Virus record (IMG/VR): IMGVR_UViG_3300029953_000068
Location: 1 to 42,112 of that record
Length of the DNA: 42,112 nt
DNA from: a virus
Reading direction: 5' to 3' (one strand)
Shown: one piece after another, positions 1-42,112 of the stretch
How positions within the stretch are numbered: position 1 is the stretch's first letter
Layout: each line of letters starts with the position of its first letter
Position numbers and translations under genes: made by a program
The notes under the pieces: generated by a model
What the model was told of the DNA's origin: nothing
Database searches by the model: none
What the model saw: only the letters and a program-made list of their open reading frames with translations

Positions 1-14
1 ATCTAACAGGTAAG

Positions 15-293
15 TTGAGTGAGTCTACCGATGGGAAACAAAAGAGACTACACCCATCGGCATTGGTTAACATTCAAGAGTTTCTAAGGACGTTCGAGTT
101 CAAAAATATCACGAACGATTCCGAACTCGCCAGTGTATGTGAGACAATCGACGGTATGGTGAGAGGATTGGACGTTGATTATCTCCGCGACAACAAAGCA
201 TTCAAAGAAGAGCTTGCTACAAAGATGGTAGCTGTAACCCAGTCTCTCGAAACTTTGGTAGAGAACACCCCAATCCGCCGGTTCCGAGACTAA
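15..293 (+). CDS. Small hypothetical phage protein with RRFRD tail
   Basis: A 92-residue, mostly helical soluble protein with no family I recognise. I place the start at TTG 15 because AACAGG lies just upstream; an earlier start outside the window cannot be excluded. The C-terminus reads PIRRFRD. Nearly the same tail ends two other unrelated small proteins in this window (4097-4537 and 6997-7398), so it may be a docking or sorting tag. It is the last gene before a strong terminator, so it closes an operon that starts to the left of the window. Function unknown. Confidence 0.7.
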   Translation: MSESTDGKQKRLHPSALVNIQEFLRTFEFKNITNDSELASVCETIDGMVRGLDVDYLRDNKAFKEELATKMVAVTQSLETLVENTPIRRFRD

Positions 294-327
294 GACTAAC
301 AAACAAATGGCCTTACCAGAAACACTC

Positions 328-361
328 GCCCTATCGGACAATCCGATAGGGCATTTTTTTT
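328..361 (+). terminator. Rho-independent terminator
   Basis: A perfect 10-bp stem (GCCCTATCGG / CCGATAGGGC) with a 5-nt loop is followed by an A and eight T. It sits 35 nt after the stop of the 15-293 gene and ends the left operon. Confidence 0.93.
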
Positions 362-369
362 GCTCAATT

Positions 370-441
370 TGTAAACGTTTACATGAAAACGTTTTCACGT
401 TGACCGGTATACTCGAAACATCTTTTGAGAAAACGTTTCCT
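370..441. promoter_or_regulatory. LacI/GalR-type operator-like palindromes, left cluster
   Basis: Two perfect 14-bp palindromes lie back to back: TGTAAACGTTTACA (370-383) and TGAAAACGTTTTCA (384-397). A third, imperfect site is centred at 434/435. The form matches the TGNAANCGNTNNCA type of site bound by LacI/GalR-family regulators, including CcpA cre sites. No LacI-type repressor gene is visible in the window, so the binder would be a host regulator or encoded elsewhere. The third site (425-440) is an exact 16-bp inverted copy of 771-786. Confidence 0.55.
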
Positions 442-509
442 ATTAGTAACGGTCTATACGCTATTGCGCAAAGATAAAAACGGTTTGGGATATACTAGGG
501 TATCAGGGT

Positions 510-662
510 ATCAAAAAGTCTAAGCGGCTCTACCACGTGGCTGCAATTGCCAACAATCGGTATTCCAATCGAGTATGGTATACGCTGGATTATCCTAAAA
601 AGAGTAAGGCCATTCGGGAATCCGGCAAGGGCACGATCCTGTACCTCATTCGATTACCCTAA
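510..662 (+). pseudogene. Protein-like 50-codon ORF lacking ATG, GTG or TTG start
   Basis: An open frame of 50 codons plus stop reads like a small basic phage protein (KKSKRLYHVAAIANNR near the start, KGTILYLIRLP at the end). The frame is open upstream to 450 but has no ATG, GTG or TTG. The best start would be ATC 510 with AGGG about 9 nt upstream. Either it uses a rare start codon, as the 8758 gene seems to, or it is a decayed gene that lost its start. It lies between the two clusters of LacI-type palindromes. No family recognised. Confidence 0.35.
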
Positions 663-769
663 CGGCCATTCTCGATTAAAAGACCATGGTGAACCTGCTA
701 CAAAAAAGTGATACCCTGATACGTCCTAATCAGGTTTATCTTCCCCTATTAGTGTTCGCGCTAGCCAAC

Positions 770-810
770 GGGAAACGTTTTCTCAAGTCCCTATATTGTA
801 AACGTTTTCA
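770..810. promoter_or_regulatory. LacI/GalR-type operator-like palindromes, right cluster
   Basis: Two further AAACGTTT-centred sites: an imperfect one at 770-783 and TGTAAACGTTTTCA at 797-810, one base from a perfect palindrome. With the left cluster (370-441) they bracket the 510-662 ORF, an arrangement that would permit DNA looping. The role is inferred from form alone. Confidence 0.5.
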
Positions 811-829
811 GTAAAGTTCTCTATATTTT

Positions 830-861
830 AGAGCACTCTATAGAGTAGAGTGCTCTATTTT
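830..861. terminator. Strong hairpin, possible terminator
   Basis: A perfect 11-bp stem (AGAGCACTCTA / TAGAGTGCTCT) with a 5-nt TAGAG loop, followed by ATTTTAT on the plus side. The tail is a weak U-tract, so it could be a terminator or a structured element of the control region. Confidence 0.55.
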
Positions 862-902
862 ATAATAAAGTAGCCGGTCAAAGTTCTGCCGAGGTACCAA
901 TT

Positions 903-916
903 GTTCCACGTGGAAC
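903..916. promoter_or_regulatory. parS-like centromere palindrome
   Basis: GTTCCACGTGGAAC is a perfect 14-bp palindrome that matches the form of bacterial chromosomal parS sites bound by ParB (GTTYCACGTGRAAC type). The window encodes a ParB-like protein at 11817-12680. Whether that protein or the host ParB binds here is unknown. A CCACGTGG core also occurs at 533-540, but its flanks do not match parS and it lies in the protein-like ORF. Confidence 0.6.
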
Positions 917-958
917 GTCACACTATACGCATACGTGATGCGTGTACCGTAAACTCTC

Positions 959-1057
959 TAGGTACTTAGGTACTTCGGTACTTCTCTAGGTACTCTAATA
1001 GGCACTACCATAAACTTTTTAGGTACTATATACGATACCATAAACTTCTTAGGTACT
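959..1057. repeat. TAGGTACT iterons
   Basis: Five exact copies of TAGGTACT start at 959, 967, 987, 1020 and 1050. Two one-mismatch copies start at 975 and 999. The last two exact copies are the ends of a 22-bp repeat (1006-1027 and 1036-1057, one mismatch) containing CCATAAACTT. Such iterons are typical of replication origins or of autoregulatory binding sites. Confidence 0.6.
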
Positions 1058-1074
1058 CATGTATGGGTCGTAAA

Positions 1075-1096
1075 GATTTCCACAAGATTTCCACAA
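1075..1096 (+). repeat. 11-bp tandem repeat, DnaA-box-like
   Basis: GATTTCCACAA occurs twice head to tail at 1075-1085 and 1086-1096. Each copy contains ATTTCCACA, which matches the DnaA box TTATCCACA at 7 of 9 positions. The 11-bp period is about one helical turn. It supports, but does not prove, an origin here. Confidence 0.45.
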
Positions 1097-1113
1097 TTTT
1101 CTCAAAATAAGTG

Positions 1114-1141
1114 TTGACATGCCCAACAGACGTGCTATTCT
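1114..1141 (+). promoter_or_regulatory. Sigma70-like promoter
   Basis: TTGACA (1114-1119), a 16-bp spacer and TATTCT (1136-1141). It would start transcription about 110 nt upstream of the 1261 gene and probably drives the rightward small-gene region. Confidence 0.6.
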
Positions 1142-1260
1142 AGGTACATCAGAAACGAAGGGAGCGGCAAACAATGGTGCGGAATGTTTATCGGAATTGA
1201 GAAAGACGGTCACACTCATTCCTAACAAAACATCAAACATCTTTGCAGAAAGGATAACAA

Positions 1261-1535
1261 TGGGTTACTACATTCAGACCAACGCAGCACACAACAAAGC
1301 AGACTACATTGTGGGACACTATGATGGTGAGTTTTTGGCAAAAGCGCCATCGTCCTATGAGGACATACCGCAATTTAAGGCTCTCATAGCCGTAGTGGAC
1401 AACGGGCCGTTTGAGGCAGCGGGATTCTGCTACAACAAGTCGGAGTTTGAAGCTTTTACCAATCCGTCCGATCCGCGCCCCATCCAATATGTCCTTATAG
1501 ATAGGGACTTAGCGGAATACCTCACAAACTTTTAA
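1261..1535 (+). CDS. Conserved-type hypothetical phage protein (MGYYIQ family)
   Basis: A 91-residue protein beginning MGYYIQTNAAHNKADYI. A similar N-terminus is familiar from unannotated small phage proteins. I chose ATG 1261 over the in-frame ATG 1119 because GAAAGGA lies 8 nt upstream of 1261, and because the upstream part overlaps the promoter and reads unlike protein. No membrane segment or catalytic motif is seen. First gene of the rightward operon downstream of the 1114 promoter. Confidence 0.8.
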
Positions 1536-1540
1536 CAAGT

Positions 1541-1668
1541 TTTGCGCTTGCAAATAAAAAATGCTGACAAAAGGCAACCTCTTATGCAAAAGAGATCACA
1601 AAGCAGCAGCCTCTATGCATCAGGAATTCGGAGTAACCAGTACGGATACGTTCGATTGCAAGCGCAAA
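1541..1668. repeat. 13-bp inverted repeat with 102-nt loop
   Basis: TTTGCGCTTGCAA (1541-1553) is the exact reverse complement of TTGCAAGCGCAAA (1656-1668). The loop holds a 38-codon ATG-started frame (1561-1677) that lacks a ribosome-binding site. The element abuts a second, larger inverted repeat (1673-1872), and the pair fills the gap between two genes. Confidence 0.75.
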
Positions 1669-1672
1669 CGCG

Positions 1673-1872
1673 ATTAACAGGGTACCATTCATGACCGGTG
1701 AAAACAAGCGGAGCGAAGCTACCATTCTGGTACGGCTAGTCTCCCCTGACGGTTGAAAATCCTTACCATTCATGACCGGTGAAAACAAGCGGAGCGAAGC
1801 TACCATTCTGGTACGGCTAGTCTCCCCTGACGGTTGAAAATCCTTACCGGTCATGAATGGTACCCTGTTAAT
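1673..1872. repeat. 27-bp inverted repeat enclosing an 81-bp tandem duplication
   Basis: Bases 1673-1699 are the perfect reverse complement of 1846-1872. Inside, an 81-bp unit is repeated exactly twice (1683-1763 and 1764-1844), and the first bases of a third copy run into the right arm. Each unit can fold as nested stems: ACCG/CGGT outside, GGAG/CTCC next, and TACCA-TTC-TGGTA innermost. It may be a structured RNA, a REP/MITE-like element or a recombination product. The duplicated minus-strand reading frame follows from 81 being divisible by 3. Bases 1873-2054 show no gene; a 7-bp hairpin (1989-1995 / 2011-2017) is the only other structure there. Confidence 0.85.
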
Positions 1873-2054
1873 AACAAAAAACTAATAACAGGTGCAGCAC
1901 AGCGGGAGCCTAATTAGAACGGTAATTGCGGTGATGGTCTTATTTACCAACCCGCCCCGTCATCTGGCTTCCGTGATAGTGAGTTAAATGGTATGATGAG
2001 AGTGGCGAAGCATACCAGCCTGTTATCAAACAAATTTGGGTAGTGTCTTTTATC

Positions 2055-2109
2055 ACTAATTAGTTACTCACAACCCACAAGCTGTGCTTATTGTGAGTAA
2101 CTAATTAGT
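2055..2109. promoter_or_regulatory. 19-bp AT-rich inverted repeat upstream of a small gene
   Basis: ACTAATTAGTTACTCACAA (2055-2073) is the exact reverse complement of 2091-2109, with a 17-nt spacer. The second arm ends 28 nt before the ATG at 2138. It has no T-run, so an operator or a leader-RNA hairpin is more likely than a terminator. Confidence 0.65.
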
Positions 2110-2137
2110 TGTAAAATCCACAATGAAGGGAACGCAA

Positions 2138-2308
2138 ATGGAAGTATCACCCGCGATCAAAGGCCAGCTTACCAAGGCGGTAAAGACTGGTAAAAACCGT
2201 CAATCCGTAACCAACGCGGTACGTACAATATACCGCAAGTTTATGCCCACACAGCAAGCCAAACATGCCACAAAGAAGTTTATGGCAGAAAGGGTTACGG
2301 TTAACTAA
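2138..2308 (+). CDS. Small basic hypothetical protein
   Basis: A 56-residue, strongly basic protein (many Lys and Arg spread along its length, few acidic residues), so nucleic-acid binding is possible. I start at ATG 2138 because GAAGGG lies at a good distance upstream; the in-frame ATG at 2123 overlaps that site. It lies just after a 19-bp inverted repeat that could control it. No recognised family. Confidence 0.65.
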   Translation: MEVSPAIKGQLTKAVKTGKNRQSVTNAVRTIYRKFMPTQQAKHATKKFMAERVTVN

Positions 2309-2310
2309 CA

Positions 2311-2544
2311 ATGCCTAGCTCAGTGTACACTCCAGGGCTTCAAAAATGGACAATCGTTGGTATGGATAACGTGTCCACTCCTATTAGCGATCTATGGTTC
2401 AACACCAACCACTCATGTGAGGGTCTGGACTCAAGCGAGATGAGGGACAGCGCACAAGACTTTCTCGACTCGCTCCGACAATTGGGAGTAAACCGCCTGC
2501 CAAGCATTGACGCGCTTATCAGAGATTTTGAGGATAGGCTCTAA
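2311..2544 (+). CDS. Small hypothetical protein
   Basis: A 77-residue acidic protein with a helical C-terminal half (AQDFLDSLRQLGVNRLPSIDALIRDF). ATG 2311 follows the previous stop by two bases but has no clear Shine-Dalgarno site; an inner ATG at 2359 is an alternative. Translational coupling to the upstream gene is likely. Function not recognised. Confidence 0.6.
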   Translation: MPSSVYTPGLQKWTIVGMDNVSTPISDLWFNTNHSCEGLDSSEMRDSAQDFLDSLRQLGVNRLPSIDALIRDFEDRL

Positions 2545-2547
2545 GCG

Positions 2548-2612
2548 TTTGTAGTAGCTACCAATACTACAAAGCGTATAGCGGTACGGGCCGAAAAGCG
2601 TACCGCTATACG
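2548..2612 (+). terminator. Two tandem hairpins, possible terminator or processing site
   Basis: A 9-bp stem (TTTGTAGTA / TACTACAAA, 2548-2573) is followed at once by a perfect 14-bp stem (2575-2588 / 2599-2612) with a 10-nt loop. No U-run follows, so this may be a factor-dependent terminator, an RNA processing signal or a transcript-stabilising structure. Confidence 0.5.
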
Positions 2613-2646
2613 TATTATCAACAATTTAGCCAGAATCGAGATTACC

Positions 2647-2946
2647 ATGAAAAACCTTGAACCAACTATTCTAATCCAAGAGGGAGTAGACTTTGTGGGA
2701 AAGTTCGATGATCATTCCCACTATGAAGAACAACACCAGCCCGGCTTCTGTCCGTTCGATCCTGAGAGCGTTATAACAGGAGCCGAAATCCAAGAGGGGT
2801 TTACGTTCACTAACTCCAAAAGAATTTACAGCAATCTCGCATGGTACGAATGGGTTACAAAATACGGACCCAATGCAGGATTTCTTGCGCGTGTGTTCCC
2901 CCGTCGATTTCTCCCAACCATCGCAGACTACCCGGAGGTAAACTAA
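2647..2946 (+). CDS. Hypothetical phage protein
   Basis: A 99-residue acidic and aromatic-rich soluble protein without recognisable motifs. ATG 2647 lies 35 nt after the double hairpin; the ribosome-binding site is weak (GAGAT). Its stop codon TAA shares one base with the ATG of the next gene, so the two are translationally coupled. It carries PRRF near its C-terminus, but not as the terminal tail seen in three other proteins here. Confidence 0.65.
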   Translation: MKNLEPTILIQEGVDFVGKFDDHSHYEEQHQPGFCPFDPESVITGAEIQEGFTFTNSKRIYSNLAWYEWVTKYGPNAGFLARVFPRRFLPTIADYPEVN

Positions 2947-3242
2947 TGCTCAACACTAGCCCCGCACCCCGAAACGGGTACGTGTTTCCTTACCCCGCTA
3001 CACTTCCCGACTCCGAAAAGCCCAAGCACTCCAACCATGTTACATCGCGCTCAAGCAGCACCGTGATGTTCCGCGTTATCAGCAATTCTTTATCAGACCG
3101 TGAGATTATGGTAAAGAAGTTTAACGGAACGCTGTACGCGGTTACCGAAAACGCTTTTAACGTAAAAATCCCTGCACATTACCAAGAAGAGGTAATCGAG
3201 TGGCTTGACGATTGCGATAGGGATTTTGTCGGGCCATGGTGA
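2946..3242 (+). CDS. Hypothetical phage protein
   Basis: A 98-residue protein. I use ATG 2946 because GGAGG lies 8 nt upstream and the start overlaps the previous stop by one base. The longer in-frame start at 2841 would lie deep inside the preceding gene. The N-terminus is Pro/Ser-rich; the C-terminal half (KKFNGTLYAVTENAFNVKIP) looks like a small beta fold. No family recognised. It ends just upstream of the promoter for two tRNAs. Confidence 0.7.
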   Translation: MLNTSPAPRNGYVFPYPATLPDSEKPKHSNHVTSRSSSTVMFRVISNSLSDREIMVKKFNGTLYAVTENAFNVKIPAHYQEEVIEWLDDCDRDFVGPW

Positions 3243-3251
3243 AAATAATCC

Positions 3252-3299
3252 TTGACACCGCGAGGCTACTAGTGTATGCTGTACATAGCTAGTAGCCTC
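3252..3299 (+). promoter_or_regulatory. tRNA promoter with overlapping inverted repeat
   Basis: TTGACA (3252-3257), a 17-bp spacer and TATGCT (3275-3280). A perfect 11-bp inverted repeat (3262-3272 / 3289-3299) has its left arm in the spacer and its right arm at or after the start point, where a repressor could act. The two tRNA genes begin 17 nt downstream. Confidence 0.65.
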
Positions 3300-3315
3300 T
3301 AGCTAACACTAATAC

Positions 3316-3392
3316 CGGCCTGTAGCTCAATTGGTTAGAGCAGTGGACTCATAATCCATTGGCTTTGGGTTCGAGTCCCAACGGGCCGACCA
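3316..3392 (+). tRNA. tRNA with CAT anticodon, probably tRNA-Ile (AUA-reading)
   Basis: A complete 77-nt cloverleaf: acceptor CGGCCTG/CGGGCCG, D-arm GCTC/GAGC, anticodon arm GTGGA-CTCATAA-TCCAT, T-arm TTGGG/CCCAA with TTCGAGT loop, discriminator A and encoded CCA. The anticodon CAT could mean Met or lysidine-modified Ile. The C4-G69 and C5-G68 pairs, as in E. coli ileX, are those favoured by the lysidine synthetase TilS, so I lean to Ile(CAU). First of two tRNAs behind the 3252 promoter. Confidence 0.93.
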
Positions 3393-3406
3393 ACACTAAG
3401 GCATTA

Positions 3407-3480
3407 GGAACCATAGCTCAAGGGTAGAGCATTGCCCTTTTAAGGCATCGGCGAGGGTTCGATCCCCTCTGGTTCCACCA
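3407..3480 (+). tRNA. tRNA-Lys (TTT)
   Basis: Acceptor GGAACCA/TGGTTCC, D-arm GCTC/GAGC, anticodon loop CTTTTAA with anticodon TTT, T-arm GAGGG-TTCGATC-CCCTC and encoded ACCA. The outermost anticodon-stem pair is a T-T mismatch. Cotranscribed with the CAT tRNA 14 nt upstream. Confidence 0.93.
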
Positions 3481-3510
3481 ACTCAAAACATCTTAACAGG
3501 AGGCACAGTA

Positions 3511-3753
3511 ATGGATGTTACGATTGCCGTAACGAGCAAAGAGGCCGAGATGATTTTGTTCGTAATTGCATTGCGTTCAAAACAAGCTGGAATATCCGAG
3601 CAAGCTCAAAAAGATGCTTTGGAAGTTGGAGAGCATCTTAACGATATGTTTGAAGACGCCTTTGGATGGGATCATTTTAACAGAATGGCCCACACACGAA
3701 AACCTATTAAGCGTGTAACCGTTACATGCTATGACTATCCTCCAACATCTTAA
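3511..3753 (+). CDS. Small hypothetical protein
   Basis: An 80-residue protein with a short N-terminal strand and a central helical part (SKQAGISEQAQKDALEVGEH). AACAGGAGG gives a strong ribosome-binding site for ATG 3511. It follows tRNA-Lys by 30 nt, so it probably shares the tRNA transcript. No recognised domain. Confidence 0.75.
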   Translation: MDVTIAVTSKEAEMILFVIALRSKQAGISEQAQKDALEVGEHLNDMFEDAFGWDHFNRMAHTRKPIKRVTVTCYDYPPTS

Positions 3754-3767
3754 CAGAAAGGGATATT

Positions 3768-3914
3768 ATGCCAAGTCTTATTTCATGTAAAGGCTGCAAG
3801 CGGGTCGTGTTGATCGAAGTGGAAATCAAGAACACTAACCCCGCCCTAGCCAACCCCGGCCACTCCACCACCACTAATAGCGTGTTACAATGCGCGTGTG
3901 GTAAATACCTCTAA
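3768..3914 (+). CDS. 48-residue zinc-ribbon-like protein
   Basis: The ATG at 3768 has AGAAAGGG just upstream. The 48-residue product has a CKGC pair near the N-terminus (C7, C10) and a CAC pair near the C-terminus, with hydrophobic strands between, like a treble-clef or zinc-ribbon knuckle. It may bind zinc and act as a small adaptor or nucleic-acid-binding protein; that is inference. It sits 14 nt after the previous gene. Confidence 0.7.
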   Translation: MPSLISCKGCKRVVLIEVEIKNTNPALANPGHSTTTNSVLQCACGKYL

Positions 3915-3947
3915 TGCTTTTAACCCTTTGGTACTAAGGAGACTACC

Positions 3948-4100
3948 ATGATTTCTCTTTACCATAACATCATTTACCAACTATCCCGGCTCAAAACCCC
4001 CGAATGGTTTGTAATTTGTATGTTTATGGTAGGCGTTGCGTATAGTCTTTCAGCAGTATACACGCTTGTCAAACTAATGTGGACAGGGAGGGCCAAATGA
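3948..4100 (+). CDS. Small single-pass membrane protein
   Basis: A 50-residue protein with one predicted transmembrane segment at about residues 20-46 (FVICMFMVGVAYSLSAVYTL in its middle) and a basic C-terminus. AAGGAG lies 6 nt before ATG 3948. Its stop overlaps the next start as ATGA, so the two are coupled. It probably inserts in the host inner membrane; role unknown. Confidence 0.75.
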   Translation: MISLYHNIIYQLSRLKTPEWFVICMFMVGVAYSLSAVYTLVKLMWTGRAK

Positions 4101-4537
4101 AATTCAACGTAGGGGATATAGTCTTCCCTGTAAAAGACAGAATAGAAGACTGGCCGAATACGCCTATCCAAAAGAATCCCCTTAAGGAGATAAGTGTTAG
4201 TGGTGCTCGTGTGCTAAAGGTTATACCCTACAGTCCAATTGAGTTACCGTCCGGTCCCGCTGAACACTGCGTTATGACTATAGAGGGTGTTACCCCAACC
4301 TGGATTAGCAGCTATTGGTTCGACCCTGACATACCAAGACACTATTGGAAGCTTCAAAAGGTACATAAAGCAGCTACTAAAGCTACTAAAGCTACTAAAG
4401 TTACCCCAATCGACAGTAGCATTGCGTTCAAAGCCACCACACCGCCAATCCCGAAAAGCTTTTTTCCACAAAAGACTTCGGAGGTAAGTTCCGTTAACGT
4501 TAACAACCTACACGTAAGGAGATTCCGAGATGCGTAA
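4097..4537 (+). CDS. Hypothetical protein with repeat linker and RRFRDA tail
   Basis: A 146-residue protein. ATG 4097 overlaps the previous stop and has GGAGGG upstream, so I prefer it to ATG 4079. The N-terminal part (MKFNVGDIVFPVKD) looks like an SH3-like or KOW-like beta fold. A linker made of three exact 9-bp repeats (ATK units, 4373-4399) follows. The last residues are VRRFRDA, the tail motif shared with the 15-293 and 6997-7398 proteins. The AGG AGA codons of that tail also form the Shine-Dalgarno site of the next gene. Function unknown. Confidence 0.75.
   Translation: MKFNVGDIVFPVKDRIEDWPNTPIQKNPLKEISVSGARVLKVIPYSPIELPSGPAEHCVMTIEGVTPTWISSYWFDPDIPRHYWKLQKVHKAATKATKATKVTPIDSSIAFKATTPPIPKSFFPQKTSEVSSVNVNNLHVRRFRDA
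4373..4399 (+). repeat. Three in-frame 9-bp tandem repeats
   Basis: GCTACTAAA is repeated exactly three times inside the 4097-4537 gene and codes ATK units of a Lys-rich linker. It is prone to slippage, but gains or losses of 9 bp would keep the frame. Confidence 0.9.
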
Positions 4538-4985
4538 AGCGACCCACAAAGAAAATTCACAAAGTCTCTATCATGGTACAGTAAACATTTTTGTACCAAA
4601 TATCCTTAAAGAGGGCCTAAAGCCCATTAAGGCAAATCGCTGGAAGATTCACGATGTAAAAAGCGGCCATGATCCGAGCACCGACGATAATGATGGCTTT
4701 GTTTATCTGGCTCCTGAAAAAAAGCTTGCCGCAGAATTCGCAGAAGCAAAGGCACAATACCTAAAGAGAAAGTCTTTAGGTGCTTATAAACCAACTAACT
4801 TCATTATGCTAGTAGCTAAGGACGAAGATGCGCCCGTAGTTCCAGACGCTAAACCCGTTGTACTTAGCATAAACATTCCATTCACAAAAGAGTGGAAACA
4901 TACCTTCTATGCAGACCCCGATTGTCCTGACGCGTATCGTTTCTTCGGCACAATCCCACCGCAACTAATAACTGTTTTGGAGTAA
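4530..4985 (+). CDS. ADP-ribosyltransferase-fold protein (ART/Tpt1-like)
   Basis: A 151-residue protein whose layout suggests the ADP-ribosyltransferase fold. LYHGT near the start (H15 would hold NAD) is followed by ILKEGLKP, then FVYLAPEKKLAAEFA (the Tyr-bearing second motif), and near the end FFGTIPPQLITVL, resembling the last strand of RNA 2'-phosphotransferase or PARP-type folds. The usual third-position catalytic Glu is not obvious. It could modify host proteins or nucleic acids, as T4 Alt and ModA do by a different subclass, or remove 2'-phosphates. ATG 4530 lies inside the end of the previous gene with AAGGAG upstream. Confidence 0.55.
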   Translation: MRKATHKENSQSLYHGTVNIFVPNILKEGLKPIKANRWKIHDVKSGHDPSTDDNDGFVYLAPEKKLAAEFAEAKAQYLKRKSLGAYKPTNFIMLVAKDEDAPVVPDAKPVVLSINIPFTKEWKHTFYADPDCPDAYRFFGTIPPQLITVLE

Positions 4986-4986
4986 T

Positions 4987-5062
4987 TGGAGGATTAGTAA
5001 CAATGGATAACAAAAACAAGAAGCTTCGCAAGTTCGTAGTAAATATTATTACTAATCCTCCA
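4987..5062 (+). promoter_or_regulatory. Long-range hairpin that hides the ribosome-binding site
   Basis: TGGAGGATTAGTAA (4987-5000) pairs perfectly over 14 bp with 5049-5062. The left arm contains the GGAGG of the 5003 gene, and the start codon lies two bases into the 48-nt loop. The right arm is inside the coding region. Folding would block initiation; a ribosome already translating would open it. Confidence 0.7.
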
Positions 5063-5164
5063 CTCTATATGATAGAGTTGGGACTAGCACAAGTTGAGTA
5101 CAAACAAGTCGAGATAACTGGGTACTCGCTGTCCGACGCAAAAGAACGCGCAGGGATCGAGTAG
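5003..5164 (+). CDS. Small hypothetical protein with RBS-sequestering hairpin
   Basis: A 53-residue protein (MDNKNKKLRK at the start, YSLSDAKERAGIE at the end). GGAGG lies 10 nt before ATG 5003. The first 20 codons include the complement of the ribosome-binding-site region, so translation may be self-controlled. No recognised family. Confidence 0.7.
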   Translation: MDNKNKKLRKFVVNIITNPPLYMIELGLAQVEYKQVEITGYSLSDAKERAGIE

Positions 5165-5187
5165 ATCAAAATAAATCTTAAATATCC

Positions 5188-5216
5188 TCGACAACCTAAC
5201 GAAATTGTGGTACCAT
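5188..5216 (+). promoter_or_regulatory. Sigma70-like promoter candidate
   Basis: TCGACA (5188-5193), a 17-bp spacer and TACCAT (5211-5216), located 33 nt before the ATG of the 5250 gene. Each hexamer departs from consensus, so this is moderate evidence. Confidence 0.45.
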
Positions 5217-5249
5217 AAGAGGGTAACACTCAAAAAGAAAGGACGAACG

Positions 5250-5597
5250 ATGCGACGAAAACACAGACCTCTTGAGGATCAAGCAACGAGAGACAAAAGA
5301 GTAATCACGCCCGACTTGCTAACCAATGCCCTAACCGTTCTACAGGATAGCCGTCAGTTTGATTCTGCAAAGCTCTTAGCCAGACGCGACCTTGCCAACA
5401 GACTTATGACAGGCAAGCAAGAACAAGAGATGGTAGAGCGTGGGCTGTCTTTGATCGACCTCTTATCCGGTGGACTCTCTTCAATGGACGAACCTTGGGC
5501 GTACAACATACTTAATAGCTGGAATGAAAGACTCTCCGCTATTGGGTCTAAACATGAGATATTCGGCTATGTTCCCACCTTGAGTAACGTAGCTTAA
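5250..5597 (+). CDS. Hypothetical helical protein
   Basis: A 115-residue protein with a basic N-terminus (MRRKHRPLEDQATRDKR) and amphipathic helices after it. I use ATG 5250, with AAAGGA 8 nt upstream, rather than ATG 5205, which lies inside the candidate promoter. No recognised domain. The basic start would allow nucleic-acid contact, but this is speculation. Confidence 0.7.
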   Translation: MRRKHRPLEDQATRDKRVITPDLLTNALTVLQDSRQFDSAKLLARRDLANRLMTGKQEQEMVERGLSLIDLLSGGLSSMDEPWAYNILNSWNERLSAIGSKHEIFGYVPTLSNVA

Positions 5598-5631
5598 CAA
5601 TAACTTCTTTACCCCAAACAAGAAAGGGTGT

Positions 5632-5916
5632 ATGATGTTTCTCCTAAAAGCCACTAAACGTTTGAAGGCTACTCTAAGGAGAGCGGGAGCGAGTAAGATT
5701 CGCCTACCGTCCAGATATAAACAATTTCTTTGCAAACACGCTATTGTACGACATTTAGTTGTACTAGGTGGCTTCGTTGTGATAGTCATTGTCACAGAAA
5801 AGGTTTTTCATAACGAGGTTCTTTCTCATGGCATCGAACTAGCAGCGGGTAGTATGTTCGATAACTTTGTCACAGCGTTTGAACACGCCTTTTTCGCGGC
5901 AGAAACCGTAGAATAA
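5632..5916 (+). CDS. Small membrane protein with basic N-terminus
   Basis: A 94-residue protein: a strongly basic segment (residues 6-36), one hydrophobic membrane span at about 38-57 (VVLGGFVVIVIV) and an acidic C-terminal part. Positive-inside logic puts the N-terminus in the cytoplasm. ATG 5632 and ATG 5635 are adjacent; AAAGGG is better spaced for 5635. Function unknown; last gene before the next promoter. Confidence 0.7.
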   Translation: MMFLLKATKRLKATLRRAGASKIRLPSRYKQFLCKHAIVRHLVVLGGFVVIVIVTEKVFHNEVLSHGIELAAGSMFDNFVTAFEHAFFAAETVE

Positions 5917-5929
5917 TTCAAAAAACCTC

Positions 5930-5964
5930 TTGACAAGTAGGATAGATTTTGGTATCCTACTTGT
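5930..5964 (+). promoter_or_regulatory. Promoter with perfect 12-bp operator-like palindrome
   Basis: TTGACA (5930-5935), a 17-bp spacer and TATCCT (5953-5958). ACAAGTAGGATA (5933-5944) and TATCCTACTTGT (5953-5964) form a perfect 12-bp inverted repeat with an 8-bp spacer that covers part of the -35, the spacer and the -10. A dimeric repressor bound here would block RNA polymerase. It drives the gene at 5997. Confidence 0.75.
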
Positions 5965-5996
5965 GAAGTCGAAACAAACAAAACGAAAGGAACAAC

Positions 5997-6581
5997 ATGA
6001 CCGCAGCAGCAGTACACGAACCTAGCTTCCAAGACCTTCAATCTGAGATTGCTTCTCAGGTTAGCAATAACAACTTTGAGAAAGAGTCGGAAGTTAACGA
6101 AGCTTTCGGCCAAACGTGTGACCTTTGTGGAGGAGATCACGAAACCCCCAATGTGTTTTCCGTATTGAGCGACAGCCCGAATGATCCAGAAACCGAAAAA
6201 AGCTTTACCTCAGAAACCTTTATAGAAACTTTTATGGAAAAGATGAGGGGCATTATAGATAATGCAAAAGTGTGTGTCCTTCACCAGATCATCGATGGGC
6301 AGTCCAATGAGCCGCTTACCGTGACATTTTCCCCCGAACAAGCTCAGATTATCCGAGCCGCCCTTGCACGCTTTGAGATGGAAAGCGCGGGTGACTTGTC
6401 ACCAGAAAACTACCCCGGCAACTTGTCAGATGCTTTTGACGAAAACGGAAAGCCGACTGATGGGCTTCTCCTTTCAGGGATAGCCTACGCTTTTGTCAAA
6501 GATGCGGTGTTTTCCGATGCCGAAGACCTCATCGGCCCCATCACCGCAGTCGCAAACCGAGTAAGCGGTGATAACAACTAA
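5997..6581 (+). CDS. Acidic hypothetical protein, single-gene operon
   Basis: A 194-residue, very acidic protein with a CDLCGGDH knuckle at about residues 41-48 and a middle segment rich in Ser, Glu and Thr. ATG 5997 has AAAGGA 7 nt upstream. It has its own operator-bearing promoter and its own terminator hairpin, so it is controlled separately. Acidity plus separate control recalls host-takeover or DNA-mimic proteins, but nothing in the sequence proves that. No recognised family. Confidence 0.75.
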   Translation: MTAAAVHEPSFQDLQSEIASQVSNNNFEKESEVNEAFGQTCDLCGGDHETPNVFSVLSDSPNDPETEKSFTSETFIETFMEKMRGIIDNAKVCVLHQIIDGQSNEPLTVTFSPEQAQIIRAALARFEMESAGDLSPENYPGNLSDAFDENGKPTDGLLLSGIAYAFVKDAVFSDAEDLIGPITAVANRVSGDNN

Positions 6582-6611
6582 CTTCTCATAGCTTTACAAA
6601 ACATTTTAATA

Positions 6612-6655
6612 GCACCCTAGCAGATATTTAATAGAACCTGCTAGGGTGTACTTTT
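6612..6655 (+). terminator. Hairpin terminator
   Basis: A perfect 11-bp stem (CACCCTAGCAG / CTGCTAGGGTG, 6613-6623 / 6638-6648) with a 14-nt loop, followed by TACTTTTA. It ends the 5997-6581 operon; the U-tract is short. Confidence 0.7.
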
Positions 6656-6670
6656 ACTAACGCCACGGCC

Positions 6671-6700
6671 TTGACAAATGGCATCGAACCGGCGTATATT
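6671..6700 (+). promoter_or_regulatory. Sigma70-like promoter
   Basis: TTGACA (6671-6676), an 18-bp spacer and TATATT (6695-6700), 46 nt before ATG 6747. Imperfect direct repeats (AATGGCATCGA and AATGGCACCGA) lie on either side of the -10 and start point and may be regulator sites. Confidence 0.65.
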
Positions 6701-6746
6701 GGTATTAGTGACGGTACCAATGGCACCGAGGAAGGAGAAATCATTG

Positions 6747-6995
6747 ATGACTCAAGCGGGGTCTAATACTGACGAGAGCGAAACCCAAAGCAATACATTT
6801 GTACGCTTTAAGAACAATTGCTACAAATGTACTAACCGTAGGACAATACCGGGTAGTGCACACTCATTTTGCGTCAATTTTGATGCGAATGTTACCATGG
6901 ACTCTCATGGGGTAGAACACGGATGGGCATTCTGGCCCCTTGACTTCGATCCGATATGGGTAAAAGCTTGTACCGGATTCACACCGAAAGGATAA
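6747..6995 (+). CDS. Conserved phage zinc-binding protein
   Basis: An 82-residue protein with the pattern NNCYKCTNRRTIPGSAHSFC, then WAFWPLDFDPIWVKACTGF. This arrangement (CxxC, iPG-x-H-x-x-C, GW-x-x-WP-x-x-FDP-x-W-x-x-x-C) is one I recognise from unnamed phage proteins with a probable zinc knuckle. I start at ATG 6747 with AAGGAG upstream; the in-frame ATG at 6678 lies inside the promoter. First gene of the transcript from 6671. Confidence 0.8.
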   Translation: MTQAGSNTDESETQSNTFVRFKNNCYKCTNRRTIPGSAHSFCVNFDANVTMDSHGVEHGWAFWPLDFDPIWVKACTGFTPKG

Positions 6996-6996
6996 C

Positions 6997-7398
6997 ATGG
7001 ATACCAAAGAAGTAGTAAATGAGTTACAAGCAAGGCTTGATCCTGCAAACCGTAAACCTGCAAGCAGTAATCTTGATTTGCTTAGTGTGCTTAGTGTGTT
7101 TGACGTTATTCCTCGCATTCCTCGCGTACACTGTACGGATGGGTTTAGCATGAGCGTACAAGCACAACACACGGCTTACTGCTCACCACGCGATAGTAAA
7201 GGTCCGTGGTACGAAGTTGAGGTAGGTTTTCCGTCCGAACGGGTAGAAGATTTCATGCCCTATATCGACGACGAATATGAACCAGACTCAACTGAAGCGG
7301 TATACGGTTTTGTGCCTATTAACATTGTAGCAGATGTTATTATAGCACATGGTGGCTTTAAGGGTTACAACCATCAACCAATAAGACGTTTTCGGTAA
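6997..7398 (+). CDS. Conserved phage protein (GFSMSVQA family) with RRFR tail
   Basis: A 133-residue protein. The core VHCTDGFSMSVQAQHTAYCSPRD, then VEVGFPSE, then VYGFVPINIVADVIIAHGG belongs to a common phage and prophage family of unknown function. Near the N-terminus two exact 9-bp tandem duplications encode LSVLSV (7081-7098) and IPRIPR (7108-7125). The protein ends PIRRFR, the tail shared with two other proteins in the window. The stop is followed directly by the GGAGG of the next gene. Confidence 0.8.
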   Translation: MDTKEVVNELQARLDPANRKPASSNLDLLSVLSVFDVIPRIPRVHCTDGFSMSVQAQHTAYCSPRDSKGPWYEVEVGFPSERVEDFMPYIDDEYEPDSTEAVYGFVPINIVADVIIAHGGFKGYNHQPIRRFR

Positions 7399-7410
7399 GG
7401 AGGCTACTAA

Positions 7411-7917
7411 ATGAAAGCTACATACGAACAACTGCAACAAGCTACACAGGCCGCTTATGGAACATATCACCCCAATAGCGAGTGGTGGAGAGAGAACGCC
7501 ACGTGCTGCGGTAGGTGGCTGAGCGTAGTAGACGCCGCTATCCGCACTTTGCCCGAACCGGAGCCGGAGCCAAGCAAAGAGATTGAAGCACTAAAGGAAA
7601 CTCTTAGAAACGTTGTGGCCGAGCGCGATAATCTTCACTGGCAGCAAGAGACTCTACTGGCAAAGCACCGGCGCGACTTGGAGCGCATGGCGCAGGAATT
7701 GTCGGACGAGGAATACAAGTCCTACATGGACTTCGACGCGTGGGCAAGAGCATCGCTCAACCACGTCTTGCAGCTTCGTCTACTCGAAATCCTGCCCCAA
7801 CCCACCGAGGCAGAACTGATTGCGAGGGAATTGTATCTTCACTCAGACTACGCTGTGACTTTAATCGAGGTACAAGCGGTCCTTGACGCCCAAGCCAGAT
7901 TGGAGAAGAATAAGTGA
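7411..7917 (+). CDS. Hypothetical coiled-coil protein
   Basis: A 168-residue protein with a Trp-rich start (NSEWWRENATCCGRWLS), a PEPEPEPS linker at about residue 50 and a predicted coiled coil at about 57-100. AAGGAGG upstream of ATG 7411 is strong. Its stop overlaps the next start (GTGA). Codon use looks more GC-rich than in neighbouring genes, which may reflect separate acquisition. No recognised function. Confidence 0.75.
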   Translation: MKATYEQLQQATQAAYGTYHPNSEWWRENATCCGRWLSVVDAAIRTLPEPEPEPSKEIEALKETLRNVVAERDNLHWQQETLLAKHRRDLERMAQELSDEEYKSYMDFDAWARASLNHVLQLRLLEILPQPTEAELIARELYLHSDYAVTLIEVQAVLDAQARLEKNK

Positions 7918-8180
7918 AAGTTATTCGCACAGAGATGCACAACCCTACGCCAACTTGTGACGAACATGTTGGTACGTTCTTTTATGTTAGTCCACAAAAA
8001 GAAAAAATACAAGCAGAGTTTTACATAAACTGTTGCCCAGAAGACCCCAACAACGAATTAACAAAGTCTCTAAGGGTGGACGCGCTAAACGAGCAATTCA
8101 CCGACCAATACCAGCAGCTTATACAGGGATTCAACACTGACATTCAGTATGTTCCTGTTTACCCCAACCCAATCTTCTAA
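7914..8180 (+). CDS. Small hypothetical protein
   Basis: An 88-residue protein started by GTG 7914, which overlaps the previous stop, with GGAG in the upstream gene end. It has several Cys (C15, and a CC pair near residue 41) but no clear metal motif. Probably translationally coupled to the coiled-coil gene. Not recognised. Confidence 0.65.
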   Translation: MKVIRTEMHNPTPTCDEHVGTFFYVSPQKEKIQAEFYINCCPEDPNNELTKSLRVDALNEQFTDQYQQLIQGFNTDIQYVPVYPNPIF

Positions 8181-8204
8181 CCTATTAAGAAAGGATTTAT
8201 CACA

Positions 8205-8342
8205 ATGGTCATACTAATTGTAGGATTTATCATTATCGGACTTTGCTTAATAAATGATTTTGAGCAACGTCACGCAGAAGACGACGAATCTAATGACCTT
8301 AACAATCCTTTTTATGAGGATTTTGAAAAACACCCTTACTAG
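8205..8342 (+). CDS. 45-residue membrane-anchored acidic protein
   Basis: ATG 8205 is preceded by AAGAAAGGA. The product has one N-terminal transmembrane helix (residues 2-16, VILIVGFIIIGLCLI) and an acidic tail rich in Asp and Glu. This is the size of small phage membrane effectors or lysis accessory proteins; which it is cannot be read from the sequence. It lies between 7914-8180 and 8354-8626 in the same operon. Confidence 0.7.
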   Translation: MVILIVGFIIIGLCLINDFEQRHAEDDESNDLNNPFYEDFEKHPY

Positions 8343-8353
8343 AAAGGATTTTT

Positions 8354-8626
8354 GTGGAACAAACTCTACAAAAAATCAAGCGAATAGAGGCTCATTCTTG
8401 CGGGTCTGTATGGCGAAACGATGTTAGCCACGCCATACAGTCCGGCGCTACGGTACAGGTCATCGACCTCGAAAGAAACGTTCTAGGTACGTTGACACTC
8501 ATTAACAATCGTGTTAGACTAAATGGTAGGATGATTTCTTGGGCCAAGCTTTGGGAGATAGAGCACAAATGGTCTGACATAGTGAGCACCCAACAAACAA
8601 AGGTTTTTAATAAACAAAGTTTTTGA
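8354..8626 (+). CDS. Small hypothetical protein
   Basis: A 90-residue protein started by GTG 8354, with AAAGGA 7 nt upstream. The middle (ATVQVIDLERNVLGTLTLINNRVRLNG) looks like a small beta fold. Its stop lies 12 nt before tRNA-Leu. No family recognised. Confidence 0.65.
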   Translation: MEQTLQKIKRIEAHSCGSVWRNDVSHAIQSGATVQVIDLERNVLGTLTLINNRVRLNGRMISWAKLWEIEHKWSDIVSTQQTKVFNKQSF

Positions 8627-8637
8627 TTTTTAACTTT

Positions 8638-8724
8638 GTCAGTGTGGCGGAATCGGCAGACGCAACGGACTTAAAATCCGGTATCCTTCGGGATGTGAGG
8701 GTTCGACCCCCTCCACTGACACCA
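8638..8724 (+). tRNA. tRNA-Leu (TAA)
   Basis: An 87-nt class II tRNA: acceptor GTCAGTG/CACTGAC, anticodon loop CTTAAAA with anticodon TAA, a long variable arm with ATCC-TTCG-GGAT hairpin, T-arm TTCGACC loop and encoded ACCA. Normal for leucine, and a useful comparison with the odd tRNA at 8965. Confidence 0.94.
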
Positions 8725-8757
8725 ACTCATAAACCCAACCGATCAAAGGAGAACACC

Positions 8758-8943
8758 ATTAAGAAACCAAAGGTACAGCTTACCAAGAACGATGGTAATG
8801 TTTTTGTGGTTATCGGGATTTGTAGTAAAGCCTTAAAAGCCGTTGACCCTGCTACGGAAAAGATATTTGTGAAAAAGGCTTTTGCTGCACAAACGTATGA
8901 CGAAGTGTTGCGTCTTGCTATGGAGTATTGTGAAGTGAGCTAA
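8758..8943 (+). CDS. Small phage protein with apparent ATT start
   Basis: A 61-residue protein, MKKPKVQLTKNDGNVFVVIG if the first codon is read as Met. The frame begins at ATT 8758, six bases after a perfect AAAGGAG, and there is no ATG, GTG or TTG until about 17 codons later, beyond the conserved-looking start. The opening resembles small phage proteins that begin MxKPKVxLxGxDGNxF. An ATT start is rare (known for infC) and limits expression. Extending the frame upstream would run through tRNA-Leu, so that longer reading is not credible. Confidence 0.7.
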   Translation: MKKPKVQLTKNDGNVFVVIGICSKALKAVDPATEKIFVKKAFAAQTYDEVLRLAMEYCEVS

Positions 8944-8964
8944 ACACTAATAAACTTTGGTAGT

Positions 8965-9041
8965 GCCATCGTAGCCCAATTGGAAGAGGCCGCAGGTTTA
9001 GACCCTGTGGGATGTGAGTTCGAGTCTCACCGATGGTACCA
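8965..9041 (+). tRNA. tRNA with Leu anticodon (TAG) but class I body
   Basis: A 77-nt cloverleaf: acceptor GCCATCG/CGATGGT (first pair G-T), D-arm, anticodon arm GCAGG-TTTAGAC-CCTGT, a 5-nt variable loop (GGGAT), T-arm GTGAG-TTCGAGT-CTCAC and encoded ACCA. The anticodon TAG reads leucine CUA, yet bacterial tRNA-Leu normally has a long variable arm, as the 8638 gene does. The charged amino acid is therefore uncertain. It lies 27 nt upstream of a tyrosine recombinase gene, so the tRNA could also serve as an attachment site. Confidence 0.88.
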
Positions 9042-9067
9042 ACTTTTATAATTTAAGAAAGCTAATT

Positions 9068-9586
9068 ATGAAGTATCTTACGATACCGGAAATCAAAGCA
9101 CTACTAGCCAACGTACCTAACGAACGGCAACGGCTTATGCTACTAGTGGGGTTTAATCACGGTCTGCGAGTCTCCGAGCTAATAGGGCTGAGAGGCAAAG
9201 ACATCCAGTTTGGGCGGGTGTACGCGAAGAGGCTAAAAGGCTCCAACGCGACCACACAGCCGTACAAGACCAGTGTTGATCCCGAACTGGACGAGGTTAG
9301 CCGGTTAACCGAGCTATCCAAGACACTCGGACCCGATGATATAGTCTTTCCTATGACCCGCTCCGGTGTTGCCAAACTAATGAAACGAGCAGGAGCAAGG
9401 GCGAATATAGACCCTTTGAAGTTACACCCACATGCGTTAAAACATTCTTGTGCAAGAGCAGCTATTAAAGTTATGCCCATAAACTACGTACAAAGATATT
9501 TAGGGCATAGCTCGTTACAATCAACTGGAGAATACCTAAAGGCAAGTGACGAGGAAAGTAGCGAAGCGTTCGCACTGGCGTACTAA
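9068..9586 (+). CDS. Minimal tyrosine recombinase/integrase
   Basis: A 172-residue catalytic-domain-only tyrosine recombinase. GLRVSEL holds catalytic Arg34, RLKGS a candidate Lys57, HALKHS the HxxR box with Lys125 in place of Arg, LGHSS His147, and EYL the nucleophile Tyr156. The N-terminal arm-binding and core-binding domains of phage integrases are absent. I use ATG 9068; the 9014 start lies inside the upstream tRNA. It may resolve multimers, integrate at the neighbouring tRNA, or be crippled by the Lys substitution. Confidence 0.85.
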   Translation: MKYLTIPEIKALLANVPNERQRLMLLVGFNHGLRVSELIGLRGKDIQFGRVYAKRLKGSNATTQPYKTSVDPELDEVSRLTELSKTLGPDDIVFPMTRSGVAKLMKRAGARANIDPLKLHPHALKHSCARAAIKVMPINYVQRYLGHSSLQSTGEYLKASDEESSEAFALAY

Positions 9587-9628
9587 CCTTTGGTACTTTG
9601 GTACTAACCCTTAATAAGAAAGGATAAC

Positions 9629-9988
9629 ATGTCAAGATACAAAAGTTCTCCTAACTACTTGGAGCCGACCCGGTATACTCCTTATATTATTCTTGGAGAA
9701 ACTGAGGACCAAGACAAGCCCGGTATGGACGAGGCTGCTGACGGACTTTACGTTACACTTTCTGACTATAATCAGATAGCGGCTGACCGGGCCTACTTTT
9801 TAGAGCAGAAGCGTAGAGAACAAGAGAAGGTAGGGGCTTTTATCGTAGCTCTAACAAAAGCCGAACAACGCATTAAAGATTTGGAAGAACGTCTTTTGGT
9901 ACTAACAAAGTTTACGTATGAAGGAGGCTACACACCGCCTTATACGCCCTATGAGAGTAAGTGTGAAAGTCTTTCAGTAACCGACTAA
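9629..9988 (+). CDS. Hypothetical coiled-coil protein
   Basis: A 119-residue protein with a Tyr/Pro-rich N-terminus and a predicted coiled coil at about residues 50-92 (EQKRREQEKVGAFIVALTKA), then a Tyr/Pro-rich tail. AAGAAAGGA precedes ATG 9629. No family recognised. Confidence 0.7.
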   Translation: MSRYKSSPNYLEPTRYTPYIILGETEDQDKPGMDEAADGLYVTLSDYNQIAADRAYFLEQKRREQEKVGAFIVALTKAEQRIKDLEERLLVLTKFTYEGGYTPPYTPYESKCESLSVTD

Positions 9989-10019
9989 CTAATATTCACA
10001 TGAAAGGAAATCTAATATA

Positions 10020-10550
10020 ATGGATTTTGAAATAAAGGGTTTCAATTTTGAAACAAAACTAGCAGGTAATGTTATGGGTAAGGATACTTGGCTTACACCG
10101 CCTTACCTATACGAAGCTTTGGGTAAGTTTGATTTAGACCCCTGTGCCGCGCCGTGGCCTAGACCTTGGGAAATTGCACCAAATAACTATGACATAACAC
10201 TAGGTCAAGACGGGTTAGCACTACCTTGGAGTGGAAGAGTCTTCTGTAATCCTCCCTATGGAGAAGAGGCAGGAAAGTTTATGAAAAAGTTAGCAAACCA
10301 TAAGAGCGGTATAGGACTCATCTTTGCCAGAACAGAGACTAAAGTATGGCAAGATACTATATGGCCTAATGCTATTGGTATCTTATTCTTAAAGGGAAGG
10401 CTTTCGTTTTACGACGACAAAGGTGAAAAAGGCGGAACGGCTGGTAGCCCGTCAACGCTAGTTGCGTTCTCTCATGAAGACACTGAGGTACTAAGGACTT
10501 GTGGCTTAAAAGGCTGCTTAGTCACTCAACCCGGTATTAAGATGGTCTAA
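10020..10550 (+). CDS. Phage DNA N6-adenine methyltransferase (Dam family)
   Basis: A 176-residue protein of the phage N6-adenine methyltransferase family. DTWLTPPYLYEALGKFDLDPCAA is the characteristic opening, GRVFCNPPYG carries the catalytic NPPY motif, and FARTETKVWQ and FLKGRLSFY are the conserved distal blocks. It would methylate adenine in DNA with S-adenosylmethionine, probably to shield the phage genome from host restriction. Length is normal for this compact family. AAAGGA lies upstream of ATG 10020. Confidence 0.88.
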   Translation: MDFEIKGFNFETKLAGNVMGKDTWLTPPYLYEALGKFDLDPCAAPWPRPWEIAPNNYDITLGQDGLALPWSGRVFCNPPYGEEAGKFMKKLANHKSGIGLIFARTETKVWQDTIWPNAIGILFLKGRLSFYDDKGEKGGTAGSPSTLVAFSHEDTEVLRTCGLKGCLVTQPGIKMV

Positions 10551-10568
10551 ACTTTAACCAAATAACCC

Positions 10569-10597
10569 TTGACAAAACGTACAAAATACGATAGGAT
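10569..10597 (+). promoter_or_regulatory. Sigma70-like promoter almost touching the start codon
   Basis: TTGACA (10569-10574), a 17-bp spacer and TAGGAT (10592-10597). The ATG of the PRTase gene is at 10602, only 4 bases after the -10, so a transcript from here would be leaderless or start inside the codon. TAGGATAAG could instead serve as the ribosome-binding site of a longer transcript. Confidence 0.45.
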
Positions 10598-10601
10598 AAG
10601 T

Positions 10602-11117
10602 ATGAGCGACAATTACCAAACGATTTACCAAACAACTGAGCACTTATACGAGTCTCTTGTTCCCAGTTTACTACGTAATGCTATAAAAAAGGGAGCAAAG
10701 ATACTTAAATATCTCGACTCACGCCCTAACACGAAGTTCGATACTATAGCTTTTGCTGGAATGAGTGGTGCCCTTATTGCACCCGGAATAGCATTGGCTA
10801 CTAATAAAGAATTAACGTTAGTCCGCAAAGCAGGAGATAAGCATCATGGATCAAGTATTACGAAAGGAGTAGAAGGCAACGCTAATATAAACAGATATAT
10901 CATAGTAGATGATCTTGTTAGCTCTGGCGCTACTGTTAGGCGAATACAAAGGCAGATACGAAAATACTATCCCGATGCAATGTGCGTAGGTGTGCTACAA
11001 TTACATTATGTATCGGAATACGATATGAACCCAGAGAGGGAAAATCGCCTATTGTACCCTGCATATAATCTAAAACCCAAAAACAAAACAAAAGAGGAAG
11101 GCACTTTCCATGACTAA
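10602..11117 (+). CDS. Type I phosphoribosyltransferase-like protein
   Basis: A 171-residue protein with the PRPP-binding signature RYIIVDDLVSSGATVRRI (hydrophobic strand, DD, then SSGAT), preceded by FAGMSGALIAPGIALATNK, the usual hydrophobic beta-alpha unit. This is the phosphoribosyltransferase fold used in purine or pyrimidine salvage. The base substrate cannot be told from sequence. It could feed nucleotide synthesis beside the MazG and RNR genes, or act on PRPP or NAD metabolites in phage-host conflict. Start ATG 10602 has AGGATAAG upstream; the end overlaps the next gene by 8 nt. Confidence 0.82.
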   Translation: MSDNYQTIYQTTEHLYESLVPSLLRNAIKKGAKILKYLDSRPNTKFDTIAFAGMSGALIAPGIALATNKELTLVRKAGDKHHGSSITKGVEGNANINRYIIVDDLVSSGATVRRIQRQIRKYYPDAMCVGVLQLHYVSEYDMNPERENRLLYPAYNLKPKNKTKEEGTFHD

Positions 11118-11487
11118 AATTAGTGAGTTTAAGCCATTTCATAAGCCCATTTTTCAAAGGCCCATCCCAAATAAGTTTCGAGAAACGCTTGACAAATTCA
11201 ATCGTATGCCGTACAATAAAAGCAGAGGTAAAAGAGCCGATAGCCAACCTTCTTTCGCTTTTACAGCGGGACAAAAAGCCTTCAAGCTCTTAATCCCCTT
11301 CTCTAATAACCCGTATCATGTTTTACCAGAAAAGACTTACTGGTATAACGGGTACAAAAGCGCAGAACGGACTTACAACGACCAGCAGCGGCTAGAAAGA
11401 CTTCATGAGACACAGCAAGCAATACCGCGAAGTCTTAAACAGGAAGTGTCTTTCGAGTCAATATTCATGAAATTAACAACCGAATAA
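11110..11487 (+). CDS. RMF/CrpP-like domain protein (tentative)
   Basis: A 125-residue basic protein. The middle, FTAGQKAFKLLIPFSNNPYH followed by YWYNGYKSAERTY, follows the pattern of ribosome modulation factor (GYQAGIAG, CPY, W-x-x-GW-x-x-A). If true, it may bind ribosomes or act as a small adaptor; the similarity is only a pattern seen by eye. The N-terminal 45 residues are basic and Pro-rich. ATG 11110 overlaps the PRTase stop. A promoter-like TTGACA-N17-TACAAT lies inside the gene at 11189-11217. Confidence 0.6.
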   Translation: MTKISEFKPFHKPIFQRPIPNKFRETLDKFNRMPYNKSRGKRADSQPSFAFTAGQKAFKLLIPFSNNPYHVLPEKTYWYNGYKSAERTYNDQQRLERLHETQQAIPRSLKQEVSFESIFMKLTTE

Positions 11488-11505
11488 AAAAGGAGAACAA
11501 AGACA

Positions 11506-11739
11506 ATGGGAAAAGTAAATGGAACCTTCACAGCAAGTGTCGAAAACAAACCACTTGCAACCAAGCGTATAAAAGAAGTTACGTTCGAGAAAGCATTTTA
11601 TTTCATCGTGCGTGAGCTTCCTATGCTAAGCCCCGTAACACTTGCAAAATTGCTAAATGATTTGTTAGCAACCGAAGAAACAAGCGGCTCCGATCTGACC
11701 TCCAACTATGAATATCAAATAGCCGACAGCGATTTCTAA
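11506..11739 (+). CDS. Small hypothetical protein
   Basis: A 77-residue protein with helical segments (FEKAFYFIVRELPMLSPVTL) and an acidic C-terminus. AAAAGGAG lies 11 nt before ATG 11506. It follows the RMF-like gene by 18 nt. No recognised family. Confidence 0.7.
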   Translation: MGKVNGTFTASVENKPLATKRIKEVTFEKAFYFIVRELPMLSPVTLAKLLNDLLATEETSGSDLTSNYEYQIADSDF

Positions 11740-11753
11740 TTCTAACAAGTTTA

Positions 11754-11781
11754 TAGGGACTAGTTTAATTGGTAGTCCCTA
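11754..11781 (+). promoter_or_regulatory. Hairpin between genes
   Basis: A perfect 9-bp stem TAGGGACTA / TAGTCCCTA with a 10-nt loop and no U-tract, in the 77-nt leader of parB. It may be a weak terminator, an operator or a leader RNA structure. Confidence 0.5.
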
Positions 11782-11816
11782 CAAACATTTAACCAACACA
11801 CGAAAGGATAAACAAA

Positions 11817-12680
11817 ATGGCAGTTAGCTTTTCAAGCGAAACAATGACACGAAGCGGGGCGTTGTATGTAGACTACCCCGAAAACATTCTAATCGATCCC
11901 GAACTTAATGGTCGGCACGAACTCCCTGACATTGAAGAGTTAGCTGCCGATATTGAGGCTCATGGTCAATATACCCCGGTGGTGGTCCGAAAGAACGACG
12001 CAGGACAGGCTGTGCTTGTTTATGGGCATAGACGCTGGAGAGCGTTATTGCTCTTGAACGAGCGAAACCCCGACAACAAGAGAAAGATTACATGCAACTA
12101 TGTTGCTCTAACTGAGGCTGAGGCGTTTGCAGCGGCAATTGGAGAAAACCGTTTCCGTAAAGATGTTTCTCCTATCGACGATGCTGAAAACATACGTATT
12201 ATGCGTCAACGTTTCGCTAAATCCGATGAAGACATTGCTGCAATTTACTTCCCTCAAGCAAAGACTGACGAGGCCAAGACCGAAGCATTACGCTTTGTCA
12301 AACAACGTGCGGCTCTGATCGAGTTGGCTCCCGAAGCGGCTCAAGCGGTGCGAGACGGACGGGTAAAGATTACCGCTGCCGTGCATCTTGCCAAGCTTTC
12401 GCGGGACCAGCAAAAGGTTGTGGTGAGTAAGGGTGGAAGAGTTAAAGGTAAGGACATAAACCCGGTCACGCCAAAAGTGACAACCCCTGACACCAATGTT
12501 ACTCCCGAAGACCCTGCATTTGAGTTTTCAGACTATCTGGTAAAGATTCTTACTGATAACGAGAACACTTTGGATTGGGAAGAGGTAAATCTTCTTACTA
12601 AAAAGTATATTAAAGCAAGGGGTAAGGCTTACCGGGACAGCCTCAAGAACGTTGCTACTGACAACGAGTTGGTAGCTTAA
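11817..12680 (+). CDS. parB: ParB/Spo0J-like partition protein
   Basis: A 287-residue protein with the ParB N-terminal CTPase/nuclease-like domain: residues 35-60 (LPDIEELAADIEAHGQYTPVVV), box II GHRRWRA at 70-76, and ENRFRKDVSPIDDAE at about 110-124. A ParB-type helix-turn-helix region (about 133-195) and an acidic C-terminal segment follow. ParB clamps load on DNA at parS and spread. No ParA is adjacent. The parS-like site at 903-916 is a candidate target; alternatively the protein regulates transcription, as many phage ParB homologues may. AAAGGA lies upstream of ATG 11817 and a terminator follows. Confidence 0.88.
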   Translation: MAVSFSSETMTRSGALYVDYPENILIDPELNGRHELPDIEELAADIEAHGQYTPVVVRKNDAGQAVLVYGHRRWRALLLLNERNPDNKRKITCNYVALTEAEAFAAAIGENRFRKDVSPIDDAENIRIMRQRFAKSDEDIAAIYFPQAKTDEAKTEALRFVKQRAALIELAPEAAQAVRDGRVKITAAVHLAKLSRDQQKVVVSKGGRVKGKDINPVTPKVTTPDTNVTPEDPAFEFSDYLVKILTDNENTLDWEEVNLLTKKYIKARGKAYRDSLKNVATDNELVA

Positions 12681-12701
12681 ACCAAAACCTAAACCAAAAA
12701 T

Positions 12702-12733
12702 AAAGCCGCTAGTCTTATGGTTAGCGGCTTTAT
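12702..12733 (+). terminator. Rho-independent terminator after parB
   Basis: A perfect 10-bp stem AAAGCCGCTA / TAGCGGCTTT (12702-12711 / 12722-12731) with a 10-nt loop and a short T-rich end. It closes the parB transcript. Confidence 0.8.
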
Positions 12734-12753
12734 AAGAGCAAGGAAGGTCAAAA

Positions 12754-13212
12754 ATGATTAATCAAAAAAACCTAAGCAGACTTGCATGGAAGTTAGTAAA
12801 ACACTCTACGCTGTACGACCAAAATACGTATTTTCAGCAAAAGCACCATTGTGGCACAATTGGCTGCTTAGCAGGACACGCTACACTTCTTAGTGGTGTG
12901 CGAGTAAAAGAAGCTAAAGACTTCACAAACATGCAATACACTAATGCTGCTGCTGGCTTTCTTGGTATAGAAAATAGTGATGGGTATTTACTGGAAATAT
13001 TTAGGTTTGCGGGTGATTGGCCCGATGATCTATACTGTCTCTACTACAATGATAAGCCCTACACCAAAGTGTTAGCGGCTTTGTATGCGCTACAACGCTT
13101 GGATGTGAATGGAGACATATCTAAAGATTCTACTAAGGTATTAAATCCTTTACCAGAACAAATTGCTTACATACAAGATTTAATACAAAAAGACAAGGAA
13201 GGTCAAAAATGA
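12754..13212 (+). CDS. Phage protein with CGTxGCLAGH motif, first copy
   Basis: A 152-residue protein with HHCGTIGCLAGHATLLSG at about residues 32-49, the hallmark of a widespread unnamed phage family. The two Cys and His residues might bind metal; that is inference. The next gene is a paralogue, and both begin with the same sequence from the ribosome-binding site (AAGGAAGGTCAAAAATG) through the first ten residues. Its stop overlaps the paralogue's ATG. This is a tandem gene duplication. Confidence 0.8.
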   Translation: MINQKNLSRLAWKLVKHSTLYDQNTYFQQKHHCGTIGCLAGHATLLSGVRVKEAKDFTNMQYTNAAAGFLGIENSDGYLLEIFRFAGDWPDDLYCLYYNDKPYTKVLAALYALQRLDVNGDISKDSTKVLNPLPEQIAYIQDLIQKDKEGQK

Positions 13213-13712
13213 TTAATCAAAAAAACCTAAACAAACTTGCATGGAAGTTAGTAAAACACCCTGCACTATACGACCAAAATTTGTATTTTAATGCAAGAAC
13301 TCACTGTGGTACAGTAGGTTGTTTAGCAGGTCATTCTACACTTCTTAGTGGTGTAAGGGTAAAAGACGCTAAAACCTTTGGACCATCGGAGTATCGTGAA
13401 GTTGCTAGTAAGTTTCTCGGTATAATTGATAAAGATAATAACTCCCGGTGGTCGCGCCCCCAGATATTTATGGGAATAAATGACTGGCCTAGTGATTTAA
13501 GTAAGGTTTATTATAATACTAATCCCTACGTCAACGTATTAGCAGCCTTGTATGCGCTACAGCGTATGGAAGAGGACGGAGCCATTTCGCCCGACCCTAA
13601 CAAGGTACTAAACCCTTTACCAGAACAAATTGCTTACATACAAGATTTATATACAAAATTTAATACAAAAGGAAAGAATGAATCAACTACCTCAACTACC
13701 GAGCCAAGCTGA
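13209..13712 (+). CDS. Phage protein with CGTxGCLAGH motif, second copy
   Basis: A 167-residue paralogue of the preceding gene (THCGTVGCLAGHSTLLSGVR). The N-terminal 50 and C-terminal 45 residues are close (NPLPEQIAYIQDL in both), while the middle has diverged with an insertion. The protein adds a Ser/Thr-rich tail. The end of the gene overlaps the start of the exonuclease gene by 35 nt, which suggests the tail arose by reading into it. Function unknown. Confidence 0.8.
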   Translation: MINQKNLNKLAWKLVKHPALYDQNLYFNARTHCGTVGCLAGHSTLLSGVRVKDAKTFGPSEYREVASKFLGIIDKDNNSRWSRPQIFMGINDWPSDLSKVYYNTNPYVNVLAALYALQRMEEDGAISPDPNKVLNPLPEQIAYIQDLYTKFNTKGKNESTTSTTEPS

Positions 13713-14817
13713 CCTTAAAGCTTTCGTAAAGAAGTTTGGCAATTTAACAGAAGAGTATAACTTTTATAACGGAGAGGTTACACTCCGGTACGATGTTAAG
13801 AAACATATTTATTACCTTGTGACATCTACAGGGCTACATCCTGTTGAAAGCTGTAGTTCTGTAGGACATATTATTGATAAGAGCGCGGCTCTTGTTCCTT
13901 GGGCATGTAAGATGATGGGGCAAAAGCTATTGGATACTATTCGTTTAGAATACATAGGTGAGCCTCCTATAGCATCTATCAGACAATACCCTCTTGGTGA
14001 TTTCACACAATTAGTAAACTCTGCTAAGTCGGCCCATAAAGAGAAGCTAGATGATGCTGGTAACATCGGCACTATCGCCCATGATTGGGTCGAGCACTAT
14101 ATCAAGGCATGTATCAAAAAGGATCAAGACGGTATCGAGAGGCTATTAGCGGATATGCCAACCGACGAGAGGGCAAGTAACGCTTGCATAGCGGCTCTTG
14201 ACTGGATGCAGAGGCACAATGTAAGATGGTTGTGCACAGAACGAAAAGTTTATAGTCGTAAATATAAGTTTGCAGGAACAATGGACGGGCTTTGTCTAGT
14301 AGATTCTTGTAGTAACCCAAAATGCTGTAAAAAAGAATTTACTAACCATCTGACAGTAGCAGACTGGAAGACTTCAAACGGGCTGTACGTTGATTTCCTA
14401 CTCCAGACAGCCGGGTACATGGCGGCGTATATAGAAGAGACGCAAGAGCCTGTTGTAGACCGATGGATCATACGATTAGGGAAGGAAGATGCGAAGTTCG
14501 AGCCTTGGTACTTGCCCTATGAGACGCAAGAAGAGGACTTTAGAGCGTTCTTGACGGCACTAGACCTAACTAGACTAATAGCCTCGCTAGAGACAAGAAT
14601 AGCTACTTATAAAAAACATTTTAGTGATAACAAAAAGCAAAATAAACAAGAAGTTAAAGACTCAGCTAACAAAATAAAATGTAAAAATGCAGACAAGTAT
14701 AAGGGCCAACGTAGACCAACCTGTAACAACGGTAATCCATGTGAGACGTGTCTTGCTAGGTACTCGGAGGTACAGGCCAACAAAGACACATCGGTTATAA
14801 AGTTACTAAGGACTTGA
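13678..14817 (+). CDS. PD-(D/E)XK exonuclease (RecB/Cas4-like)
   Basis: A 379-residue nuclease. GTIAHDWVEHY at 131-141 is the RecB-type GxxxH motif; CTERKVYS supplies Glu188; GTMDGL supplies Asp203; VADWKT is the D-x-K core (D229, K231); QTAGY at 243-247 is the last conserved block. A C-terminal Cys group (KCKN, then CNNGNPCETC) and an internal CSNPKCC may hold zinc or an Fe-S cluster, as in Cas4 and AddB. Likely role: DNA end resection with RecA and the ssDNA-binding-like protein. ATG 13678 with AAAGGAAAG upstream. Confidence 0.82.
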   Translation: MNQLPQLPSQADLKAFVKKFGNLTEEYNFYNGEVTLRYDVKKHIYYLVTSTGLHPVESCSSVGHIIDKSAALVPWACKMMGQKLLDTIRLEYIGEPPIASIRQYPLGDFTQLVNSAKSAHKEKLDDAGNIGTIAHDWVEHYIKACIKKDQDGIERLLADMPTDERASNACIAALDWMQRHNVRWLCTERKVYSRKYKFAGTMDGLCLVDSCSNPKCCKKEFTNHLTVADWKTSNGLYVDFLLQTAGYMAAYIEETQEPVVDRWIIRLGKEDAKFEPWYLPYETQEEDFRAFLTALDLTRLIASLETRIATYKKHFSDNKKQNKQEVKDSANKIKCKNADKYKGQRRPTCNNGNPCETCLARYSEVQANKDTSVIKLLRT

Positions 14818-14842
14818 CAAATAACTAACAATTTGGTATAAT
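14814..14842 (+). promoter_or_regulatory. Consensus sigma70 promoter
   Basis: TTGACA (14814-14819), exactly 17 bp, TATAAT (14837-14842): both hexamers match consensus. It overlaps the end of the exonuclease gene and would start about 20 nt before the ribosome-binding site of the 14870 gene. Confidence 0.88.
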
Positions 14843-14869
14843 GTACGTAAAGGTGTTAAAGGAGGAAAA

Positions 14870-15094
14870 ATGGCAAATGACAACGTAGCAGCTTCAAGTG
14901 GTATAGGATTTGCAGGACTTCTTACAATTGTGTTTATTGTATTGAAGCTTACCGGAACAATAGCATGGTCGTGGTGGTGGGTATTATCACCATTGTGGAT
15001 TCCAACAGTCTTACTTATAGCAATCTTTCTAGCAATCTTTCTAGCAATACTACTTTTTTATATTGTAAAAGCTTGGATAGATGACTTAAATTAA
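14870..15094 (+). CDS. Two-helix membrane protein (Fragile-X-F-type phage family)
   Basis: A 74-residue protein with two transmembrane spans (about 14-34 and 42-66). GLLTIVFIVLKLTGTIAWSW followed by WWVLSPLWIP matches a small phage membrane family that databases often call transmembrane Fragile-X-F protein; real function unknown. The second span contains a 12-bp tandem duplication (15019-15042). A strong AAAGGAGG and a consensus promoter suggest high expression. Confidence 0.8.
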   Translation: MANDNVAASSGIGFAGLLTIVFIVLKLTGTIAWSWWWVLSPLWIPTVLLIAIFLAIFLAILLFYIVKAWIDDLN

Positions 15095-15127
15095 ACTTGG
15101 GATAGCGCCTACTTAACTAATATAATA

Positions 15128-15154
15128 GAAGTAACAGAAGTAACAGAAGTAACA
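15128..15154 (+). repeat. Three 9-bp tandem repeats in a leader
   Basis: GAAGTAACA is repeated exactly three times directly before the GGAG ribosome-binding site of the 15162 gene, and just after a TATAAT at 15121-15126. Copy-number change would alter promoter-to-RBS spacing. Confidence 0.88.
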
Positions 15155-15161
15155 GGAGAAC

Positions 15162-16022
15162 ATGAGCAGCGAATTAACAGTATTGAACAACAATACGCCA
15201 TTAATTTCAAAAGGTGGACTCGGTATTGACCGAAGTTCGCATCTATTAGAACTAAAACCAGCAACTTTAACTATTAATCAACCGAATTCACAAGGAGATG
15301 GACTCAAGAAAGGCTATCTTAGGATTCTGACAACTGGCGATCAATTTGAAGAACTCGATTGCGTGTTTCTAGGAACACCGACAGAAAGCCGAAGCTACTA
15401 CGCGGGGAACAAAGAAGAACTTAATCGAACTCCTGAGAACCTTTTGTGCTTTTCGACAGACTTAAAGGTTCCACACGACAAGGCTAAGGTACCACAAGCG
15501 GTTACTTGCGGCTCTTGTGCGCGGCAGGACTGGACAGCGTGGCGAGAGTATAAGGAGCAAAACGGACAACCAAACAAGGCATTAATTCCGCCTTGTGAGA
15601 AACACATTAAAGCTACTATTCTTTCTACGAAACATGGTTTACCATTAAACATATACGTTCGTGGTAAGAGTATGGAGTCGTTCAAGACCGGACTAGAACA
15701 ACTTGTTAACACAATTGTTATGGCCGAAGCAAAGGGGTTGAATCCTAATATCTTTGATATCAGATTCAAGTTAGGTACTAAACAGATTACTACTGGTAAG
15801 TTTGTTAGTTACATATTTACTCTTAGTAAATTCGATTTGGTACTACCCGAAGAACGAGCACAATTTGGTGAGATTTACTTGAAGATTTTGAAGCAAATAC
15901 AAGATCGTCAAGAAAACGCAGCAATGGAAGAAGCGTTAGCAGAGGAATTTACAGACGAGCAGGTAAAGACGGCTACAAAGCACGTTGAGCCTGAATATGT
16001 CAACACAGAAATAACAATTTAA
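15162..16022 (+). CDS. Putative single-stranded DNA-binding protein
   Basis: A 286-residue protein. It has a beta-rich central region with Cys at about 95, CGSC at about 114 and a Cys at about 142 that could bind zinc, a later segment with KFVSYIFTLSKFDLVLP, and a strongly acidic C-terminal region (EEALAEEFTDEQ), the usual layout of phage ssDNA-binding proteins. The position next to the exonuclease, helicase and RecA supports this. I do not see a decisive family motif. GGAG lies 3 nt before ATG 15162. Confidence 0.45.
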   Translation: MSSELTVLNNNTPLISKGGLGIDRSSHLLELKPATLTINQPNSQGDGLKKGYLRILTTGDQFEELDCVFLGTPTESRSYYAGNKEELNRTPENLLCFSTDLKVPHDKAKVPQAVTCGSCARQDWTAWREYKEQNGQPNKALIPPCEKHIKATILSTKHGLPLNIYVRGKSMESFKTGLEQLVNTIVMAEAKGLNPNIFDIRFKLGTKQITTGKFVSYIFTLSKFDLVLPEERAQFGEIYLKILKQIQDRQENAAMEEALAEEFTDEQVKTATKHVEPEYVNTEITI

Positions 16023-16043
16023 ACTCGCCGTGACAGGCAGCTT

Positions 16044-16076
16044 GACGGTGCTGTAGGACGTAACCTAAAAACCGTC
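16044..16076 (+). ncRNA. Nested hairpin upstream of tRNA-like RNA
   Basis: GACGGT / ACCGTC (16044-16049 / 16071-16076) encloses a second stem TAGG / CCTA (16054-16057 / 16064-16067). No U-run follows, so it is unlikely to be a terminator and may be a 5' leader structure for the tRNA-like element seven bases downstream. Confidence 0.45.
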
Positions 16077-16082
16077 ATAAGT

Positions 16083-16174
16083 TTGTGGTCTGACTCAACT
16101 GGGTGAGTAGAATCCATAATACAGCTTGGGTGATCCTTTCGGCTGCATGGTAGGTTCGATTCCTACACCACAAA
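16083..16174 (+). ncRNA. Aberrant tRNA-like RNA
   Basis: Acceptor TTGTGGT/ACCACAA (7 bp), D-arm ACTC/GAGT with a GGGT-containing loop, and a perfect T-arm GTAGG-TTCGATT-CCTAC are all present. The anticodon arm is abnormal: the best stem is ATCCA/TGGGT with a 10-nt loop (TAATACAGCT) instead of 7, followed by an 18-nt variable region that folds poorly. CCA is not encoded, unlike every other tRNA here. It may be a decayed tRNA, a tRNA decoy or a tRNA-like element with another role. Confidence 0.6.
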
Positions 16175-16175
16175 T

Positions 16176-16325
16176 TTGGTAAAAGTAGAAGAGGCTGAGG
16201 CAAAAAGCCAACTACCTGCCGAGCCTGATTACAAATGGATAGATACGCTCGTAGCGAGTGTTTACGAAGATGTCATAAAAACCCGTCTCTTAAAGGAAGG
16301 TGAAACATGCGACCCCCGCTGTTGA
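16176..16325 (+). CDS. Possible small ORF with TTG start
   Basis: A 49-codon frame (VKVEEAEAKSQLPAEPDYK near the start, ETCDPRC at the end) has a plausible protein composition, but TTG 16176 lacks a ribosome-binding site and begins right after the tRNA-like RNA. It overlaps the next frame by 19 nt. Coding is uncertain. Confidence 0.3.
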   Translation: MVKVEEAEAKSQLPAEPDYKWIDTLVASVYEDVIKTRLLKEGETCDPRC

Positions 16326-16471
16326 TTCGTCCAGTAGTTCCAAAAGACGATAGCGCACGTCAAAATGGTTGCACATGCAACCGTCGTAGTTCAATACCGG
16401 GAAGTAAGCATCACCCGGACTGCGCTTTGTACCGTAAAGACAAAGGCATGGAGGAATATTATGAAACTTAA
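16307..16471 (+). CDS. 54-residue Cys/His-containing protein
   Basis: ATG 16307 follows AAAGGAAGG by 6 nt. The product is basic and has GCTCNRR and later SKHHPDCALY, a C-x-C ... HH-x-x-C arrangement that could bind zinc. Its stop overlaps the RNA ligase start by 11 nt, which suggests coupling to the RNA-repair genes. No family recognised. Confidence 0.6.
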   Translation: MRPPLLIRPVVPKDDSARQNGCTCNRRSSIPGSKHHPDCALYRKDKGMEEYYET

Positions 16472-17615
16472 TGAATATATCAATAAAGATCAACTACGAG
16501 AGTATATTAACAATGGGCTAGTAACCTGCCAACGCCATAACGAATTTCCTTTAGTCCAATTTACATATTCTCGTAAATGTGTATTAGATGATATATGGGA
16601 TGATATTACTATAAAGTGTCGAGGTCTAATAGTTAATAGTGAAACTGATGAAATAGTAGCACGTCCTTTTGAAAAGTTCTTTAATATAAACACTCTAAGC
16701 CGACCCGAAACAATGTTGGAGAATTTACCAAAGACTACACGATATACAACAGAAAAGCTAGATGGAAGTCTTGGTATATTATACGAGTATAATGACAAAT
16801 GGTATTGTGCTACTAAAGGGTCGTTCCATTCGGAGCAAGCAGAGTGGGCTAATAAATGGTTAGAAGGAAGAAAACTAACCTTTCCTAAAGACTTTACACC
16901 ACTCGTTGAGATCATTTGTCAAGACGTACAACACCATGTTGTTCATTACGATGAAGACCGTTTGGTACTTATTGGGTTAATATCCAATAATAGCGGAGAA
17001 GAGAAAAGAGCTTGGTACTTAGAAGATTATTGTCATTTTTGCGGAATTGACATAGAGACGGTACCCTATAATTGCTACTTTAATGGTGGTGGGCGTTACC
17101 TAGAACCCGAAGAATTATTAAAGTTAGATAGAGACAATAAAGAAGGCTATGTAGTAAGTTGGCCGCTAGTAGGTAAGCCGCCGTTAAAAGTTAAGATTAA
17201 GCACCCAACATTTCTTAAAAATCAAAAGTTTTTACACAATATGACTGCTAAAAAGATATTAGCAGCTTTGTCTACTAGTAGTATTCCAACAGACATAGCG
17301 AATTACCCGCAACATATACAAAATTATGTCAAAGAATGGGTAGATTATTATAGTGGGCTTTACGAAGAAATATTCAAAACGTCTTCTGAGATAGTAAAAG
17401 AGTCTATAACTAAATGCACTACTCGTAAAGAGACGGCGGAATTCTTTTTACAAAATGGCTATAGTTTCTATGCTCCAGTTTGTTTTTCAATGATCGACGC
17501 AACGCTAGACAAACCATCTTATTATAAAAAAATCATTTGGAAACTAGTTGACAAACTATCCAAGGAGCGAGATAATAAAAAAGAGGAGATTTGGGTAGAT
17601 GAGTATAGAGATTAA
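16461..17615 (+). CDS. T4 Rnl1-like RNA ligase
   Basis: A 384-residue ATP-dependent RNA ligase. The N-terminal region has KCRGLIVN, then TTEKLDGSLGI with the lysine that takes AMP (K99, motif I KLDGS), a motif III-like stretch (LVEIICQDV), motif IV EGYVVSW and motif V KVKIKHP, followed by a helical C-terminal domain as in T4 Rnl1. It would reseal cleaved tRNA or other RNA 3'-OH and 5'-phosphate ends. I use ATG 16461 with GGAGG 9 nt upstream. It overlaps the HAD phosphatase gene, which could process the ends. Confidence 0.87.
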   Translation: MKLNEYINKDQLREYINNGLVTCQRHNEFPLVQFTYSRKCVLDDIWDDITIKCRGLIVNSETDEIVARPFEKFFNINTLSRPETMLENLPKTTRYTTEKLDGSLGILYEYNDKWYCATKGSFHSEQAEWANKWLEGRKLTFPKDFTPLVEIICQDVQHHVVHYDEDRLVLIGLISNNSGEEKRAWYLEDYCHFCGIDIETVPYNCYFNGGGRYLEPEELLKLDRDNKEGYVVSWPLVGKPPLKVKIKHPTFLKNQKFLHNMTAKKILAALSTSSIPTDIANYPQHIQNYVKEWVDYYSGLYEEIFKTSSEIVKESITKCTTRKETAEFFLQNGYSFYAPVCFSMIDATLDKPSYYKKIIWKLVDKLSKERDNKKEEIWVDEYRD

Positions 17616-18132
17616 TTATTGTGAAATATGCGGTGGGCAAGGCGAGATAATAGACTTTCATACCGATTATGAGTTGGCACCTTGCCCTAGATGTAACGGT
17701 ACTGGTAAACGGTATAAGGAAGAAACAGTTTATGTTAGGAATTTAACAAAAAGACCGCCAAAGACTATTTGTGTAGACTTTGATGGTACATTGTGTGACT
17801 GGACCTATCCTGATATAGGTGCGGCCAAGAAAGGAGCAAAAGATGCTCTTACACGATTCAGAGAGCTTGGTTACAAGATTATTATATGGAGCTGTAGGAC
17901 GAGTCATTATCACTATGATATATTCGGTGGTTCACGATCACAACCGACTTCAGAACGTGAAACGGTTAAAAACATGGTGGCATTCCTTGACAAAGAAGGC
18001 ATACCTTATGACGAGATAGACTATGGAGATTTAGGAAAACCTTTGGCGGATTTGTACATAGACGACAAAGGTATAAGATTTGAAGACAATTGGGAATTTA
18101 TAAAAGAATGGGTGGAGGACTATAGACCATGA
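17599..18132 (+). CDS. HAD phosphatase fused to half a DnaJ-type zinc finger
   Basis: A 177-residue protein. Residues 8-37 hold two CxxCxGxG units (CEICGGQG, CPRCNGTG), half of the DnaJ zinc domain. The rest is a HAD fold: ICVDFDGTLCDW (D60, D62), IIIWSCRTS (motif II), and LADLYIDDKGIRF (motif IV DD). T4 Pnkp's 3'-phosphatase domain is also a HAD, and this gene overlaps an RNA ligase gene, so a role in healing RNA ends is a fair guess. A nucleotidase is the alternative. GAGGAG lies upstream of ATG 17599. Confidence 0.82.
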   Translation: MSIEINYCEICGGQGEIIDFHTDYELAPCPRCNGTGKRYKEETVYVRNLTKRPPKTICVDFDGTLCDWTYPDIGAAKKGAKDALTRFRELGYKIIIWSCRTSHYHYDIFGGSRSQPTSERETVKNMVAFLDKEGIPYDEIDYGDLGKPLADLYIDDKGIRFEDNWEFIKEWVEDYRP

Positions 18133-18392
18133 TATTGCTATTTTTATCATTAAATATATGTATACTTATACTACTGATTAGAGTTTACACTCTAATGAAA
18201 GAACGCGACCGTCAATATGATTTTAATACTAGACAACTAGCGGAGTGCATTAAACTAGAGGATAGGTACAATAGCCTACTAAAAGCCTTTAAACTTACTT
18301 CTGCTGCTTTAGTAACTCAGCATCCATATTTTACATTTGACGGAATAGAAGAAGTAAATAAAATAATCACAGAACTAGCGGAGAATAACTAA
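18129..18392 (+). CDS. Small membrane-anchored protein
   Basis: An 87-residue protein with an N-terminal transmembrane helix (residues 2-18, ILLFLSLNICILILLI) and a helical cytoplasmic or periplasmic part. ATG 18129 overlaps the HAD gene stop (ATGA). The position and size would suit a spanin-like or membrane-tether role, but nothing specific is seen. Confidence 0.7.
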   Translation: MILLFLSLNICILILLIRVYTLMKERDRQYDFNTRQLAECIKLEDRYNSLLKAFKLTSAALVTQHPYFTFDGIEEVNKIITELAENN

Positions 18393-18394
18393 GT

Positions 18395-19066
18395 ATGAAC
18401 AAACAAGATATATTTAATAACGCTATAGCAATTGTTAGCGGAACTGTAGCAGGAGAGGCTGCTAAGGTAAGGGCAGAATTAGAAAGTATTATTGCAACGA
18501 GTAACAAGAGCGACTTCGACATTGGGTGGCTCTTGTACCAAATTAAAGTAAAGGGTTTTTATACAGGATTTAATACATTTCAAGAGTATGCAGATACGCT
18601 TAATATTAAAAAGCGCAAACGTCAGTATCTTCTTACTATAGCAGAAGTAATGGATACCGTTGGTATTCCGCGTACAACATACGAGCCTGTAGGGAAGGCT
18701 AAGTTACGAGTCATTACATCTCTTGATCCTTTTGGTACATGGGTTTCACCTGAAGGGAAGGAGCATCCTATAAAAGAGTTTATCATAGGGTTAGTAGAAA
18801 ATAGTAACAAATTGACGTTTAACGAGATACAGCAGCATGTTAAAACGTTGAAGGGTCAAGTTGGAGAAAATGATATTGAGTTTTTGAGACTCGCCTTTAC
18901 TAAACAGGTTATGGATAATGTTATTCGTCCTGCACTAAATTTAGCAAAGAATAATATAGGGTCAGTAAATAAGGATAGCGAAGGTATTAGCCAAGATGCT
19001 TCAGACAGCCGAGCACTCGAACTAATAGCAGCCGATTATCTGAGTGACCCGAATAATGGAGGGTAA
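18395..19066 (+). CDS. Hypothetical protein, DUF3102-like
   Basis: A 223-residue protein. The segment FDIGWLLYQIKVKGFYTGFN followed by TFQEYADTLNIKKRKRQYLL resembles DUF3102 and similar phage and plasmid DNA-binding proteins, in which a bacterium-style start (long helix, then a helix-turn-helix-like unit) is followed by variable tails. A regulatory DNA-binding role is inference. ATG 18395 begins two bases after the previous stop. Confidence 0.55.
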   Translation: MNKQDIFNNAIAIVSGTVAGEAAKVRAELESIIATSNKSDFDIGWLLYQIKVKGFYTGFNTFQEYADTLNIKKRKRQYLLTIAEVMDTVGIPRTTYEPVGKAKLRVITSLDPFGTWVSPEGKEHPIKEFIIGLVENSNKLTFNEIQQHVKTLKGQVGENDIEFLRLAFTKQVMDNVIRPALNLAKNNIGSVNKDSEGISQDASDSRALELIAADYLSDPNNGG

Positions 19067-19252
19067 ATGAAAAAGATTAGAAATTTCTTATTTTTTGCCG
19101 GAACTTTAGCGGGGCCGTACTCATTGGCTTACGCCCTAAACACTATGGCTTTTATGCCTACAGGGTGGCCTTGGGCCTTCGGAATGGCGCTAACTTGGCT
19201 TTTAGCTTATGCTAAAGGCCGATACACTAGGTACAATGAAGAGGGAATTTGA
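19067..19252 (+). CDS. Two-span small membrane protein
   Basis: A 61-residue protein with two hydrophobic spans (about 6-25 and 31-50) separated by a PTGWPW turn, and a charged C-terminus. GGAGGG lies directly before ATG 19067, which follows the previous stop without a gap. Holin-like in size and layout, but it is far from the endolysin gene, so I do not call it a holin. Confidence 0.7.
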   Translation: MKKIRNFLFFAGTLAGPYSLAYALNTMAFMPTGWPWAFGMALTWLLAYAKGRYTRYNEEGI

Positions 19253-19512
19253 TAGACCCTATTATATCTAAGCAAGTTTATACTCGTGACGGTTGGAAGT
19301 GTCGTCACTGTAGTAGTAGAAACAATCTAACACCACATCATCTTGTTTATAGAAGTCATGGAGGAGAAGATACTATTAATAACCTTGTTACGCTGTGTAT
19401 GCAGTGTCATGATGCACACCATAATAAGGTTTTACATATTAACTTTTATGAAACAATTAGTAATACAGTAGTAGTAACTTTTACAAGACTAAACAATTGG
19501 AGGCCAAAATGA
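19249..19512 (+). CDS. HNH endonuclease
   Basis: An 87-residue HNH nuclease: VYTRDGWKCRHC, LTPHHLVYRSHGGEDTINNL and LCMQCHDAHH give the two zinc-binding CxxC pairs and the catalytic HH ... N ... H set. It starts at TTG 19249 with GAGGG upstream, overlapping the previous stop. Such stand-alone HNH proteins act as homing endonucleases or in DNA processing and packaging; here it sits among early replication genes, so a free-standing homing enzyme is likely. Confidence 0.9.
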   Translation: MIDPIISKQVYTRDGWKCRHCSSRNNLTPHHLVYRSHGGEDTINNLVTLCMQCHDAHHNKVLHINFYETISNTVVVTFTRLNNWRPK

Positions 19513-19676
19513 AATTATATCACAATGCTTGTGCCGTTGCGAATGGCATTGAAGAACAAACAAAAATACTAGAGAAATACGGGAGAGATGGCTACAAATT
19601 AGTACAGGTTATCTCTATACCTATGCCGGGACACACTACTGAATATGAATTATACTTTACCAAAGAGTTAAGTTGA
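19509..19676 (+). CDS. Small DUF4177-like protein
   Basis: A 55-residue protein. ATG 19509 overlaps the HNH stop. LEKYGRDGYKLVQVISIPMP followed by YELYFTKEL follows the pattern of short DUF4177-type phage proteins (a helix, then G-W/Y-x-L-V and a beta hairpin). Function unknown. Confidence 0.65.
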   Translation: MKLYHNACAVANGIEEQTKILEKYGRDGYKLVQVISIPMPGHTTEYELYFTKELS

Positions 19677-19701
19677 GTAAAATTAAGAAATTAAGGAATA
19701 A

Positions 19702-21378
19702 ATGCAAGAAAGACCATACCAACAAAAAGCACATGCTGAAATTGAAAAAGCTTTAGACCAAAATACATACCATCAACTAGTGTCTATGGCAACCGGCACA
19801 GGAAAAACTATTCTATTTAGTCAGTTGCCCAAACGCTTAAAAAATAAGCTACCCGGACAAATGATGGTATTCGCTCACCGCGATGAACTATTAGATCAAG
19901 CTATTTATAAAATTAGACAGGCCAACCCAGAGCTACGAGTTGATAAGGAAAAAGCCGAGCACAGAGCCGATCCGAGTGTAGCCGATGTAATCGTAGCCAG
20001 TATAGCGACTGTTGGTAAAAAGAATACTACAAGATTAGATAAATACAATTGGGGGAATTTTGATAAGTTTGTTACTGACGAGTGCCACCATAGTGTTTCA
20101 GATACCTATTTAAATATATACGATAAAGCTGGTATTTACCAACCGGGAAGTAAAAAACTTCATATAGGGTTTACAGCTACTCACGAACGAGGAGACGGCA
20201 AAGCACTAGCGAAACTATATGATAAAATTGTGTTTAACTACCCTCTACGCAAAGCGATTGAAGACGGTTGGCTAGTAGATGTTAGAGGAATCAGAGTAAA
20301 CACCAATACAGACCTTGACAAAGTAAAAATTACAGCAGGAGATTTTAATGAAAAGAGTTTGGCAGAGACTATTAACACTCCTGCTCGTAATCAAAGAGTT
20401 GTCAAAGCTTATTTGGAAGCTGGAGAAGAAAGACAAGCTATCGGATTTACTGTTGATATTAAACACGCACAAGATTTAGCGGAGATGTTTAGAGAGTATG
20501 ATATACCTGCGGAAGCCGTATGGGGCAATGATCCATTACGAGCGTATAAGATACAGCAGTTTCGAGACAACAATATTCGAGTTCTTTTTAACTGCGGCAT
20601 TTTAACCGAGGGGTTTGATATGTGGCAAGTTAGTTGTGTTATCCTTGCACGACCGACTAAGAGTAGCGTTTTGTTTGCTCAGATGATAGGACGTGGTACT
20701 AGACTAGAAGAAGGAACAGGCAATCTACTAGATTGGTCTGGACACCCTATTAAAAAAGATTGTATAGTAATTGATATTGTAGATACTTGTAAACGCCATA
20801 ATCTCATTACTTTGCCGACTTTGGTTGGGTTAGGCAGTATTAACTTAAATGGTAAGTCTCTTGTAAAAAGTGTACAAGAGATAGAAGCTAGTCAAACATT
20901 ATATCCTGATTTAGATTTTTCAAGTTTATCGGACATAAACGAACTAGAAGCGTTTATTGAACAGTTTAGTTTATTTGAAACTAAGATACCAGAAGAGGCA
21001 AATGCCAATAGTATTATGTCGTGGCATCGAGCACCTACTGGCGGTTACATACTAATGTTACCAAACAAAGAATTCGTAAAAATTAGCGAGAACATGCTTG
21101 ACAAATGGGATATATATGCTATTATAAAAGGACAAGCATACAAAGGGGAGAGGGCGACTATGGAAGACGCTTTCGGAACTGCTGATAAACTTATAAAGGA
21201 CGTAGCTCCAAATCTATTGACGCTCGTAAAGAAAGAGGCAACATGGAGGGACTTACCGCCAAAACCAGGTCAATTGTCTTTACTAAAAAAACTATTAAAA
21301 GGTAAGCCATTACCTAATAACTTAACTAGAGGTTCGGCTAGTAGAATGATTGGTAACTTTCTAGCCGGGAAAGGATAA
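19702..21378 (+). CDS. Superfamily 2 DNA/RNA helicase
   Basis: A 558-residue DExH helicase. Motif I is ATGTGKT (30-36), motif II DECHH (126-130), motif III FTATHERGD, and in the second RecA-like domain ILTEGFD, then QMIGRGTR (motif VI). It resembles the UvsW/RadD/type III restriction helicase group and phage T5 D10. It probably remodels recombination intermediates or replication forks. A C-terminal domain of about 200 residues is family-specific. The ribosome-binding site is weak (TAAGGA). Confidence 0.92.
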   Translation: MQERPYQQKAHAEIEKALDQNTYHQLVSMATGTGKTILFSQLPKRLKNKLPGQMMVFAHRDELLDQAIYKIRQANPELRVDKEKAEHRADPSVADVIVASIATVGKKNTTRLDKYNWGNFDKFVTDECHHSVSDTYLNIYDKAGIYQPGSKKLHIGFTATHERGDGKALAKLYDKIVFNYPLRKAIEDGWLVDVRGIRVNTNTDLDKVKITAGDFNEKSLAETINTPARNQRVVKAYLEAGEERQAIGFTVDIKHAQDLAEMFREYDIPAEAVWGNDPLRAYKIQQFRDNNIRVLFNCGILTEGFDMWQVSCVILARPTKSSVLFAQMIGRGTRLEEGTGNLLDWSGHPIKKDCIVIDIVDTCKRHNLITLPTLVGLGSINLNGKSLVKSVQEIEASQTLYPDLDFSSLSDINELEAFIEQFSLFETKIPEEANANSIMSWHRAPTGGYILMLPNKEFVKISENMLDKWDIYAIIKGQAYKGERATMEDAFGTADKLIKDVAPNLLTLVKKEATWRDLPPKPGQLSLLKKLLKGKPLPNNLTRGSASRMIGNFLAGKG

Positions 21379-21379
21379 T

Positions 21380-21913
21380 ATGAAAATTGAAATAGGAGAC
21401 AATCTTGCAGCAGCTATAGTAGCTATTGCATTTGGTATTTTAATGATACTCGCTGGCTTTGCCTTTAGTGCTACAGCGCATGGTCAAGCAGTAGAGATAC
21501 TAACGCCTTATGAGGCTCAGACAGCACAACGGTTACATCTCGAACAAGAACGTCTTAATGCTGAATGGGCTATGTTAAATACTGAGATCATACGTACACA
21601 TTTAGAGGCTAACCAAAATCAAACAACAGGATGCGTAGTTAATCAAATGCTGATAAAATTTGAGTGGGGTTGTGCAGAATTTGTATATTCTACTCACTTT
21701 AACGCGATAGTCCCTGCTAAGGTCTTGACAAGCCCCCCATACGGTGCTACACTATATGAGTTGAGTAAGTTAGGCGATGGAAACGCGATTGCTATTACCG
21801 AAAAGCCAGTCCTAGAAGAAGATGAAAATGGGTATCATTGGGTATGGAATGCGTATCATAATAGCGAAAACTACCCAAACGATGCTCATAAATATAAGGA
21901 GCCACAAAATTGA
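21380..21913 (+). CDS. Membrane-anchored or exported hypothetical protein
   Basis: A 177-residue protein with an N-terminal hydrophobic segment (about 10-31, AAAIVAIAFGILMILAGFAF) followed by ATAHGQA, which resembles a signal-peptidase site. The mature part is helical, then a globular domain with two Cys (about 84 and 97) that could form a disulfide in the periplasm. ATG 21380 starts one base after the helicase stop. Function not recognised. Confidence 0.7.
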   Translation: MKIEIGDNLAAAIVAIAFGILMILAGFAFSATAHGQAVEILTPYEAQTAQRLHLEQERLNAEWAMLNTEIIRTHLEANQNQTTGCVVNQMLIKFEWGCAEFVYSTHFNAIVPAKVLTSPPYGATLYELSKLGDGNAIAITEKPVLEEDENGYHWVWNAYHNSENYPNDAHKYKEPQN

Positions 21914-22203
21914 TAACTCTAACTTCTGAAGAACACGCTTGTATATTAAACCTAACTGTTAATAGTGTACTAGCTATTAGAAGCATAACACCAAATGCGA
22001 GTGAGCAGCTACATAAGATTCAAAATGAGCGACTAGCCATGTTAGCCAATCTAATAGAAAAACAACTAGTAGTAGATGTTACAGATATTAACCCACAAAT
22101 AGTAGAACAACTGAAAGTACCAGACAGAACGGTAAGACTCTACACGCTGACTTCACAAGGGCAGTTGATGTTTGGCGGGGAACAAAGTAAGATGGTAAAC
22201 TAA
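21910..22203 (+). CDS. Small hypothetical protein
   Basis: A 97-residue protein started by TTG 21910, overlapping the previous stop, with AAGGAG upstream. It has a long helix (SEQLHKIQNERLAMLANLIE) and a beta-rich tail. No recognised domain. Confidence 0.65.
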   Translation: MITLTSEEHACILNLTVNSVLAIRSITPNASEQLHKIQNERLAMLANLIEKQLVVDVTDINPQIVEQLKVPDRTVRLYTLTSQGQLMFGGEQSKMVN

Positions 22204-22213
22204 GAGGATAAAA

Positions 22214-24493
22214 ATGGAACAATACACACAAAATACAGCAGAGCCTCAAGATAAAAAAGCAAATCACCAAGCGAATGTCATACGCATTGAGGAAATCTTA
22301 CCGCATACTAACGCGGATAATCTTGAAATAATTCCTATCGGAGGTTTTCAAGTAGTTACTCGTAAGGGCCAGTTTAAAGTAGGCGATTTAGGGGTTTATA
22401 TCCAGCCGGATAGCATAGTACCTAAAAGTGAGACTTTTAAGTTTTTATGGGAAGGTCATGAAGATATTAATGGAGTAGTACCGACTAAGTATTTACGCAT
22501 TACTGTTAGGAAGTTTCGTAAGGAATGGTCTGAGGGGTTGCTATTACCAGTGTTTGATTTTCCACAATTACTTGATAGTGTACTAACAAATCATTTTGTA
22601 GAGTCAGACTATCCTGTTGGAACAGACGTATCAGACCTCCTCGGTATCACTCACTACGACCCTGATACTGGACGCGGTAGCACTGGCGATAACGAAAAGG
22701 TAATAAAAGGTGCTCCTAAACTAAAACGTAAGTATCCTACTACGTTGAAGGGTTGGTTTTTCTTTCTGCTTCATAAATTACGTCTACGAAGGGACGAGAA
22801 GAACTTTTCAGAAACCGTTAGTTTTCATGTACCAACATACGATGTAGAGGGGTTTAAGAATTATCCTAACGTGTTTAAGGACGGCGAACATGTCTTTGTG
22901 ACAGAGAAGATACATGGATGTGTAATAGGCTCAACCAAAGTTAGAATGGCAAATGGGACTAGAAAGTTTATAAGAGATATAGAAATAGGAGATGTTGTTA
23001 CAGGAGTAAATAAAGCAGGAAGTGTATCCTCTAGCAAGGTTGTTAAAACATACAACAACGGAAAGACAGAACAATGGTTGCGTGTGTCCGGTAAACGTGA
23101 AGGATTGGCAGGACGAGGTAACAGTTTCTTCGCAGTATACTGCACACCTGAGCATAAGTTTTGGGTAGTTGAAAAGCAAGAATTTGTAGAAGCAAAAAGC
23201 CTTAGTATAGGCGAACATGTACTAACACTTAGAACTGATTTAAGTCTAACGCCCGTTCAATACCAAGTAGTTTTAGGGAAACTGTTAGGAGATGGGCATC
23301 TTGCAACAGCAGTTAGTACCTCTGCACTTCACTTCGGGCATAGGGAAAAAGACAAAGATTACCTAAACTGGACTTTAAAAGGATTAGGGAACTTAGCAAA
23401 TCATAGAACCGATAATTATGTTAGTGGCTACGGAACTAATATGTTTAGAGGAAGTTCTATAGGAACGGGCTATCTTAAACAAGAATTTGAATGTTTTTAT
23501 GAAGGAGACAAGAAACAAGTTCCTTTTTGGGTAGAAAGTGAATTAACACCATTGTCTCTAGCTTTTTGGTATATGGATGATGGTAGCCTATGTCATAGTG
23601 ATGGGCAAGAAGACCGAGCATCTTTCGCTACTTGCGGATTCGACTATAAAAGTTGTACTATTTTAATTAAAGCGTTAGCAAGGTTAGGCGTAGAAGCTGA
23701 AGTGTCACAACACGATTATAATAGAATTGTGTTAAATACTGAAAACGCAGAACGATTGTTTTTATTAATTGCTCCTTATATACCAAAATGTATGCAAAGG
23801 AAACTGCCTGAACGCTACAGAGGAGGGGAAGGATGGTTACCAAACACTGAATCTGTTTATAAACCAGAGTTAGTATCAGTTTCTATTACAAGTATAGAAA
23901 GCGCTCCTACAATAACCTCTAAGAAGTATGATTTAGAAACAGAAACACATAACTACTTTGCTAATAACATTCTTGTACACAACTCGAACGCTAGGTATCT
24001 ATATCTTGACGGTGCGCAATACGCTGGAAGCCGTAACCTTTGGAAAGCGGCTGATAGTAATTGTGCATGGAGACGAGCATTAGTTGACAACCCTTGGATT
24101 GGAGAGTTTTGTAGGAACAATCCCGGTTATGTGCTTTGGGGTGAAATTACACCTACGCAAGGCGGTTTTGATTATATAACTAGTCCTAATCAAAAAGGAA
24201 AGATTCAATTTTTTGCTTTTGATGTTAGGACACCAAAGGGTGAATGGGAACCTAAAAATATAGCATGGCATCTTATAGACAACTACGGAGGACGTTTCGT
24301 TCCTGTTCTCTATGACGGACCTTACGACTACGATGTTATTAAGGGTATAGTAGACGGTAAGAGTGCAACGGGGGCAAACCACGTTCGTGAAGGAATTGTT
24401 ATCACTGCTTTAGATGATCGTACTGTTAGAGGACTTGGTAGGCCGCAGCTTAAAATAGTATCAAATTCTTTTCTTGAGAAAGATAGTAAGTAG
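22214..24493 (+). CDS. DRB0094-type RNA ligase interrupted by an intein
   Basis: A 759-residue precursor. Residues 1-235 and 591-759 form an RNA ligase of the DRB0094 group: an N-terminal OB-like domain (RIEEILPHTNADNLEIIPIG, GDLGVYIQPDSIVP), then the nucleotidyl motif EKIHG-SNARYLY. A 355-residue intein interrupts that motif between Gly235 and Ser591. The mature ligase would have 404 residues. Later motifs include VLWGEI and REGIVI, with QLKIVS near the end. It seals RNA, perhaps tRNA; it is a second ligase beside the Rnl1-like one. GAGGA lies upstream of ATG 22214. Confidence 0.88.
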   Translation: MEQYTQNTAEPQDKKANHQANVIRIEEILPHTNADNLEIIPIGGFQVVTRKGQFKVGDLGVYIQPDSIVPKSETFKFLWEGHEDINGVVPTKYLRITVRKFRKEWSEGLLLPVFDFPQLLDSVLTNHFVESDYPVGTDVSDLLGITHYDPDTGRGSTGDNEKVIKGAPKLKRKYPTTLKGWFFFLLHKLRLRRDEKNFSETVSFHVPTYDVEGFKNYPNVFKDGEHVFVTEKIHGCVIGSTKVRMANGTRKFIRDIEIGDVVTGVNKAGSVSSSKVVKTYNNGKTEQWLRVSGKREGLAGRGNSFFAVYCTPEHKFWVVEKQEFVEAKSLSIGEHVLTLRTDLSLTPVQYQVVLGKLLGDGHLATAVSTSALHFGHREKDKDYLNWTLKGLGNLANHRTDNYVSGYGTNMFRGSSIGTGYLKQEFECFYEGDKKQVPFWVESELTPLSLAFWYMDDGSLCHSDGQEDRASFATCGFDYKSCTILIKALARLGVEAEVSQHDYNRIVLNTENAERLFLLIAPYIPKCMQRKLPERYRGGEGWLPNTESVYKPELVSVSITSIESAPTITSKKYDLETETHNYFANNILVHNSNARYLYLDGAQYAGSRNLWKAADSNCAWRRALVDNPWIGEFCRNNPGYVLWGEITPTQGGFDYITSPNQKGKIQFFAFDVRTPKGEWEPKNIAWHLIDNYGGRFVPVLYDGPYDYDVIKGIVDGKSATGANHVREGIVITALDDRTVRGLGRPQLKIVSNSFLEKDSK
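22919..23983 (+). mobile_element. Intein with LAGLIDADG homing endonuclease
   Basis: Precursor residues 236-590. Block A begins CVIGSTKVRM with catalytic Cys1; block B is CTPEHKF with the T-x-x-H signature; LGKLLGDGH and LAFWYMDDGSL are the two LAGLIDADG helices; block F is KYDLETETHNYFANN and block G ILVHN ends in Asn355, followed by Ser+1. All residues needed for splicing are present. It inserts inside the ligase active-site KxxG(S) motif, the most conserved spot of the host gene, as inteins usually do. Confidence 0.95.
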
Positions 24494-24506
24494 GTAATGG
24501 GAGAAA

Positions 24507-26495
24507 ATGGGAACGATAAATAACAGTATGGAGGGCAGCAATGCTCTCCAACTTATTGTAAGTAAGGGATGGAATTGGAAAAACTCTAATGATCCGAATA
24601 TTGAACTTGAAGTGTGCCCGTTTTGTAAGAAGTCTGGGTACGGACACTTTTATCAAGAGATTCATGGGACCACTAGCGAACGACGAAACCGAGACGGTTT
24701 ATTTCTTTGCCAAAAGTGCGGAAAAAGTGGAAATCTTCATACCCTTAAACAACATTTAGGATTATCTACAGCAGAAGTAGGCTCTACGAAAGACTGGGCT
24801 AGTTCGGAAACTAAAATTGATGCATTGCCAAATGTTGAGGCTTGTCACGAACTGTTATTAGCTGACGCTGATGCTATGGATTACCTCATGAACATAAGAG
24901 GGTTTAGTAGAAAGGTAATCGAGCAGCAAAAACTAGGACTAAAAGAGAAACACTTTTTTAAGGGGCTAGGAGAAATAAGAGCACTAGTCTTTCCGTATCT
25001 TATCAATGGTAACACAGTATTTGCTCACTTTCGTTCTTTACCAGACCCTAACGATCTAACTAAAGTAGAGAAAGCATTTAATAGTCCTCGTGGATATGAC
25101 GCTGTTCTATATAATGGGCACATTCTAAAAGAAGGACTCAAAGAGGTAGTATTCGTTGAAGGAGAAATGGATACCATTTGCGCTCTCGATAATGGTATAC
25201 TCAATGTGTGCGGCGTACCCGGAGCCAACATCCGTAAAGCTGAATGGATAGACAAAATTGATAGTATTGGATTAGAAAAGATTTATATATGCTACGATTC
25301 TGACAAAGTAGGTCAAAAAGCAGCACAAACACTAGCAGTTAAAATCGGCATTGAACGGTGTTATAAAATACAACTACCAGCTTTTACTACACTAGATGGT
25401 AAAATTGGTAAGGATTTAAACGAGTGGTTTAAAAACGGAGGCACCCTAGAGGCGTTCGAGCAGCTTAAACAAGACGCTGACCTGTTCGATGTAGACGGTG
25501 TTAGCAGCAGCGCAGATGCCCTAGAAGAGTTTGAGGATGAACTAGACGGTAAAGGATCAGGACAAAAGTATGCTACACCTTGGCCTAGTTTGAGTAAAAT
25601 TGTCAGATTCGACGAAGGCGACATTATCGACATTATAGCTCCTGAGAAAATAGGCAAGACAACAATGGGCCTAAATATCATGGAATTTATGGTTGACACC
25701 TATGGGGAAGATGGTGTTATAATATGCTTAGAAATGACACGAGCAAGAATGGCCCGTAAATGGCTGTGCCACAAGACAGGAATACCCGATGTACTCGCTA
25801 CTACGATTGAAGAGGAAAAAGCACTTACTAGCGCCTTCAAACAGGCTATACCTAGTGTTAAGCAAATGGCGGCAAACAGAGAAGGTAATTTGTACTTCTG
25901 TTATCCCAAGTACAAATCAGCCGAAGATATTTACAACTTAATTGTAGCTTGTATTAGACGTTATGGTGTCAAATGGGTTATGATTGATAACCTTCAACTT
26001 CTATGTGATGCTACTATCGGAACACGCAGTAGGACACAATATTTATCAGAAATCAGTAAAAGTTTGGCAAAAATCGGCAAAGACTATAACATACAGATGT
26101 TAAGAATTCTACAACCTCACCGGATAGCGGCTGGTAAAGTGGCTACCTCAGACAACGTAGATGGTTCTTCTCAAATTGCTAAAGATTGTGATTGCATGTT
26201 AGTAGCCAATCGTGCTAGACTAAATGAGTTAGAAAAAGATACTCTGCAAGAGGGAGCCTTTGTACAAACAGAAGGAACGTTTGGTAACGACTTTTATGTA
26301 GGTGTCGGATTAAGTCGGTATTCAGCAGGAGGATCAACAACGCTATACTACGAAGGAGCAACTAGTTCTATTTATGAACAAGCCGAAGGTAAGGTAGCGG
26401 CTATGAAAGCTAAAAGTATGCAAGCCGGAAAAGGTGATCTACAAAACACATTGGAAACATTGAGCAAATATTCACAACAGGAGATAAACCCATGA
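24507..26495 (+). CDS. T7 gp4-like primase-helicase
   Basis: A 662-residue bifunctional replication protein. CPFC (37-40) and CQKC (68-71) form the primase zinc-binding domain; VVFVEGEMD (Glu218, Glu220) and CYDSD (Asp264, Asp266) are TOPRIM motifs; APEKIGKTT (378-386) is a DnaB-type Walker A; WVMIDNLQLL is Walker B; a region with RTRTQ-like finger (SRTQYLSEISKSLAKIGKDY) follows. It unwinds DNA at the fork and makes RNA primers. ATG 24507 has GGGAG upstream; ATG 24528 is a shorter alternative, as in the two forms of T7 gp4. Confidence 0.92.
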   Translation: MGTINNSMEGSNALQLIVSKGWNWKNSNDPNIELEVCPFCKKSGYGHFYQEIHGTTSERRNRDGLFLCQKCGKSGNLHTLKQHLGLSTAEVGSTKDWASSETKIDALPNVEACHELLLADADAMDYLMNIRGFSRKVIEQQKLGLKEKHFFKGLGEIRALVFPYLINGNTVFAHFRSLPDPNDLTKVEKAFNSPRGYDAVLYNGHILKEGLKEVVFVEGEMDTICALDNGILNVCGVPGANIRKAEWIDKIDSIGLEKIYICYDSDKVGQKAAQTLAVKIGIERCYKIQLPAFTTLDGKIGKDLNEWFKNGGTLEAFEQLKQDADLFDVDGVSSSADALEEFEDELDGKGSGQKYATPWPSLSKIVRFDEGDIIDIIAPEKIGKTTMGLNIMEFMVDTYGEDGVIICLEMTRARMARKWLCHKTGIPDVLATTIEEEKALTSAFKQAIPSVKQMAANREGNLYFCYPKYKSAEDIYNLIVACIRRYGVKWVMIDNLQLLCDATIGTRSRTQYLSEISKSLAKIGKDYNIQMLRILQPHRIAAGKVATSDNVDGSSQIAKDCDCMLVANRARLNELEKDTLQEGAFVQTEGTFGNDFYVGVGLSRYSAGGSTTLYYEGATSSIYEQAEGKVAAMKAKSMQAGKGDLQNTLETLSKYSQQEINP

Positions 26496-27004
26496 CCAAC
26501 GAAGACATACAAAATGTAATAGATAAGTTACAAGCTAATCCAATACGCTATAAAGATTATGAAGACTTTAAAAAGATTGGATTAGATACGGAATATCTGG
26601 ACAGCGGAAGCTATAGGCATGCGTACAGGCTTTTAGATTTTCCTTTAGTTATTAAAATTGACAATTACGTAACCAAACACCAACAACATTCTTATAATGA
26701 ATATAAAGTATATAAAAAAATCATTGAAAGTGATTTTGATAGTCCTTTATATCCGATAAAAAAGCATCTTCCAGAAATTTACTATTTTCAACAAGAGGAA
26801 CCAACTGATGATAAACCGGGGTTTGCGATTACTTTAATGCGTTATTACCAGCATGGAATGAAGGAGAGTGACACAAGGCTCGGTCCCTTAGTTAGGTTAG
26901 TTGCAGACGCTGTAGACACGCATACCCATGATGTACGAGGAGACAACGTTAGAGAGTATGACGGAAAGTTAGTAATTATTGACCTTGGCAACATTAGAAT
27001 ATAA
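26492..27004 (+). CDS. Miniature protein-kinase-fold protein
   Basis: A 170-residue protein with a full set of kinase landmarks: glycine loop LDSGSYRHAY (36-45), VIK with Lys55, Glu70 in a helix (YNEYKVY), the catalytic loop HDVRGDN (His146, Asp147, Asn152) and IDLGN (Asp164) as the DFG equivalent. It stops right after the DFG-like motif, so the usual C-terminal lobe helices are absent. It could phosphorylate host proteins, small molecules or RNA ends, or be a pseudokinase. ATG 26492 overlaps the primase-helicase stop. Confidence 0.75.
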   Translation: MTNEDIQNVIDKLQANPIRYKDYEDFKKIGLDTEYLDSGSYRHAYRLLDFPLVIKIDNYVTKHQQHSYNEYKVYKKIIESDFDSPLYPIKKHLPEIYYFQQEEPTDDKPGFAITLMRYYQHGMKESDTRLGPLVRLVADAVDTHTHDVRGDNVREYDGKLVIIDLGNIRI

Positions 27005-27429
27005 TGACATATACAACACAAGAAAAAGCAAAAGACAAAAGGCTACAAAGAATTTACGGAATTACCCTAAAAGACTATAACATAATTCTTGCATTCCAAC
27101 ATTCATCTTGTGCAATATGCAAAAAACATGTTAGTATGTTTAGGATGGCGTTAGCAGTAGACCACGACCATATTACGGGGCTTGTTCGTGGTCTACTCTG
27201 TATGACATGTAACAGAGCATTAGGAAAGTTTCGGGACAACGACCAACAGGTTATAAATGCAGCGCAATATGTTACACAACCTCCAGCTACTATTGCGTTA
27301 GGAAGAGAACACAAAACGCTACCGGGCGGTATAAAAACTAAATCGAGAAAAAAGAAAATCAAAGGTATGAATGACAAAACAAAAAGTAAGCAAGCGAGAA
27401 AGACTTGCCGCAAACAAAAAAGCATTTGA
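27004..27429 (+). CDS. Recombination endonuclease VII family protein
   Basis: A 141-residue nuclease. RIYGITLKDYNIILAFQHSS, CAICKK, VDHDHITGLVRGLLCMTCN and the LGKFRDN block are typical of phage endonuclease VII: two zinc CxxC pairs around the DHDHxTGxVRG core. It would cleave Holliday junctions and other branched DNA before packaging. The C-terminus is a long Lys-rich tail that runs into the overlapping next gene (59 nt overlap). ATG 27004 shares a base with the previous stop. Confidence 0.9.
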   Translation: MTYTTQEKAKDKRLQRIYGITLKDYNIILAFQHSSCAICKKHVSMFRMALAVDHDHITGLVRGLLCMTCNRALGKFRDNDQQVINAAQYVTQPPATIALGREHKTLPGGIKTKSRKKKIKGMNDKTKSKQARKTCRKQKSI

Positions 27430-27814
27430 TGAGATTATTGGTGATCCTTATAGCAAGGAAGACCTACCCGGACAATATATAACAGCTAGAACTAGTAGCT
27501 CTTTAAAAAGTGTTAGCAATTACGATGCAACAGGACCATCTACCAAAAATGCAGCAAAACCAAATTTGATGGATTTTATTTGTGATGTAGAGAGCGCAAT
27601 AGATGACGGCTTAATGAGGTTTAGGAAAGATTTTTACGGAGAAAGAGACGTATTTCCTTATTTTGTAAAAACGTATATCATACAAACAGAAGAAGCTTTC
27701 AAACAGCAAGAACGAGCAACACTAGAACAAATTATTGGACAAATCTTTATAGCAAGAAACATTAGTCCAGTATCAAAATACTTTACAGCCATTAGGCGTA
27801 AAAACGGGAGGTAA
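27371..27814 (+). CDS. Hypothetical protein overlapping endonuclease VII
   Basis: A 147-residue protein with a basic N-terminus (TKQKVSKRERLAANKKAF) and two helical segments (FICDVESAIDDGLMRFRKDF, IQTEEAFKQQERATLEQIIG). ATG 27371 has AAAGGT upstream and lies 59 nt inside the preceding gene in another frame, an unusually long overlap for this genome. No recognised domain; DNA binding is possible. Confidence 0.65.
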   Translation: MTKQKVSKRERLAANKKAFDEIIGDPYSKEDLPGQYITARTSSSLKSVSNYDATGPSTKNAAKPNLMDFICDVESAIDDGLMRFRKDFYGERDVFPYFVKTYIIQTEEAFKQQERATLEQIIGQIFIARNISPVSKYFTAIRRKNGR

Positions 27815-27815
27815 A

Positions 27816-27995
27816 TTGAGCACACTATCTAATAAATCGTTAATACAACAAGCAACAGAAGAGGTTAAAGATTTGAAAAAACCCGATCCGTTAACCATTA
27901 GTATTATTTTCTTAAAATACGGTCTATACATTAAAAAAGAAGATATAGACAAACTTATAGAAGAGGCAGAGGCAGAGGCACTAAACGATGAATGA
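27816..27995 (+). CDS. Small helical protein with TTG start
   Basis: A 59-residue protein started by TTG 27816, with GGGAGG just upstream. Lys- and Glu-rich; its C-terminus contains a three-fold 6-bp repeat (EAEAEA). It overlaps the next gene by 8 nt. No family recognised. Confidence 0.6.
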   Translation: MSTLSNKSLIQQATEEVKDLKKPDPLTISIIFLKYGLYIKKEDIDKLIEEAEAEALNDE

Positions 27996-28314
27996 TATAG
28001 TTGGGTTCCGAGAAACACCAATTTTGACGCCGACCGAGGTAGGTAAAGCACGAAAACTATATGTAACCGTTCAACATGATAGAGTTACTATATGCAATCA
28101 TAAACTACCAAAAACTAATATTCCTAAAAAGATTAACTGTGAATGCTGTTGGTTTGCGTTTTTTCAGGGCAACGGAGATTTAGTAACAAAACTCGATGAA
28201 GTGTTGACAACTCACGGAGAAGGTGCTATAGTTAGATCACAAGGTAAGAAGTTCCTTCATAGGTTTAAGCAATTCATGGCGACAATAGAACGGTTCAAAA
28301 AGGAAGCAGAATGA
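27988..28314 (+). CDS. Small hypothetical protein with Cys motif
   Basis: A 108-residue protein. ICNHKLPK and CECCWFAFFQ could form a zinc site (C-x-H ... C-x-C-C). ATG 27988 lies within the end of the preceding gene; its stop overlaps recA. Location in a RecA operon hints at a recombination accessory role, which is inference. Confidence 0.65.
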   Translation: MNDIVGFRETPILTPTEVGKARKLYVTVQHDRVTICNHKLPKTNIPKKINCECCWFAFFQGNGDLVTKLDEVLTTHGEGAIVRSQGKKFLHRFKQFMATIERFKKEAE

Positions 28315-29390
28315 CAGATGTATTAGACACTCTTAAGGGTTTGGTTGGCGACGGTAACTCCACGCAAGCCAAGCCTAAAAAGAAAGAAAAAGAAGAAATT
28401 ATACCACCTTCTAAAGCAGAAAGGTTTAAACTAATAGAAGGTCTTAACAAGGTTCTTAACACACAGTTCAAGGTTGATTCTACAATCGTTCGGATGGGAG
28501 CCAACGTCGGAGTACAAATCCCCTCTATCTCAACGAACATAGCCAGCCTAGACAACGATGTTATACAATGTGGAGGTATTCCTAGAGGGCGAATCGTTGA
28601 AATATTTGGTCCAGAATCGAGTGGCAAAACAAGCCTTGCGCTCCACATTATAGCGGAAGAACAAAAAAATACTGATAATCTTTGTGCTCTAATTGATGCA
28701 GAACACGCTTTAGATGTTACCTACGCATCTAAACTTGGAGTAAATGTTAATGAACTTTTGATTAGCCAACCGGATAGCGGAGAGCAAGCACTAGAAACAG
28801 CGGAGGCTCTTATCGAGTCCAAAGCAGTTAGTTTGATAGTCATTGATAGTGTGGCGGCTCTTGTCCCACAGGCTGAGCTTGACGGGGAGATGGGCGACTC
28901 CGCAATGGGTCTACAAGCCCGTCTTATGTCCCAAGCTATGCGTAAGCTTCGAGGGAAAGCAAACAACAACGGAGTAACACTTATATTTATTAACCAAATA
29001 CGAGAAAAGATTGGTGTAATGTTTGGAAGCCCTGAGACTACAACGGGCGGGAGGGCATTAAAGTTCTTTGCTAGTTTGCGACTAGATGTTAGACGCAAAG
29101 ATGTTATCGGAGATAAAGAGCATCCTATTGGGCATGTACTTAAAATCAAAGCCGTCAAGAACAAAGTTGGCAGTCCAATGCGCGAGACTCTAGTAGATTT
29201 AATATATGGAGTCGGTATAGACAAGGAAGCCGATTTAATCCGATATGCCATATCACTAAACGTAATAGAAAAAGCTGGACCGTGGTTTAAGTTTAATGGT
29301 GTAACTCTCGGACAAGGAGAAGCTGCTGTTATAGACGTTATAAAAAATGATCCAAAATTACGATCAAGTATTTATGCTAAATTAGTTTAG
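28311..29390 (+). CDS. recA: RecA recombinase
   Basis: A 359-residue RecA of bacterial type, not the T4 UvsX type. Walker A GPESSGKT (100-107), LLISQPDSGEQALE, VSLIVIDSVAALVPQAELDG, the L1/L2 region (MGLQARLMSQAMRKLRG, then FINQIREKIGVMFGSPETTT) and GGRALKFFASLRLD are all present. An N-terminal Lys/Glu-rich extension of about 60 residues precedes the core. It catalyses strand exchange; partners here are the exonuclease, ssDNA-binding-like protein and endonuclease VII. ATG 28311 overlaps the previous stop. Confidence 0.95.
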   Translation: MTDVLDTLKGLVGDGNSTQAKPKKKEKEEIIPPSKAERFKLIEGLNKVLNTQFKVDSTIVRMGANVGVQIPSISTNIASLDNDVIQCGGIPRGRIVEIFGPESSGKTSLALHIIAEEQKNTDNLCALIDAEHALDVTYASKLGVNVNELLISQPDSGEQALETAEALIESKAVSLIVIDSVAALVPQAELDGEMGDSAMGLQARLMSQAMRKLRGKANNNGVTLIFINQIREKIGVMFGSPETTTGGRALKFFASLRLDVRRKDVIGDKEHPIGHVLKIKAVKNKVGSPMRETLVDLIYGVGIDKEADLIRYAISLNVIEKAGPWFKFNGVTLGQGEAAVIDVIKNDPKLRSSIYAKLV

Positions 29391-29407
29391 TACAGAAAGG
29401 AAAAGTA

Positions 29408-29641
29408 ATGGCAAACAAGAGTAAGAAAGCACCAAGTAGTATTAGTAATCTAATTAACAATATATTTAACTACACGTCAATATGCTGCAACGCTCCTGCA
29501 ACTAAAGCAGCTTGTGCTAAGTCTGATAAAGCAGACTCCTCATTGGGCAAATGGAAGTGTGTAAAATGCAGCCAAAAATGCAAAGTAACTCGTAGTAAGT
29601 ACAAAAAGGAGGACAATGTTGAACAACCTCAAAGCGAGTAA
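29408..29641 (+). CDS. Small Cys-rich zinc-ribbon-like protein
   Basis: A 77-residue basic protein with ICCNAP and later WKCVKCSQKCKV, a CC ... CxxCxxxC pattern suggesting a zinc ribbon. GAAAGG lies upstream of ATG 29408. Its end overlaps the endolysin start by 26 nt. Function unknown. Confidence 0.7.
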   Translation: MANKSKKAPSSISNLINNIFNYTSICCNAPATKAACAKSDKADSSLGKWKCVKCSQKCKVTRSKYKKEDNVEQPQSE

Positions 29642-30077
29642 GGCTATTCTTGAGTATATTATACAAGAAGAAGGATCACGCTTAAAGCCCTATGTTGACG
29701 TAAGAAATTGGACAACTATCGGTGTTGGTCACTTATTACATAAGGGGCCGATTACACATGAAGACCAACCTATTACACTTGAACAAGAGTTAGAATACCT
29801 TAGACAAGATATTTATAATACAGAAGAAATTATTAAACATTTTGTTATAGTAGACCTTAATCAAAACCAATTTGATGCACTTGTGTCTTTCGTTTTTAAC
29901 GTAGGAGATGGTCATTTTATTAAGTCTGAGTTGTTAGCAGCACTCAACAAAGGTTTATACAATTTAGCAGCACAATACTTTGTAGAGTACGATCATGCAG
30001 GGGCAGTTGTTTCTACACCACTATTACGGCGCAGGGAGTACGAACAAACTTTATTCTTAACACCGGAGACGATATGA
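29616..30077 (+). CDS. GH24 endolysin (T4 lysozyme-like)
   Basis: A 153-residue muramidase. The catalytic triad spacing matches T4 lysozyme: Glu19, Asp28 and Thr34 in EEGSRLKPYVDVRNW and TTIGVGH. FDALVSFVFNVGDGHF and RRREYEQTLFL are the conserved distal blocks. It cleaves peptidoglycan at lysis. There is no signal peptide or SAR segment, so a holin elsewhere is needed. ATG 29616 has AAGGAGG upstream, inside the previous gene. Confidence 0.93.
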   Translation: MLNNLKASKAILEYIIQEEGSRLKPYVDVRNWTTIGVGHLLHKGPITHEDQPITLEQELEYLRQDIYNTEEIIKHFVIVDLNQNQFDALVSFVFNVGDGHFIKSELLAALNKGLYNLAAQYFVEYDHAGAVVSTPLLRRREYEQTLFLTPETI

Positions 30078-30433
30078 ACGCGGCGCAAGAAGTATTTAAA
30101 AGGAACTTTAGCCTCCAAGATGTAGGAACTCGATATGAGCATTTATATGATTTATTAGAATTGTATGAGTGCGCTTACGAGATTCTAATGGGTAAACCTG
30201 TTAGGAGTCAAGAAGAATCTGCACAAGTCTACGAACTGAAATATGCCATTAAACTGCTAAGAAAGGTGTTAGAAAGTGTGGCAGATATGGATAGAAAAAT
30301 GTTTGATTTGAGAAGGACTATTTTATCTTTACCAAAGAATCCTTTAATGATCGAGGGCGGGAGAGGGACACCGTTAAACAGAGAGACTATGTACTCTCTT
30401 CCCGATACTGTAAGCCAAAGGGAGGGTTTTTGA
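30074..30433 (+). CDS. Hypothetical helical protein
   Basis: A 119-residue, mainly helical acidic protein with a short Gly/Pro-rich tail. ATG 30074 overlaps the endolysin stop (ATGA), and its own stop overlaps the next TTG start. No recognised domain and no transmembrane segment, so not a holin. Confidence 0.7.
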   Translation: MNAAQEVFKRNFSLQDVGTRYEHLYDLLELYECAYEILMGKPVRSQEESAQVYELKYAIKLLRKVLESVADMDRKMFDLRRTILSLPKNPLMIEGGRGTPLNRETMYSLPDTVSQREGF

Positions 30434-30603
30434 AGGACATAGGAACTATCAAAATCCGCTACGATAGCGACGACTCTTTTAGGATTGTAGCAACAGTTGA
30501 CATAAATGGGTCAGTATTGTATGATGAATTAGAGGGTCGAGGAGATAACCTTCACGAATCACTGACCGATTTAGCAGCACAAATTGAGGACATAATAGCA
30601 TGA
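30430..30603 (+). CDS. 57-residue hypothetical protein with TTG start
   Basis: TTG 30430 overlaps the previous stop as TTGA and follows GGAGGG by 4 nt. The product (IRYDSDDSFRIVATVDINGS near the start, LTDLAAQIEDIIA at the end) looks like a beta hairpin plus a helix. A TTGACA-N17-TATGAT promoter-like pair lies inside it at about 30494-30522. Confidence 0.65.
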   Translation: MKDIGTIKIRYDSDDSFRIVATVDINGSVLYDELEGRGDNLHESLTDLAAQIEDIIA

Positions 30604-30622
30604 GAGAAAAAGGGGCGATTTA

Positions 30623-30973
30623 ATGGAAAATTTAGGATTCAACGCTTATCAGGTATTTGCGGAATATACGGCTAATTATCCTGATGTAGGAAACAATATG
30701 GTGTACCCGGCGATGGGTCTAGCTGGAGAAGCTGGAGAAGCTTGCGACAAGGCTAAGAAGCATTGGCGGAATACTGGTGAAATGGGAGCAGCTAACCTAA
30801 CACAATTACAAAAGAAAGAGTTTGCAAAAGAGATTGGCGATGTGCTTTGGTACGCCGCTATGTACGCTAAGGAGCTAGGCTTTACTCTTGAGGAAGTAGC
30901 TCTAATGAATATTGAGAAGCTTCAAGACAGACACAATAGAGGAGTAATCAAGAGTGAAGGAGACAACCGATAA
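30623..30973 (+). CDS. mazG: MazG-like nucleotide pyrophosphohydrolase
   Basis: A 116-residue all-alpha NTP pyrophosphohydrolase: GLAGEAGEACDKAKKHWRN carries the metal-binding ExxE, and FAKEIGDVLWYAAMYAKELG carries the second ExxD. It hydrolyses (d)NTPs to NMP and PPi, cleaning the pool or lowering ppGpp signals, as proposed for phage MazG. Single-domain form typical of phages. AAAGGGG lies upstream of ATG 30623. Confidence 0.9.
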   Translation: MENLGFNAYQVFAEYTANYPDVGNNMVYPAMGLAGEAGEACDKAKKHWRNTGEMGAANLTQLQKKEFAKEIGDVLWYAAMYAKELGFTLEEVALMNIEKLQDRHNRGVIKSEGDNR

Positions 30974-31193
30974 TCATTTTAGCATGGATGGTAGTATGGG
31001 TCCACCGCTAGAAGAAGAGACTATGCGGTGGGAGCTTATAACAAAAGATACTAAATTTAGGGTAGGAGATTTGTTATGGAATCCCTATTACCAATCTGTT
31101 ACTAAATTAGACGATGAGTTTGACATAGAATTTCTAACAAAACAAAGTGTGTTTAATGACACTCACATACTAAAAATAAAGCCCCCAATTTAG
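30954..31193 (+). CDS. Small hypothetical protein
   Basis: A 79-residue protein started by GTG 30954 inside the end of mazG (20 nt overlap), with GGAG upstream. It contains GPPLEEETM, similar in wording to a segment of the 30074 protein (GTPLNRETM). The C-terminus is encoded within the terminator stem. Last gene of the rightward transcript. Confidence 0.6.
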   Translation: MKETTDNHFSMDGSMGPPLEEETMRWELITKDTKFRVGDLLWNPYYQSVTKLDDEFDIEFLTKQSVFNDTHILKIKPPI

Positions 31194-31203
31194 GGGGCTT
31201 TTT
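31178..31203. terminator. Bidirectional terminator between convergent operons
   Basis: AAAGCCCCC / GGGGGCTTT, a 9-bp stem with a 6-nt loop, followed by T5 on the plus side and by TTTATTTTT on the minus side. It separates the rightward genes from the leftward RNR operon. Confidence 0.93.
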
Positions 31204-31214
31204 CTTGGTCTATT

Positions 31215-32888
31215 TTAACTTCCGCACGATCCACCACGACTAATATCACAAATATCCTGAGATTCTACAAATATTTGTCCGGTATGCTTCATAGCTGTTT
31301 TATAACTAACGGCTGTTAAGGGTTGTCCACTCCGAGCACCATCGGGATAACAAGTAATTCCTCGTAATTTTGGTAAATATGTAAGAAGCATTGTACCAAA
31401 TTCTTTTACCTTATCCTCATTATTTGCCTCACTTCCCCACGCGGGTAAGTTGATAGTCGAGCTAATGCCGTGGTCAACGTATTGCTGTAACCATGCCTGA
31501 AATGCCACACGCCGCTCTGGAGAGATACTATAGGCATCCTCAATTGAATCGGGATTGATCCCATTCTCTTCTACTAGACGCTTTGCAGCCGTCTCAATAA
31601 CATACTGATAGTTCCATGTGCGACCGTTCAAATACCTACGCTTAAAGGCTACGCAGAACAGCGGTTCACAGCCCGTAGTAGTCTCTGCCACGATACCGAT
31701 AGTTCCCGTAGGCGCTATGGCTCTTGTTTTGACAGAATGTGATAAGCCCCAATCGTCTTCAATTGCATGAGCATAAGACGTACTTTCTTCGTAAATTTTG
31801 AGGTATTCTTGGAGGTCTGAGTCAGGGCCATAGGGCTTTCCGTGAGTGATTAGCCACTCATGTATACCCATTAAACCAAGTCCTAGACGGCGATTTTTTG
31901 TCCTAATCAAATCTACTTTTGCATAAGGAATATCTGAGTATAATGTACCTGCTACAAGCATCATAGTTGCCAAGAACACGCACTGTCTCATATCTTGTAG
32001 AGAGTCTATACGAGCCATGTTTATACTACCTAGATTACATATATCACTATCATCATAACTGGTAACTTCAGTACATGCATTCCGCAATGTTTCACCTGCG
32101 TTCTCGCCAGTGTCGATACTAAAGCCCGGTTCGCCAGTCTTTAGCATCTGCTTAATAGTTTCCCAATAAACTTTTTGTGCTAATTCGTGCTTTGGATGAG
32201 ATTTATCATGGTATGCTAAGAAAAAGTTATCATCTAGTCGCACACTAACATTCGTACCGTCTAGCGTAGCAGGGAAATTGAAATCTTTTGCCTTTAGTGC
32301 TCTTACTTCTGGTGTCCAGTCTTTAACATGGATGAACTCCATTATATCAGGATGATCCCAACCCAGTCCAGCCCATATAGCACTGCGTCTACTTCCGCCT
32401 TGCATAATAAACCTCCCTGATTCGTTAACCATCTGCATTAGAGCCAATGGCCCTGTAGCTTCCCCGCCCGTCTTCTTAATTAGCGCCCCACGTTCGCGGA
32501 TTAACGAATATTCGTTCCCTATGCCAGCCCCACTCATTAGAGCCATGGTAGAGTCTTGCATGGTTTGCGCCCATCCTTCCCTAGAGTCTTCAGGACGCAT
32601 TAGTAAACAGTTCTGGACTTGGTGGTAGGGTCTGCCAGCCGCGTACAGGTACCGGCCTCCGGGGATGATCTGTCTAATAGTTATACGATAAGTAAGTTCC
32701 TCTATAAGTTGTTTTCTATAACTTGGCTCTATTCCGGGTACAGCATTTAATACGTTTGTAGCAACTCGTTTTGCAATTTCCGGCCATGTTTGTTTGTCTC
32801 CTTTTTCAGGGTATTGTGCGTATTTTTGATTTATTACACTCGTAGCTAACGATCCGAATGTAAGTAACTTTGGGTCTATTGACCTCAT
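31215..32888 (-). CDS. nrdJ: Class II (B12-dependent) ribonucleotide reductase
   Basis: A 557-residue single-chain reductase. QNCLL (Cys94) and SDICNLGSIN (Cys284) are the redox pair; RNACTEV at 270-274 holds the radical-site Asn, Cys272 and Glu274; PTGTIG and CEPLF are also conserved; CDISRGGSCGS at the end gives the shuttle cysteines. It makes deoxyribonucleotides using adenosylcobalamin, so no NrdB is needed. Compact compared with bacterial NrdJ, as usual in phages. The GGAG upstream is 14 nt from ATG 32888, farther than normal, so the start is slightly uncertain. Confidence 0.9.
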   Translation of the reverse strand: MRSIDPKLLTFGSLATSVINQKYAQYPEKGDKQTWPEIAKRVATNVLNAVPGIEPSYRKQLIEELTYRITIRQIIPGGRYLYAAGRPYHQVQNCLLMRPEDSREGWAQTMQDSTMALMSGAGIGNEYSLIRERGALIKKTGGEATGPLALMQMVNESGRFIMQGGSRRSAIWAGLGWDHPDIMEFIHVKDWTPEVRALKAKDFNFPATLDGTNVSVRLDDNFFLAYHDKSHPKHELAQKVYWETIKQMLKTGEPGFSIDTGENAGETLRNACTEVTSYDDSDICNLGSINMARIDSLQDMRQCVFLATMMLVAGTLYSDIPYAKVDLIRTKNRRLGLGLMGIHEWLITHGKPYGPDSDLQEYLKIYEESTSYAHAIEDDWGLSHSVKTRAIAPTGTIGIVAETTTGCEPLFCVAFKRRYLNGRTWNYQYVIETAAKRLVEENGINPDSIEDAYSISPERRVAFQAWLQQYVDHGISSTINLPAWGSEANNEDKVKEFGTMLLTYLPKLRGITCYPDGARSGQPLTAVSYKTAMKHTGQIFVESQDICDISRGGSCGS

Positions 32889-32917
32889 AATGTATATTAT
32901 TCTCCTATTTTAGAGCT

Positions 32918-32947
32918 AAAAAATGATGGGCATACCGAAGTATGCCC
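32918..32947 (-). terminator. Minus-strand terminator with TTCG tetraloop
   Basis: On the minus strand, GGGCATAC-TTCG-GTATGCCC (8-bp stem with a stable tetraloop) is followed by ATCA and six T. It lies between the tRNAs and the RNR gene, so RNR probably has its own promoter or is read through. Confidence 0.7.
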
Positions 32948-33039
32948 TACAAATACTACCGCGATTATGGTAGTCACTAGTGGAAGCTTTCGCTAACGTT
33001 TCTAATGGCACAGATTAGTTAATATATTCATAACTAAAT

Positions 33040-33114
33040 TGGAGGGAAGGGTAGGGGTCGAACCTACTAAAGTATGATCCACAGTCATACGCCTCGCCGT
33101 TTGGCTTCCAACCC
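33040..33114 (-). tRNA. tRNA-His (GTG) with mismatched acceptor
   Basis: A cloverleaf on the minus strand: anticodon arm TATGA-CTGTGGA-TCATA (anticodon GTG), D-arm GCC/GGC, T-arm GTAGG-TTCGACC-CCTAC and CCA end. The acceptor GGGTTGG/CCTTCCC has two adjacent T-T mismatches at pairs 4:69 and 5:68, and position 73 is T rather than the C expected for histidine. It may be edited, weakly active or decaying. Confidence 0.85.
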
Positions 33115-33122
33115 TATTTATA

Positions 33123-33198
33123 TGGAGCCGCTGGAGGGACTCGAACCCCCGACATTCGGTTTACAAAACCGAGGCTCTACCAACTGAGCTACAGCGGC
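33123..33198 (-). tRNA. tRNA-Thr (TGT)
   Basis: A 76-nt minus-strand tRNA: acceptor GCCGCTG/CAGCGGC, D-arm GCTC/GAGC, anticodon arm TCGGT-TTTGTAA-ACCGA, T-arm with TTCGAGT loop, discriminator T and encoded CCA. It lies 8 nt upstream of tRNA-His in the same transcript. Confidence 0.95.
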
Positions 33199-33206
33199 TA
33201 ATCTAT

Positions 33207-33932
33207 TTACCACACATGACCTGCAATGAAACCAACAATTACGCCAGCACCAAACCATTTAAACTTGCTCTTTCGTGCTTGAGCCTTAATAGTAGATACT
33301 TCATCTTTACACTCTTTGGTTTGGTCTGCTAATTGATTATCTAGTCCAGTAATTAAAGCGGCTTGGTTTTTAACCAATGCGCTCGAAAGTTGTAGTTCAT
33401 ACTGTCTATCAGTTAATTCGGTATTCGTGTCTGCTAAGTCTTTTTTAAGAACTGGAACATTTTCTAAATCAGTTACCGTTTCTTTTGCTTGGGTAGCATC
33501 TAAAGTAATGCCTCCATTACTAACAACAGCATTGCCTTGTGTTTCTAACTGATTCACTCTATTGGTTAACTGTTGGATAGTATCAGATTGGTCTTTTAAT
33601 TGCTGTACCTTTAGCCCACTGTCACGAGAAACGATTCCATTTTCTAATATTTGGTTCTGTGCGGTTAAAGCTGCCACTTGATTCTGATAATTTTCGGTAG
33701 CACTTTGTACTTGTTCCGCTAACGTTTTGTTAGTATTTTCTTGTGTTTGTAGTGTAGTTTGTGCAGCTTTCGTCTTATCAACCCAATGCTTATCAATTAT
33801 ATTAAAACCTTTATTCACAACAAATATACTGCTTAAAAGGATCAATACAACTATAATTAGTTTCTCATGCTGTTTAAGCCAAGATTCGGTTTTTAATAAA
33901 TCAGTCTGCACTCCTTTTAGATCGTTTTCCAT
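33207..33932 (-). CDS. Membrane-anchored coiled-coil protein (possible spanin-like)
   Basis: A 241-residue protein with a transmembrane helix at about 25-42 (IIVVLILLSSIFVV), a long Gln/Asn/Thr-rich coiled coil (about 55-215) and a hydrophobic C-terminal end (FGAGVIVGFIAGHVW). Two membrane anchors joined by a coiled coil could bridge membranes, as spanins do, but no lipobox is seen and the endolysin is in another operon. A virion or tail-channel role is an alternative. It overlaps the next upstream gene by 32 nt. Confidence 0.65.
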   Translation of the reverse strand: MENDLKGVQTDLLKTESWLKQHEKLIIVVLILLSSIFVVNKGFNIIDKHWVDKTKAAQTTLQTQENTNKTLAEQVQSATENYQNQVAALTAQNQILENGIVSRDSGLKVQQLKDQSDTIQQLTNRVNQLETQGNAVVSNGGITLDATQAKETVTDLENVPVLKKDLADTNTELTDRQYELQLSSALVKNQAALITGLDNQLADQTKECKDEVSTIKAQARKSKFKWFGAGVIVGFIAGHVW

Positions 33933-34092
33933 TCTCCCCCTTGTTTTGTGGAACGTCTTGAAGCGGTTCGGATTGAAACCAATTCATACCGGCCCAATCC
34001 TCGAATTGGCTCCAACCGGAGCAGCCGCATGGCCGTTCCGGTTGTTCCGACTCTTTAACTTTTGGTTTTGTAGACTTCTCTACTTGAGCCAT
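33901..34092 (-). CDS. Small hypothetical protein
   Basis: A 63-residue charged protein with a CGC segment (ERPCGCSGWSQF) and a basic end (KRSKRSAD). On the minus strand GGAG lies 5 nt before ATG 34092. The 3' end overlaps the coiled-coil gene by 32 nt. No signal peptide or lipobox. Function unknown. Confidence 0.6.
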   Translation of the reverse strand: MAQVEKSTKPKVKESEQPERPCGCSGWSQFEDWAGMNWFQSEPLQDVPQNKGENGKRSKRSAD

Positions 34093-34122
34093 TTTTACTC
34101 CATTGTATAGGTGTAGCCATAG

Positions 34123-34224
34123 TTACTTCTTCTTTTCTTTCTTTTTTTCTTTACCCTTCATCTCTTTCTTGTCTTCTTTCTTTTCTTTGCCAAAGGGCAT
34201 TTTCTTCTCTTCTTTCTTAGCCAT
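34123..34224 (-). CDS. 33-residue Lys/Glu-rich peptide
   Basis: ATG 34224 (minus strand) shares one base with the stop of the upstream gene and has GGAG 7 nt before it. The product is MAKKEEKKMP followed by a run of Lys and Glu: 17 Lys and 7 Glu in 33 residues, ending KEKKK. It is almost certainly disordered and highly charged. It could coat nucleic acid or act as a polyamine-like counter-ion. It resembles no domain. Confidence 0.65.
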   Translation of the reverse strand: MAKKEEKKMPFGKEKKEDKKEMKGKEKKKEKKK

Positions 34225-34625
34225 TATTTCTCCTGTGTATTTTTTATTTGCTTATTTAGCCGTTCTAATACTTCTGGAAACGGTCCCTTTACTCTGTCGT
34301 CTATTAATGTACCATTCTCTTCTGAATCAAGAATGATTCCTAAACACGCCCTTGCGTGTCCTAAATGGTGAATACCTGAATCTTGCGCTAAGTCTTCACC
34401 TTCTAACCATGCCGTTATGTGCCGCATAGCAGCCGCAACATATATCCTTGCTTGAACTTTCTTTGCTCTAAAGTTACGAAAACCATACTTTCTCGTACCA
34501 TCCATCATAGCAAGGGCTTCATGGGCCATCGCTACGGGAAGAACTTGGCTTAGGTCTACTTTTTGAGCACCTAATAAATCTTTAGGGTTTGTTGTGTCTG
34601 CTTTACTTGTTGCTTCCGTTGTCAC
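34224..34625 (-). CDS. dATP/dGTP diphosphohydrolase-like protein (MazG-type)
   Basis: A 133-residue protein. NPKDLLGAQKVDLSQVLP, GTRKYGFRNFRAKKV, MRHITAWLEGEDLAQDSGIH and HLGHARACLGI match the phage dATP/dGTP diphosphohydrolase N-terminal family (DUF5664-type), a MazG-related all-alpha fold. It would trim dATP or dGTP pools and thus shape substrate supply beside the B12-dependent RNR. The exact nucleotide is not readable from sequence. Confidence 0.75.
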   Translation of the reverse strand: MTTEATSKADTTNPKDLLGAQKVDLSQVLPVAMAHEALAMMDGTRKYGFRNFRAKKVQARIYVAAAMRHITAWLEGEDLAQDSGIHHLGHARACLGIILDSEENGTLIDDRVKGPFPEVLERLNKQIKNTQEK

Positions 34626-34806
34626 CTTTTCTCCTCATAAAAACTGACAATATCTTATTAAACAGTTCATCCCACCAGTAGTATCTACATACATATATAC
34701 TCCAAGGATCACGTTTTAGCATAATATATAATTTACCATTATCCCCTTTGAGCACGTCACCAACACAAATGTGTGAGTTGTACATTGTTGCAGGAACACG
34801 TAACAT
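34603..34806 (-). CDS. Small hypothetical protein
   Basis: A 67-residue protein with a beta-rich N-terminus (HICVGDVLKGDNGKLYIMLK) and an aromatic segment (VCRYYWWDELF). AAAGGA lies upstream of ATG 34806 on the minus strand. It overlaps the next gene by 23 nt. No family recognised. Confidence 0.65.
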   Translation of the reverse strand: MLRVPATMYNSHICVGDVLKGDNGKLYIMLKRDPWSIYVCRYYWWDELFNKILSVFMRRKGDNGSNK

Positions 34807-34856
34807 TTTAATCCTTTCTCGCCGTTACCGAACGCTAATTGTAGTTTTGACTGCCA

Positions 34857-36155
34857 CTAATCTACCTCCGTATGATAAAACTGTGCTATTAACCCTTTTG
34901 TTTTATTCCAGACTAATGCCTCAGCAACTCGAAGATTTCCGGTAAAATGGTTCTCGCTGTGCCAAGCATCGGGCGGACATAACGCTGATAGAGTTCTAAC
35001 ACGTATGCCGTACTTTTCGTCTAACTTTGTTTTATGCGTGTGTCCTATATGAATTTCACGGAACTTTGAATTTCCAAAAGCTATAGGGTCTTCTGTAGCC
35101 ATCCAAATGCCGTAATCGTCTTTCTTACCTTTGTCACCGTGCGTCAGAAGTAACAGAACGTCTCCCCACTTGATAAACTTATGTGGAGTAGGCTCGTTAT
35201 CAACAGTTACATCTCCATAGTTATGAAAGTAGCATTCAAGAGAGTCGCCTAATGTAAAAGCTGTTTGTGTATCGTGATTTCCCGGTATCACCTTAACAAT
35301 TACAGGAGCAAATTCCCTTAGCCTTTCTATGGTCCTACAAAGCATTTTACGAGCAGTCTTATAAACCTTTTGATACCTAGTATCCGAACTTACTATTGTT
35401 CCTTTATACGTTTCACTTCTGAAGTTATCAGTTTGTAGTAGATCATTACCAACACCTAAAACTATCACATCAAATTTGTAGTTTTTAGTAGACGCTATTA
35501 GTGATTCTACTGCACGAATATAAGTCTCTTCTGCTATCTCGGTATCGTAGTCTTTCCAGCCTGTTTCTTTCGACCAAGCAAACTTTCCAATATGTAAATC
35601 GGGAATAAGAAGTTCTAGCATATTACCGCTAGGTGTTGTAATAGCACAATCGTTCCAAATAATAGGCCATTTAGCAGCCTCCTTAGCTTCGTTTTTTAAA
35701 TCTTCTATCTCTTTACGAATATCTTCTACATATTGTTTCTTATGTAAGAACGCCTTTACTTGCCACAACGGTTGTACTTGAGCCGTTCCGGTAGCATCTT
35801 TGTAACCCATGTCCCATTTATTGCAAATAAATCTATCAACTTCCCATAAGGACTTATCGACTTCGCAATATGCTAACAATTCGTCTAGCGTATGTATGTT
35901 AGTTTTTGGCAAACTGATAATACACTTGTCTTGTGTGTATTCTATTTTTGTTTCTTCAGTAGTATTAGGAACCTCAGCCGGGTTAACAGCTTCTAAAAAC
36001 TCAGAAAAGGTTGAGAAGTATTTAGTCCATTCTTGAGGGCCGAACTTGCTATGTTTTCTATAATAGTCTCTGGTAAGTATGTTACCAGTAATTCCTTGTA
36101 AGCGTCGGGCATCTTGAATTATATCATATCTTAATGTGTTTATTGTATCTGACAT
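34857..36155 (-). CDS. Calcineurin-like metallophosphoesterase
   Basis: A 432-residue protein. The C-terminal half has the metallophosphoesterase motifs in order: LIPDLHIGKF (DxH), LGVGNDLL (GD-like), VIPGNHDTQ (GNHD), LLTHGDKG and IHIGHTHKT (GHxH). The N-terminal 150 residues include a segment (RDYYRKHSKFGPQEWTKYFS) like DNA-binding modules of phage nucleases, then a helical linker. It may act as a phosphodiesterase or nuclease during replication or packaging. GGAGGGG precedes ATG 36155, and its own promoter lies at 36182-36210. Confidence 0.85.
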   Translation of the reverse strand: MSDTINTLRYDIIQDARRLQGITGNILTRDYYRKHSKFGPQEWTKYFSTFSEFLEAVNPAEVPNTTEETKIEYTQDKCIISLPKTNIHTLDELLAYCEVDKSLWEVDRFICNKWDMGYKDATGTAQVQPLWQVKAFLHKKQYVEDIRKEIEDLKNEAKEAAKWPIIWNDCAITTPSGNMLELLIPDLHIGKFAWSKETGWKDYDTEIAEETYIRAVESLIASTKNYKFDVIVLGVGNDLLQTDNFRSETYKGTIVSSDTRYQKVYKTARKMLCRTIERLREFAPVIVKVIPGNHDTQTAFTLGDSLECYFHNYGDVTVDNEPTPHKFIKWGDVLLLLTHGDKGKKDDYGIWMATEDPIAFGNSKFREIHIGHTHKTKLDEKYGIRVRTLSALCPPDAWHSENHFTGNLRVAEALVWNKTKGLIAQFYHTEVD

Positions 36156-36181
36156 TCCCCTCCATTTTTACTTCTAAACAT

Positions 36182-36210
36182 ATTGTAACACATACTAAAC
36201 CACTTGTCAA
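36182..36210 (-). promoter_or_regulatory. Sigma70-like promoter (minus strand)
   Basis: On the minus strand TTGACA (36210-36205), a 17-bp spacer and TACAAT (36187-36182). The start point would fall about 20 nt before the metallophosphoesterase ATG, leaving room for its GGAGGGG site. Confidence 0.8.
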
Positions 36211-36539
36211 GGGTTTGAAGCGTCTTTGGTGCTCTTAGTATCTTTACGTGGTCTAGTAGGACGGGCTTTAGCTAGTTGTACAGCGTACATCGGTGCGATA
36301 AACGCCCTAAAATCACTACGCTGTTCTTTGATTTCTGTTACAATTTGAGCCGTTTGTAGGTTGACCGCACCTTTTAGCTCACTAACACCAATGTGAATCT
36401 CTTCTAGCTTGGAAGCCTTGGTTTGAAGCCATTTGAAACCCTTGTATAAGACTCCTAAAATTGTAAGCAACGGTAGCCAAAACTTAACCTCAGTGTATAC
36501 TGAGGCCATTGTTATAGCTACGCCTATTTCTACCAACAT
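36207..36539 (-). CDS. Small membrane protein with coiled coil
   Basis: A 110-residue protein with a hydrophobic N-terminal segment (about 19-35, FWLPLLTILGVLYKGF) and a helical, basic C-terminal part. GGAG precedes ATG 36539. A CCTCAGT-GTAT-ACTGAGG hairpin falls in codons just after an inner Met (36509). Possible holin-like or tail-associated membrane protein; not decidable. Confidence 0.65.
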   Translation of the reverse strand: MLVEIGVAITMASVYTEVKFWLPLLTILGVLYKGFKWLQTKASKLEEIHIGVSELKGAVNLQTAQIVTEIKEQRSDFRAFIAPMYAVQLAKARPTRPRKDTKSTKDASNP

Positions 36540-36561
36540 AATACTCCTTATGCGCTTTGCA

Positions 36562-36966
36562 TTATTTATAAATGAATAGAGTGTTCATATCACCTATTCG
36601 TGGATGCTGATCGGGGTTTCCTATAATCTTATCAACAAACCAATGATTTGTTATTCTACGACTATCTGCCCAATAGACTCCGCCCTTGGCATAGTCTTTA
36701 GTACCATCATATATGGCGTCTACCTCTTGCAGTAGACGAGTAAAGTTTGGTTCCCATACTGAGGGTGTGCCAATAGGCTGTATTAGCTCTGCTGAGTATT
36801 TAGGAATATTATCTATAATATCTAACCAGCTACCCCAACCTAAACGTTGACGGTTAGCCAGACAAGACATTATTAAACACGGTCCTAAATGACCGCCGTA
36901 TTCTTGTCCATATCTCCAGCCTTGTAATACAAGTTGTCCTTTAAGAAAATCATCGGGCCTTAACAT
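36562..36966 (-). CDS. Hypothetical protein, cell-wall-hydrolase-like pattern
   Basis: A 134-residue protein. YGGHLGPCLIMSCLANRQRL followed by GWGSWLDIIDNIPKY recalls the helix and NR-containing core of SleB-like phage cell-wall hydrolases (A-x-x-x-x-NR-x-x-x-G), and later come WEPNF and VDAIYDG. I do not see a confirmed catalytic Glu, so this stays tentative. It follows the large virion proteins in the same direction and has a perfect promoter directly before its start. Confidence 0.5.
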   Translation of the reverse strand: MLRPDDFLKGQLVLQGWRYGQEYGGHLGPCLIMSCLANRQRLGWGSWLDIIDNIPKYSAELIQPIGTPSVWEPNFTRLLQEVDAIYDGTKDYAKGGVYWADSRRITNHWFVDKIIGNPDQHPRIGDMNTLFIYK

Positions 36967-36974
36967 ACTTCTCC

Positions 36975-37003
36975 ATTATATCAAACTCTATTAGATTTGT
37001 CAA
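36975..37003 (-). promoter_or_regulatory. Consensus sigma70 promoter overlapping an RBS (minus strand)
   Basis: On the minus strand TTGACA (37003-36998), exactly 17 bp, TATAAT (36980-36975). GGAGAAGT and the ATG at 36966 follow the -10 directly, so a transcript starting here would lack the Shine-Dalgarno site. Confidence 0.85.
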
Positions 37004-37010
37004 GGGGTAA

Positions 37011-40000
37011 TCACTTACCCCCTAACGCGCTTGCAGCTCCTGCATAGATGCTACTTCGGTAATCTTTCCTACTAGGTTCTCCAGCGTAGACTTTAGCAGC
37101 TTTTCCTATAGCTTTGCCAGTATCACTATTAACTACTTTAGAAGCAGCTTCACCAGCCTTACCGATGCCGCCAATTATCTTCCAAGTGGTAGGGTGATTA
37201 GCAGCATACTCCACAAAGTCCTTAACACCTTTAAGACCTGCTGTTAAACCAATGGCTCCTACAATAGTTTCAAAACCACGGCTTATAGCAGGAGCTACAA
37301 AAGCAGCACTGCCCGGCAAAGCAGTATTAGCTATAGAACCAGCTAAGGCACCGCCACCGACACCTAATGTAGCACCGACTAAACCTGTACCAATATAGAT
37401 ACCAGCTTTTGCTAATTTCTTAACACTAGCAGTATCCTTAATATCATTTACTATACTTTGGACTTTTTGTAAACTAGCAGGATCGCGTGTGCTAAACACT
37501 TCATTAAACACATCTGGTTTGACTTTTTCGTACCAATCTAAGTATTTAGCAGGATCAAATCTACCACCGGGACTACTATTTTGAATTACCTTTTGGTGGA
37601 TACCATCTGCTATAGTTTGCCAATCGTCACCAGCAACACTTTTAGCTTTTCGGATAGCATCAAGAGGAATATCACCTTGTAGAAAGTTAGGATTAGTAGC
37701 TCCGTCTTCTATACCTTGCATGAATCTAGGAGTAATACTAGCTGTGTCTTCTTTTTGTGTGGTTCTAGCTTGTTCTAATTTATCATTAATACGGGCCATA
37801 GCATCATCATAATCAGTTTGAGCATGTGCAACGTCCTGTGCTTGTATCAAAGGGTTAGTGATTTTTGCTATCTCTCTTTGTTTAGTAGTATCGGCTAATG
37901 TAGTAGCATGTTCTGTATCCGCACCTTGGTTAGCTGCACTTTGACGTGCTTCCGCATCTTCTAATGTATTAGTTCGTGCTTGTGTGTTTATAGCTGTTGA
38001 AGATGTTCTTTCGGCCTTTGCATCATCTAATGCTTTCTGATAGGCATCTTCAACGTGAGCCAACCCTTGAGAGTGTGCATCAAATATGCCGTCTATTTTA
38101 GCTCTTAGTTCGGGACCAAATAGCCTATCTTTTACAGCATCCTTAATGGCGTTCCAACTAGTTAAAGCAGCTTTTGGATTATCTTGTGCTAAATCCGCAA
38201 GTTGACGTATTTTAGTAGATACTATTGGGGTTATACCGTCTATTCCAGCAGTTTTTCCCAAACGACTAATAAGTTCAATCCTAGCCAATGCGTTAGGAGA
38301 ATTTATTACATACTTAGTAGCATCATCTAATGCTTTGTCCTTGTTTTTAGGATTTATGTTTAATTTTTCGCCTGTAGTGGTTTCTAAATCTCTACTATTA
38401 TCGAAATAGGCTTTTCTTGCATCTGCAACTTGTTGTATTACTTCGGGGTTATTAGTGTGCTGCGCCATTGCAGTTACATCATCATCTATACCTTTGATTA
38501 AATCTCGCAGAGTAGTATAATTTGGATCATGCCATCCATGCTTCTCACCCATAGCTTGCGCCGTGGCTCTTACGTCTTTTCTTTCGTTTAATAAATCCTG
38601 AATAGTTGCGTCTGGGGTTTTGTTAACTATAGCAGCAGGACCAATGGCACCCTTCTCTGCGTTTTCTAAAGGACCGCCATAAGCAGCCGTCTCTAAAAGC
38701 TCCTTAGTCCTTTGCTCTAGTGTTTCGTTACGAGCAGCTTTAGCCGCTGCTTGTATAGGAGTATCGGCGGGAGAAGGTTTGCCTAATGCTTCAATAGCAG
38801 CATTAGAAGTATTACTATTATCTCTAGGGATTGTTTGTCCTTCTAGTTTACTAGTAACGTCTTCAATCATTGTGTCATAAGCTTTGTGATTATTTTCTTT
38901 AGCAGTGTTTATTAAAGTGCTTAAATTACCAGCTATATCTTCTGGACCTTTTACACCTTCGGGCAAATCGGGAGCATTTTTTTGTAAATTAGTTGCTAAG
39001 TCTTGATGCACAGCTTGCGTAGCATCGGTTTTAGCTTTCTCAGCAGCATCGTTACGAGCCTTTAACAACTTTTCAGCTTGTGTTTCGCTTCTAGTACGCT
39101 GTTGATCCGCTATTAGTTTACGCTGTTCTGCTTCCTCTTGTGCAGCTTGCTTAGCTAGTTTAGCCTTATCTGCCGAGCTTCCTTCGTGAGCTTTTAGTTG
39201 TTCCTCTAGTTCACGTTGTCTTTGTGCTGCTTCTGTTGCGGCTTGCTCTTTAGCTTTTTGTAAATCTGTTGCGGCTTGTTTTGTTTGTGCTTCAGCCGCG
39301 CCGTTGTGCCAGTCAAAGATACTATCAATCTTATCTTTGATACCTTTAACAGCATTTGACACGGTATCTGCTACGTTTTGTTTACTAACATCTGATAAAG
39401 CCTTGTAAGTATCGGCGGCTTTTGTTAATATGCCACTCTTATTTATTAATAAACCTACTTCTTCACCTATTGGTCCAAGAACAGCACTTGCTCTTGCCAT
39501 TGCACCGGCGTCTTTAGCAGCTTGTCCAGTGTCTCCACCAGAGCGAATAAGAGTTTGTACGCCTTGTATGCCTCCAGCCTTTAATGCTTCGACACCTGTT
39601 TTTAGAGCATATAGCGTTATAGGAGAGTTCTCAAGAGTTTTCATAATATCTGAAATCTTTTTAAGTTTGTCAGATTGTGATAAACCTTTTAGTGCCTCAT
39701 CTCCTAATAGAAATTCTACTAGAGTCTCGCCACCATACCCAAACTTCTCGCCTATAGAGGTGTTCTCATTATCTCCTGCATACTCATGTAAAGTATCTCT
39801 AACGCCTTGCGGAGCATGAACTATATCAGAAGCACCAGCAGCCGTACTAAGAAGCCCTGCTCCGAATCCAGCAAAAGGTGCGGCTACAGCCTTACCTAAC
39901 ATGGTCGGAAGATTATCGTTGTCACTACCTATTAAAGGGCTATCTACTTTCTTAGGACCGCCAATAGGCGTAGCACCGTCTAAAGGATCACTACTTTGCT

Positions 40001-40118
40001 GCGTAGTCTGTGAGGACTGCGTATGCATTGTAACAGGTGTAGCACCTTCTAATGGATCACTTTGAGTGTTTTGTGGGGAAACGGAACTAACCGCTCCCCC
40101 TACGTTTTGATCTAACAT
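37011..40118 (-). CDS. Very large virion protein, probable internal virion/ejection protein
   Basis: A 1035-residue protein. The N-terminus has a repeated SDPL-E/D-GATP motif in a Gln/Ser-rich segment; a Gly/Ala-rich hydrophobic patch follows (about 70-95). Long Ala/Gln/Lys/Glu coiled coils fill about 275-385 and 720-830. A second Gly/Ala-rich hydrophobic stretch (AGIYIGTGLVGATLG and on) sits at about 900-950. This suits an internal virion protein that forms a channel during DNA ejection, beside the transglycosylase protein. No enzyme motif found. Confidence 0.7.
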   Translation of the reverse strand: MLDQNVGGAVSSVSPQNTQSDPLEGATPVTMHTQSSQTTQQSSDPLDGATPIGGPKKVDSPLIGSDNDNLPTMLGKAVAAPFAGFGAGLLSTAAGASDIVHAPQGVRDTLHEYAGDNENTSIGEKFGYGGETLVEFLLGDEALKGLSQSDKLKKISDIMKTLENSPITLYALKTGVEALKAGGIQGVQTLIRSGGDTGQAAKDAGAMARASAVLGPIGEEVGLLINKSGILTKAADTYKALSDVSKQNVADTVSNAVKGIKDKIDSIFDWHNGAAEAQTKQAATDLQKAKEQAATEAAQRQRELEEQLKAHEGSSADKAKLAKQAAQEEAEQRKLIADQQRTRSETQAEKLLKARNDAAEKAKTDATQAVHQDLATNLQKNAPDLPEGVKGPEDIAGNLSTLINTAKENNHKAYDTMIEDVTSKLEGQTIPRDNSNTSNAAIEALGKPSPADTPIQAAAKAARNETLEQRTKELLETAAYGGPLENAEKGAIGPAAIVNKTPDATIQDLLNERKDVRATAQAMGEKHGWHDPNYTTLRDLIKGIDDDVTAMAQHTNNPEVIQQVADARKAYFDNSRDLETTTGEKLNINPKNKDKALDDATKYVINSPNALARIELISRLGKTAGIDGITPIVSTKIRQLADLAQDNPKAALTSWNAIKDAVKDRLFGPELRAKIDGIFDAHSQGLAHVEDAYQKALDDAKAERTSSTAINTQARTNTLEDAEARQSAANQGADTEHATTLADTTKQREIAKITNPLIQAQDVAHAQTDYDDAMARINDKLEQARTTQKEDTASITPRFMQGIEDGATNPNFLQGDIPLDAIRKAKSVAGDDWQTIADGIHQKVIQNSSPGGRFDPAKYLDWYEKVKPDVFNEVFSTRDPASLQKVQSIVNDIKDTASVKKLAKAGIYIGTGLVGATLGVGGGALAGSIANTALPGSAAFVAPAISRGFETIVGAIGLTAGLKGVKDFVEYAANHPTTWKIIGGIGKAGEAASKVVNSDTGKAIGKAAKVYAGEPSRKDYRSSIYAGAASALGGK

Positions 40119-40127
40119 TATTACCTC

Positions 40128-42089
40128 TTATTGAATCGGCACACGCTTACCTTGAGCATCAACATACCCAACTATTTTATTATTCTTTTGCAGAGGAGTA
40201 GCCCCGTTTGGAACTTTACTATAATTAGGGTCTTTAGTCCAATCTACGGTCTGATTTTGTGTATTTTGTACATTACTTTGCGGACTTGCAGGACTACTGT
40301 TATTGTCCCAACGTGTTTCAAACCCATATTTACGTAATTCCGCGCCAACTTCAGGTGGAACTTTAATATGTTCTTTAGCAGTTGCCATAGCAATACCATC
40401 AAGAGTATTAAAGCGTTCGCTAATGAGTCCTCTCCAAGCACGAGTAACAGCATGTTGTTGCTGTGGGCTTAAATTAGCACTCATGGTATCTCGACCTTCT
40501 TCGATCTGGCCCTGATAAGGAGTACCGCCAGCCATAGCAGCTTTAGAAACTTCGTCGGCAACCTTCGGAGCAATCGCCTTAAACGTTGTTATTGGAGTAT
40601 CACCAACGTTTACATTATAAAGATTTGCTAAAGCGTTCAAAGGAGCATAATTACCATGATTATTAAGTTGGTCAATTGCTGTATCCAAATTACCCAAATG
40701 CTGCAAAGCAGTACCAACAGCTTGTGTAGCAATACCAGCAGGACTCTTAGGATCACCCAATGCGACTCTAGCTTTATGTATTTGATCGTAATCTCCATCA
40801 TTATAATTAGGATTAACAAACTTACGAATATAATCCAACATGGTTTGAGCATCCATTTCATATTGCTTTCCGTTGTTATAAACTTTTGGCGGGGCAGTAG
40901 TCTTTGGGTTTAAATCATAATGTCCAATAGCATAAAGAGTATCAAAAGGAACACCCGCTCTATCCGGGCCTCCTACTTCACTAGTTTGTACACCAGCTTT
41001 TTGAAGAATACTTTTGAGTTCATTACGACTTTCAAAACCAGTGATAACACTTGGATTCCAATTTGGCGGTTCTTCTAAAGCCTTCGACATTGCTTGAATA
41101 CTTTCATTAGCAAGTGCTTTAGTGTCTTTAGCCTCTTGTAGCTTTCTTGTCTCCGCTGCTTTATTAGCTTCTTCGTCATTTTTTATTTTTACGTTTATGT
41201 GCTGGTTCAAATCATACTTATTAATGTTGTCCAACCCACCTAACAAATTTGTCATTCTATTAGCGGCTGTTGGGTCAGTCTTAGCTAACGACTGTATGGC
41301 TCTACCATAAGAAGTCGTATCATCTCCTTGTCCTGTAGCCATTAGTGCCGCCTGAAACTTTGCTAGTGTAGGAGCTAATGTTGGGTCTTCTTTTAGTAAC
41401 TTAGGAAGATCAATAGTTAGTTGCTTTGTTGTGTCAGGTTGAGTTACTGCGTTGGGGTCATATTTAATACGACTTGTAATACCATCTACATACTGTTTTG
41501 TTTCCCCGTTATCCGGCACATGGTCTGTAACATTTCCCGGTCCAGCGTTGTATGCTGCTAACGCTAATGGAATATTACCATTATATCTCTGCATTTGCTG
41601 TGATAGATAATGAGTACCACCAAGAATGTTTTGCTCTACGTTAGTAGGGTCGGTAACGCCTAACTGAGTAGCAGTATTTGGTAAAAGCTGCATAAGTCCA
41701 ACCGCACCTTTGGGACTAGTTGCTTTAGGGTCTAGTTTACCGTCCTCTCCTAATATGACCCCCTTAATAAGGGCTTTCGGAACATTAGTATATGTCTTAG
41801 CTGCCTTATCTACCGCACTGTTAATTTCGTCGTTGTCAATGGTAGGTTCTTCTAACTGATATTGTGGCTGAGCACTAGATTCGTTTACAGCTTTACTATA
41901 ATTTTGTAACTCATTATCAAGCAGCATCAAAGACTGTACTTGTGTCTTACGGTTTAGGCTCATGCGTAAAGACATAGGATAAGAACCTAAAGCAGGGTTA
42001 TCGCTACCTTGTATATTATACTTCTTTTCAGCCGCCTGTTCTTCAGGTGTTATTAGTCCTGTAGCTTTCATGTTAGGATCAAGTACCAT
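40128..42089 (-). CDS. Virion protein with lytic transglycosylase domain
   Basis: A 653-residue protein. Residues 85-200 are a soluble lytic transglycosylase (SLT) domain: Glu115 (in LGEDGKLDPKATSPKGA), GLMQLLPNTA at 131-140, and AYNAGPGNV at 179-187. The rest is a long helical region. In T7 gp16 and related phages such a domain opens a small hole in peptidoglycan during DNA entry. The frame stays open to the window edge and ATG 42089 lacks a good ribosome-binding site, so the true start may lie outside the window. It overlaps no gene and lies 9 nt from the next. Confidence 0.85.
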   Translation of the reverse strand: MVLDPNMKATGLITPEEQAAEKKYNIQGSDNPALGSYPMSLRMSLNRKTQVQSLMLLDNELQNYSKAVNESSAQPQYQLEEPTIDNDEINSAVDKAAKTYTNVPKALIKGVILGEDGKLDPKATSPKGAVGLMQLLPNTATQLGVTDPTNVEQNILGGTHYLSQQMQRYNGNIPLALAAYNAGPGNVTDHVPDNGETKQYVDGITSRIKYDPNAVTQPDTTKQLTIDLPKLLKEDPTLAPTLAKFQAALMATGQGDDTTSYGRAIQSLAKTDPTAANRMTNLLGGLDNINKYDLNQHINVKIKNDEEANKAAETRKLQEAKDTKALANESIQAMSKALEEPPNWNPSVITGFESRNELKSILQKAGVQTSEVGGPDRAGVPFDTLYAIGHYDLNPKTTAPPKVYNNGKQYEMDAQTMLDYIRKFVNPNYNDGDYDQIHKARVALGDPKSPAGIATQAVGTALQHLGNLDTAIDQLNNHGNYAPLNALANLYNVNVGDTPITTFKAIAPKVADEVSKAAMAGGTPYQGQIEEGRDTMSANLSPQQQHAVTRAWRGLISERFNTLDGIAMATAKEHIKVPPEVGAELRKYGFETRWDNNSSPASPQSNVQNTQNQTVDWTKDPNYSKVPNGATPLQKNNKIVGYVDAQGKRVPIQ

Positions 42090-42112
42090 ATAGTTAATAT
42101 CTGATAAAGGAA

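Follow-up and report, generated by a model that had tools for sequence, protein, structure and literature searches.

The three proteins that end in an RRFR peptide in the window, meaning the whole analyzed stretch of 42,112 nucleotides from virus record IMGVR_UViG_3300029953_000068, carry a tail that probably serves as a plug for docking different proteins onto an AAA ATPase machine. The window covers part of the genome of a phage related to the acidobacterial phage Tunturi_3. Judging from sequence comparison and structure models, we find it rather likely that the tail is a C-terminal docking peptide belonging to an operon, and that one partner would read the tails of the operon's ATPase, of its DUF3150 protein and of accessory proteins. 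The relevant features of the window are as follows.

3–293, + strand: DUF3150-like protein truncated at the window edge, C-terminal part only (15–293 in the preliminary description), recognized by its open frame and its homologs
270–290, + strand: tail PIRRFRD of the DUF3150-like protein; the equivalent Arg is invariant in homologs, and the tail is unstructured in a homolog's model
4097–4537, + strand: putative accessory carrier 1, 146 aa, without detectable relatives, ending in VRRFRDA
4514–4534, + strand: tail VRRFRDA, in which AGGAG at 4517–4521 doubles as the likely Shine-Dalgarno sequence for ATG 4530
4530–4985, + strand: next gene, overlapping the preceding tail, itself without a tail and weakly KptA/ART-like (Pfam PTS_2-RNA, E = 0.004, below cut-off; PHROG 5470, E = 0.003)
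6997–7398, + strand: putative accessory carrier 2, 133 aa, without detectable relatives, ending in PIRRFR
7378–7395, + strand: tail PIRRFR, followed, from the stop codon, by TAAGGAGG, the Shine-Dalgarno sequence of the gene at 7411

The preliminary description had reported matching tails on three proteins, written in different codons, and direct reading of the sequence confirms both points. CCA ATC CGC CGG TTC CGA GAC TAA at 270–293 encodes PIRRFRD at the end of the 15–293 frame, GTA AGG AGA TTC CGA GAT GCG TAA at 4514–4537 encodes VRRFRDA, and CCA ATA AGA CGT TTT CGG TAA at 7378–7398 encodes PIRRFR. With genes called mechanically (ORFs running from stop to stop and at least 50 aa long), the RRFR peptide is confined to these three ORFs of the window, each time 0–2 residues before the stop. 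Two carriers besides the first protein exceed chance: the expected number is 0.0044 when calculated from how often RRFR occurs internally in the related records, and 0.0035 when computed from C-terminal composition.

The first protein had been taken for a small protein at 15–293 and for an equal of the other two. Instead, no stop codon interrupts its frame back to the window edge, the TTG at 15 being merely the first start-like codon, and its homologs are 308–400 aa long (stop to stop), the stretch in the window corresponding to their C-terminal third; it is a truncated DUF3150-like core subunit of an AAA ATPase operon. Homologs are encoded by 9 of 43 related records, to which the stretch is 31–43% identical, and by Tunturi_3. 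The homolog in G017 lies above the cut-off of Pfam DUF3150 (PF11348; 25.9 vs 24.9 bits) and those in G031 and G009 are sub-threshold, while the window fragment (3–293) alone gives no Pfam DUF3150 match, being the C-terminal part, outside the matched region. The DUF3150 fold has no relative in the PDB. In the relatives, this gene adjoins an AAA/MoxR-type ATPase gene, at an upstream position that falls outside the window, and no leftward extension of the window was found by DNA-level match. From the relatives' gene order, the rest of the operon would lie upstream of the first protein, beyond the window.

No homologs of the proteins at 4097–4537 and 6997–7398 were found in IMG/VR, the 43 related records or all fetched loci, the lone match (L002, 19 residues) being unconvincing. 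Their tails, RRFRDA and RRFR, match the local dialect, the window's own DUF3150-like protein having RRFRD, and the best reading of the two proteins is that they are accessory carriers of the operon tail. AGGAGA (4517–4522), which comprises both Arg codons of the 4097–4537 tail, is also a good Shine-Dalgarno sequence for the next gene's ATG at 4530, a start codon that itself sits within the tail; TAAGGAGG, the corresponding signal of the gene downstream of 6997–7398, begins at the stop codon of that ORF.

In the relatives, the operon encodes a Cdc48-like AAA ATPase, DUF1257, DUF2997 and DUF3150, with the DUF3150 gene last. The ATPase matches AAA (PF00004; E = 2.6e-11 and 1.2e-10), and among PDB structures it most resembles p97/Cdc48. 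Its Walker B motif precedes Walker A in 73 of 79 cases (6 unclear). In the tail, the Arg is invariant across all 58 DUF3150 homologs and all 60 ATPase homologs, and position +2 is always hydrophobic, despite a mean column identity of 27% and 39%, respectively; an aligner can favor an Arg in a disordered tail, which makes “invariant” slightly optimistic. That homologs keep the tail holds for the first protein, through these 58 DUF3150 sequences, while the other two have no homologs in the collections searched. The SWIM zinc-finger proteins of the operon are tailed in all 22 loci, while DUF1257 and DUF2997 lack the tail. In acidobacterial phages the tail is also borne by several small proteins with nothing else in common, and other carriers are a WGR protein and a DNA polymerase. 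Locus L275 illustrates this, with DNA_pol_A ending in ..KRKFKLEEV, DUF3150 in ..GRKFKLEDED and the ATPase in ..GRKLKLDD. Tails are found in phages, plasmids and cellular (bacterial) contigs of several phyla. Two AlphaFold2 models are confident overall (pLDDT 92.7 and 93.3), with the tail at about 50 or below, that is, modeled as unstructured.

C-terminal enrichment, a check set beforehand, is clearly present in the related records: 20 proteins from 13 of them end in R[RK]F[RK], where 0.83 are expected. The proteins of related phages with this ending have several mutually unrelated bodies, and five distant control records contain no such C-terminus. Among independent viral loci elsewhere this acidobacteriophage pattern is barely enriched (2.4-fold), because dialects differ between loci, and dialect-matched tests were therefore used. 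An expectation-maximization motif search drifted to low-information patterns; the motif was followed with regular expressions and with permutation tests of tail similarity. ATPase and DUF3150 tails of the same locus resemble each other (own similarity 4.66 vs 0.70±0.45 permuted, 0/5000) and covary (partial Mantel, 0/2000), kinship among the loci inflating these and the other covariation tests. Dialect-matched carriers in independent loci number 12 at a threshold of 20 (3.0±1.7 permuted) and 9 at a threshold of 22 (1.5±1.1 permuted); the DNA_pol_A of L275 and a WGR protein are among them. Tail similarity shows small partial correlations with DUF1257 (r = 0.22) and DUF2997 (0.21), also tracks the ATPase body (0.15–0.28), and hardly tracks the DUF3150 body (0.01–0.05). 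A third small operon protein was considered as tail reader and rejected, as it shows no dialect tracking (partial r = −0.03). Selection on the tail at the protein level, as initially proposed, is upheld by the Arg that is invariant in two diverged families while codons are free, by the unrelated carriers and by the dialect match within genomes.

The docking peptide would have the form R-x-[FILMV]-x-([FL])-[DE], with RRFR-D as the dialect of the window phage. The ATPase and DUF3150 are always tailed, and accessory proteins (SWIM, WGR, DNA polymerase, small phage proteins) bear a version in the local dialect; a single reader could then collect all of them into one complex. Candidate readers are DUF1257 and/or DUF2997, the two operon subunits that are never tailed, and the reader is most plausibly to be sought in this pair. 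The alternating hydrophobic pattern suggests that the tail is bound as an added beta-strand. Within such a complex, the ATPase may act on nucleoprotein or replication complexes and remodel them, its presumed job. A broader proposal is possible, though we hold it only tentatively: a family of machines found in phages, plasmids and bacteria, made of AAA ATPase (with transposed Walker B), DUF1257, DUF2997, DUF3150 and SWIM proteins, would use a genome-specific tail dialect as a membership badge, and phages would connect new, unrelated proteins to the machine by giving them the badge, a DNA polymerase among them. Badge and reader would coevolve, so that the machine of each element collects only its own parts.

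The preliminary description had left open whether the tail is a docking tag, a degron or a targeting signal, comparable in concept to the SSB tail. Of these, the docking concept stands, and a degron fits less well because the tail is present on the ATPase itself. The same fact weighs on the idea of a substrate tag, by which the AAA ATPase or an adaptor would grip carriers and unfold or disassemble them, as ClpX does with ssrA, perhaps for stage-specific removal. An unfoldase-like ATPase closest to Cdc48/p97, tails modeled as unstructured and several unrelated carriers per phage would all suit such a tag, but a machine would not be expected to take its own core subunits as substrates, and here all 60 ATPases and all 58 DUF3150 proteins are tailed; we regard this explanation as unlikely. 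Docking on a host factor, such as a clamp, a polymerase or an HslV-like peptidase bound by the HslU C-terminus, is another conceivable role of the tail on phage and plasmid proteins, but appears more doubtful still. The tails do occur in phages and in bacterial contigs of several phyla, and HslU of three operon-holding genomes ends in the loosely similar ..SRYIL or ..RQYIL (3 of 9 HslU tails recovered), but dialects that change from locus to locus, in step with operon genes, point to a reader encoded in the operon.

The tail of the first protein could also be a family feature and RRFR in the other two a coincidence, aided by Shine-Dalgarno sequences near gene ends, since AGGAG codes for RR. 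The AGGAGA of the second protein is indeed at Shine-Dalgarno distance from ATG 4530, and AGG-AAG is used in 6 of 23 tails. Yet only 0.004 such carriers are expected in the window, the enrichment recurs in the relatives, many tails are written with CGC-AAG or CGA-CGT, which lack Shine-Dalgarno character, and the F-R-D part is left unexplained, making coincidence very improbable. A DNA repeat or Shine-Dalgarno artefact as the cause of the tails was likewise considered and judged insufficient. Hardly credible, finally, is a capsid-loading peptide like those of encapsulin cargo: such cargo is typically marked by a tag at the C-terminus of small proteins that are not related to each other, but this tail goes with the ATPase operon rather than with capsid genes and is also present on plasmids and in cellular contigs.

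The proposed docking peptide resembles several known systems in part. SSB is a single protein whose short, disordered C-terminal tail is read by a pocket and recruits many partners; the present tail is likewise short, disordered and C-terminal, but many proteins carry it, apparently for one reader. Pfam assigns none of the carriers to an SSB family, and their tail is basic-hydrophobic-acidic, in contrast to the acidic SSB tail ending in a hydrophobic pair. The p97/Cdc48 C-terminal tail is bound by PUB/PUL cofactors, and the operon ATPase, for which p97/Cdc48 is the closest structure in the PDB, also has a disordered C-terminal peptide; the p97 tail, however, belongs to the ATPase alone, whereas the operon tail is also found on DUF3150, SWIM and other proteins. 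The ssrA/ClpX degrons share a C-terminal peptide on unrelated proteins and the involvement of an AAA ATPase, but the operon tail is genetically encoded and present on the ATPase itself. In cyanobacteria and plastids, Ycf46, Ycf35 (DUF1257) and DUF2997 form a comparable set, with DUF1257 and DUF2997 adjoining an AAA ATPase; the operon differs in its extra DUF3150 gene, its shared tail and its Walker B before Walker A. A further parallel is provided by the GQYL/HbYX C-terminal motifs, with which, according to PMC4254994, PMC8755798 and PMC9599533, Mpa and Bpa/PafE dock on the mycobacterial 20S proteasome. There, too, one short C-terminal peptide is common to an AAA ATPase and a ring protein unrelated to it, as both dock on a single partner. 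In contrast, the phage tail is R-x-hydrophobic-x-x-acidic, is spread over more carrier families and has no proteasome-like partner in the operon; the phage and operon tails do not terminate in hydrophobic-Tyr-X or GQYL, and further residues often follow the motif.

The searched open-access papers make no mention of DUF3150, and the literature search on the ATPase/DUF1257/DUF2997/DUF3150 module returned nothing relevant. C-terminal docking peptides are known, but none was found described as common to an ATPase, DUF3150, SWIM and many orphan phage proteins. The ATPase machine is widespread, and unstudied, in phages and bacteria. The tail is a first functional handle on four uncharacterized families (DUF1257, DUF2997, DUF3150 and the operon ATPase), and it makes a direct experiment possible, namely finding what binds the peptide. 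For the phages themselves, it allows orphan genes to be assigned to a machine from the last residues of their products.

Three open reading frames of the window, a 42,112-base IMG/VR virus record, carry matching C-terminal tails encoded by differing codons, an observation of the preliminary description that the sequence bears out:

15-293 (frame 3-293), protein 1, DUF3150-like, tail PIRRFRD
4097-4537, protein 2, tail VRRFRDA
6997-7398, protein 3, tail PIRRFR

Their description as three small proteins stands for proteins 2 and 3 as drawn, but not for protein 1, whose reading frame continues up to the left window edge without an upstream stop (96 residues, counted from base 3; the TTG at 15 is just the first start-like codon). 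Homologues of protein 1 occur in 9 of 43 related records and in Tunturi_3, an isolated acidobacterial phage with a primase-helicase 56% identical to the window's. They span 308–400 aa from stop to stop, and the window frame aligns to their C-terminal third. One passes the Pfam DUF3150 cut-off (25.9 bits) and others fall below it; relatives of the family also include annotated DUF3150 genes from plasmids and from a cyanophage. All 10 of these homologues retain the tail: R-K-F stands close to the C-terminus, where the window has R-R-F, and in most of them the form is GRKF[RK][DE]. In protein 2 the Shine-Dalgarno sequence of the next gene overlaps the tail, which is no general feature of tails. 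A RecA identical to the window's is found on contigs from several samples. The window also contains:

1690-1855, direct repeat of ~75 bp (taccattcatgaccggtgaaaacaagcggagcgaag...), partly inverted copies on its flanks, no evident genes there
3316-33198, seven scattered tRNA genes, one for Ile with anticodon AAT
4530-4985, protein possibly of KptA/ADP-ribosyltransferase type, below the Pfam and PHROGs thresholds (cf. Tunturi_3 gp90, annotated RNA 2'-phosphotransferase)
12754-13712, tandem paralogous gene pair (152 and 167 aa), each starting MINQKNL.., with much sequence in common
22214-24493, ORF resembling RNA ligases and carrying an insertion that looks like an intein (KIHG/CVIGSTKVRMANGT ... 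NNILVHN/SNARYLYLDG)

C-terminal enrichment is evident in 13 related records (~1,580 mechanically called genes), where 20 R[RK]F[RK] matches lie within 6 residues of the C-terminus and the internal rate predicts 0.83; for RRFR the observed and expected figures are 6 and 0.08. The three carrier-richest phages have five each (0.14–0.29 expected), while five distant records treated identically (G028, G037, G039, G040, G042) have no C-terminal R[RK]F[RK]. Compared without their tails, the carriers comprise the DUF3150 family and several mutually unrelated proteins, with a few small groups. Since tail codons vary (AGG AAG TTT, CGC AAG TTC, CGA CGC TTC and others), selection at the protein level, as originally suggested, explains the tail better than a DNA element. 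A Cys/His-rich domain (..CxxC..FC..H.H..) recurs in several acidobacterial-phage carriers (loci L168:4516-4854, L163:6537-7223, L100:5140-6267 and L078:9015-9956).

In the window phage itself the rest of the operon would lie outside the window, and gene order is taken from relatives. Where it could be followed, an AAA ATPase (~515 aa, PF00004) precedes the DUF3150-like gene, usually with DUF1257 (PF06868) and DUF2997 (PF11211) between them. The ATPases are also tailed (GRKMR, GRKIRD, GRKVRA, GRRMKA, GRVVRFDEE, GRIIR and similar), while DUF1257 and DUF2997 have no tail in the relatives examined closely. The same four genes are present on Candidatus Manganitrophus plasmids, with near-terminal RRLR in the ATPase and RKIR in both DUF3150 and an unrelated 847-aa protein; one such plasmid also has PRTRC genes (A, B, C, ThiF-like; L153:30830-34347), at a distance of ~10 kb from the operon. 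DUF3150 is unnamed in the open-access literature searched, where DUF1257 and DUF2997 are mentioned just in passing.

AlphaFold2 models of the ATPase (pLDDT 93.3) and of a DUF3150-like protein (L158:13566-14456; pLDDT 92.7) are confident, and in both the tail is unstructured, as expected if a peptide binds in trans. The former resembles two-domain Cdc48/p97 proteins, while the latter has no PDB relatives at E<=0.1. Walker B (..VIIFMDEIEK..) stands before Walker A (GxPGxSKS) in 73 of 79 operon ATPases (e.g. L158:10001-11548; six unclear), whereas in the relatives L153 and L157 Walker A comes first, as is normal. According to the high-confidence model, the reversal is a segment transposition inside the AAA domain.

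Across 80 viral and 45 cellular loci obtained by an ATPase-alignment scan, tails share the scheme R-x-[FILMV]-x-([FL])-[DE] in local dialects such as RKFRDE, RAISFEE, RVIEFE and RKFKLE. The Arg is conserved in 58/58 DUF3150 and 60/60 ATPase sequences, with residue +2 hydrophobic in every case; R-x-hydrophobic occurs in the last 12 residues of 94% of ATPases (internal 12-mers: 18%) and of 84% of DUF3150 proteins (internal 12-mers: 23%). ATPase and DUF3150 tails are far more similar within a locus (4.66) than across loci (0.70±0.45; 0/5,000 permutations), for loci that are related to one another, mechanically called genes and dialect cores chosen by rule. The match persists with partners limited to loci of 35–60% identical ATPases and is gone above 60%, as expected among close relatives. 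The partial Mantel correlation is small (0.11), yet exceeds all 2,000 permutations.

Other proteins follow the local dialect. SWIM zinc-finger-like proteins adjoining the ATPase bear the tail in 22/22 loci (one just under the Pfam SWIM cut-off, the rest identified by iterative search and a CxC..CxH pattern). The tail is also present, in its local dialect, on a WGR protein and on a DNA polymerase of family A. Among loci left out of discovery, local-dialect carriers number 12 versus 3.0±1.7, or 9 versus 1.5±1.1 at a stricter threshold, above all 60 permutations. Proteins 2 and 3 share their RRFR dialect with the DUF3150-like tail of the window; 0.004 such carriers are expected there.

The preliminary description offered a docking tag, a degron or a targeting signal. 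Sharing, invariance, disorder and within-locus covariation of the tail fit a docking peptide, which would be read by a partner encoded with the operon. That the ATPase and DUF3150 themselves bear the tail makes a degron the less likely reading. For the docking peptide, DUF1257 and DUF2997 are the leading reader candidates, as they have no tail in those closely examined relatives and tail similarity tracks their sequences (partial r 0.22 and 0.21) beyond the ATPase and DUF3150 bodies, with locus kinship partly removed. A third small operon protein was also considered as reader; tail similarity does not track its sequence.

One of the closest parallels in concept is the C-terminal tail of p97, with motif, carriers and operon differing here. 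The other is the GQYL peptide that Mpa, an ATPase, has in common with Bpa, a ring protein unrelated to it, both of which dock on the mycobacterial 20S (PMC4254994, PMC8755798, PMC9599533); here again, motif, carriers and operon are all different. The DNA-related carriers suggest that the ATPase complex may work on nucleoprotein or replication complexes.

Follow-up and report, generated by a model that had tools for sequence, protein, structure and literature searches.

Why does an intein lie within the catalytic motif of an RNA ligase, and does its excision control the enzyme? The question is raised by a gene on the plus strand (22214-24493) of the window, that is, the whole stretch of viral DNA analysed here (42,112 nucleotides). 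The gene, open over 2280 nt, encodes a 759-residue RNA ligase precursor that comprises an N-extein of 235 residues, an intein of 355 residues and a C-extein of 169 residues, with a spliced ligase of 404 residues.

Anatomy of the insertion and its empty sites

The intein (22919-23983, plus strand; C1 to N355, precursor residues 236-590) carries the residues of a class 1 intein: Cys1, T76-P-E-H79 in splicing block B (23144-23155, plus strand), with Cys75 directly before it, the terminal His354-Asn355 and Ser+1. The terminal pair closes blocks F and G, D-L-E-T-E-T-H-N-Y-F-A-N-N-I-L-V-H-N (23930-23983, plus strand; TIGR01443 and alignment). Pfam matches the open reading frame to an intein splicing domain (1.8e-9) and to a LAGLIDADG_2 endonuclease domain (E=1.5e-21; 23264-23749, plus strand, precursor residues 351-512). 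In the latter, both LAGLIDADG motifs, LLGDG (D125) and YMDDG (D220/D221), are intact, and their predicted catalytic aspartates are invariant across 18 aligned inteins. The AF2 model of the intein reaches a mean pLDDT of 91 and contains the Hint fold of class 1 inteins; its closest matches in Foldseek are I-SceI, PI-SceI and, through their splicing domains, the Mtu RecA and Ssp DnaB inteins. As expected of a class 1 intein, the insertion is in frame, has precise junctions and is missing from four orthologues (L025, L026, L028 and L031). Given the confident model, the known intein and nuclease folds and the recurrence of the sequence in three near-identical contigs (0-2 nt differences), the window intein does not represent a chance pattern. 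A closely related intein is truncated by the end of another contig (L008), which retains its C-terminal part and the SNAR that follows. Chance or a misread junction is ruled out by the identity of the junction among independent lineages.

The flanking exteins form an RNA ligase. An N-terminal OB-fold domain (PF21189, 2e-16; 22274-22552, plus strand, precursor residues 21-113), assigned by Pfam and by Foldseek similarity to the Naegleria gruberi RNA ligase, precedes the 5' half of motif I, E231-K232-I-H-G235 (22904-22918, plus strand), in which K232 is the predicted AMP-accepting lysine. The C-extein (23984-24490, plus strand; Pfam and alignment) opens with the Ser+1-Asn of motif I and continues with GSRN, GEITP, FFAFD, REGIVI and QLKIVS, which correspond to the remaining nucleotidyltransferase motifs of the ligase superfamily. 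The protein matches RNA_ligase (PF09414, 5e-10; Pfam) and the RNA ligases of PHROG 968 (2e-39). The match to TIGR02306 (RNA ligase, DRB0094 type; 1e-29) comes in pieces and, at 103.6 bits, stays below the NCBIfam cut-off of 151.15, probably due to the intein splitting it; three ligases with an intein at the same site (L006, L037 and L134) do exceed this cut-off. Pfam, Foldseek and alignment all point to the Rnl5-type architecture of an OB domain and a nucleotidyltransferase domain with motifs I, III, IV and V. Because of the sub-threshold score, we use the term Rnl5-type and do not claim confirmed membership in the TIGR02306 equivalog family. The AF2 model of the precursor is poor (pTM 0.41) and gives no guide to ATP binding by the unspliced enzyme; the exteins nevertheless align in Foldseek along the whole N. 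gruberi ligase.

The junction falls between Gly235 and Ser+1 (K232-I-H-G/S-N, the slash marking the insertion site here and below), three residues past the predicted nucleophile, for which K170 of the N. gruberi ligase is the apparent counterpart. Both K232 and G235 are invariant in 18 ligases. Thus, the original prediction of a 355-residue intein with all splicing residues and a LAGLIDADG nuclease, placed inside the KxxG(S) motif, was correct to the base, with the qualification that the catalytic lysine itself remains in the N-extein. Judging from these residues, the intein is intact and probably active. It is also plausible, and likely on general grounds, that the unspliced precursor is ligase-dead, because the residues that follow K-x-H-G belong to the conserved motif. 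The stricter claim of the original prediction, that no adenylation can occur before splicing, goes beyond this, the exteins aligning with a whole ligase fold even in the poor precursor model.

Intein-free alleles, which had been proposed as something to seek in sister phages, were indeed found. The viral contigs L025, L026 and L028 and the Tunturiibacter phage Tunturi_3 (L031) encode orthologues with an uninterrupted EKIHGSNAR, 46-54% identical to the spliced window ligase. Tunturi_3 shares with the window the gene order helicase-ligase-primase, the neighbours in the window being a DNA helicase upstream (19702-21378, plus strand) and a DNA primase/helicase downstream (24507-26495, plus strand). 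The junction DNA is strongly conserved among the empty alleles, GAGAAGATNCAYGGN/TCGAACGC or near variants, and the empty site of L027 differs at 3 of 23 nt, all of them third positions. Elsewhere in the window, the minus strand (37011-40118) encodes a 1035-residue open reading frame that has no PHROG match at 0.001 and adjoins a transglycosylase/tail-lysin-like open reading frame.

Related inteins in other ligases

A survey queried with the window intein alone and with a four-member intein alignment revealed related inteins at the same G/S, G/C or G/T junction of motif I in about 15 other ligase lineages of phages, a megaplasmid and bacterial chromosomes, the interrupted motif being K-x-[HDA]-G/[SCT]. 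Ligase families were assigned from profile matches or, in the case of L051, by inspecting the sequence. The carriers include Rnl5-type ligases (L006, L037, L051 and L134, the last on a Miltoncostaea oceani megaplasmid), Rnl2-type ligases (L005 and L041, by a match to the T4_Rnl2_C domain or TIGR02307, with weaker matches in L044 and L113) and unnamed ligases in Catenuloplanes (L111) and Plantactinospora (L112). Further cases are found in cluster J mycobacteriophages (L032) and in L038, L048 and L060/L061. In L043 and in L040, which has an HNH-like head, the intein lies one residue later, KMDGE/C. Related inteins also occupy a second ligase site, the motif III-like GEWxG/SxIQKS, in L033 (phage KLEP7), L045/L046 and L007; the junction is G/S at both sites.

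Some members of this group appear degraded. L061 (2423-4041), identical in L060, holds a nuclease-free mini-intein at the same ligase site, with a -1 frame break near AAGAAAAAG, just past intein block A; this ligase is either decaying or dependent on a programmed frameshift. Relics of the window-intein clade are present in Actinoplanes couchii (L109, 3001-4062) and Nocardiopsis sinuspersici (L110, 3001-4077), where Cys1 is replaced by Gly and the terminal Asn by Asp, and the surrounding open frame lacks a ligase extein.

In a tree of 33 inteins, the window intein belongs to a clade of 14 (support 100/99) that mixes inteins of Rnl5, Rnl2, actinobacterial and HNH-headed ligases and includes the two relics. 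Forcing together the inteins of the four Rnl5 ligases of this clade, a group picked after the tree was seen, is rejected (p-AU 0.008). A single origin for all motif I inteins is not rejected (p 0.11), and two motif I pairs, L044/L113 and L048/L051, fall outside the main clade with no secure join to it. Similarity is higher between the inteins than between their host ligases: the window intein is 48% and 47% identical over its full length to those of L111 and L112, respectively, and the ligases can be aligned over only 50-53 residues. The mixed clade, together with this similarity of inteins between ligases that barely align, shows that the intein has moved between ligase families, presumably via similar motif I codons. 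Ancient vertical passage with the Rnl5 ligases is ruled out by the AU test (p 0.008, for the post hoc group) and by the empty orthologues.

The clearest homing footprint belongs not to the window intein itself but to a 35%-identical relative in cluster J mycobacteriophages. Among 45 cluster J ligase records, 6 contain the intein and 39 lack it, with exteins 90-99% identical. When the intein-plus phage Beem is compared with the intein-minus phage Wanda, no differences are found in the 591 nt 5' of the junction. The first ~280 nt on the 3' side are 59-70% identical (100-nt windows), after which the sequences become near-identical again. In a comparison of L032 and L137-L146, this 3' tract is 99-100% identical in all four intein-plus phages examined and absent from all seven intein-minus phages, whose sequence is only 58-72% identical to that of the carriers. 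Over 1071 nt, Beem, Bobby and Phoebus share one identical intein sequence, from which that of KashFlow departs at 4 positions, despite a dS of ~0.2 between the N-exteins of Beem and Bobby. Such a footprint is expected from homing with one-sided co-conversion or from import of a cassette of the intein and its flank. In phage Hannaconda, the intein-bearing RNA ligase (MN586029.1, gene 150) is labelled an HNH endonuclease, apparently in error, as the similarity that we found points to inteins of the LAGLIDADG type.

Homing versus regulated splicing

The explanation that we favour, with high confidence, is a canonical mobile intein that self-splices from the Rnl5-type ligase precursor and homes to the conserved motif I codons, without regulation of splicing. 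Alongside the observed anatomy, empty sites, shared site in other ligases and homing footprints in relatives, we infer from the sequence the splicing, DNA cleavage, ligase activity and lack of regulation in the window itself. Under this model, a single 759-residue precursor would be translated from the gene, and Cys1 and Ser+1, aided by the block B Thr and His and the terminal His-Asn, would excise the intein. Excision would rejoin K-I-H-G to S-N and yield an ordinary 404-residue Rnl5-type RNA ligase. The LAGLIDADG nuclease, once released, would cut the codon block GAGAAGATNCAYGGN/TCGAAC in intein-free ligase genes, and repair of the cut would copy the intein into the empty allele. The ligase would probably be inactive before splicing, and splicing would probably be constitutive. 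LAGLIDADG enzymes require a long conserved target. Motif I would provide one, since few parts of the gene have DNA as constrained as its codons, and it also offers Ser, Thr or Cys at +1. Accommodation of the insertion at a catalytic motif would then be explained by homing: the target is conserved, the +1 nucleophile is in place, and imprecise loss destroys the ligase.

The main alternative is that splicing serves as a regulated gate, in which oxidation of Cys1 (perhaps through a Cys1-Cys75 disulfide), temperature or a ligand would hold the ligase unspliced until RNA repair is needed. Such an arrangement has precedents among redox-controlled inteins with disulfides of the catalytic cysteine; in the mycobacterial DnaB intein Msm DnaBi1, this cysteine can enter such a disulfide and thereby serve a sensor role (PMC6195587). 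The junction lies only three residues from the catalytic lysine, and Cys75, within the splicing block and adjoining the block B Thr, is shared by 13 of the 16 motif I inteins counted (the window intein among them, with one relic and one mini-intein left out) compared to 9 of 32 other inteins, although these rows are not independent. Cys75 is the one hint in the sequence that splicing may be redox-sensitive, and a candidate only. However, it is lacking in L006, L032 and L134, and a search of extein positions -1 to -3 for a redox-partner cysteine found none. Moreover, intein-free orthologues are common, nearly all of these inteins retain an intact nuclease, and the element passes between ligases and hosts that are unrelated, contrary to what would be expected of a co-evolved switch. 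Accordingly, gating of the ligase by redox state or temperature, which the original prediction had put forward, is not borne out, and we consider a regulated gate improbable.

A broader version of this alternative, which we regard as very improbable, holds that the inteins in motif I of ligases form a single-motif specialist clade that has passed between phage and bacterial ligase families, and that redox pairing of Cys1 with Cys75 or a bound ligand would make splicing a conditional switch for RNA repair. Least probable of all, and highly unlikely, is a defective intein in a dying ligase gene: a second ligase with an uninterrupted motif I (EKLDGS) could cover the function, and the relics L109 and L110 and the frame-broken mini-intein of L060/L061 fall in the same clade, but the window intein, its nuclease and the ligase keep all their catalytic residues, the 2280-nt frame is uninterrupted, and three other contigs hold the same gene. 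This second ligase (16365-17615) is T4 Rnl1-like (phrog_562); together with seven tRNA genes, it suggests a strategy of tRNA repair or supply.

Comparison with known systems

In the literature searched, which covered few subscription journals, a description of inteins in motif I of RNA ligases did not turn up. Insertion next to catalytic residues is well documented for inteins. The window intein adds a member, and the motif I pattern at the family level deserves recording: KxHG/S or KxDG/S has been repeatedly colonised by related inteins across families of ATP-dependent RNA ligases. With many such cases at hand, the preference of inteins for active sites becomes a comparative question. With plus and minus isolates whose exteins are up to ~99% identical, the cluster J phages of Mycobacterium smegmatis lend themselves to tests of homing and to measuring whether an intein in an RNA-repair gene carries a cost or a benefit.

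The known systems resemble the window locus in different respects. The cluster J RNA ligase inteins (Beem gp158, Bobby gp147, Phoebus gp158 and others) share the site (KLHG/S), the class 1 residues and the LAGLIDADG nuclease but inhabit a different, divergent ligase; public annotation names the gene an RNA ligase or HNH endonuclease, and no intein. The actinobacterial inteins occupy the same site (L111, 48% identical to the window intein; L112, 47%; the Miltoncostaea plasmid L134, 38%) but reside on a bacterial chromosome or megaplasmid, and the ligase of L111 and L112 is a different one (KVDG/S). Pseudaeromonas phage KLEP7, the public record of which already reads 'intein-containing RNA ligase', carries its related intein in the motif III-like GEWAG/SNIQKS and has motif I intact, unlike the window. 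PI-SceI shares its fold with the window intein plus nuclease, and I-SceI with the nuclease domain, whereas their host genes and targets differ. Finally, the active-site inteins of mycobacteriophages and the RadA P-loop intein likewise lie beside invariant catalytic residues of nucleic-acid enzymes (PMC5050341, PMC5790916), but their host proteins are not RNA ligases, and control of splicing was demonstrated experimentally for RadA, whereas the window intein is read from its sequence.
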